Assembly: GCA_037833965.1 (NCBI GenBank)
Contig: AP031353.1
Span: 8,434,501 to 8,498,500, forward strand
Origin: Marchantia polymorpha subsp. ruderalis
Lineage: Eukaryota; Streptophyta; Marchantiopsida; Marchantiales; Marchantiaceae
Length of the DNA stretch: 64,000 bases
Direction: 5' to 3'
The position numbers and the translations under genes were made by a program. Of the stretch, positions 1 through 64,000 are shown piece by piece (the stretch's first letter is position 1; the number at the start of each line of letters is the position of its first letter). The notes below the pieces were generated by a model. That model searched no databases and was not told the origin of the DNA. It saw nothing but the letters and a program-made list of their open reading frames with translations.

Positions 1-3000
1 AATTCGTCTACGTCCGAAGATCTTCGGATCTTCGTGTCTTCGGCGGAGCCTTTTATGGATGTACGAAGAGCTACGTCTTCGGCGAAGACATTGGAATCAA
101 TTTCAAATCACGCAACGGGCCGGACAATGTTCACACGCGTCGGGAGTTCTACTGGGCGCGGGAGAAGGCAATGTTAGGGCTTCGAAGGTAAGGGCAGTAC
201 GAGGAGACTTCGCACCGACATTGCGATATCGAGCAAGAACGAGCGAGAGAGAGAGGAAGTGAAATCGAGCCAACCCGCAATTAGCGAAACCCAAATTGAA
301 GAAATGGCGCCCAAGAAGAGTGAAAAGGTGAGGAAATTGGTTCCCTTGAAGGTGATTTACAAGGAATTGATACCCTTCAGAAGCGAGTTCAGTGAATTGC
401 GGCTTGAATTCCTTTTGTGGAATTGGAATTGCGTCTCGGCGAGTATCTGCAAGGAGGTAATGGACAAGAGCACGATCGAAGGCGAGGAGCTCCGCGGTAA
501 TCCCATGCTGTGGACTATCGAACATTGGACGACAGTACTAGGATCCTGTGCGGGCAGCGAAGCAGATTTGCTATTTGAGAAGAATAGCGTAGAACTTACG
601 CGCGGCGAGGAATTCTCTTACAGGCCTCTCTTTGAGTCTAGAAGACAGGGAACGAATGGATGGAAGACTGTCGATTACAAAGATCCGAAGAGAAGTGTGA
701 TCGCGTTGAGTATCATGCACATCTTATGGCCGGCACACACGACTTATGTGACGGCTTGGCAAGTGGGGTTCTTTGAACGCATTCTGAAGGGACTGCGAGT
801 ACATTGGGCAAGGATCTTTCACGATCTTGTCTGGGTGAATGCAGGCTCCCGGTGGACGGGACCGTTGACCAATCACATCACTCCCTTCTTAGTGAATTTC
901 TATCGAGGGATAGGATTGCTTACGAGAGAGGAGGAGAAGCGATTTCCGAGAGAGCGGGAAATCCTGACATTTGAGTCCAGTGAAGGAACCGAAGACGAGA
1001 ACCGGCTTCCCTCAATCCCAACACACACAACAGCTCGAGGACCAGTTCAGGTGGACGTGGTTCAAAGACGGGAGAAGCCAAAGAGACGATTGGCAAAGAG
1101 AAGGAAGGTCGTGAGTGATGACGAGGAGGATTTGGCCCACGAAGTAAGAAGGATGGATATGGATGAAAGTGGAGCGAAGCAGCACAGAGCTCGCGCAAGA
1201 CCAAAGAAGAGGGCAAAACGGAGGATGATGACAGTTGAGGTGTCGGACAGTAGCGTGGAGAAGACGGTGGCACCAATTGTAAACACATCCGAAGTCGCAG
1301 CTAGCGAGGTAATGCGGCCTGTGGAGATAGGAGTACCTTCGGAGGTGACAGTCGAAGTCCTAGCAGACATATAGGCAGAACCTTTGAAGGAGGAAACGGA
1401 ATTGGTAAGTCCGGTTTCTTTGTTTTCGAAGCAGACGCGGTCTGCGCAGGGCGAAGAGACACCACAGATGAAGATGAACGAGGACTTGGAGAAGGAGTTC
1501 ACTTTGAGCGAGGAGATTCTGGAACAGGTTGTCGCACAGATAGGAGTAACGGTGGTAGAAGCTGAGGGCATTACACTGCCGACATCTCCGGTAAAAGAGG
1601 TGAGACTCGAAGAAGGGAAGAAGACTTCGGGCAAAGATGTGAAGACATTAGAAATTACATTTCCTAAATTCTTGCAGGATAGTGTAGTTTCATTGTTGAA
1701 GTACTTGGACGGGAAGAGAGGGAAGTATGCCGTAACGGAGGAGCCAGGATTCTATGTATCGATGATTAGGAATAGGACGAAGCTTAAGAGAGCAGTTGCA
1801 GTAAAGAGGGAGTGGAATTCCGCAACTGCATTGGTATGGGAGCGAGAAGCCCAGTTTCGGGAGAAGGAAAATGAGTGCGAAGTGCTACAGTTGAATCTAG
1901 AGAAGGAATCCGGGCGCTGTGAAGAGTTGGAGGAGACATGTGGAGGACTTCGTATCTTCAATGAGAATGCCCAGAAGGTAACAGTGGATTTGATGGCGAG
2001 ATTGGAGAAATCTAGAGAAGCTTACAAGGCGGCAATCAAAAGATCAGAGCGGTCGATCACTACTGCGGAGAAGCGAGAGAAGAAACATGTCGAGTAACTT
2101 GCTATATTGGAAGCCCGCAGAGCCGAAGAAGCTCGTATCGCCGAAGAACTTCGGGGCAAAATCGCAGAGGCGAAGACGGCGGAGGAAGATCTTCGTAGCA
2201 AAATTTCGGAGATTGAGGAAAAGTGTGAAATGGAATTCCGACGTGCGGAGGAGCTATCAGCAAGTCTGTCGGCGGGAAACGTGAAGCATGAAGAGGAGTT
2301 AGCAGATTGGGCCATGAAATTGACAGATTGCGAGTCGGCCAAGTCTTCGGAGGTCGAATGTAAATTAAAGGTTGAATCCGACTGTCGACGGTTACGAGAG
2401 CAGTTAGGGAAGGCGAGATGAGATTGGAAGAGTCGCAAAGGATAATGAAAAAGGCAGAGGAGGCCTACCGTGAGCTGCGGGAGGAGTCAACCGACGTGTT
2501 GAAATTGCGGTTAGAGAAGTGCCTGAACGGGTTCGCGATGTGGAGATTGGATTCGGTGAAGTGGATGAAGTTAGATTCACTCGAGCGACGGCTGATGAGC
2601 GCAAAGACCAGCGGACCCGCAGGTCACAAACAGATTGAAGAGTTAGTTAATTCATTTTCAGAGGAATTGAATGAGGCGCGCCAGAATGTAGAAGTAGAGA
2701 TTGTTAACGTGTTGTGTAAATTAGGAGTAGAGAGTAGTTCAGACGATGCTGTAACCGTTACATCAGACGGCACAGTCCCTGAGACCGATTCGCCTAAGGC
2801 GGTTGATATCCCAGAGTTGTCATTGTGAATAAAGAGGCTCAAGGCTCTTCCCTTGGGGAGCTTTTCTGTCAATTGGCTTGTCTTGATTGTGAATCTGTAT
2901 CCACTGTGTCTATGCGCTGGTGTGTGATCTAGGCCTGACGCACGGTGCGCTCCTATTTGTCGAAGTTACCGCATCAGGAGTTGTGAGTATTCGGCTCGAG

Positions 3001-3361
3001 TATCTTGAGCAGTTGAGGCTCCTTGGGATTTAAGCAAATTCAAGTCTGAGGATTCGTGTCAGTGAGTTGAGATGTATGCAATGCTGGGAAGTTTTTCCCC
3101 TGAAATATAAGTGTGGAGTTGCAAGCGATTCCTACCGGCGTTATTTGGAAATGTTTCAGGTTGTGAGTGAGGTTATGCACTACTCTGCGGGTCTTTGGCT
3201 CTAGCTGGGTAGTGTCTTCTGGAAGTGGCATTGGCCTAAGAAGTGAAACTCTTTAATAGAATGCTATTTTGTGACAAATCGTAACTTTTGTGGTTGGTTC
3301 TGTCCTCGTGGGAACAGATTTGTACCATTATGCTCCATTTTGGTATTTGTCTGTCATTACA
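1..3361 (+). mobile_element. Retroelement copy A (plus orientation), broken
   Basis: The internal region, from about 260 to 2830, is degraded coding sequence. Its first part encodes a domain shared with the copy at 10.3 kb (motifs WNWN, ..CAGSEADLLF.., TVDYKD, WQVGF, TPFLVNFYR, RFP). A charged linker and a long heptad-rich coiled-coil region follow. A non-coding tail of ~530 bp ends in ...GTCATTACA at 3361. The tail motif GTCCTCGTGGG followed by ACCATTATG resembles the GTCCCTGTGGGTTCGACC...ACCACTAT segment seen near the end of many plant LTRs. No gag zinc knuckle, protease, reverse transcriptase or integrase was seen, so this looks like a non-autonomous or truncated derivative. Family assignment is uncertain. 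It is broken, with a few breaks. Confidence 0.65.
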
Positions 3362-5329
3362 ATGTGGCAACATGCCATTGGCCTCCTAAACCTTCTAGAT
3401 GTTTACTAATCCCTAGATTGAGGTGGCGACATGCTATTTGTGACTTTTCAACTTCTAGAACTTACACTTTTCACTAAGTCAACATAAGACTTAGTCTAGC
3501 CAATGGAGTACTCCTTATTTAGTCAAACCAATCAAAACGAAACATGAAGTCAAAAAGTCTTTTCTCTTGGAATAGACTTTTGTACAAGACAAAATAGAAG
3601 TTCTCACTCAAATCTTTCTAGAACTTCTCTAGTTATTCCGTCAAGTATAGACATTATAGCTAAACTAGCTAGACTTAGTCATAACTAGCTAGATTTAGTC
3701 ATAACTATTTTAACAATGATTAACTCCTTGGCTAATTCTAGATTTATTTCACACATGCAATAACCGGTCTTACAGGACGAGACCACCGAACTGCTCTGTG
3801 ACGACCAACTAGCACCGCTGCCAACTCTCCACCTGACCTCGTCCCCGCACCAACCTACTCTAGCCCTACTAGCTATGGGTATGGGCGACTTAACCTGTCA
3901 TCACCGCAAGAAGACTCACACGGTCCACTAATCATCACTCTAGTCTCACCGTGAGGGAAAAAAAGATAGGTCGGCCGGTGATCAAGTCCAGCCGCACTAT
4001 TGACAGCACACAAGAGTAAAACCACTCCGAAAATCAGCGTCAACCCATACACGGACGCACATCAAGAAGCAAGACTGAAGAGGATCCAAACACAAGCAAA
4101 GAGCTAGCAACGACTCTCCAGCCGAGATGAAACACAACACAGAACAACACAACACACGGGAAATTGCCTCGCATAGCGATCCTGAGTCGAACTCTATCGC
4201 CTCCTATCATCTTCCGCCTGCAATGCCATCTCGTTCATCCCGTTGCAAAGAAGGAATCTACGCCGAGCTGTCCCATACTTTGCCTCATACCTCCACTTCA
4301 CACTATAAATAGGGGCAAGAAATGTAACAAAAGCTTATTTTCCCTAACTGTTTACCATAGAACAAGAAATAGTTATAAAATCAATATTTTCACAATCAAA
4401 AAACCATAGTAAGTGAGACGAGTGCAAATTCTCAATCTCTTCAGAATGTTTTTCTTCTCTCTTCTTATTTCTTCTTCTCTTTTTTTTTCTTTTTTTTTTC
4501 TTCTTTTCAGATCAGACTTTACATCCAACAATCATACATGCTCCGGAGTACATGTCTTTGCGACAGCGAGTTGACACTGAAAAAGAACCTACTAGTGGCC
4601 GCTATGTGGAGTTAACGAAGAAAAAAAGACATTAGCATGCTAGACAGAGCATAAATGCATTATCTACCAAGCTACTCACAAAATTTATACGCTCAAGGAA
4701 GATTTGCTCCTAGTTCCTTAATCTCAACATGCATGTGCGGCACTCTGCACTCATAAAAAAAACGTGAAACAAATATAACAAATAACTCCCTACTACGCAC
4801 ACAATTGTATGCTCACACGTGGCCAACAATTCAACTCAAAGCAAGAGCCTCACCAAAGCTGATAGTACTCTTTTGTACCTTGAACCAGCACGTCATTTCA
4901 CAACCTCTAAGTTAGAAGTGGATAATCTCCGACTTTGACTTTAAAAACCTCCGATTCAAAAGCAAAGGCAGGCTTGCTCTCCTTGTAAACCACTTCTGCA
5001 ATCTTTTGCTTGCTCAGAGCAATTGCACTTAGTTGGATGAAAGCTGAAGATGGCATCAGAAGTTAACTCATACTCAGATACTGAGAAGTGCAAAGTACGT
5101 TATCAGCCTCAAAGATTCTCCGACCTTGAGATCAATAAACTACCGATTGAGTACAAACTTGGGCTCGAGATAATACACATCTCGATAAGTTGCATTGTGA
5201 TCGACAAGCAATACTTGCTTATGCGCAACAATTCATTTCTCCGATCCCGTTCCGCAAAAGTAATTGGTTTGCTCCCCTCTCTAATCTCAGAGTTAACAAT
5301 GACAAAATAATGGCTTCATTATGAGTGTG
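3362..5329. other. Spacer between the inverted copies; possible remnant of another element
   Basis: This stretch is not part of the inverted repeat. No convincing protein is encoded. It holds a canonical TATA box (TATAAATA, 4314-4321), followed 150-190 bp later by a long pyrimidine tract ending in TTTTCAG (about 4471-4509). That tract has the look of a splice acceptor or a polypyrimidine repeat. The motif CTAGCTAGA.TTAGTCATAACTA is duplicated near 3665-3710. The TATA box could belong to the LTR of another inserted element or to an old promoter; nothing distinguishes these. Confidence 0.4.
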
Positions 5330-7790
5330 TGTAATGACAGACAAATACCAAAATGGAGCATAATGGTACAAATCCGATCCCACGAGGACAGAAACAACCA
5401 CAAAAGTCACAATTTGTCACAGAATAGCATTCTATTAAATAGTTTCACTTCTTAGGCCAATGCCACTCCCAGAAGACACTACCCAGCTAGAGCCGAAGAC
5501 CCGCAGAGTAATGCATAACCACACTCACAGCCTGAAACTTTTCCAATCAACGCTTGTAGGAATCGCTTGCAATTCCACACTTATATTTCAGGGGAAAACT
5601 TCTCAACATTGCATACATCCCGACATACTGACCCGAATACTCATACTTGAACTTGCTTAAATCCCAAGGAGCCTTGACTACTCAGAATATTCAAGCCGAA
5701 TACTCACAACTCCTGATACTTTGACAAACAAGAGCGCACCGTGCTCAATGTCTGGATCACAAACTAGCACACGGACACAGTGGATACAGATTTACAGTCA
5801 AGACAAGCCAATTAACAGAAAAGCCCTCCAAGGAAAGAGTATTGGGTCTCTTTATTCACAACGGCAACTCTGGGATATTAATCGCCTGAGGCGAATCGGT
5901 CTCAGGGGCTGTGCCGTCCGATGTAGCGGTTACGGTGTCATCTGAACTTACATCTACTCCTAGCCTACGCAACACGTTTACAATCTCTTCTTCTACATTC
6001 TGGCTCGCTTCATTCAATTCCTCTGAAAATGTGTTAACTAACTCTACAATATGTTTGTGTCCGGCGGATCCGCTAGTCTTGGCGCTCATCAATCGCCGCT
6101 CGAGCGAATCTAACTTTAGCCACTTCAACGTTTGCAATCCCCACATCGCGAACCCGTTCAGACACTTCTTCAACCGCAACTTCAATCCGTCGGTTGTCTC
6201 GTCCCGCAGATGACGGTAAGCCTCCTCTGTCTTTTCTATTCTCCTTTGCGACTCCTGCGATCTCATGTCCGCCTTACTTAACTGCTCCCGCAACCTTCGA
6301 CATTCCGATTCAACCTTCAATTTACATTCGACCTCCGAAGTTCTGGCCGATTCACAATCTGTCAATTTCTTGGCCCAATTCGCCAATTCCTCCTCATGCT
6401 TCCGGACCCCCTCCGTCAGACTTGCTGATAGCTCCTCCGCAGGTCGGAATTCCGCCTCGCACTTACTCTCAATCTCTGAAACCTTGCGACGAAGATCTTC
6501 TTCCGCCGTCTTCGCCTCTGCAATTTTGTGACTTCTGCCGTCTTCGCCTTTTCACCTCTACGGAATCCCACTCCCTCTTTACTGCCAGTGCTTTCTTGAG
6601 CTGCGTTCTATTTCTTATCATCTCCACATAAAATCCTACCTCCTTGGACACAGCATACTTCTATCTCTTTCCATCTAGATACTTCAGTAATGGAACCAGA
6701 CTATACTGCAAGAAGTCGGGGAAAGAAACGACTAACTCCTTCGGTTCCTTCTGCGAAGTCTTCGTCTCTTCTACCGGCCTCACTTCTCCTGTAGGAGATG
6801 TCATCAATGCACTGTTGTCTAGGGCATCTACCACCGTTACTCCAACCTGTGCAACAATCTGTTCCAGTACTTCGTCGCTTAACATTAGCTCCTTTACCAA
6901 TTCCTCGCTCGTCTTCAGATGTGGTATTTCTTCACTTCCCGTAGTTTGTGTTCGCTCCGAAGACAGAGAATTCGGACTAACTATCTCCATTCCCTCCTTC
7001 AGAGGTTCCGCCAGTGCTTCTGCTGGAACTTCGATCAATACCCCTGAAGATCCTTCCCTCCTCACAAGCTGTGTTGACTCGCCCACTGCGACTTCGAGTG
7101 TACTCACAATCGGGGCAATTGTTCGTTCCACCCGTTCGTTCCCTGTCTCTCGGAACTGAAGAGTGGTCCGTAAGAGAAATCTTTGGTGCGCGTAAGTCCC
7201 ACGCTACTCTTCTCAAACAAAAGGTCTTCGTCGCTACCTTCGCACAGTCCCATCACCTTCGTTCAATGCTCTATTGTCCAGAGCATGGGATTACCTCGAA
7301 GCTCCACACCCTCGGTCTGGTTTTTATCTATTATCTCCTTACAGATACTCGCCGAGACGCAATTCCAATTCCAAAAGAGGAATTCAAGTCGCAACTCGCT
7401 CAGCTCGCGTCTAAAGGGTTGCAATTCTTCGTAGGGCACCTTCATGGGAACCAATTTCCGCACCTTGTCACTCTTCTTCGGCCCCATGACTTTGATTTGC
7501 GTCTTCGCTGCTAGCAAGGTCGGTCAATTTTGCTCTTTCTCTCGCTCGCTCATTCTTGCTCGATATTGCAATGTCGGCGCGAGGACTCCTCGTACTACCC
7601 TTACCCGTGAAGCCCTAACATTGCCTCCTCACGGGCCCACTAGAATTTCCAACGCGTGCGAACGTCTACCGGCCCGTTGCGCGATTCGAAATTGAATCCT
7701 ATGTTTTCGCTGAAGACGCAGCTCTTGCAATGCCCAAAAAGGCGGCACTGGAGATCCGAAGATCTTTGGATTTTCGGACGTAGACGAATT
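5330..7790 (-). mobile_element. Retroelement copy B (minus orientation), broken
   Basis: This is the reverse-complement partner of copy A and is shorter overall by roughly 0.9 kb. On the minus strand it begins at 7790 with the same outer sequence as copy A. It carries the same domain start (GPKKSDKVRKLVP.., FWNWNCVSASICKE), the same charged and coiled-coil region (LLKYLDGKR, GFYVEMIRNRT) and the same LTR-like tail, ending TG/CA at 5330. It is clearly broken, with several breaks. The encoded protein fragments look about 75-85% identical to copy A by eye. Confidence 0.65.
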
Positions 7791-9239
7791 CTAACTAATC
7801 CTGACATATCTCCTCATGAGCTACTCATTCTAACTCGTACAACTACTTTCTAGACAAATATCTTTTAAGTTTGTTGATATTTTAAAGAAAAACGAAAAAA
7901 CTAAGCACCACAGTGTGTCAATGCGAGCCTTCATGCCCGATGAAAGAATGATGGAAGCTTTGTGAGGCATGCACCTGCTACTACGCGCAACCAAGCCTAG
8001 ACTGACTTCCTTCCGGTACATTCCGTGACTGTATAACCACGCGACCTTCTTCTCCTCATATCTGTTTTTATCCTACCTTCACAGTTTACTTCTTCGATCA
8101 AGCATCAGTACATTCTATGTGGAGACTTCGTCCTTCATAATTGGCCGAGTATACACAGTTTATGAAGAAGCAACAGCAGTTTACACTCTATCGAGGAACC
8201 AAGATGTTGCATGACTAGTCTTCCAAAGATTTCAGATCGTTTTCTCCAACAATAGATCAACCTGCCCTTCTAATACAATCTTCCAGCCTTATTCTCCCGT
8301 GTAACGATACCACTATTGCTAGCAGCACTTGCTAGCTTGTGCAACTTCGGCCACTCATCCAGTGGCCACCGATTTCTACCACCTGCGTCAACTCTCGATG
8401 CCTTGTGTCATTCTTCTCCCCTCCTTGGCCTCTTTCGATACTTCACCTCGTCTGAACCAGAACAAGAACTGCTCTGATTTTACTTCGATTCGCTTTTTGT
8501 TTGGAGTCTCTCGAATTGATGGAAAGCCTTCAAAATTGCAAATATTTACCAAATGCAAAGAGAATGGGAGAAGTTGCAAGAAACAATCCCGACTTAGTAA
8601 TCAAAGGAACTTGAAACACCTCACTTTGAGGTCCATCTCAGGTTAACCATCACACGGATATATGAAGTAAATATTCCTCGTGGCTGCTTCAAATAGGAAA
8701 AATCTGTTTAAGGTCTGATTTTACGGCCTTAATACTTCACAACTCCACGTCCAAATGTAATATATAAATTGTTCGAATCAGTTGCCATGGGCTGCAATCA
8801 GGTTTTAGAGATCACTCCTGTACGAAGGTCCGGAACTCATACTCTCAAAGTCTAGTGCAACACTTCTCCCATTTTGCTACTCAGTTCGAATTTCCACATA
8901 TTCTTTCAGGTAAATTTCCAACTTCACTAAAAAAATGCACTCAGAATACCGTGACCATCGCTTTATACTTCTGAACATCCCAAATTTCTACCTGCATCCT
9001 AGTAGCTGGTCTTGAAACAGTGTTCATTATTTATAGTCTTTGGATCTGGAACACCACTTTCCTCCACCACAACCAGCCCCCACGAACTGCACAGAAAACC
9101 TTGCATGCCAATCTCCAACTGTGGTACCCCACTTTTGGTAATTTTGAGGAAATTAAAACATTTTTGGAAAACTGTACCCTGGCAGCAATGTAAATAGCCT
9201 TCGGTGCATCAAAACAGAGTGAATTCGGAAGATCGCGGA
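7791..9239. other. Intergenic, nothing recognised
   Basis: About 1.45 kb of mixed composition lies between retroelement copy B and the GC-rich element. A frame of ~105 codons near 8329-8646 has no recognisable motif and no support as a gene. No RNA gene, long repeat or promoter stands out. Confidence 0.5.
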
Positions 9240-9431
9240 GATTCTCGAGGGATCTCGTAGAATCTAGGAGTTGGGTGCAGCAGTAAGGACGGGCACCACC
9301 CTCCCTGCGAGCTCTGCAGTTAGGATCCCTACGGCGCAAGGCGCAAAACCCGCCTTCGGAGCTACGTCCGCGGCGGTAGGGAAATCCTTCATATTTAGGT
9401 CAACCCCCGGACGCCTTGACCTAGTTAGGGC

Positions 9432-9468
9432 CTCGTTGGAAAGAGTTCGACGCACTGATTCCAACGAG
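9432..9468. repeat. Perfect 10-bp stem-loop in element C leader
   Basis: CTCGTTGGAA (9432-9441) and TTCCAACGAG (9459-9468) pair perfectly across a 17-nt loop. It lies upstream of the coding part of element C. Confidence 0.8.
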
Positions 9469-9533
9469 CCCAAGAACGCCAACAGCGGATAAGGACTCCG
9501 GGAGTTATGAAGGTTGTAAGATACTCAACTCTT

Positions 9534-12124
9534 CGCCTGCGCACAGGCGGAGAAGTTTTGTCCTATGCGCGGACGAAGGAAGTTCGCCTGTGCACAGGCG
9601 AAATAGGGTTTGAGGTAGGCGCGAAGTTCGCCTACGCACAGGCGTCCGCCTGTGCACAGGCGCTTCGGCGTCGGCGGGAAATCCGCCTTGGGCCCTAGAA
9701 ATGCGCCTTGTGAGGTAGAAAGTGTACGGCGCCTTCTGCGCCAGCGCAGCGCCGCGGACGAGCAAGGAGCCGCCAGAATAGTAAAATCCGTACGGACCGT
9801 ACGGACGGGACGGATGGATGCGCTCTTGGACGGACGGAGTTGCGGCGGCGGAAGCGCCGACGAAGAGACAAGGAACGGACAGTCTGGACGGAGACGGTTG
9901 ACCGCGGTCAACGCCTTCCGCGCCAGCGCGTCGCCGCGGACGGAATTCGCCTACGCACAGGCGAGCGCCTGTGCACAGGAGGATGAAGTTCCGCGCCGGC
10001 GGAGAATCCGCCGAGGAGTCTGCCTGCGCGCAGGCGGGAGTTGAACTTTTGTCCGACATGCGGACACGCGTCGAGGCAGAAGGGGATTGGCTGAGGAGCG
10101 GTACGAACGAGTGTACCGCGCAAGGCGGAAAACTCGCCTTTGGCGCTGCGCACCCATGTCCGCGGTGTAGTACGCTCGCGGAGTTTAAATCCGCCAATTT
10201 GAGCGTGAGAGTTTAATCGGCGACGGCGGAGCGTGAAGCCGCGCGTGAGAGCGGAAACCGTTTCAGCGTAGAGCCGGCGCGGCCATCAATTGAGACGTCC
10301 TCCACGAGCAAGAGCTGACCATGACCTTCGACCGGGCGGCGGAGAGCGTCCCATTCTGGAATTCGCGATTCCATTCTCTAGTGCGAGCTGCGCGCGTCCA
10401 TCTGTTGGCTGCTAAGCCTTCTCGACATCGCCGCGCAGAGGATTTCTTGGTGATTGAGGGAGAAGTAAGTGCGCGTGATTTGGAATTGAGGGCGATTAGA
10501 GTTTGCCGAGGAAGAGAGGAGCTCGAGCGGAGCGGAAGTAGAATGAGCGGGCGGGCGAACTCCAAGAACGCAATGACGAGACCGGGCCGATTGCGGATGC
10601 TGCCGCTCCGTCTACCACAGAACGGGCTGCGCGCTTTCGAGGAGCGCTTGATAGCAAGAAAGCTCGATTTCTTGCTATGGGGATGGAACTACATCTGTGC
10701 GGATATGGTGCGCGAGTGGCTAGAGCCACAGGGACCACCCTCGCGCGGATTGCGTCCGCATGTTGATCGGTGGACAGTCCAAGATTGGGCGCAGGCATTG
10801 GGGAGATGTGCCGGCATGCCAGGGCATCTCCTCTTCGACAGTGAGAGCATCAAGGTGACCAAGCAGGAAGAGGCGCAATTTGTGGAGCTGTTCAAGACCG
10901 AGAGGTCTACCAAGAATGGGTACAGGACCCGCGATTACAAGGATCGATTCCGCCGGACTTTGTCCGCGGCGCTTATGCAATTACTGCAGCCACACCGCGC
11001 CTGCTACATCACGTTGTGGCAGGTCTCTTTTGTGGAGTGCGTCATCGAGGGAACTCCAATTCACAGGGCGAGCATCCTGCACAGGGTGATGCGACAGCAC
11101 GCTTTTGAGGAGAAGGGGGGAACTCTAAACCATCTCTCTCCTTTCCTCATCAATTTTTATCGACAGCGGAATTGTTTGACAGCGGCGGAGCTTGCGCGTT
11201 TTCCGCCGTTGTCCGTCGACCATCCCGGGAAGTATGTGCGGGAGAATGAGGTCGACACTTATGCAGAGGAGTCACCGACTTCTACTCCGTCAAGGCGGAG
11301 GGACGAAGGGAGGAACACTCCTGCAGCACGAGCGCCGCGGAAGCGGCGATGGAGAGAGGAGTCCGAAGAGGAGCAGCATCAAGAACCCTCTGCTCCCATT
11401 CGACCGCTGCCGTTGTACGAGTCATACAGCCGGCCGAAGCAGAAGGCACGCAGACTGGTGTTACCAGCCAACAGCGCGGACACGGCGACGATTGCGACGG
11501 AGAAAGGAAGTGCGTCGCCAGAGAAGAATGAGGAAGCGCGGGCGTCCGCAGGAGCAACGGACCACGCTGCAGCCTCGACGGGCGAGAGGCCGCCTACGGG
11601 CCAAGGGCCTCCGGAGTTACCACGTGCGTTGCGGACAGGTGTTCCGTTTGCGCACAGGCGAGCCTCCGCGGACGGACGACCACAAGCGGACGTAAACCTA
11701 CGCCTACGCGTGGGAAGAAGCAGTCCGCCTGTGCACAGGCGCTCGCCTGTGCACAGGTCACCTCCACACGTGCCGCCTGTGCACAGGCAGGAATCACCCC
11801 CGTTCCAACGTAGGAAGGGGAAGGAGCCGGCGGAAGAGCCGCCTACGAGACACCGGCCTTCGGGGCCAGACCCTCCGGCGCACAACGCGCCGCGATTTGC
11901 GCCTTCGGCGCCAGGGCCTTCGAGCCGAGGAGATACGAGCAGGGAGCGTGCGGAGGCCGCATCATCGGCGGGTAATCCGCCGGTAGATGCGCCTTCGGCG
12001 GTAGGGCCTCAGGGCCAAGGAACATCGGGCGAGCGGCCCCCGGCCATGTCGCCTTTGGCGATGGACGTCCGCGGCGCTACGCCTGCGGCGGACAAGGCGC
12101 CGGCATTTGCGCCTGCGCACAGGC
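9534..12124. repeat. Dispersed palindrome family CGCCTGTGCACAGGCG
   Basis: Exact copies of the 16-bp palindrome are at 9585-9600 (extended to a 20-bp palindrome, 9583-9602), 9647-9662 and 11726-11741. Near copies are at 9534-9549, 9629-9644, 9948-9963, 9966-9979, 10022-10035, 11744-11757, 11774-11788 and 12110-12124, with a half copy at 11651-11660. Two are paired modules with 2-bp spacing (9629-9662 and 9948-9979), and a third pair lies at 11726-11757. Copies occur both in the leader and inside ORF1, where they are read as P-V-H-R-R/S repeats. Density is about eleven in 2.6 kb, and I see none elsewhere in the window. Confidence 0.9.
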
Positions 12125-12486
12125 CAAGCACAGCCCCCGCGGACCGATCAAGGGAGCAGCAACAGGCGGAGGAGCGGAGTGACTGTCCGCGGGATGAAAT
12201 TTCGGTGCGCGATGCGCAATCAAACCCCGCGCAGCCACCCTCCGCTCAATCGCCTTCGGCGGCGGACGTCGGCGGCAGAGAGGATACGGTAGACGACCAA
12301 CAAGCGGGCGGCGGGGATGCAGCACGGGCACATTCGCCTACCGCCTTAGACATTTTGGCGAAGAGCAGCGAGGCTGCAGCAGTGCCTTCGCAGGCAGCAC
12401 ACGTCGACGACGTGCAGCCCCACTCGGGTCAGTCGCCGACGCAATCAATGGCGACTGAAATTCTCCACTCGGATGATGACGACTGA
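10321..12486 (+). CDS. Element C ORF1: conserved element domain plus proline/charge-rich linker
   Basis: The frame has 721 codons from ATG at 10321. An alternative ATG at 10543 sits closer to the conserved part. Residues about 95-300 hold the domain shared with copies A and B: FLLWGWN, WTVQDWAQALGRCAG, LLFDSESI, the basic NGYRTRDYKD, YITLWQVSF, HLSPFLINFYR and LARFP. The rest, about 400 residues, is low-complexity, rich in Pro, Ala, Arg and Glu, and carries palindrome-encoded PVHRR repeats. There is no zinc knuckle or enzyme motif. The spacing of conserved aromatic and basic residues might fit a gag-like or 'putative plant transposon protein' domain, but that is a guess. ORF2 follows 15 bp downstream. 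Confidence 0.6.
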   Translation: MTFDRAAESVPFWNSRFHSLVRAARVHLLAAKPSRHRRAEDFLVIEGEVSARDLELRAIRVCRGREELERSGSRMSGRANSKNAMTRPGRLRMLPLRLPQNGLRAFEERLIARKLDFLLWGWNYICADMVREWLEPQGPPSRGLRPHVDRWTVQDWAQALGRCAGMPGHLLFDSESIKVTKQEEAQFVELFKTERSTKNGYRTRDYKDRFRRTLSAALMQLLQPHRACYITLWQVSFVECVIEGTPIHRASILHRVMRQHAFEEKGGTLNHLSPFLINFYRQRNCLTAAELARFPPLSVDHPGKYVRENEVDTYAEESPTSTPSRRRDEGRNTPAARAPRKRRWREESEEEQHQEPSAPIRPLPLYESYSRPKQKARRLVLPANSADTATIATEKGSASPEKNEEARASAGATDHAAASTGERPPTGQGPPELPRALRTGVPFAHRRASADGRPQADVNLRLRVGRSSPPVHRRSPVHRSPPHVPPVHRQESPPFQRRKGKEPAEEPPTRHRPSGPDPPAHNAPRFAPSAPGPSSRGDTSRERAEAASSAGNPPVDAPSAVGPQGQGTSGERPPAMSPLAMDVRGATPAADKAPAFAPAHRPSTAPADRSREQQQAEERSDCPRDEISVRDAQSNPAQPPSAQSPSAADVGGREDTVDDQQAGGGDAARAHSPTALDILAKSSEAAAVPSQAAHVDDVQPHSGQSPTQSMATEILHSDDDD

Positions 12487-12501
12487 GGCTCCACCGAAGA
12501 A

Positions 12502-13428
12502 ATGTCAGGAGCAGTGGACACCGAGGAGGAGGAGGAGGAAATTGTTGGAGCGCCGGCGGCGGCGCTCTCTAAGCAGGTGATTCCGTTGCTGAGGTACCTA
12601 GATCGCAAAGTCGATAAATACGCCGACCCACTTCAGCCGGGATCTTACATCGAGTTAGTGCGCAGGCGGACTCGCACTAAAGTCCACACCAGCAAGCTAC
12701 TAGCTAGAGTGGACCAGGAGTTGAGGGAATTGAAGGAGAAGCATGAATGCTTGTGGGGTCAGTATAAACTCAATCAGAAATTCTACAAGTACTCCGAGAA
12801 GGTGAGGGATGGGAAACTAGAAGAGCTCACCAAGGAGCAGGTGAAGGTCACAGAAGCACTAATTTCTGAGCAGGCCCAGAATCGGATTTTGTCAGAGGAG
12901 CTCGTGCGACAGACGCGGTTGTTAGAGCAGTGTCAGCTCGCACGACAGGCGAATGAGGATGTAATCCGCAGGCTACAGTCAGAGTGTGGCGAATTGAGAG
13001 CGCAACGTGCTGAGGCCGAATCGCAATTAGTGGTAATTGAAGAGGATCGCAGGCAGGAGGCAGATCGCACAAAGGAGGAGACGGCGAGGCGTGTCGCCCA
13101 CTGTCTCAAGGGCTACGCCCACTGGGAAGTGGCGGCGCAGGAGAAACTCACACTGCGTGAGTTTGAACTTCGCGCGGCCGGGTTGTTGTCAGGCGACAGC
13201 ATGAGTCGGCGGAAGGTAGCAAAGAAGCTCGACGCTTTTCTGTCGAAGGCGCGGGATACCATGTCCGCCCTCGAAGTGGAGGTGTCCGCGGCGTTGCAGC
13301 GATTGGGACTGCGCAGTCGAGCGGAAGACTGGCAGGGTAGGGAGTTAGTGCGCGGCAGTCCGTCGCGCAGGAGACGTAGCACAGGTTCCGCGGAGTGTAG
13401 TGTAGCGTGGTTCCGTGCAGGCGTGTAG
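12502..13428 (+). CDS. Element C ORF2: coiled-coil protein
   Basis: The frame has 308 codons from ATG at 12502. It starts with an acidic stretch (EEEEE). The motif IPLLRYLDRK..KYADPLQPGSYIELVRRRT follows, which matches the VSLLKYLDGK..FYVSMIRNRT segment of copies A and B. Residues about 80-200 form a continuous heptad-rich coiled coil (Leu, Glu, Arg, Gln). The C-terminal block (CLKGYAHW..., EVEVSAALQRLGL) also matches copies A and B (CLNGFAMW..., EVEIVNVLCKLGV). A structural or multimerising role is likely from the coiled coil alone. Nothing points to an enzyme. Confidence 0.6.
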   Translation: MSGAVDTEEEEEEIVGAPAAALSKQVIPLLRYLDRKVDKYADPLQPGSYIELVRRRTRTKVHTSKLLARVDQELRELKEKHECLWGQYKLNQKFYKYSEKVRDGKLEELTKEQVKVTEALISEQAQNRILSEELVRQTRLLEQCQLARQANEDVIRRLQSECGELRAQRAEAESQLVVIEEDRRQEADRTKEETARRVAHCLKGYAHWEVAAQEKLTLREFELRAAGLLSGDSMSRRKVAKKLDAFLSKARDTMSALEVEVSAALQRLGLRSRAEDWQGRELVRGSPSRRRRSTGSAECSVAWFRAGV

Positions 13429-13879
13429 CGTAGTGCAGTGTAGTGCTAGTTAGGACTTAGAAGGTATAAAATAGTTCCATGTGTTTTGCCTGGGGTTTTT
13501 TCCCAAACTCAGAAGTGCAGATCAGGAGTCCATTTCCTCTGCGTGTTTGTGTCCTTAAGTTCTGTCACCACGCATGAGGAGTTACAACTTAGCGTTCCGC
13601 ATTTTGTAGCTGAAGGCCTTCGGCCGAATGTTTAGAGCTAGTACATTGGTTAGAGAGTTGAGTAGTTCGGATCTGCACCTGCGGGTGACTGCCGATGCTC
13701 AGAGCCAGTGACTAGTTAGATACTTGAACAGTTTCGCCCCTACACCTTCGAGTGTTTCTTTCTGATTGTACTCCTTTGGGATTTTTCCCCTGAATGCCAA
13801 AGTGAAGTTTTGTTACTTCATGTAAGCCTTGGTTGTGAATTCAGGTTACGCTGCAGCAGGTGCCTTCAGGGTAACCCCT

Positions 13880-14221
13880 GTAGTATTTCTGGGAATGACA
13901 AGTGCCTGAGAATTCAAACTCTTCAATAGACTGTTGTTGGGTTACTGGAATGTTTCTCCGTGAGTCCTTCAGTGCGGACCTATGTTCTCTTCGCGTTTTG
14001 TGAGTTGAGAGTGTTGTTCACCGCGTATGAGTGACTTGGATCCGAAGTAGGCAGTCCAAACCGGGTTTCCTACGCTAGCAGCAAGCTAGTGGAAGTGTTG
14101 TAAAAGCCGGAGTTGGGAGTCACTACCCGCAGCTTCGCTGAGTGTACTCTTGAGAGACTTCCCCCTGAAATCTTGAGTAGAGGTACTAACGGATCTCTGG
14201 GTTATGTTTCTGTAGTTTCAG

Positions 14222-14252
<31 letters not shown>

Positions 14253-14350
14253 GCTGCACTGTGCGACCTCCGAGTGCGCTCCGAGTGGACACTTGCAGTA
14301 TTTCTGGGAGTGACAGTCGCCTGAGAATTCAAACTCATCAATAGTCTGTT
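13880..14350 (+). repeat. Duplicated tail unit in element C
   Basis: The block around GTATTTCTGGGAATGACA...CCTGAGAATTCAAACT, ending in a CAATAG.CTGTT motif, occurs at about 13880-13934 and again at about 14295-14350, offset by ~415 bp. The segments preceding each copy also share features (TTTCCCCCTGAA-like and TTACGCTGCA motifs). The tail therefore appears to be two diverged tandem units. Copies A and B carry only one equivalent (about 3230-3262 in A). Confidence 0.7.
14222..14249. repeat. (GT)n microsatellite
   Basis: About 14 uninterrupted GT units lie inside the second tail unit of element C. Confidence 0.95.
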
Positions 14351-15748
14351 AAACGTGACACTTTGTACCCTGTGTGTTCCTCTGTCCCTGTGGGTTCGAC
14401 CTTTCTACCACTATATTGCAGTTTTAGCCTTTAGTGGGTTATTACATCAACCCCAAAACATGAACAAGAATCACATAAAAACATCAGCAAAACTTCACAA
14501 CACCACCACCAAAGTATTCGGTCTACACGCACTTCTTCGAGTGAAAAAGTCCGAATCACAAACATAGAGTCGAGCCAAACTCACTCCACTCTCGGAAGAC
14601 TAGAGTCGAAGCTAATGGGACTGACATATCCCTACGCAAAAGGCTCAACTCGAAGAACTGACAATTTTTTGAGCTTGACTTCAATATATCCCTGGAAAGT
14701 GTCGTCTCCACCCAACGCTCCTCGACCGTCTGCCACGGCCCAACGTCAGCCGCGTTCCAACGTTTCTCCGTCTCAAGCTCAAATCCAACGTGGATCTGCA
14801 ACTGCACTAACGTATATACACATGACAGAGTCTTTCATGTTCAAACATGGTTATTTTAGACGAACGTAAACGGCGATGCCTAAACTATCTAAACTGTGGT
14901 GCGTTTTGGGTGAAGCAACCAAGGGGGAGGGAGCATCTAGCCATAAATGTGTCAGGATTGTAATAGATTGTCAACTCAAAAGTTTCACTCTTGACCTATA
15001 TTTTCATAAAGTATCACCGATCGTTTTCACCAATTTTCACCGATCATTTTTTGAGTAGAGTAAGATCTGGGTCCGTGCGACTTGCTCTCGTTGATTCAAA
15101 ATTTGCACTCTCGACTCCTATTTTTATCTACTCTTGATTTTCCCTGATTTTCATAGACTTTCGTTTTCAAAGTAGCAGTAAGATTTGTGGGCAAGTGGAG
15201 TCGTGGTGAATATTACCCGCACATTATGTTCTTGTTGTCGCTCTTATGATTCTTAATTCTTTTTTACTCATGTTTCTCAAAATTGCTAGAGAGAATAAAA
15301 TAGAATTGTAAATAGCTAACACCTTCTCCTTCAAGCCGTCAGTTCAAATCACATGTTGTGGTCCAATTACTCCTCACCCTGCTGCGCTTGTGTCTTGGAT
15401 TGGATTTGTTGCCTTTTGTCAAACTAACATTCAGCTCGTAATCTTGCGGTGTACTTTGCGCTCGGTTTCCATCGGATTTTTTTGGATTGAGCAGCGGGAT
15501 TGTCAGCTCTTTGGGTTGTACATTGGATGACACAATATTTTGACACCTAGCTTTGGATCATATGCAGTTTCATGTCTGTTCTCAGCAAGTAGAGAAGTGT
15601 ACTGAATTTTTTCTCTGTTAAGTATAATATTACATTGTATATTTTTGTTTGATATTTCTTGTTTGCATGAAATTTACATAACCTTAGTCTACCGGCAGAG
15701 CAGGCTTTTTTTAGATGTGCTACAACGAAGTTGAGCTAGTGGGAATTA

Positions 15749-15808
15749 TACTCTCATGCAGTTTACTGCAGTAAATGATACTCTCATGCAGTTTTCTGCA
15801 GTAAATGA
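15749..15808. repeat. 30-bp tandem duplication
   Basis: Two copies of a 30-bp unit (TACTCTCATGCAGTTT.CTG... ending GTAAATGA) lie at 15749-15778 and 15779-15808, differing at one base. A partial third copy follows (TACTCTGC). Each unit contains a small GCAGT-TT-ACTGC type inverted repeat. Confidence 0.9.
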
Positions 15809-16168
15809 TACTCTGCTGATCCAGGACCACATCTTTATGCTTGTAATATCTTCGGCAAGCTGGAGATGACTAGTCTTCATTTGGTGCTAGATTTTCAAAT
15901 GAAATATTGTGATATATTATAATTTATTTTTCTTGAGATTAATTCCTTGGAAGAGACATTCGTTTCGCAAAAAAGTATGTGGATTGAAGGAAGTAATGTG
16001 TTCAAAATAATTTTCCTTCATAGTCAGTTCTAGTATTTATCAATGCTATGATAAATGCTAAATATACAATTTCTATTGAAATTAATGCACTTTAACTTTT
16101 TTGAGTAGACTTTTTTGAACTTTAACTTTTTTGAGTAGATTAATATAACTTTTCATACTACGTCCCAT

Positions 16169-16186
16169 CTCTCTCTCTCTCTCTCT
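16169..16186. repeat. (CT)n microsatellite
   Basis: Nine CT units in an intergenic region. Confidence 0.9.
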
Positions 16187-17858
16187 AAAGCTAATCTCAT
16201 TGCCTTTTCATGAAGATGTGGCACCCGTACCGACAGACATGGAACGCTGGCTGCTTTCACGTCAAATTACGATCATGTGACGTCGGTCTGTAAGCTACTG
16301 GCGGAGACGGACCCGTATGAAATTGATTGATTAGTGTTCCATTGCGCAATTGGACACTGGCCGCTGCTGCTGGGATGCTGCCGTCACCCAAACCAAGGCA
16401 CGCGAGAATCATGGGGCGAAGGAAAGCCCCCGGTGCGAAGGCCTTGCTTCCTTTCACTTGCTTGCTTTGACTTGACCTGTCCACCGTCTCCCTTTGTGGA
16501 TGTCAGAGCTCTCGATCGTTTCAATCATCGTCTATGAAGAACGCGCACGCGTGTGCTTGCTCTTCGACTGTCGCGTCAATTGCGGTACCTACATAGTCAA
16601 ATGAGGATTGGTGAAAGTTACTCTGCCATGGAGTGAGGGCAAATGATTCAGTAGCATGTTCTCAATCTGGCTTGGTTGCAGAAGAAGCGCTCCTTCAAAT
16701 CGCTGCTGCTGCTGTTGTTGTCTCTGTCTCTGGCTGTTATCAAGTATTAGTTCTCAGAACAAGCATGCTTCGTTTCTCCTTCCTGTTTTTCGCGGCGAGG
16801 TTGGACCTGGAGCTTCCTACGAAAATTGTGCTCTACTACAGCTCGTCCACTCTCTCAGATGGTATCAGTATCGAATTCCTAACATGAATTGTATGAAGCC
16901 TGCACTCTCATAAGCTCCTCGGACGAATCACTTCAGAATTTGTGAGTGCGCCGACTTGGAAGTCAGGTTTCTTCAAACAGCTCTATGCGAAGACGGATGA
17001 AAAACCTGACGCAGCCCACGACACTCGATTCATAAAGGTTACTACCAAAATAACGGCGTTTCAGGATACACGAACAAAATTTATTGCGCGAAACAAAAAA
17101 ATATATAGCGCTCTCCTAATTATATGTTGCACTCTCTATACTTCATACTTCACGCCACCGTTCGTACAACATTTGATGGAGAGCACTTGCAAGTGTTAAT
17201 AACTACTCTGTTCCAGTTATGATCACCTTTCCTACGGGTCTATGATAAAATACTGTCAGCTGCAGTGATCTCAGACCGTGGGTTTCGAAGAATACATATT
17301 TTAAGCTCTGACAGCTCTAATCTCTGGCGCAATTCATGCCATACCAAGTTCTGGACGGCATGCTCAAAAAACAACGATGATGATATAAGCGTTATATAAA
17401 ACACAAGCTACTATTTATTCGTGATTGGAAACCAATACAATCACGGTGATATATCCTCTGAACGCCGTATGCAGAACGAAAGGTGGCTGTAAAATTAGTC
17501 GACACAGTGGACGGATAGCGCTTCCAGCTGTCAATCGAAGTGTCGCAATTCTATCGTGCATCGCACAAGACCAGGAGTCTGGGAGAGCTCATCCAAAGAA
17601 GGTCAAACTAAGTAAAAGGGGATGAATATCTTCATAGACTGTACAGCGTCGAACTCACGAGTGCGACGATCGCTACGCAGCAGCCAGAATCACAATCGAC
17701 CAGAGGGCAACTGGATCGGAGACGCGGCGGAGGGGAAGCAATGCGGCAGGCAGAGAGAGAGAAACCCCGAGATTCTCGACGCTTTGAGTGGCCATGAGAA
17801 GCAAGTGAGGGCTCGATCCAGCTCCAGAAAATCGAAAAGAGGCCGAGAAATCGATGGA

Positions 17859-18401
17859 TCAGGATTCGGAGGCGATGAATTGGACGAGCTGCGGAACATT
17901 CTCGACGCCGGTAACGGGCAGATCGCCGCGCTCGAGGAGGCCCGTCTGCACGAGGACGCTGGCCTGGTCCCAATAGATGCGCTCGGAGGTGACCTTGTCG
18001 CCGCGGAACGTGACGATGACGACGACAGGGATCTCGACGCGCTTGCCGGTGGGCGCGACGCCGGGCAGCAGCCAGGGAATGGGCGCGTCGTGCGTGAACT
18101 TGAAGAGGATCTCGTCGCAGAGGCGGTTGCTGCCGACGGTCCGAGACAGCGCGACGACCTCGACGTCGGCCGGGATGCTCGGCATGAAGGTCTTGGCGTA
18201 GAAGTCCTCGATCGTGCCGAGCCGATGCGTCCCGCTCCCGCTGCCGCCGCAGGCCGTGGGCACGTTGTACACGTACCCGTCGTCGACCATGGTCTCCAAC
18301 GTCTGCGCAACGTTCTTCCTCTGGAACTCCGACGCCATGTGATGCTCCCACACCTCCACCATCTTCCGCTGCGCCGCGCTCCAGTTCTCCTCCTCCGCCA
18401 T
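17859..18401 (-). CDS. SnoaL-like / NTF2-fold protein, single exon
   Basis: This is an intact 180-residue protein with ATG at 18401 (context aaatcATGGCGG). The length and pattern fit a stand-alone SnoaL-like NTF2-fold protein. An N-terminal helix (residues 10-25, MVEVWEHHM) is followed by VAQTLETMVDDGYVYNVPT, then LGTIEDFYAKTF, VGSNRLCDEILFKFTHD, IPWLLPGVAPTGKRVEIP and the C-terminal strands ERIYWDQASVLVQTGLL. Relatives are common in bacteria and fungi, sometimes annotated beside dienelactone hydrolases. Substrate and activity are unknown, and I would not assign an enzyme name. There is no signal peptide or membrane segment. The CDS is intronless and much more GC-rich than its flanks, unlike the intron-rich genes nearby, which raises the possibility of horizontal acquisition. 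A 296-codon frame on the opposite strand is a by-product of the GC bias. Confidence 0.82.
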   Translation of the reverse strand: MAEEENWSAAQRKMVEVWEHHMASEFQRKNVAQTLETMVDDGYVYNVPTACGGSGSGTHRLGTIEDFYAKTFMPSIPADVEVVALSRTVGSNRLCDEILFKFTHDAPIPWLLPGVAPTGKRVEIPVVVIVTFRGDKVTSERIYWDQASVLVQTGLLERGDLPVTGVENVPQLVQFIASES

Positions 18402-18484
18402 GATTTCTCGCTCTCTCCCTCCCTCGATCGCTCGGCGTCGATGGGCGATGGTGGCTTTCTCTCGAGTGCCGACCAGGTGCCGCT

Positions 18485-18492
18485 CTTTTATG
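18485..18492 (-). promoter_or_regulatory. TATA-like box of the SnoaL-like gene
   Basis: CATAAAAG on the minus strand lies about 85 bp upstream of the ATG at 18401. This would give a short 5' UTR of about 50-60 nt, rich in GAGA/CT motifs. Confidence 0.5.
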
Positions 18493-21456
18493 CTGGGCCG
18501 CGACCGGTCTAGTTGACCGCGTCTTTCTTCGAGTGTGGGACTTCGTCGTGATGCTTAGTCTTCGTCCCCTCGTGTCGCTTGAGCGACATGGCTCATCTCA
18601 TCGAGCTCCGGGCAATCCCAGAAACAACCGATCACAAAGGATCGCAACAGTAAGCGCAAGAACAGACATCTGACAGGACTGCAGGACCTCGCTCTCTCGC
18701 TCGCTCGGTCTGGAAGCACTTGAGCACAGGGCACCTGTGGTGTGCAATTCAGCTCCTGGAAATGAAATTCGGATTTGCGCTTCGGCTTTGAATATTGTTG
18801 TGAATTCGGGTCTTAGTCTTGGCGGCGAGCGATGGGATGATTCGATTGCGACTGATACGACTCGGTTTAGTCGAGTTTAGCATTTTGTTTTAATTCTTTT
18901 GGGTGTTCGTTCCTTATTCCATTGGAGTGATAATATGCTTAAATACAATGATTGACTTTTACGCACCTTCTAACTTTAGAAGAGTTCGGACATACGCTAA
19001 CATATATCGTTCTTTTTAATTAGAACCACATGTGTTGATCGATAAATGTGTTAATCGTTAAAATTAACTCTGTAAGAGGCGTATTACTGGATTATAGTAG
19101 ACTTTTCACTAAAGAAGTAATTACGTAAACTTTTTAAACTTTTATATTAACTAATAACAATGATCTTTTAAATCCGGTGTTTAATTGAAATAGTTTCAAT
19201 GGAGAAACTATTGAAACTCCACACACTCTCTACAACTCGAATAAATAAGTCTCACTAGTAAGTAAAGGGTTTTAGAATTCGGAAATTGTAAGGAAGTTGT
19301 AGACTGGGTCGACGAGTGATGGTGAAACAACGTCGACTTTTCCACGCAATAACTAATCGAGTGAATTCTCGTTCACTGGAGGAAAACAAGCGAACGAAAT
19401 ACCAGGAGTAGGGAAGGAGTAAAGTCCGGAAATGTGATTTCCAGATTATTCCGACCAAGCATCCCCAAAGATGCCCCATGAATCGGGCGGCTGTACGGAG
19501 ATCCCCCAAAAATGTACCAACAAGACTGGCATGGTCAACTTCAAATACGGCAGGGACGCGGTCTCTTCATCCAAAGGAATGGTCGGTAGCGCAGATGTGG
19601 TATGAGACTGTGGCCCATGTTCTTTCTAACCCGACACGTTAAGTACAGTACAGCATTGATAGAGTACAGATATGCGCCATGTACAGACATTTGCATATCC
19701 GATACCCGAGTTTATAGGTAAAGTATAATTACTAATGATATCATCGGTTTTTGAGGGAGATCTTGTTTGACATATAACAAAAGAATGTAGATGTTTCGTG
19801 TATAGCAACATTGATAAGTGTTGCAGTTCCAAAATTAAGTTTGGTCTGAGAGCATAGGTAACCTTGTGCACTCAAACCGAGTATATTTATGATATATAGT
19901 TTTGGAATGGTGACAAACCGTAAACGTTTATTCCATTCCATCTTTTCAAACAAATGTTCAATCATTTACAAGAATGTACATTCTTGTATTTTCAGACTGT
20001 ATAGGTGATATACTTCAAAACATTCATATACCTCGTCGGTAAAGACTTCAAAATCGTCTGTAGATATTACTTGTTGAGGAATTACTCTGCAGCTTTGGTT
20101 TCTTCCTTGTATTTAGCAGTCATTCTGGGGAGGCACGATACTGCTTTTGGCATCCTCTACCCGTCCAACTGTATAATAGTTTGATAGTATCCACATTCTC
20201 TTGGATGATGCTGCTGATGTCGGTCTCATTTTCGCCTCTGGATTACTGTGAAATCAGAGGTTGCCAATCAGACCGAATGAAACGGAGGGTTGACAAAGTA
20301 AAGGATTGGGGAAAAGAGAACAGATAAGACCTGCGAACAGGTTGCTGACAACAACCATGTGCTAGCTCGTTTCAAGTGCGTATGTTCCAAACTTGTGTGC
20401 CACGGTCAAGAAACAGTTGAATCTGTAGCTCAATATGCAATCTGATAAAAGTGATCAATTGTCCTAACATTGGTATTTGCGACATGCATAAACCTGGGAC
20501 ACTAATTAAATATTGAGAGTGCATTAGCAAATGTAGGTGGCATCAACATGAAAAGGTTGCGGTGTTTCTTACGTCAAGCATATTTCATCAAGAGCTGTCT
20601 CTGTAATATCGGGGAGGATAAATGTTGAAAATATTTATTGAGGTTGTGAACAGTCCACTTCTCCTTCAGTACACCAATGTACATCGTCAGTATAAGTGTT
20701 CGCTTATACATCAGTTTTAAGCAAGTGTGACAATTTGTCCAATTAAAAGTCCATCGTATGAATATATATCAAAGCACCATTCACAACTGAGAAATGTCGA
20801 TGTTACTGGGTGAAGACAAATTCTAGCAAATTTTCTGGCATACAGGAGTAACGCAAATCCCTGCAGAGTGCAATACACAATGTCATTAGCTTCCACCAAC
20901 GGGGCACCAGTTCACACGAGGAACAAAAAGGATCTGGCACGGTAAGGAAAGGGGACGATGATAAGTGTTATCGAGCTAGAGCATAAAATTCTGAATAGCA
21001 AGCAATCTAACAATCTTCTAAGGAAAGGATCTTACCCTCATGGTCCCACTGTTAGACAACAGTGTTCGATATAATTTGAAGCAATGGCTGTTGAGTTCAT
21101 TAATTATTATCAAATATCTCGAGGAATCTCCGAAGGCCTGATGTAGAAGAAGTCGGTTTCTTTACGATTGCATGATCGATCGGCTTATGATGTCGTCGAA
21201 GAAAAGCATCGAAGAGATATTTGGGTTAGGGGCGCAATGGAGGGTTCAACCAACACATTCAATTTTATGTGATTGATCAATGTCGGCAATATGTTACAAG
21301 CTACTTTGGCCGACATAGCCGCTCGAAGCTGTCGGATGAGGCGCAGCCTCTATGCTGTACAAGGCTGTAGTACACCAGCCAAAAGTGTGTACACAAATGA
21401 AACCCGAAAAATCTGGCGTAGTCAACCTAAAGCGGTACACCCTGATTTGTTCCTTA
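18493..21456. other. Intergenic between divergent/convergent neighbours; includes MCM5 3' flank
   Basis: About 3 kb without a recognisable gene. The right end (just below 21457) should contain the MCM5 3' UTR on the minus strand. Short frames near 19255-19509 and 19626-19965 have no known motif. No RNA gene or long repeat was seen. Confidence 0.55.
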
Positions 21457-29154
<7,698 letters not shown>

Positions 29155-29496
29155 CCCCTCGGCTTCTCAAAGACCTCTCCCACAAATCCTGCGAATTCGA
29201 TCCTCCCTCCAAGAACGTCGGAATGAATTCCCCGGACCCTGCTCCCTTAGCCTTCTTCGAAGCACAGGCGCGCTTGATCCCTCCCAAGAACAGCCCAACA
29301 GGCGCTCCTCGGTCCGAAATAAATTGATTGAAATGCTCCTGTCTCCGGAAGATTTGAAACTCAGAGGTTGTCGAGCATTGTTTGCCGAGGGAAGAATGTT
29401 GGCAGCGAGGGGAGCAGAGTCGGCAGACAACGATGGAGATGGAGGTGGATGCTCGAGCTCGCCTGGCTCAAACAAATCTGCACACTCGTGCAAATC

Positions 29497-29534
29497 GGCG
29501 GGAAACGATCTGCTGAGGTGGCCGGGGCGGGAAA
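29497..29534 (-). promoter_or_regulatory. Two E2F-type sites upstream of MCM5
   Basis: GGCGGGAAA occurs at 29497-29505 and again at 29526-29534, i.e. TTTCCCGCC on the strand of MCM5. Both match the E2F/DP consensus TTTSSCGC. They lie 340-380 bp upstream of the start codon. Plant MCM genes are known E2F targets at G1/S, so cell-cycle control is expected. A perfect 14-bp palindrome TTTTCCCGGGAAAA follows at 29566-29579. Confidence 0.7.
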
Positions 29535-29679
29535 GTTCAGACGGTGGCCACTGGACTGCGTTCTGTTTTCCCGGGAAAACGTCGACGGCGAGTGCCTTTG
29601 CTACATGTGTACCGACAGTTTTCAGTCAACGTGTGATGATACGACAAATTTCTGGAGTATAATATGCATTAAGCATAGT

Positions 29680-32600
29680 TAAATTGGTAAAAAATGTAGC
29701 TCATGAATTTTTGAGTTAATCCCTTGGCTAAAGTTGAGAAATAAGTGATACACTCTTTTCATTGATGTCAATTTGAAAGCCACAAAAATATTAGTCTTTT
29801 GTTACCTACTTCTTTGCTTGAATTTGGATCTGTGATTGACATTAGCTACTGCACACAACATGAGGTTTTGAGGCAAAGAATTTATTGCACATTTAAGTCG
29901 TTTTTTATAATATTGAGATAGTTATCAATGAAATTTCTAAACATTATCCATATCATTATTTATTACTGTATCGTTGAATTTGATATACTGAAAAAAAAAA
30001 TTTCGAATGAAATACTAACAGTTCATATCATATGTGATTTAATGCATGTTGATATATGATGATGACGAATAATATTATACATATTTTTTAAATTTTAAAA
30101 TGATTGAGAATTCTTGTTTGAATTATATGTTGATATGCAAATCCACATACTACAATCTGATTGTTTAAGTTTCAATTTCTGTAACCTATTATTTAAATAT
30201 TTCAATTTCATTATATGGATGTATGTTTCTAAACGTGTTGATCATTTTTAAAATAATATATATATATATTAGAAAAACTTGAAATTTGAGGTATTTTATT
30301 AATGAAACAGAACGTTATGGGGAAAAAATTTGAATTTCTATATTATTATTATAAGTAAAAAAAAATGGAGTATGTCATAAACATTTCACCTTGTCTAAAT
30401 AATACATATATATTTTTATCAAATATTTAAGTTTGATATTTTGTCCATGAACTTGGAAATCTACAAATTATTCAAAAATATAAGCGATTTCTATTTGTAA
30501 ACAAATTGTTAAGAATTCTTTCACATTATTTATTTCTCTGCGATGCTAGTGAAGTCTTTACGTGAAACCACTTATGCTTGAGGGCTAAGGTGCTAAGGAA
30601 AAAATAACACTCATCGTGTTGAACGAGAACTAAGTTAAGCATTCTTCTGCATCTTGATTATTTGTGTATGAATGTGATATTCGTTGTAATAAAACATGAT
30701 TTGTTAGTTTTGGGTTAGAGTGTAGTTATCTATGATGTAACTAGGAGTGTGATGCTGGAGAAAAAGCTTGATGATGAATATTTCGCGTTAGTACGTTTGG
30801 TGTACGTATCATAAATACAAGTTTGATTTAAACATTCAAAACTTTCGCAAATGTCATAATTGACAATACTACATGATATCGAATATACACAAATTGGGAA
30901 AACAACGTCAACCGAGGTCTTCAAATATATACTAATGTAAAAAAACTCAGTTCTATATTTGAGTTATATGAAGCAATATGTGTGGATGTTTGACACGTTA
31001 TAAATGGTATAACGTATGGAAAATAAATTATCATAATATGCGTCAGGAAAGTTAAACTTGTTAGCTCTTAGTGTGACATATTCTGCTCAACACATTATCG
31101 TTGCTCTTTGAAGAAAACTAGGTATTGTTATGAATATCAATGGCTGTTCACAGCTGAATGTCAGTGGAATGCGCTTACAGCTGGTAGAGCTAATTACAAA
31201 GTATTTCCGTATGATTAATAAGCGTATGAAATAAGATCAACGACCGATGATGCTGATCAACCTGAAGAAATGTTTGTAAAGAATGATTTAGATCGATAAT
31301 ATCAAAAATCCATCAAATTTTCTGGACATGGAAAAGTGCAGAATTTAAAGAACGTGAATCTAACGATATGTTTGAAGTTATTATTTATTTTTTATGAGAA
31401 TCAACGACGTCTTGAACGTATTGCAGTGCCTAATAGTTGTTTAGGTTGACCTTTAAGCAAATATTTGTTTGTACCTAATTTTTATTATGAACTACAAGAC
31501 GTTTAGCAATCATATATAAAACGCTCTTGTAATTGGTTGAGGGAATGACTTTGCCTGTTAATGTAAGTTTAATTCATACCTTATATTTTTTGAATTTGTC
31601 ATCCTTTATATCTACTTCACACTTGACTCGAAGAAAACGGACAAGATTTTAGTGACGTTGTTTCACAACGCCACTCAAATCTTGTTTCAAAACCAAACAT
31701 TTTGTACTCCATATATGTTAGTGGATAAAGCAGACAAACAAATTTGATGACTGTGCGTCTCAAAAGGATTCTTGATTGACTTCGAGAAGATCATAACAAA
31801 CTCTTACCATGAATGTCTGATATAAGAATTCTCTCATCATAGAAATAGTCCTGCTTCTTTAATCCATAGTATTACCTCACTTTAATATAGTTTTCCCGTT
31901 ATAAATGCTGCAAACAAGTCAACACCAAGGTGCGGGATCTGCGTGCCTTGACACACAAATACTGACGAATTCACTATCTTCACAGTGCTTATTTCACAAC
32001 CCCCATTTTGCCTTAAGAAGGATGAATCCAACCACACCTTGAATCATGACTTACTTGGATGCTCGAGAAAAGACAGAATTTTAAGTTTCAGGTAGAATCA
32101 ACAAGTTCAAGACTTGGACCATTTAAAAAATGAACAACGGTCATGAACTGTAAGTTCAACCTCAATAAAATTCACACTTCTGTATCATTGATAGATATAT
32201 TTCGAGTTAAATCTAAAATAATATAAATATCAAATTTAGGTCAATATTAGAACTAGCAAAATCAATTCAATTTCAAGAATAGTAGACAGAAGCCTTGGGA
32301 CGGAGCCACTTTCTCACAAGTTGGACTGATAAGCTTCACTTGATAAATCTCTTTGAGACAATCAATGATAGGTGGTACAAATCCCCCATGCTCTGGAAGG
32401 CAGATCGGTACCAGCCTATGCATGAATTCCTGAGGTGGAGACGATTTTCAAGAAATATGGAGACCACTAACACATTGCATATTTCAGCCCAATCCCAAGA
32501 AGTTATTGCAAATTTCTGAGTTTTAGACCAGAACGAGAAACCCATAACCCAGTGAATATTGAAATGACAAGAGTATCTAATGGATCATACTTTAATCAAC

Positions 32601-35600
32601 TCTATGGAACTGGCATCCTCGGTCATAAAGCTCAAATAGCAATCAGTAATAAAACCAGCTTACTACAGTATACAAATCTTTTTGCGATGTTCTAAAAAAG
32701 GCGAAGCCACTGTTGATCTCCAATGTGAGACTATTGGGGCCTCCAATTACCAGGTTTCATCCTTGTACGGCTTGATGGGGTCTTCCCATCCTTTTTCTAT
32801 TCCCTTGGCTACTCTTTGATCTCCTAACCTTTTCACGTTCGCAGGCTTTTCACTTCTGCCAAGAGATTTGCAGAACAAGTGCCAAACTTTGACAAGCGCC
32901 AAAAGCATGACAAAATCCAGAAACAGATTGCTCCCCTGCATCTCTCTCACAAGCTCTTGACATTTGTACAATGCACCGAGAGCCGTTGAGCACCAAAATT
33001 TTATACAGGCTTCAAGTGATAAGTCAGTACGTCATTCCCCTCAACATTTTATGCAGCATAATAGATTTTTATAGGTGAACAGCTCTAATCTATGTGCTTC
33101 ACCTCAGCTCTAATTGGGTGGCCAGAAACCAGTTTCCAAGGTTCAAGAAGATATATACTACTGATGTGAAACAAATCCCCGATAAGTGCAACCGACAAGT
33201 ATTGGAGAATAAGTGGGCACACTTGCAGAATACTTACCGTCTTATATGTAATTTTGTCTGATTAGAGCCCTTTTTTTCCACAATGCCAAAATTTTTCTCA
33301 ACTTTTACACCTTTTTCACGCCAAATCAACACACTGTTTGTGGGGTAAGTCACAGGATTTAGAGTGATTATCCCGATATTTCTTGCAAGGAAAGCTAGAC
33401 GATCCTTGTCCGGGTATCCGCCTTCTCCAAGGAGGGGGTTTAACTGTTTTGGAGCACTATGATTGTCGTGATAATTCGTCTCTCAATGTTTTAGAGCACA
33501 ATATAGCCCGGTGACATTCCTCACACACGCTTGAGAGCTATGAATCACACACATTAAATTTAGATCCCAGAGATCTGGATATCGTGGGGCTCTGACTATA
33601 ATTTATGAGCATCACCTCCATGAAGAACTTATTGGAGTTCAGTGGAATACTTTCCGTGGAAATTCAAAGCTGCTGTTCTTCACAGCTTTTCAGATCATAT
33701 TTCAAGTTTTAGGTGTGAAACGATCATTAAAGTCTCAATGTCCTATTCTGCAGAGGGGACGCTTGTATCAATCTACCAACGAGATGATGAGGATAATCAC
33801 TACACACTAGGAAATTTTACTTCGTTAGAATGTGATGTCATCCAAGCGTTATTTACCAGCACTTATATGTTCCACTTCCCCGTTCTTCCGAAGTGTCCCG
33901 ATAATGCGTTCACATCAGTTACTTCGGTGTTCCTCGACTTCTGCAGACTTTTCTGGACAAATCAATCAATGTTCCCAGCATATCCCAACTAATGACTTCT
34001 AAAGTGAATATATTGCCAGAGTTGGAGGGACTTACATGGATGAAGTTATTTGATCCAAACTTGCCAACGCAAGGCAGTATAGCTCTGCGCTAGCACCATC
34101 ACTTCGTACTCAACTTACGTCGATTGCCCAACTCATCTTGGAACTCAAATAGCATGCACATCCCAGTGATAACTATACAAATATGTGGCAGACATCTATG
34201 GAGGAGACAGCTTGCAAACATTAGCGGGAACGACTTCTAATTGTGACTGTATAGGTGGCATTGGAGAAATCTGGTATTTGCTGTACGCCTGTACAAGACT
34301 GAAGTCTCCCATAAAGGCTACGAGTTTTCTGACTTTGCGTGGGCCGATCATACAAAAACCGATTTCCCTCGGATCATGGAGTATTTCAGAAGTAATACGA
34401 ACAAATTTACACCTTTGAAAAACATTCACTCCCTAATCAAAACTTACTTTCGAGTGTCAAAATTTAAACACTAGAATACGAACAAGAGCGGGCATGGAAA
34501 CGAACTGAGGGCCACGAGTGGCTAGACTGAGGATAATGGAAGCACATTTTGAGGTGAGAAATAATCAGATTGACAGCTGTAGAATAGGCCCAAGAACAGT
34601 ACCAGTTACGTTTATATCTGGGAGTTCTGCGTGCGAAGACCATCTTGAGAGGTATATCTGACACTTGGGCCACATAATCAGAACGAGGTCTACTCTTTCT
34701 TCCACCCACTTCGTCTCAGCCAGAATCGTTCCGTTTGTAGATTCCTTAGTTGAGTTATCTAGCTCGACTTTGACAGCTCCATTTCACATTGTACCACGCA
34801 CGAGTTCTGTTGATTGGTCATGTGCCGAGGCCGCTTTGGAGACTTTAGGAAACTGCCATGCTTTCCTGCTCTTAAAGGTGAGGACTTCTTCCAATTTTCA
34901 AGAGCTATAAGCCTTGGACGAATTCTGCTAGAGATCCGCAAATGGATGTGGAATTTCGGGCGGGCAAAAGACATGCATAATACAGAACGAACACTACGAC
35001 ACACATTCTGCAAGCACCGAATCATTCTTGCGAATTGCTCTTCCGCAGGCCGACAAGTGCCGTCTTGACTCATTTGTTACCGCGTACCCAGGTCCAGTAA
35101 ACACCGTAAAGTGTTGCGCATCAAGGCTCCACCACTGACATCATGGGCCCGTTGAACTAATTTCCTTTCACCGCTGACCTCATGCGCCTCGTTGAACTCT
35201 TTCTTATTCGACAATCACAACGATCTATACTTCTCGAACGGCTTGCTGTCGTATCACTCTCAAGCCCAGCTTCAGTTCATCGGTACGAAAGTCGAACAGA
35301 GGAACTAAAACAACCGGAAGCAATCATCAAAGAATCACATGAGGCCAAACCAACTAAAATAACGGAGAAATAACCAGCCGAAAGCAAGAAAGCGATGGAA
35401 CCGTATGTACTGCGGAGGAGCAAGAGCGTGCGCAAATGCGGGCTAAAAACCGCAGGAGCTTTGACGAATACGCAGGGTTTGTCCACACGTCCACGAGTCT
35501 GGTAGTCTTCCATGGACTCGGTGGAAACAGAATCCCGAGAAGCAGCAGCGGAAGTGAGATCGGACCAACCGCGACAGGTGAGTTTCAAGAACTTACTCGA

Positions 35601-38600
35601 AGGCGGGGAAAACGAAATTTATCAGGAAACTTATGGAGGAAGATACAGACATGAGAGCAAAAGCAGATGCTGTAGGTGCCGGATCGGAAGACACCTGCAC
35701 ATTTTGTCTCGAGCTGGTCGCACGAAAGAGGCCAGTTTGACTGACGCAAGAAAACAAAACACGAGATCGTTTACTTCAACGCGAAGACTTCTTGTTCGCC
35801 CATAAAGAAACCGGGCAGAGGAACCGCAAACGAGAGCGGGACGGCGAATAGAGAATGCAATTCGGAGGAGGAGGAGGCGAGAAAAGGTGCCGCCGAAGAA
35901 GTCATTACAAGTAGAACAAAAGAGGGGAATGACAATAAATGCATTTCTTATTGACATTTGAATGTTGCGGTTTCCGCTCGAGCGTCGACTCGCCTTACCC
36001 TTGCAAGCCTTCTTGTTCTTGTGGCGAGTTACCCCACGTTTCAGGTCATTGGGCGATGTCGTAATATCTGCAGATATTGCTTTGACTCCGCTGAATGAGG
36101 TCGAGAGAAGTCTCTCGCTTGACCTCGATTTGGACGTCTCGGCCGCCTCTGAACTACAGTACAGTATATGCACACTGTGACCTACTTATCCAGAACATGT
36201 GTTGGTTTACGTGGCACCGGTAGAAGCCGGTGAGCCTGTGATGCTTTTGTCACCAATTTTCCTGATTAATTTGACAGGAGGACAAAGATTAGAGCAATGT
36301 TACAACCTTGGTACAGCTGGGGAATGATGGGATAAATAAATGGTGGAGGAGTGGAGTCTGTTTTTATGAAGTATTTGATAGTACTGTAATTGAATTTGAT
36401 AGATTGAAAGTTCGTCTGAGTAGTGTGTATTTAGGGGTGATTATGGTTATGTATGTGCTCCACCTTGCAGTCAGATAATGGCCAGTGATTTCATTTCATT
36501 CAATAGAAAAATTCATGATTACGTTAGTATCATAGTCTTTGGTTGCTTTTGGTTCCTTCCTGTCGCTTTCAATCACTTTCCTTCGAGTTTCATGTTTCCA
36601 CCGAGCAGAACTTTTTTAACAACCCTGTTACATTCAAAATCGAATTGTTTCAAGAACGTGTGTCATTCTATTTAAAGTAAAAGACTTATAAAGTGCTCTA
36701 TTTCACTGCTTATTTGTTTCACTCGACACGTCGGCTCGCAGCTTCGTCAGATGCGCGTATATCGTTTGTGCAAACAGGATTCATTTGTATTCTAGGTGTC
36801 CCAATGCAGGCTCAAAAACGTCTTTTTCTATAAAATTTCAATCTTGAACAAATGTAAGATTCACATTCTTTAACAGAGATTTCATCATCTATTGTATGCA
36901 TTGTCCTTTGAAGATAAAACATTATATATTATATTTATACTCTTTGCCATCAATTCAAATAGATTATGATCACTTCATTATTGAATTAACATTTTCCACA
37001 TGGTTTACAATGTCTTTGTCTTGTGATCTGACCATTCCTTAGGTAATTATCATGCATCAAAATATTATGACTTACAATAATTACTTTGTAATCATCCATG
37101 AATAGTGTGTTTCATCAATTTATAGTTTTTGTATTCAATTATTAAATATGTATTTTCCTGCATCAAGTTCTACATCCTTTATTGAGAGTAAAACTGATAG
37201 CTTTCTACCATTATTAAGGCACAAGAGGTTGTCAACGTGCTTTGTAGTCGACTGAGTTAAGCCATATTTTTAAGAAGTTAGTAAAGATAATTTTATTGTT
37301 GCAAAAATTGTAACAAAATTATGTATCCTATTAATGAATTGTTTTTTGTAAGAAATGATGACCTATAAGTATATATGATAAAGGTAGCAATGATGATCGA
37401 CTATTTTGAATAAAAAAATATGAAAAAGAATTATTATTATCAATTAAGTTGAGTTTTGAGTTAAAGCAAATATGGATGCGCCAAGTAATGCCGGTGTGGA
37501 AAAAACGCAGAGTCAATAGGCTATTTCAAATATTCTCAACAAAAATTCAATCATTTGAAGGTTGTCTCATGATTTATCTGGTCGAGAGATGGAACCAAAT
37601 AATTTGGTAGGAATGCGGAGACAACTTGTCAATTTTTATAGGGTATGAACACAAAGTTATAATATGATGCTAGATCTCATTAGCATAACAAACAAAACCA
37701 TGTATTATGCAACTAAGATGTATGAACGATTTTAGTGAAATGTTTTTACTTCACGAGAGTGTCCAAAGACAGAAATACTCATGTGATTACTATTATATTG
37801 GATTTCAAGCTACTACTCTATATATAGTATTGATTACAAATCAATCAAGAAAAATGATGACATTCAAAAGTCAACTACGGTAGTTTCCCTCAAATGTCAA
37901 ATTTGAAATGATAACACATGTGGCGAATGCAGCGTTCACACATTTTTCGTATGGCAATCATTTATTACGACAATAGAAATTTGTGACTGAATTTGTAAAA
38001 AAATCCCACACTAAGGAAAACAAACCGATCACGCTCTCCCATCGTTTAGAATATAAGGGCAAAAGTCACTTCCAATTTGTCTGCAAGCAGAGCATGTAGA
38101 GGAACTACATATTCAGTTACGGCCATAACGAACGCCAAAAGCCAGGCTCAGAAGTCATAGTGCGTGAATTGTTTGACTTGGGTGGCCAAAAACCCCAAAA
38201 CAGTATGCTCCGACATGCCCTGGTATTTCGGGAGGCTTCTCTCCCCGCAGCAGGAGGGAGGTTATGAGTGAAGCGCGGACGGTCCGCATGCGGAGAACTT
38301 GTTTCGGAGATGCTGGTGGCTGGGAACGTGTCGATTTCAGTGCGATGGGATGATCGTTTGTTCGGTGTGTGTCCGGTCCTTTCTAACCTGGGTCCGTACA
38401 CGAGTTAAGTGTCCAATGAACCGTGGTTGGAGTTATCTTCTTCTTGTGAAGCTCGTTCAATGGCTTCCCGTTGTTGGTTAATGTCTGGGCTGTCGACATA
38501 CTGCAGGCCGCGATAAGCTTTCAGAGGTAAGAAGCGGACCTACTCTGTGTACCTTTCTGCTGGCAGTCGAACCGTCGATGCAAAATCGGCTCCGTGTATC

Positions 38601-40820
38601 GGGGCTCGAGAACTGAAATGTTAACATCCTCTCCCTTCCTCTCATCGACATCTTCTTCATCAACACAGGGCTTGAACATGACCAGTGTTCAGTAAACATT
38701 ATAATTGGGGTTGTAACAGCGTTCTTCCATGATATAAGTGTTCAGACGAAATTATTTCACTTAAATGTCAAGAGCACGGGAAGTAGGAGTTTAGGACATA
38801 CCTTTCTCCAAAACTATTGTAAATATGAACATCAAACATATTTTAATATTTTAACATGAAAATAAATCACAAGCATATGCAATGTTTATCATTTATACCG
38901 TGTATATTTTATAAATAATCTATACGTTTTTTCAAAGCTTCTAGAAAAATTCATTTATACACTACGTGAATTCTTGTTATTTAAAGATCATGAATGCTAC
39001 ATTGAAAGTTTGGCTTAAACTTCTCGAGGTAATGCAAACGATAAAACTCAGAATAGACCATCAGCATTCAATTTACGCCATCAATTTTTGCGAGGCTATG
39101 TCTACAAGTATACAAAGTTTTACTTATAAAAAACTACTATATGGCTTATAGACCTTGAACCAGTTTGTTTTATATCGCAGTAGCTAACATTGTTAAACTA
39201 ACAACTGTGAATGAAAATATGAAGTTAAATTCAAGAAATACAATGTGTAAATACCAAAATATCATTTTCCAATAAAACAAAAAATAAATAGTGATATAAC
39301 TTGATAACCTAATCATATTAAACTTGGATGATATATTAGATATATTTTAGATAATATAGAAATTTATAGTTATTAAATACACTCATTAACATTCTGAAAA
39401 TACTTCAGAATAATTTGACTAGGATTCAAATGCAAATTTTGTGGAACTTCATATTAATTTTCAGATCAATAACTTAAATTTTATATTTTGTTTATTTGGT
39501 GAAATACTGCAAGTTATGGCATTCCAGTCTTATTTTTCCTCGACATATAATTAATATAAATTTTATAAAAAAATTGGCATGATATTAGATGTCAGATGAA
39601 AATGGATAACTGTAGTTCCATTCACAAAATTATTTTAAAAGAATTGTTTTACTACGAGGTATTTCTCTACAGTTATCAGAATGAAATTATTTCTTAGAGC
39701 ATGGAAGTATATATGCACATTTAACAATGTAACTCCATATGTAGATTGCTTGGATATCAATATTTGATTTCTAACATGACAAGATTTTAAAAATTTTTGG
39801 GAGCAAATGTTAGCAGATTTTAGATAACATTTTGGAAAGAAATCCGTATGACATATATCATTGCAAGCTTTAACGAAACAGTGGTTCACATCACAGATAA
39901 TAATTCGGTAATTATATTCACATTTAGAAAAAACGCTTGATAGTTCTATTAAAACAATATATGCAAAAATAAGTTTCTTAAAATTTTCTTAAACAAAAAA
40001 TATTTGTTCTTCATTTTTAGATAAATACACAGATTGTGAAAACGAGGTCTATTTTAATTGCATTTGTTTGTCATGCAATTTTTGAGCATACAATATAGAA
40101 AGTCATTCACAAAGCCGAGTCTAACAAATGGACAAACTCGTATTGCACGTAGAAAACTATGTTGGAGCGAGTGTAAAAGTCAAACGAGTCTCCATGAAAA
40201 CATTGAAAAAACTTATAGAGATAATCGGAAACAAATAACTAGAAGAATAAACCAACAGATAGAACGCACATTTGTGGCGATGACTTTCATAATTCGTAAG
40301 AACTCATTTACTTTGTTCCATCCGGATATATGCTGAAAACAATGTCAATACTCCGTGAGCTCAAACAAGAACAACAAGCTATTAATAAACCGACTAGTTT
40401 GTACTCTACCTGAAGATGTTTGGTCTCTTGTTCTTGTTTGAACGAAGAAGCCAGTCGTGGTGACAAACGGCTGCATAGACTCGCAATCAATCGCAAGACT
40501 TCGTCACGACAGATGGGATGGCTTTTGAACACGGAACGTGATGAAGGTGAAAAGCGGAAAAGCGAAGTGCGAGTACGGTAACTGGGTGAAACACGCACTT
40601 AATAGTGTCGAGCGCAGCATGCAATAAGAAGAAGCCGATGGCACACGGAAAAATGCACCATTGGGCAGCGAACGAGGAAAGCTGGTTCAGAGATGCCCAT
40701 GTTAGAATTTCAAACGGTGATGATTGTGCTAATCCCTCCTGGAGGAGGGACCCTTCATAAAGTCAAAGAGATCTTTGTCCTATCGTGGTTGTGTTTTTCC
40801 CACCTTTCGCTCTAATTCGG
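29680..40820. other. AT-rich, gene-poor block
   Basis: About 11 kb between MCM5 and the F-box gene, with runs of very high AT content (about 29.7-31.6 and 36.7-40.1 kb). Every frame longer than 60 codons was examined. None gives a recognisable domain, and none shows a convincing exon-intron series. The middle (about 32-36.2 kb) is less AT-rich and may hold old transposon debris. A transcript of non-coding type cannot be excluded. Confidence 0.6.
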
Positions 40821-40835
40821 TCAAAGGGTGCGTCG

Positions 40836-40896
40836 AGCGAGGCGAGGCGAGGCGAGGCCAGGGCAAGGCAAAGGCAAGGGCAAGGGCAAGGCAAAG
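40836..40896. repeat. Low-complexity GCGAG / GGGCAA tandem tract
   Basis: Four to five GGCGA units are followed by imperfect (A)GGGCAAGGCAA units. It lies about 0.9 kb upstream of the F-box gene start, in a purine-rich stretch that continues to about 41190. It may be part of the gene's promoter or leader. Confidence 0.8.
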
Positions 40897-41477
40897 TTAA
40901 GCGAACTATTTCGTCAACAGGAGGCAGCGCGAGCGAGAGCCCCCAGAGATAGGGGGCAAGCGTCCGAGCGGTCCGAGGCAAGAGGAGGCAGGGGAGGAGG
41001 CGAGACTAATAAGAGGGCGCTGGAGAGGATGAGCGAGACGAAATGACCGGGCTGCGGTCCCATGGAGGAGCGCCGGGGCGAGGTCGCGGCGAGGCCGAGG
41101 AGGGAGGGATTAAAAGATGAGGCATTTTGGCTAGGTTTGGGCCCGCGGGGGTCGGGCGAGGGAGGAGGAGGAGGAGGAGGGCGAGGGCTAATTTCGCGAT
41201 TTGTCGAGCATTACCGGGAAGAGCATGGCGAGGTTTGGGCAATAAAAGCGGAATATTAAGTGCGGAATATATGGCTCCTCATAACTTTCAATCAGTAAGA
41301 ATCTTGACCGCGAACCTACTAGGGGTTTCAGACATCCGCCTTTTCCGAGGAGTTGTTCGCACAAGAGTTACTGCAGACAAGCGTCTGGATGCGGAGCGAG
41401 ACCTCTGATTGAGTTGGTTGCCAAGTTGGTAGCTGTTAGTTGGCGAGGTGTCAAGGGATGTGGGATAGATCGCACTT

Positions 41478-41683
41478 TTGAGTACAGTGCTCAACTAGTC
41501 CTCGAAGACCTGTGCCGCGTTGATCAAAAGCTGCTTCGTGTATTCTTCACTTCGAGAGCAGAAGTGAAGAATACACGAAGACGTAGACTGGTCCTTCAAG
41601 GTCTACATATGTCGTTCTATATGTAGACCTCGAAGCTCAAACCTAACGTGTGACCGATCAGGTTTTCTCTAACCTGATCGGTC
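41478..41683 (+). promoter_or_regulatory. Array of four stem-loops in the presumed 5' leader of the F-box gene
   Basis: Near-palindrome TTGAGTAC-A-GTGCTCAA lies at 41478-41494. A perfect 20-bp stem (CTTCGTGTATTCTTCACTTC, 41534-41553, with complement 41561-41580) has a 7-nt loop. A 17-bp stem with one mismatch (41594-41610 with 41619-41635) has an 8-nt loop. A perfect 13-bp stem (GACCGATCAGGTT, 41652-41664, with 41671-41683) has a 6-nt loop. The arms are unrelated in sequence to one another, yet the stem starts are 56, 60 and 58 nt apart. A weaker CAGAC-AAGC-GTCTG stem precedes them at 41374-41387. The array ends 91 nt before the proposed start codon at 41775. Confidence 0.75.
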
Positions 41684-41774
41684 GTCCCTCAAGTAGTGAG
41701 AGAATCGAGCAGGGATTGTTGTGTCGAGCTGTCGGTCTAACCTCGAGGGAAAGCCCGGACAATCTTGGTTGGAA

Positions 41775-43153
41775 ATGCCGTTAAGCAACAACGTATGTAA
41801 GCTGCATAAATCGTTTCGGCTTGCGTTCTAGGTCTCGAGCAATGTTTGCGTTCGCGTGCCGAAGATCTGTGTGTCTGACTGGCGTGGTGATTTTTGAAAT
41901 GGCAGGTTGAGACTGCAGCCTGCTACTGCGGTGTGGACGCAGGTTTGGCCGTGGGCGCCCGGAAGTTTGTACCGACTGTAGGCCACTGCGTCCGCCCGGA
42001 CATAAAATCCGCTATAGTTCTGCCGAAGAGCAAACCTTCGAAAGGGGATCGTCACAAATTGCCATCCGAGCTCCTGCCGGGGCTTCCCGATGATCTAGCT
42101 ATCGCCTGCCTAATCAGAGTTCCTCGGATACACCACAGGAAGTTGAGGATCGTTTGCAAACGATGGTATCGTCTCCTTGCGGGCAACTACTTTTACTCCC
42201 TCCGCAGCCGCTTGGGTATGGCTGAGGAATGGATATATGTCATCAAGCGCGATCGGGATGGACGCATTTCATGGCACGCATTTGACCCTCGGCATCAGCA
42301 ATGGCAACCTCTGCCTCCGGTTCCTGTGGAGTACGGCGAAGCGCTCGGTTTCGGGTGTGCCGTTCTCAGCGGGTGCCACCTCTATCTGTTTGGCGGTAAG
42401 GACCCCATGAAGGGCTCCATGAGACGCGTAGTGTATTATAGTGCTCGCACCAACAAGTGGCATCGAGCCCCCGATATGCAAAGGCGGCGTCATTTCTTTG
42501 GGTGTTGTGTCATAAATAACTGCCTCTACGTCGCTGGCGGGGAATGTGAGGGGATTCACCGTTCTCTCAGATCAGCCGAAGTTTATGATCCTAACAAGGC
42601 CAAGTGGTCTTTTATATCGGAGATGAGCACTGCCATGGTGCCGTTCATTGGCGTCGTATACGGCGGAAGATGGTTTTTGAAGGGTCTTGGTTCTCATAGG
42701 CAAGTGATGAGCGAAGTATACGTTCCGGCGACCAATCACTGGTCTCCTATCATAGATGGCATGGTCGCGGGATGGAGAAATCCGAGTGCGTCTCTGAATG
42801 GCGAATTGTATGCCTTGGACTGCCGAGACGGGTGCAAGCTCCGCATGTATGATCGAACTAGTGATGCATGGAGCCGGTCTGTCGACAGTAGGCTTCATTT
42901 AGGAAACTCACGAGCAATGGAAGCAGCTGCCTTGTTGCCTCTCGGAGGGAAACTTTGCGTTATTCGAAATAATATGAGCATCACTCTGGTGGATGTAGCC
43001 AAGGCAGATGACCCTACTAGACAGACGCATCTGTGGGAGACGATTGCAGGAAAAGGGCAGTTTATGACTTTTGTTACCAACTTATGGTCGAACTTGGCCG
43101 GTCGAAACCGTCTAAAGAGCCACATTGTACACTGCCAAGTTCTTCAAGCGTAA
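41775..43153 (+). CDS. F-box/kelch-repeat protein, At1g55270-type
   Basis: Proposed CDS joins 41775-41792 and 41906-43153, giving 421 residues. The large exon has an in-frame stop just upstream (41888) and lacks its own ATG at the right place. Acceptor GGCAG at 41901-41905 joins in phase to a tiny first exon, ATG + five codons, with donor GTATGT at 41793. The segment VETAACYC.VDAGLAVGARKFVP matches the N-terminal region of the Arabidopsis At1g55270 protein. The F-box is at about residues 62-105 (LLPGLPDDLAIACLIRVPR, KLRIVCKRWYRLL). Kelch repeats follow from about 150 (LYLFGGKD, LYVAGGEC, AEVYDPNKAKW, GMVAGWRNP, LRMYDRTSDAW). The C-terminus is SHIVHCQVLQA. As an F-box protein it should be the substrate receptor of an SCF ubiquitin ligase. 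The Arabidopsis relative, which I recall as SAGL1, is linked to wax and phenylpropanoid control. The short first exon is inferred. Confidence 0.9.
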
Positions 43154-46100
43154 CCCATAGCTGTACCATTCTTCCAATTCTTTGCCTTCGCACTTTAAAA
43201 GTTACATCGGTTATGCTGAGATCGAGGCAGCTATGCCTTTCCTAGGAGGGGAATATGCCAATCATGCGCAAGATTCAGGTTTTTTTTGTACGTATGCCTA
43301 TACTCATGTATGGATTGGGCAGAATAGTCCAAGATTCTATAACATCTAACAAAAGTTTTGTAATTATCCCTATCCCAGTTGTAACCTCAGCAGTAGTTCC
43401 CCTGCAGTCCGAGTTCAGAGATCTAGCGTTTGGAAGCTTTACTGTGTTGTGACGAGCGAACAGTCACTCTTCCTTTTTTGTCTAGGAAGCTTGCAAAGTT
43501 GAGATCTTTGTACCATTACAATGCAGCTCTATTTGCAATATCATTCAGCTGCTGGCCCAGGACTATGATGCCCACGGCATCTCAAAGGTCAAGGCCACCT
43601 CATATCATTCAAAGTGAGAAATTGAAGGTCTTGTAATACTGATGGTGTCACTCTTCATTTCTGGCGTGGGTTTCGTGTGAATTCAAATATTTTTTGCGAG
43701 TGATGCTGTTGGCCCCTGTATGTGCCAGGTTTTTGCTTCTTCCAGGGTCTGTGGATGAACACTCCACTTAAACATCAGCAAGCGTTTTAGATTCACTGGC
43801 TGCCCTTGGGGCGGAGCGTACACTTTCGTCGTCGTGATATGTTGGTGGTTAATTTGATTCTTGGACGTTAATTGAGCAGGTCCGTTGGGGTTCAGGCAGG
43901 AAATAGTCCTCTATGAGATTCTAGCCAATGTACTACAGCAACCTTTAGAAGGTGAGAGTTTTCCCCGGAACTGTGCTCACACTTGATTCCGTTCATTGAC
44001 CCAGACGTGTCAGGCTTGAAGAACATCGACTGTAACACTCTCGGTTCGACTCAACATTAAATGCTGACATGCCCTGAAGACAATAGAGGTAACACGGTGC
44101 TAGCAGCAACAGACTTGGAAGAATAAAAAGTTACACTGGATGATCGGGGAGGCGGAAGGGAGAGGAGGATTGTGTGAGAGTTCAGAGCGTCTGGCTTGTA
44201 GGAATATTTCTCCCTAACGATCAGTTTCCCTCGGAGCTTCCAGATGTCAACCAAGAAAGCCCTCAGTAGCCCATCCACCTGTACCTTCTCTATTGTCGTG
44301 AAGATGTTAATTTGAGAGCAGCAGTTTCGGGCTTTGAAGCGAGGCCTGTAGACTCTGAGCATGTTTCTGGTTCTACCAGCTCAGCGAGGTTGTATTTGAA
44401 TGTCGTTCTCTTTTTTCAAAACTTCAAGAACATCCTTCTATTAATGCCATTCTCTCAAGATGCTCATTTAACCAGATTGTGGACAGGAGTGAGTTCGCAC
44501 TCTATTCCACCCAGAGTGCAAGTAGCGGGGTGGATTCCTACCTTCCTCCTCTTGTGGTCGAGAGGATAACCTGTCCGGAATGTAGGCCGAGAACCCGGAA
44601 GATAGTCCTTGATTATCACGCGTTCAGGGTGCATCGTGGACACGCAGAGCTCATGATTAGATTCCTCCCTTCTGGCACATTTTGTCCCCAATATTTCTTC
44701 CCGACACTTTCATGTCTGAATGCCCCATCTCTTTTTCCCACAATCTAGTTCCGAGAGTAGGTTTGTGCTCTTCACTGAATCACGCACCTGACCCTCAGAG
44801 ACCTTAGATAGTGTCCTCGGCCTTTTGCGAGTCCATATAGCATCCAGTAGAATCAAGAAGTACCATTGAGATAGCTGAGGTGAAACTGCCTCCTCCACTT
44901 CAGCCTGCCAGTGTATCTGCAAACTTCAAGGGGAGTCACTAGGAAGGAAGACTCTCAAGGGAAGATATTCAATCGTTTTCCCAGACTCTTGACAAATTGT
45001 CGATCGGTTTTCGCTCTTTTGTTTTGGGTTCGTTCACCTTTGGGTCGGTATCCCGGACTGTGAAATATGAAAGTACCTCACCCAAGGGGTTCTTGGCCCG
45101 AGTAAATTGCAGACTGTGAATGTGACGACAGTTTCAGACAAGGGTTTGTGGCGATAACTGGAAGTGAAGAGAGCTTGCAAGGTATCTTCTGTTTGATCCC
45201 TTCGCTACCAATACGCCTTCATTCTTCTTCCTAGGGTTTGATCTCTGGTTCAACAGTCACACCCTCAGCACCGAGCCATATGCCTCAGGTCGTTGTACTG
45301 GGGTTACATCTCTTGTGCCTTCGAGTCTATAAAACAGGCGCAGAGCGTCAACATCCGTGCACCCTTACGACTAACCCGTCTCGATGAGACTTGCATATAT
45401 TCTTGCACAGCGACCCAGGGCCTGTCGAGAAACCGGTTTTCCATCTCTGGTCGGTCCTTGTCTTTTTGCCTCACATTAATTTTTGCACGGTATCCCAGAG
45501 TCTGCTTGCTTGCCGGGAGGTGAATTTCACATCATCGGTTCCGATCGCAGACAGGATTAGTTAGTTCTGGAGCAGATTTCAGTCTCTGATTTGAGCCCTT
45601 TGAAGGGTAAGTAGCCCATTTCGATGGTCACGGGGCAACGGTATCTGACGATGTTATGGTTATGTTCTCTGGATGTCTGGCCATATAAGGTAAGTTATTT
45701 GTGTCACGACGGTGCGGAATCAGTAAACCACAACTGGCAATGTGTAGGAAGCAGCTTACAGACGCAGATCCTTCTGTTTTCTGGGGAACTGTTTTCTGAA
45801 CAGGAATCACACAGCCTGTCCAGGCTGGATAGTAAAGGAAGCGGGTTCATCTCGATTGCATTTCATTATTACCACTTATTGAAGGAGTCCTTTTATGCTC
45901 ACGCCTGAGACTGAAGCTTTTCCTTTTCGCGCTTTAGATGATGCCTCAGTGTAAAAACCTGATAACGTGAAACCCGGATCGACCTTTACTTTTTGAGCCC
46001 CGGTATGTTGCCAGGTCCACCACAATTGGCGTGCAGTTTGCAGAAAGATGACTTTGCTCTTTAAGTCATAACCCGCTTTTGCATGATAAGTCGTTTTATT

Positions 46101-47652
46101 ACACCGTTATTGCAGAATGTGTAGCCAAACATACCATTAAATCTTCAGACCAAGAAAGTGACCATTCTACCTATAAGGTTTCTTTCGTTTCATCGCTTAA
46201 TGGCCGAGGACGGAACCAAACAGCACTGCACCGCATACCACTTCAGTTTTCACCGTTCTTGAAAGACGTAAAGGATATGGCATCTGGACTGATGACTCAA
46301 CAGATCCGTGCGAAAACGCCGCAGCAGAAACTCTACCCCAAGAAGTGCACGTCAGACAGGAGACCGAGATCATCGTCCATCCGAAGCAGATACGCTTACC
46401 AGAGCACGACGTGTAAGGTATTACGTACAGCACGGGACCATGGCCCACTACAGAGGACCTCCCTGCGTGCGTCAACCTAATGCATCGACGTTAAGCTCGC
46501 TCGCCGAATGCTGCGAAACTCGAAAGAGACTTTGATCGGCTTTTACCCGACAGCGAAAGTACAGAACAGTACCTGGACTGTACCGTAATCTGTCGAAAAC
46601 ACTGGAACAGGATTGACACCATTTTTCCGAAGAAAGCTCGAAGGCCCGGCAAAGAGCAAACGCCAAAAGCAGGAAGACAGCACAAGGCTGCAGGTCTACG
46701 TAGACGTCGAAGCAGCGCTCCGATAAAAGAGGCAGGATTTCCTCCATCGGCCTCGATGTGCGGTCCGATGGGCGCTCCCTTCCCCTCGTCCTCCTCGTTC
46801 GTTTGAATCGGATGCCCTCCTGCTGATTGGGCCCGGAGATGAGCAGCGCCCCACTCTTCTGAAGTCCTCCTTCCCGCCAGATATGTCCGGTCACGTGGTT
46901 TCTCGTATACGTGTACCTTACAGGGCACAAGAGTACAGGCCCAGATCCACGTACTCTACATGGACTGTACAGTACATCTATCCATCCTGACTTAGGTTAC
47001 GCTTTCCTCTTTGACCTTCGATCGTCCCCTCCATAGCAAGACTTGACTTTGGCATTTGGTTTTTTTTATATTAAGTATTTTCTTCTGGTCGGGACTATTA
47101 TGGACGGCTCAGATTCCACGGTTTGCGCTTTATTCAACCCGGTCGAGATGTCGACCACAGTCGGTGGCTACGGCGTATCCATGCCACGTGGTTCGAGTCG
47201 GGCTGTCTCCCGCGCTTTTTCTCCGAGCTGCTTGCGAATGAGTCGAGGAGCTCGAGTGCCTCGAGAATCATCGGCAGTGTGTGCGAAATTGATCCAATTT
47301 ACGATCGACTGGTAGATTCTGAGTCTCGTGTTCTGCATATGATGGCAATAGCGAAGTGTGGGGTAGTATTGCGTGCACTGCATTGGTTTTCATCACGCGG
47401 AGAAGCCGCACAGACCGCGTAGGATGATCAGACTTCCAAGTAGCGCTTCGGGGGACGATGCTTGCAACAGCTTCGAGCGATTTGAGTGCCTCGGTGTACC
47501 AGCTTGGGAATCGATGTTGGTGCAGTGCGTAGACTCGAATTTCTGATTCGTGGGCTTATCGACCGGGAAGAACACATTTCTGCTTTGTGCGCGGGTCAAA
47601 GGGAACACTGCACATGTCAGACCATATGTGGTGAAGAAAGGAAGACAAGAGC
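43154..47652. other. Intergenic between F-box gene and POLE
   Basis: About 4.5 kb without a recognisable protein-coding gene. The left end should contain the 3' UTR of the F-box gene, and the right end the POLE promoter and leader. Frames of 130-150 codons at 46079-46480 (+) and 46472-46930 (-) show no known motif. Two good splice-donor-like GTAAGT motifs occur near 45607 and 45690, downstream of a TATA box, so an unannotated transcript or upstream leader exon is possible. Confidence 0.5.
45328..45334 (+). promoter_or_regulatory. TATA box candidate
   Basis: TATAAAA in the context GAGTCTATAAAACAGGCGC, GC-rich just downstream, with GTAAGT donors about 280 and 360 bp later. It is 2.3 kb upstream of the POLE start codon, so it could start a spliced leader or an unrelated transcript. 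Confidence 0.3.
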
Positions 47653-50600
47653 ATGGGATTTCAGAGAAAAGGAGGAGGAAAATGGGTAGGAAGTGGTCGT
47701 GGTCGGGGGCAAGGGGATGGAGTGAAAAAAAATTGGTCAGGAGGTGGTAGGGGAACTCCCAACGATTCTCTCAGTGGCAAAGATCGGATCCGGAAAACTG
47801 GAAGGTCCAAGGTTTGGCGAACGGCAGAGGATGCTCTTGAAGCGAAGTTCGGATTCGATGTCTTCGCCGAGGGGGAGCCCCGTCTGGGGTGGCTTCTCAA
47901 TATGGCTGCGGTGTGTTTGAACTTTTGTATACAGCCTGATTGTGCGCTTCCATAATCTTCTTTTTTTGCATTTTGAAATTGTTTTTACTATGACGTCTTA
48001 GACTTCTCTCATGTCGTCTAACATGGTTTGAACCGATCTGGCTCTCTGATGAATTTGACATTTTTTTTTATGGCCGTCAGTCGTCCATGCAAGATTCGGA
48101 GGATGATTCCAAGACTTTCAGCTGTGTTAATCTCTACTTCATGTGTCAGGTAAGCAGTATACGAGCTGCAGATTATGATGGTATCTGGAAAAATATGGAA
48201 TGTAAACTTTTTGAGTTGAAATTAGAGTGATATCAAAAGATTTTGCATTCCAATTTGAAAGTATTTCCGTTTGATGTCATTGTCACAGGAAATACCTAAC
48301 CGATGTTGACGAGGAAAGAAAGTCGATTTGCACAATGAATTCATTTATTTGGCGTCAACAATTCGAGGATGTTGTATGCATACACATTTTCCAGCAATTT
48401 GCTTGTGTTGTGAAGTCTTGAGATCACGAGATAACCATCACTTTTTGCCCACCACCTGAGCAAAGGCTTGTGTGTTTGATGTAGGATGGTTCAACTTTTA
48501 AATCTCAAGTCAAGTTTCAGCCTTACTTTTATCTCGGCACCAAGGTTCGGCTCAATTCCGATACCATTCTTAGCTCGAAGATCGCGTTGTCGTGAGAGGT
48601 CACCGACAGATTGCTTGCTTCACAAGACGCTAACCTTCGCTTATCGTCGTAAAATTATTTTTCAGGCCACCCCTGTCGAAATAAATTGTCCACACGCCTG
48701 ACCGTTGTATTGTTTCTAAGCTCGAATAATAATCTCACTAAAAACTTTCCAGGAAAATACGGAGCTCGAAGTTGACGCATACTTGCGACGGCGCTATGAG
48801 GGTCAGATAGCATCAATCCAGATTGTGGAAAAGGAGGATCTTGATATGGTAATCATTTGTACTTTCATTAGTTACTAAAGATTTATCTTCTAATCTGCTT
48901 ACGAGCTCAATCAGAGCATGACTCATGATCCTTCACTGACAAGAATTGGATACTGCAGAAAAATCATCTATCAGGAACTCGTCACACTTTTTTAAAGGTC
49001 AGCTTCAATAACGTGCAAGAATTGATGTCTGTCAAGAGCGAGCTACTTCCCATCGTAGAACGTAATCAGGCAAAGGTTGAAGCTGCTCAAGCATACAATA
49101 CCTTATTTCAGGGCATGAGGTAATTCTCGTTGTTGTACTCAACTTTCATTGTGATACACCATAAAGAACCTGGTAGGTCGAATGTAGTAATTTAAACAAA
49201 CTTCTGTAAGGTTGTTTCAAAGTTGTCGAGCGGAATGTTTGCATCATACATACATCAACTCTTTCAGTAACTTTCAGAAGTGTTGTTAAGCTTGGATGGA
49301 TCTTCCTGTAACAGGGGTGGTTTACAAGAGACCTCAAAAGTACAGGACTTCGTGGATTACATGTTAGAAGTGCGAGAATTTGATGTTCCTTATCATGTTC
49401 GATTCGCCATCGACAAGGGTAACTTTCTCAATTTCTCTGTTCCCTAGTAGTCTTTATTGTCTAAATGCGTTCGATGATTGTACGTAAGAATTTATGTAAG
49501 CCTGAAAGTAACCAAGTTTGACCCTCACCCCTTTGGATATATTGTAATAAGTAGGCTCCTTAACCGACTCGTAGTACACGGATAAGATGACTGAGTAGTC
49601 AACCAAGACTTACAGACAGTTCCCAACGTTTTTTTGCTTATTGGAGTCACCAGTATAATAATAATTACGAGTGTGATGTATTATTGCAGATGTGCGATGT
49701 GGGCTGTGGTACACCGTGACTGTGGAGTCTAACAAAGTCAAACTGGAAAAGCGAGCTGATTTGCTGCAACGAGCAGAGGCCCGTATTTGTGCATTTGATA
49801 TTGAGACAACCAAGCTTCCTCTGAAGTTTCCAGATGCATCCTACGACAGCGTGATGATGATCTCGTACATGATCGATGGTCAAGGATACCTAATCGTAAA
49901 CAGAGAGGTATTTACTTGTTTGTTACGTAGGACGTCATGTCAGTCTTCCTGTTCTTCAGTTTAGTTTCTTTATTTTATTCTACGCCGACGAATTGTAAGT
50001 TAATTATGAAAAACCTCATGAGGACCCTGCTAGCAACAATCGACTGACTTTCTATGCTTCTGCCGTGTCTTGTGCAGTGTGTAGGCGAAGATATTCAAGA
50101 CCTAGAGTATACACCAAAACCGGAATACGAAGGGTTTTTCCAAGTGACAAATGCGCCAAACGAGGTGAGTTGGATATCTCCTGAGCTCTTCTTTGGTGCT
50201 TCAAGCAATTTGTTCTGCTGTGGCTGTGTCGTGTTCAAAAGATATAAGACAGTTGTCATGGCTCAGTATGATACCACACTGTTCATAGCTGGCCAGAAGT
50301 ACTTGATCACCCGATGCACGAATGAACAAATCAAACTGCGTTTGCTCCTTTCATGACTCAATTCTCACGAATCAACTCTCGCTGATCTGAAGATCTTCAT
50401 AAATTTTGTACTGATTTTGAAAGGCTTATAGCAAATATTGTGGCGAGCTCGAACACTCTTCGACCGTCCAAGTGGAAAAGACTTCATATTGAGCAAACTT
50501 TGCAAGTCATCCAGATAGGCTCATTTAATCGGAATGATATGCATTCCAATTCAAAACAGAATGTACTGGTGATTCTGCAACTTTGTTAGTTCATGCAAAA

Positions 50601-53600
50601 CATATTTATTCCAATGTCTGTTGTGCAGAAAGCCGTCTTGGAGACTTGGTTCAATCACATGCGTGATGTGAAGCCAGGTATCTATGTGACTTACAACGGC
50701 GACTTCTTCGACTGGCCTTTTCTGGAACAACGTAGCAAGCACCATGGCATGAGCATGTACGAGGTAAGCTCCTTGAGCAGTTTTCCTTCTCTGAAACCTG
50801 GACCATCAGAAGCATGGATTTGCCTAACCTTGACCACAAGCAATCCCTCCCATTATGAGACTGCAAGTTTACGCAGTTAAAGTATCAAGTTTCAAATGTT
50901 TCAAATTCCGCTGTACACCCGGTTGATTTGGAGTACAAAACTGAAAAATGCAGTACTGTTTGCACGTCGATTAACAAGCTTTATCATAAATCACAGTGGA
51001 CAAATAACTATCGGCCTGAATCTGAATCAAACGTGTATGTGTTGTCCAAACAATTAATGTCTTGTTTCACATAAGCAGGCGTTTCTTGTCATATGAAAAC
51101 TCTCTTGGACTAATCCTAAGATGATGAGCAAACATATAACGAACTATCCCAGGTAAGATAGAAAGTGTGAGTGGCGAGAATTGCTTTTCAAAGAGCCCAT
51201 TTAGCGAGTGAAATCAGTACCCTCAACGACGTTACAGTAGAAACTACTTCGATATTCCGGATTATGTTGTCTATGAATGTTCCATTGTTTCATTACACGA
51301 AGACCTGAAGAACTTGTTTGTTGTTTTGTTTCAGGAGATAGGCTTTCGCTGTGATGCTGTCCAGGGAGAATGTCTCAGTAAATTTGCCTGCCATCTGGAC
51401 TGCTTCGCCTGGGTGAAACGTGATAGTTACTTGCCACAGGGTAGTCAGGGTTTGAAGGTAATTTAAATGTCTTGCTTTCCTGTTTCGATATATCGTGGTA
51501 TTCGAATATTTTTATGTTGTCAATCATCAGAAGATGAACATCTAAATGTTCAACATGTTCAAATAAATATAGAGCATCAACGTCGTTCCGTTTTCATCTT
51601 CCTGTCATAATTGCTCTTTTTATCCAGCGTGTCGCTACGTTATTTTACACAGGAGTTCTTGATCTCTAAATACCGCTGCCTCCGAGATATCCACTTTAAC
51701 TTGATACCGTCTTATTGAATGATCAATAAGGTGGAGTTCAGTATCATCCTCCTAATATTCTTTGTTCTTCAATCCGATGTATTACAGGCCGTTACGAAGG
51801 CAAAGTTGGGTTACGACCCTCTGGAAGTTAATCCCGAGGACATGGTTCGATTCGCAATGGAGAAGCCTCAAGTATGTGTCAACTTTCTCCCGAATTTAAC
51901 TGGACGGTCCACACTGTATTTGCTATGTTCCTCTCACTGTGTAAAGGGGTTTGTAAAACGATAGTGAGATATCAAAGCCGAGAAAGGACTGTTGATTTGC
52001 AACCTCATATCTGTGCAATTTCTGAGGGTACTGCTTTGTACCTCTTGCTGCTGTTAGTTGGTGAGAGATGTTGACGACCTCAAGCTGGATACGATGTTCA
52101 CCCAGATCACAGTCTTTTCTTCATATGGTCATCTTACTTTGATAATTCATTCAGGTTATGTCATCATATTCGGTGTCCGATGCGGTGTCGACGTACTATT
52201 TGTATATGACATATGTGCATCCGTTCATATTCTCATTAGCAACAATCTTACCGATGCCTCCTGACGAAGTTTTGCGCAAAGGCTCGGGGACTCTTTGTGA
52301 GATGCTTCTCATGGTGGAGGTGAGATGGATCTTAGCTCTTCTTTTCTGATACGGTTATAAGATCAGTACCTCAAGTACAAAAGATTGAGTTTGCATTTCT
52401 ATTTTCCTCGTCTTCTATGATGTAAGTTATGTAGCAATGCTCATGCCCTTGAACATTCAGGCATTCAAAGGAAATATCATATGTCCAAACAAGCATAAAT
52501 CGGAAGAGGAAAAAGTCTACAATGGCCGCATACTTGATAGCGAAACGTATATTGGAGGTCATGTGGAGTGTCTGGAAAGTGGTGTCTTTCGTTCCGATCT
52601 ACCAACAAAGTTTCGACTTGTACCAGGGGCGTATCAGGTGCAACTTCGTAAATCTTGTGGCCGGAAGACAATCAAGTCCTTTTATTTTATCACGCTGTAT
52701 CAACGAAATCTGAATTGAGGGCTACATTTGTTTTCTATATAGCGTAGGATTTGTGGTTTTCCAACTGGATCAATTTGTAGAAAACACATATACATATTGA
52801 TCTATGAGAAGCAGACATAAGCTTTTGATTGGAATATAGCCTCCAACCAAAGAATTGAGGACCGTATTCGACTAAAACCTTGATAAATGCTCGACCATAA
52901 CGTCAATACTGTTACTGGTGGATTCTTCTTATGCTGACAGAGATTAATAGACAAACTTGACCGGGACCTGAAATATGCTATCGAAGTGGAGGGCAAAATG
53001 GACTTAGATTCTGTCACCAACTACGATGAGGTTAAGCACAACATTTCTACACAGGTACTGTGGAAAAGTGCTAGGAATCGGATGAAGAAATTTAGCTATG
53101 TAGAAAGATGTTATCCTGTACATTTGTTCGCAATGATGAGTAATTCTAGAACTCAGATTCAACTAACTGTCAGGCCACGAGTTGTCTGCTTTGTGTATAG
53201 CTGGAGGCCCTTCGTGATGCACCCAATAGAGAAGAGACGCCTCTGATCTATCATTTGGACGTTGCAGCCATGTATCCGAATATTATCCTCACGAATCGCC
53301 TCCAGGTAGGTCCCTGCTCCTTGACTTCTAAGTTTGTTTGAAATATAGCTAGGACTTGAGTTCATTACACCATTTGACTAAGTGAAGCTGCTTATATGTT
53401 GGGAAGAATAACTTGCTCGTAAGAAAAGAACTCCTTTTGTGCTCTATAGAGGCGCAATGGCAGCTAAACCACATTGGTCCACGGGAACGTTTGGACAACA
53501 TCATTATGAAAGGGAGCAGTCTGCTCATGACTCCGTTTCGCCTAATGAACGTAGAGATGGCCAAATTTTCTGAGTCTTGTTTCATCTTGTTTTTAAGTTC

Positions 53601-56600
53601 GGCATTGTGGAGTTTTCTTTCGTCACAGCATGCGATCGTTTCGTAAAGAGAGGCGTTGCCACACATCACAAAACGTAAAGTACATATTATAATCTTTTCT
53701 CCGACATGAAGAGGTCATCAAAATGCTCACCTGATTTTTCTGTTGGCAGCCACCATCAATCGTTACAGATGATGTTTGTGCGGCTTGCGACTTCAATCGT
53801 CCAGACAAAACTTGCCTTCGTCAGTTAGAATGGGTTTGGCGAGGAGAAACTTTTTCAGCATCAAGAAGGTTTGAAGCGTTGACGGCATACGGTCTGGCTG
53901 CCTGCTACTGGTCAAAGTTCATGACATAGATGAATTAGTACATTTGTATCAGACCGTGAGAAAAAGTTGGTGACTCTACTTTGTTCCGTGTTGGCAGTGA
54001 GTACAATCATTTGAAAAACCAGATTGAGTCTGAGCAGTTCCCACCCACATCTGAAGGGGGGGATATGCGTTATTTTCGAGACCTTCCAAAAGATGAACAG
54101 CAGAGCAAACTCAAAGATCGCCTGAAGAAATACTGCCAAAAGGTTTTCCTTGAGTTTTTTACTTATTTTCAGTATTTTGTTTTATATTTTCAAACTTTAT
54201 GTTAGCCCAAAATTGGTCTCAATCTTAGCCACCAACGAAACTCTTTTGATATACCTTGGAGTCAGAAAACATTTCATCAGAAACATAAAAAAAAAATCTC
54301 ACTCATTCACGATCGTGATAGGGCAGGTGCATCAAGGCGTGTTTCTAAAGTTTGTGCTTCTGGTTCAGGTATACAAGAGGGTACTTGACAAGCCTATCTC
54401 TGATGTTCGAACTGCTGGAATCTGCATGCGCGAGAATCCCTTCTACGTTGACACTGTGCGCAGGTAAAATTCTGTCCTCTGTTTGGCGCTTTGATATGTT
54501 TGCACATGCTATAGCTGATGCTAGAAGCCTAGCCATCAGCTATAACTGCTAGATCAAGAGAGCTCAACTATAAAGTTGTACATGTAACACAGCGTTCATT
54601 TGAAGAAATACCTGAGATTCGGTGGTTGTAAAGCGTCAGTTTTCCTGCAATATTTTACGAGTGTAACTTCGGATTTTGTCCAGCTTCCGAGACCGTAGGT
54701 ACGAATATAAGGGACTCAACAAAGTTTGGAAGGGCAAACTTGGAGAGGCGAAGGCGAGTGGCAACCCAATAAAGATACAAGAAGCCCAGGTCGGATTTTG
54801 ACATGTGTTCATAATGATTTGATCAATTCAATTTTCTCTGTATTTCCGTATATGGACGTAGATTTTCTGCATTGTTATGCAAATTTCCTTTTGCTGGCTT
54901 GATGTCTGCTCACAACCAATCAGTGGAACCTCTGTATCCTGTCGTGACGGCTGTTGATACGCAAAGATGTGCATCGGAAGTAGCGAGTTTAATATTCAGC
55001 CTATAGGACCACTTTTTAAGTTTGGCCGTGTAGTTTCCTGACGCATGAAATCAGGGTCTCGTATCCTTTTGATCAGGAGAAGAGTCACAACTTGCACTTA
55101 TCTAGAGATTTTATTTTAGAGACTTCAATCCTTCTACTTCAGAGATACACAGTCGTTGCATTGAAGTGAAAGGTCAGTATGTTGTTCCTTTCCCCGAACT
55201 AAAAACAGAATTCTCATCTAGTCTACGAAAATGCATCTGATTTGGCCATATCTTTCTTATTGTGACAGGACATGGTGGTTGTATATGATTCTCTACAACT
55301 GGCCCATAAATGTATTCTCAATTCATTTTACGGCTATGTCATGCGGAAGTAGGTGTCCTCACTACCTTGCACCCACTCGCTTGCTACATTATTGCTGTTA
55401 GCCGGAAAATTGTTCACTCAATTTTGATTGCTTTGGCACGAAGTTTTTGCTCGCATGGTCTGCAGTGTTCCATCGACTTCGAGATGTACCGAACTATGAT
55501 CTTTACATGAAAAAGTTGAACATTTAAGATGCGACTCAAACACGGTTGCCAAATGTATAGCGCTTTGATACATGAACTAGAGTGGAGACCTTAGGATTGT
55601 ATCTATAAGCAAGAACTTACTGTCATGAAATTTAGCACATCGCGTTTTCGTCCAACGTGATACCGCTAGCAATTGTCGGAGATCATGAGTAATAGGATCT
55701 CATGTCTCTGACTTTGGTTCCTCCGTATTAGGAGAGTGGCTCTGAATGCTAAGACGGCTCATATCGTGAAGATAAGGATTTCAAATTTTCCAAATTGTCT
55801 GCCAAGTTCAGTGTGGCACAAATTCCTGACTTGTCCACAATATATGATTTGTAGGGGAGCAAGGTGGTATTCCATGGAAATGGCAGGTGTAGTTACTTAC
55901 ACAGGGGCGAAGATCATCCAAAATGCTCACAAACTTGTCGAACAAATTGGAAAGCCTTTGGAGCTTGATACGGATGGTATATGGTGCTGTTTACCAGGGT
56001 CATTCCCCGAGAACTTCGTCTTTAAGACCAGGTCGGTACAAGAAAACGGTTTCCACTTCAACTTTGTCATACCTTCAAAGGCATTCGTCGAATCATGTTT
56101 CATATCAACACTCCCCGAGTTTCAAAAAGGGCACTTGATAATAAGCTTGCGAAAACCATTGAAGAGCATTTTGTACTCTTAAAGTAGGGCTGAGGATTTC
56201 TTTCTCGGTTGCCGATCATTTTGTAGAATCAGTTTGGAACCAAACCTGAGGCTTATTTGACTGCTCACTGCAGCGATCCAAAGAAGAAGCTACCAATATC
56301 ATATCCATGTGTTATGCTTAACGTGGATGTTGCTGTAAACAACACTAATGATCAGTATCAGGTACGTGCATGAGTTGTAAGCAGAATCTATGTTCATGAA
56401 GTGGACGTTGATTTCTGAGATACTTTCACTTCCAAACTTGAGAATGCTTGAACACAAGATTGACAGCATACATTTTCAACGTTTTTGTGGTTCAAATGGT
56501 CTTCATTGCAGACGATGGTGGATCCCGTCTCTCGAACTTATGCAACAAGTAGTGAGTGCTCAATCGAATTTGAGGTCGATGGTCCTTACAAGGTGTTCAA

Positions 56601-59600
56601 CTATTTACCAAGTCTGATTGGAAGCCGAAGATTTCTTCGCGCGGTGTATTTATGTTGCTTTGGCAAATTGAGTGTTAGACCTTGCTTCATCGTGTTCGTG
56701 AGCTTCGTGCTCATCGGCTAGCAATGCTCCATCGTAGTGTAGATGATCAACATAAACATAAACTTGGACTAAGGTCTGGAGCTTACTGTACATGATTTTA
56801 AAGCCACAGCGTGCCATTTTCTTTTTATAACAAAACAAATAGGGAGGAAGTAAGTCATGTCAGTGAAGTAATGTCGTGGGACTCGTGTCAATCCAGGCGA
56901 TGATCCTGCCCGCGTCGAAAGAGGAAGGAATATTGATAAAAAAACGATACGCTGTTTTTAATGACGACGGAACGCTAGCAGAACTTAAAGGCTTTGAAAT
57001 AAAGCGGCGGGGTGAGCTTAAGCTTATCAAAGTTTTCCAGGTGATGGACTAACCTCTTAGATTCTTGAAAAGATTTGCACCCTCAGTGATCAGGAGGCAG
57101 GTGTTTCATGTTACAAAGATAGATCTAATTTTAAACGATATCTAATATGGAAGTTCCTGCTATTTGGTGCCCCAGTTGGTTTCTGATTTCCTTAATGTTC
57201 TCTGTGACAGGCAGAAGTTTTCGAAAATTTTCTTCAAGGAGATACCTTGGAGGAATGTTATGCCGCTGTTGCTGAAATTGCAAATCGTTGGTTAGATATG
57301 CTCGAGGTATTGGTCTCCAAATTTTCTTGAAGGTTGTGCCTGGTACATTTCGCTGTTTACCCAAGTGCAGTACTCAAAGTTGCGCGTCAAATGACCCGTA
57401 AGACCATTTTGTTGTGTGTAGAATCAAGGATTGGACCTTGCTGACAGCGAGCTGCTGGACTACATCTCGGAGTCCAGCACTATGAGCAAGTCTCTTGAAG
57501 AATACGGAGATAGGAAGTCTTGCGCCATGACAACTGCCAAACGTCTTGCAGACTTCCTAGGCGATGCTATGGTGAAAGACAAGGGTCTTAGCTGTCGATA
57601 CATCGTTGCAAAAGATCCGCCGGTTTGGTTCTATCCAAAATCTCTGGAGTTTGCTTGTTAAGCTCCTTGTACTATCAAGAAACTCGCTAGTTTGAAATTA
57701 ATCCAGTCTTATTTGTTCACCAACAAGCTTCAGACTTAAGTAAATTAGAAACTAAGTTTTTCAGGATATGCCGTCAGAGAATGTCTTCCAGCTTTTGAAG
57801 CTATACTCTCATGTCATGTTTGTAGGGAGCACCGGTGAGCGAGCGCGCCATCCCAGTTGCCATATTTGAAACCGAACCAGGCAAGCACTCTACGTCCAGA
57901 CACGATAGTGACTAGCTGGCTGCAAAGACTAACGTGTTGAGTTGTATTTACTTGGTCATTCATAATTCAAAATTGAAGTGTTGATTTTTCCATGCAGCGA
58001 TTATGAAGGCATACTTGAAAAAGTGGTGCAAAAGTTCTTCAGACGTGGTGTTTCGATCGATTGTGGACTGGGCCTATTATCGCCAACGCCTTAGCTCAGC
58101 TATTCAGAAAATTATTACGATCCCAGCTGCTATGCAGAAGGTGTGACCAAGATTTGACCTCTTCATTCTGGGCTAGAATATCTTCTGGGCTTCTCATAAA
58201 TGGCTATTTGCCACACTAGCGTACAGAACACGTTTATATGTATTCACGCAGTTGTGGTTGCTTCGATGTTTAAGACTTTCATTGGGATGGGATAATCTTC
58301 GCTGGGATGAGACTGCTACATTGTTTGCGAGACTACTTCAAGAGGAGTTACTATCTTCTGCTTGCTATTTCTCAGGTTTCAAATCCTGTTCCGAGAGTCA
58401 CCCATCCAGAATGGCTATGGAAGAAGGTCCGTGAAAAGGACGACAAATATCGACAAAAGAGTCTCACTGACATGTTTCAGAAGAAGCCTGCAGCACTTCC
58501 TGATGGTATAGAAGATCTCGAGGACATGTGCAAGACTAGTGAAAAGCATCGTCCTACTCTTTCGGCTCCATCTCACAAGAAAGGGGATTTGATTGACGAA
58601 ATCCCTCTTCAAGAAGGTGAATGCATTGGCCAGGAGGACATTCCTCCCATTGAGAAGTCCTTGAACGAAGATCCTGAGAACGAGGCTCGAAGCAAGACTC
58701 CAGACAAAGAGGTGGATTACGAGGCTTGGGTGGAGTACAAGAAACTAAAGCGGAAAGAGACTCGTGAACAGCGGAAGAGACAAAGGTTGCTGTCTTCTCC
58801 TTGTTTAAGAAACGTCCCTAAGTCTCAAATGTGGTCAATATTCTTTCCACAGGTGGAGAGGTTGTCTCCCAGAATTTTGCTGTGTTCCTAACACTAACAG
58901 GTTCTACTATGACACACCAGGGAAGTGATCGATCCTACGGGAGATGATGCGGTTGTTGCCCTCCCTCGAAATGTTTCTCGTAAGGATGGAAAAGGCAAGA
59001 GGCAGGCAGGTGTTGGTGCGATGTTCCGGAGCCAGCAGGCGGCACTTACAAGATCCCACTGGCAGGTATCTGTAGTTCATACTTTTACAGGTGCAAAGAA
59101 GCCAAATCATGTGTTACATAATAAATGTATGTTCCAGAGCTGTGTAACTCTGAAGCTACTGAAGACATATCCAGTATTTGCAAAAAATGTTGGTTTTCAA
59201 ACAGCCCGGATCAACTCTGACATGCCGATCATCTTTTAATCGGGCCTTAGAACTCATGTCTGTCCTTAACGTCTGCAGTTGCTGCAGCTTGTTCCAACTC
59301 AAAGTCCCGGATTCTTCAGGGCATGGATTTTGGTTGCTGGTGAGATGTACAAGCTCCAGATACAGGTACCACGTGTATTTTACATCAACACACGAGCCCC
59401 TCCTGATACTGAATCAGGAAAGCGCGTTAATCGCGTTCTACCGCACATGAAGACTTGCTTCAATCTGCTTGAGGTGATATCACTAAAACTCCTGGCCTTT
59501 TAGAATATACTGAACTTTCAAAACTGCATTTCTTCTGTCATGTCCTTTTCAATTTGCAATTTCAAGCTATTTGTTGTAGTTGGCATTAGAAGAAGCTGTG

Positions 59601-62600
59601 TGAGCCTGCACTTCTTCCTTTGCATCCCCTGCATTTCCTGCTCTGATCTAAAATACACGTTCTTAAAGAATGAGTTGCTTTGCATCGATCAGGTGGTTTG
59701 TGATGAGGCACAATTCAAGGATGCGAGGAAGTTCCTATCAGCACATCTTGCTGATCCCGATGTCGAGGTAAGTGGGCTGCACGTAATTTTTGTGAGTTGG
59801 ATAGCTTCATGTGAGCTTGCAGGCATCTTGTTTCAAATTACTTGTCTCCGTTACCCCAAGGCCGTAGAGTAAGCAGCACTGGAGAGTAAAAGAAACAACT
59901 GAGCCAGAAGAAGGTTTTCTTATCGAAAGAACATCATGCGAATGAGTTTGCCGCCTTCTGACTGTGTGCGCTTCAAATCCAGGGAGTCTACGAAACTAAA
60001 ATCAGTCCCTTGCAACAAGCAATACTACGATTAGGTTGTGTCTGTACCGTGGATGCGAAAGCCAGCAAACGAAACGCCAATGCCACTTGGTCTGTTGATG
60101 AGCTACATATGAAAACAACGGCAGAATCCGCGTACCTGAAGGTTGCTTTGAATTCTTTCTTTATTTATCAAAGGTTCGTTCGTGACACTCTCTCAACCCA
60201 TGGTCTTAATTGATATCTGCATATCTGGGACGTCCGTGCCTGGATACAAGTCCAATGTTCGAGTCCCGGATGGGAGTCATTCTCTTGACCCCAAGAAGAG
60301 CAAGATGATGAACAACCCCTCCCCTTACACCCTGTGGTGTAGAGATTATCCATTTCGTCATATCTTTACCAGCAGCCCTTCAGTCAGATGTAGAGAGACT
60401 CTATACCATATCTCTGTCAGCTCGTATAGCCAAGAACGAACTCACATAGTCAGGCCTAGCTTCAAAGACCGAAGCTGCTACTCTTGGATTCGAACCTCTT
60501 TAGCTAGATGAGCCAGTAAAGCTATTCTTGTTGCTTTACGGGCTCATCCAGTAAAGCAACAAGGATGCGGCGAACTATGCTTATCTATGGGGAGATGTCT
60601 TACAAAAACACATACAATCTTCACTCCAATATATCCCTCTCATCTTCTGCTTCCCTTTTCATCTCATCTTGCTATTGCTTCCCAGTCTTTTACTGCTCGC
60701 AACCCGCAGCTAAGCGAGGAGTCTTCAGCTTATAACAGGCTATCAGAAACGATTAAGAATTATCAGAAGTCACTGCGCCACTTCTTGGATATTTCATAAA
60801 TTCTGTGGTTGCTGATAGTACCCGTCCTTCACAATCCCCATGTACACGAGTGTCATGTGTTATATATATCTTTCTGAATGTCATTTTTAGCTTTCGACAT
60901 GATTTATCTTCACTATTTCGTTGGCCTTAGCTCAAATGTTTATGCCGTACGCTTTTTCGACCCAGAGCTAGTGATGGAGGAGTTTACTGGCCGATGACGT
61001 ACACAAATGTCCTGAAAAATAGGAGTATCACTTGGCGCGTATTTGTTTATTATAATTATTGAGTTGTATCGTTGGAATGTTATCCCCGAGAAAGATTCTC
61101 TCTGTATTAGGAATTTAAGGCTCCAGGAGCTGCATTGTCAAACCTTCTGACCCAACGCGAACCTGTTGCGTCAGTTGCATGAATACGCGAGGACTGTATA
61201 CTCTGTACACACCTGCCGCTGAGAAGATCCTGGTGGTGGTGGTTAATCCTCGCAACAATAAGGAAGTCTCTTCAGTGCAACTTGAGAAGCAATTTCGAGA
61301 CGCTGCCAGCAACTCTGGCCTGTCAAATCATGAGGTCTCAACTTGGACGGTCAAGGTAAGCATTGTTTACAGATTCAAGCAGAGAACGCATACTGTAGGG
61401 AGAGATTGACAATTAGAACCATCAATGAGAATGGCTTAATATTACAAATAGCTTTCTGCTTTCCACCGACATGGTCGGTATAACAATGCTGCAATTGAGG
61501 CTGAGTGAAAGTTACTGTCAAAATATCGATATTTCTGCCGAAATCGGTAAAGAATGACAAAAATGACTTCGGGTTAGGGCAAACTGAAGCAATCTAAGCG
61601 GCACCAAAAGGAAATCAATTTCAGTCTTAGTTGAATGCTTTTCATCTGCAATGATACTATTAACGTCTAGTTCATTGGCCAACAAACAACTAGTGTCTCA
61701 GTCAGCATCTAATATTCTTCTGGCAGGTTGAGTATTTATCCAGCCATCAAGACGCCGGAAGACTGCTAAATCGGAGTTTGGTTGAGTTCAGGTTAGTAAC
61801 GTCACTTTTGCACACTGCGTTTCAGAGAATTGTCCAGGAGCTTAAAATTGGTATTCGAGAACATAGGGATCAACAAAACCGGCCAAAACCTTGGACCTGA
61901 CGACACAACGGTTGGTTTTTCGCTTGTAGGGATCAGCATCCAGGTCCCACCGTTGCACTTACTCAGTGCCCCAACACTGAGGATCTCATGGCCATCGTTC
62001 CCCTGCTCAACGAGTTCCCGTGTGTGCAGATCCCCTGCAATGTCCGCGATAGTCAGTACCAGGTACGATACAGATGTAATGTATGCCACTCAGTTGTCCT
62101 TATGGTGGCAGTGATGTTGCTGTTTTTCAAAAGCACGAGTAGTGACTATTTGTAAGGCCGCTGCTTCTTCATAAAGTGGTGAAACTTGTGGTTGAGCTGT
62201 TTGAGAAACTTGTGCTTTCCTGTGATCACTTCCGAGCTAACTTTGATATCTCATTTGGAGAAACAGGCTCTTGGCTGGCAACCCATTGCAGGAAGAGTTG
62301 CAATGCACAGGTGTGTTGCTTCGTCTGTCTGGTTACAAGAAAGAATCTCTCTCGCCCGATACGCTCACGTGAGTTCCCACCAAGATCAGTCTCAAATAAT
62401 TGGTTTTCACTCGCTGAGGTTTTTGGAAGCAGCAAGAAAATACCTTTTTCAATGGAATTTTTACATTTTGGTTACTGTGTCCGCAGGTTCCGCTAGGAAA
62501 CGTTGACTCTGATTGGCTTCTGTTTACAGCCGACACATTCTATTCACGCGCTTTGCGTGAAAATCAGCAGGTACCTCCAATTCTAACAAGCCAGGCTTTC

Positions 62601-64000
62601 GACTTCCTTGTTATTCTCAGTGGATGTGACGTAAGTTCAGCAAGTTGATTGAAACTCGGTGACTCTTACGGAATTGTCCTATTGTGCATCTACAAAACTG
62701 CATGACTTATGTGTGATGTCAGTGACGTGAACTTCATGAAACATCACCGTAGCAGGGAAAGCTTGTATGGTGTGCTTGAGTATAGTGGTTCATATGCGTC
62801 TTCAGGTTTAACCTGGTTCCACGTTCACTAAGCAGGTGCTTTGGAGTTCGGATGACGGCGTACCGGATCTAGGTGGTGCCATCACGGATGACAGCACATC
62901 TCTAGAGGATGAAGTAAGTAGGGTCAATCCCCGTATTATACTGAACATAGTAGTATGCTCGTGGTACGCTCGGTACCCTTCTTATACCTTTGTGTATGTT
63001 TTAGACGAGTATTTACAAAGGAAGGCAATTAATATTTAAAAAAGGCAAAAAATCCGAAAATGAGAAACAAGTCTAATTGAATTGACTGCCTTTATGATGT
63101 AACGTCACGAGCGTTTGTATACATTTTAGCTATGAACTTTGGAAAGGGAGATCATTGTAAGTATATATCCCTGCTTCAAGTTCTGCTTTTTTATGCAGAA
63201 ACAGGACTCGGAGGATGCGTAGATCTGACTTACCCATGGCTACTTGAGCTGAATGCAGGTTCAGCAGCCTGCTGTTTCGTTTCCAGGTGCATATCGCAAC
63301 GTAACCATCGAGTTCAAGGTGTGATTCTGCCATTTTTCACTATCCTCTATGTATCTTCTCTTGAACTTCAAGCATCTTCCAGGTGCTGGCCACCTGGCTA
63401 TTCTCGATATTCCAACTCATATGCTATGTCAATATCTTCATACTCCCTCTTCGTGATCTCTTGTGGCTGCAGATCTATCACTTGGCTGTGAATGCCCTTC
63501 TAAAAAGCAGTCAGATTAGTGAGTTCGAAGGAGGAACTATTGACGGAGACGGCAGCGCTGCATTTAATGATGGAAGTAATACCTGGAATGAGGAGATTTT
63601 TTGCTCTCCTGCATTCCGAGTGCTGAAGCAACTAGTCGGTGGTTGGCTTGCTGATGCTATTTCTACTGGAAACAACTATTCGGATGCCTTACTACAACAT
63701 GTCTATCGCTGGATTTGCAGGTATTATTGTGTCTTCATAAGAGTGTATCCTTGTATCTCTCCGTATCGTCATGAATCTCTGGATATTCGTTCACTATCAG
63801 CTAACGAGAAAAGGAAGATTTAACGTCGTGCGTTGTTGATGTTTAGTTATTTTGTATTCCCCACTGCTGGTGACATTGCAGTCTTCGTGAAGTCCTTATT
63901 TTCAAACCTGAAGCTGAAGCAGATGATAAAAGCCTTTTACTTGTTTGACCCTATTTCGTAGCTCTGAGCACCCATCTTTTAACGTCGGAAATTTGGACCA
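47653..64000 (+). CDS. POLE: DNA polymerase epsilon catalytic subunit, 3' end beyond window
   Basis: This is the leading-strand replicative polymerase with proofreading exonuclease (nuclear, B family). Forty-one coding exons give 1,817 codons, with no break in frame: 47653-47910, 48081-48149, 48485-48544, 48753-48848, 48959-49119, 49315-49418, 49690-49907, 50078-50164, 50629-50763, 51335-51457, 51788-51871, 52155-52319, 52461-52637, 52941-53054, 53201-53305, 53750-53868, 53998-54142, 54369-54463, 54684-54789, 55269-55348, 55855-56031, 56274-56361, 56512-56592, 56897-57040, 57211-57306, 57422-57622, 57826-57880, 57998-58140, 58376-58785, 58921-59065, 59279-59473, 59693-59767, 59983-60173, 61175-61355, 61727-61791, 61930-62062, 62267-62368, 62487-62570, 62836-62913, 63259-63318, 63473-63720. 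A further exon may begin at 63962. Exo I is FDIET (D286, E288), Exo II NGDFFD (D376) and Exo III YSVSD (D474). Pol motif A is DVAAMYPN (D637), motif B NSFYGY (825-830) and motif C DTDG (D872, D874). All catalytic acids are present. The intron after exon 27 is GC-AG. The N-terminus is a basic, Gly-rich tail. Confidence 0.96.
60507..60548. repeat. 16-bp stem-loop in a POLE intron
   Basis: GATGAGCCAGTAAAGC (60507-60522) and GCTTTACGGGCTCATC (60533-60548) pair at 15 of 16 positions around a 10-nt loop. CAGTAAAGCAACAAG, a second copy of part of the arm, follows directly. It lies inside the ~1-kb intron between POLE exons 33 and 34. Confidence 0.75.

Follow-up and report, generated by a model that had tools for sequence, protein, structure and literature searches.

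Upstream of a gene for an F-box/kelch protein, we identified an array of three hairpins (H2, H3, and H4), which is probably a cluster of short inverted repeats with perfect arms, each of which arose by an inverted templated copying error (Table 1). The array lies in the window, i.e., the whole 64-kb stretch of DNA analyzed here (G000:C4:8434501-8498500), which is part of a genome of 241.47 Mb in 9 contigs. The initial annotation of this region had proposed translational control, with repeated template switches as an alternative. This mutational alternative is better supported than the regulatory reading because the sampled parts of the genome are rich in perfect hairpins and because two hairpins elsewhere in the genome could be recognized as new by comparison with sister repeat copies. 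We consider the regulatory reading a weak possibility.

Table 1. Hairpins, upstream open reading frames (ORFs), and exons in and around the array (window coordinates)
Feature	Position	Strand	Description
Upstream ORF	41271-41408	+	45 codons; from sequence only
Upstream ORF	41389-41412	+	From sequence only
Short upstream ORF	41458..41481	+	7 codons; ends at H1; from sequence only
H1, weak 7-8 bp hairpin	41478..41494	+	One G.U pair; 1-nt loop; probably chance
H2, perfect 20-bp inverted repeat	Arms 41534-41553/41561-41580	.	100%; loop 7 nt
H3, 17-nt arms	Arms 41594-41610/41619-41635	.	94%; loop 8 nt; a single A.C mismatch at a CpG/CpA site
Upstream ORFs within H3	41609-41626 and 41621-41626	+	From sequence only
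H4, perfect 13-bp inverted repeat	Arms 41652-41664/41671-41683	.	100%; loop 6 nt
Predicted first coding exon	41775..41792	+	ATG, 6 codons; joins in frame to exon at 41906
Predicted intron	41793..41905	+	GTATGT...GGCAG, GT...AG; inferred from splice signals
F-box/kelch coding exon	41906..43153	+	415 aa plus stop; F-box E 1.9e-6, Kelch_1 E 1.5e-27

The region had been described as four perfect stem-loops. When each hairpin was folded alone as RNA, H2, H3, and H4 reached −31.4, −21.3, and −22.3 kcal/mol, respectively, and 0 of 200 shuffles folded as well for each of them. H1 reached −4.7 kcal/mol and was equaled by 4 of 200 shuffles. Using a loose definition that fits H1 (at least 8 bp, G.U pairs allowed, loop of up to 8 nt), we counted 202 hairpins in the 64-kb window, corresponding to 1 per 316 nt. 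H1 is at chance level, and we, therefore, count the array as having three members. The arms of H2-H4 are near-perfect adjacent inverted pairs with short spacers, and 49 of the 50 pairs match; perfection holds for H2 and H4, while H3 has its mismatch and H1 requires the G.U pair. With one mismatch in 50 pairs, H2-H4 appear to be young. The H3 mismatch, which is A.C on the + strand, would be a G.U pair in RNA from the − strand and resembles the decay of a CpG site. The even spacing of 56-60 nt noted initially is true of the arm starts only; the hairpin centers are ~71, 57.5, and 53 nt apart, and as two intervals are left once H1 is dropped, we do not regard the evenness of the spacing as a significant feature.

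The initial statement that the arms are unrelated in sequence is largely borne out. In pairwise local alignments of four 60-nt pieces around H1-H4, five of the six pairs were at the level of shuffles, and the lowest p-type values based on mononucleotide shuffles were 0.01 (H1-H3, a weak similarity in one of six tests), 0.06 (H3-H4), and 0.07 (H1-H4). On this basis, a hidden tandem repeat was rejected. The only exact matches to the H2 arm in the genome are its own two arms; allowing for 2-3 mismatches, there are 34 further places compared with 26 for a reversed control.

The perfect stems were initially considered very unlikely to occur by chance. Compared to random sequence, this is correct: a Markov null of the window gave ~0.07 perfect hairpins of at least 12 bp per 64 kb (60 simulations). 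Compared to the sampled genome, single hairpins are unremarkable. Our background sample is non-random and comprises 9 loci with kelch matches, 6 loci with partial matches to the H2 arm, 4 stretches of 10 kb from one 5.6-Mb contig, and the window. In the 19 loci outside the window (91,969 bases), we found 11 rows with stems of at least 12 bp and loops of up to 20 nt, two of which overlap (at L016). In 155,969 bases, from which the array had been masked, we counted non-overlapping hairpins with loops of up to 15 nt and a minimum of three different letters per arm. With stems of at least 12 bp, there were 10 hairpins and 3 mirror repeats, while each of two nonsense pairings gave 0. For stems of at least 8 bp in the same bases, the corresponding numbers were 88 hairpins, 55 mirror repeats, and 39 and 23 nonsense pairings, and the hairpin excess is, therefore, smaller for short stems. 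Thus, single perfect hairpins occur frequently in the parts of the genome that we sampled, with a rate of ~1 per 14 kb. An excess of perfect inverted repeats over shuffles was also found in a genome-wide survey, in which Streptophyta had the largest inverted-repeat effect among the eukaryotes studied (PMC13155455). Unlike our analysis, that survey splits repeats by spacers of 0-8 bp, and the word Marchantia is absent from its main text.

In dispersed repeats, the birth of a hairpin can be seen by comparing sister copies from a single genome, and a mutational origin can, therefore, be tested without a second species. We searched the genome for copies of eight hairpin stretches outside the array, i.e., seven stretches and the row of hairpins at L023; sample hairpins outside this search include those in L008, L020, L022, and at window position 11728. 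Five of the eight stretches (L016, L017, L024:1456, L024:5676, and window 60507) matched only themselves, and three (L015, L023:6102, and L023:9570) are in dispersed repeats. For these three, we compared 4 of 13 other rows, 4 among the 40 other rows listed, and 5 of 9 other rows, respectively. At L023:6102-6133, the right arm has 11-14 matches of 14 in all four compared sisters, with ~77-80% over the whole stretch. The left arm is replaced in all four by unrelated sequence (5-6 matches of 13-14) that is alike among the sisters. At L023:9570-9609, ~20 nt containing the left arm is absent from all five compared sisters, and this arm exactly reproduces, as a reverse complement, the right arm as it reads in L023. 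By parsimony, the difference would be a gain in L023 rather than a loss shared by the sisters. The sisters are without the left arm, and this arm repeats its neighbor in reverse complement; we, therefore, conclude that both L023 hairpins were born by inverted copying (a template-switch or fold-back error). Accordingly, as judged from these sequence comparisons, two of the three hairpins that could be compared with sisters originated in this way within the very copy in which they are found.

The third hairpin, at L015, is a caution against the copying-error reading, as are the facts that the sisters compared are part of the listed copies and that the background sample is non-random. In the L015 family, the hairpin was present in the family ancestor and is not a new birth; it can be recognized in all five copies that we compared, with full pairing in two (G000:C2:2262675-2263075 and relatives). 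One position of the stem is A-T, T-A, and C-G in three copies. The pair counts in L015 showed no excess over shuffles (100 of 500 shuffles were at least as high), and we, therefore, dropped covariation as a sign of maintained stems. With ~1 hairpin per 14 kb in the sample and two of three comparable ones attributable to copying errors, perfect hairpins close to plant genes, even energetically striking ones, are not necessarily regulatory.

We propose that, during replication or break repair, a growing 3' end would fold back on its own strand, or switch strand, a few nucleotides away. The folded-back end would copy 13-20 nt of neighboring sequence as the reverse complement and then return, and each event would leave perfectly paired arms with a sequence of their own around a loop of ~6-8 nt. 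We infer that H2, H3, and H4 originated by such errors; the ancestral state was seen for hairpins elsewhere in the genome. According to published reports, template switches can create perfect stems in a single event (PMC8794818), and template switching at forks yields the same hairpin product (PMC8794818, PMC7954356). Like the hairpins described there, H2-H4 have adjacent perfect reverse-complement arms that are unrelated between events and could each be made in one step, and two births were found in this genome. Unlike those hairpins, the three studied here lie side by side in a probable leader. The array also resembles the insertions made by fold-back or polymerase theta. Inverted templated insertions of 3-30 bp are reported for mammalian cells and a 6-nt loop as the most favorable in Drosophila (PMC11292364), while fold-back insertions in yeast are mostly 5-34 bp with a loop of 41 nt (PMC11724301). 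The array loops of 6-8 nt and the copied lengths of 13-20 nt fall within the range of these reports. The genome encodes family A polymerase domains at two places (three of seven exon matches were above the cut-off), which could be of the theta or the organellar type. The events may have taken place at forks or at breaks.

For independent hairpins with a Poisson distribution, we set the rate manually to 11 per 155,700 bases and estimated how often triples should occur within 150-206 nt. The expectation is 2.5e-4 to 4.8e-4 such triples in each 64-kb window, or ~1-2 genome-wide. Three hairpins within 150 nt are, therefore, rare and above the Poisson expectation for a single window. Nevertheless, with ~1-2 triples expected genome-wide, such an array is uncommon yet within reach of independent events once or twice per genome. 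The only other close pair of separate hairpins in the sample is at L023 9530-9609. It is conceivable, and in our view rather unlikely, that H2, H3, and H4 were made at once by consecutive fold-backs in one repair or replication episode, and that such a hairpin array is a mutation signature that recurs in the genome. If so, a plain leader would have become strongly structured in one step, supplying raw material from which translational control could arise. As comparisons for this idea, we offer the hairpin row at L023 and two compound copies, one at L016 and one at window 60507. Specifically, L016:2913-2973 (G000:C2) is a compound A-A'-A inverted copy with a perfect 24-bp stem, and window 60507-60563 contains overlapping hairpins of the compound A-A'-A kind; no other genome copy was found of either. 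Both look like the products of serial fold-backs, two successive ones at L016.

The F-box/kelch protein is 34% identical to its closest other match in the genome and presumably resembles Arabidopsis At1g55270/SAGL1. H2-H4 span from 241 to 91 nt before the predicted AUG at 41775 and, thus, probably lie within the mRNA leader of the gene. No match to the TATAWAW pattern was found from 39714 to 42610. A scan for bacterial-type promoters and terminators found nothing and is not applicable to a plant. In the titles and abstract openings of the papers listed, we found no mention of hairpins at this gene.

If transcribed, the H2-H4 stems would burden scanning ribosomes. H2-H4 could be a functional structured mRNA leader, in which stable hairpins after upstream AUGs slow scanning and hold translation of the F-box protein down until helicases open them, similar to the uAUG-ds leaders of Arabidopsis. 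We regard this explanation as unlikely. It is consistent with the position of H2-H4 and with the upstream AUGs at 41271, 41389, 41458, 41609, and 41621, the last two of which are inside H3. Moreover, the region folds strongly, with a z of −9.4 for 236 nt of the + strand; however, folding of the − strand is equally strong or stronger (z of −10.5), and the H3 mismatch pairs (as G.U) on the − strand only. Because the − strand is no weaker in its folding, the sequence gives no sign that RNA of the + strand is the selected form. The uAUG-ds mechanism exists in plants, and hairpins after upstream AUGs in Arabidopsis leaders reportedly act as a switch, with most of them starting within 25 nt (PMC10499604). 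The array is similar in having stable stems after upstream AUGs in what is probably a plant leader. It differs in that its first strong stem is further from an upstream AUG than most of those reported: weak H1 begins 20 nt after the AUG at 41458, the nearest one upstream of H2, and H2 76 nt after it. Also, comparable hairpins occur frequently in the parts of the genome sampled. Of the initial suggestion of translational control, an IRES-like element, or a protein platform, position and folding energy stand and nothing beyond these, and no Rfam model matched at gathering score in the 64-kb window. A role of H2-H4 in translation is possible but unsupported. Under the copying-error reading, H2-H4 would be leader passengers that may or may not dampen translation.

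Two further explanations were considered. It seems improbable that the array is a now single-copy relic of a mobile or repeated element with built-in hairpins. A precedent is provided by the L023 repeat family, in which hairpins are lined up ~50 nt apart and two can be recognized in sisters; by contrast, the 401-nt array region matched only itself in a genome search that skips very common words, and a dispersed element was rejected on this basis. Furthermore, its similarity to three L023-family members was at shuffle level in five of six comparisons, the sixth (L035, + strand) giving 0.02. We consider it highly improbable that the hairpins are clustered precursors of small RNAs cut by a Dicer-like enzyme. 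Near-perfect stems in tandem would fit such a cluster, but stems of 13-20 bp are too short, the longest (20 bp) making a hairpin of 47 nt in all, and the window has no Rfam match. A plant miRNA precursor requires a 21-nt duplex plus a basal or flanking stem; with a longest stem of 20 bp and no Rfam match, this candidate was rejected.

In addition to the features described above, we made two minor observations. The dispersed repeat at L023:9530-9649 (G000:C1:4009530-4009649) belongs to a family that carries a row of unrelated hairpins; two of these are recognizable in sisters with varied decay, one is new in the L023 copy, and the third hairpin of the row, of 8 bp, is at 9629-9649. Within the window, the long open frames at 178-1374 and 10294-12486 are related (33% over 265 aa) and had no Pfam match at E 0.01, and similar-looking open frames are present on the − strand at 5856-7203.
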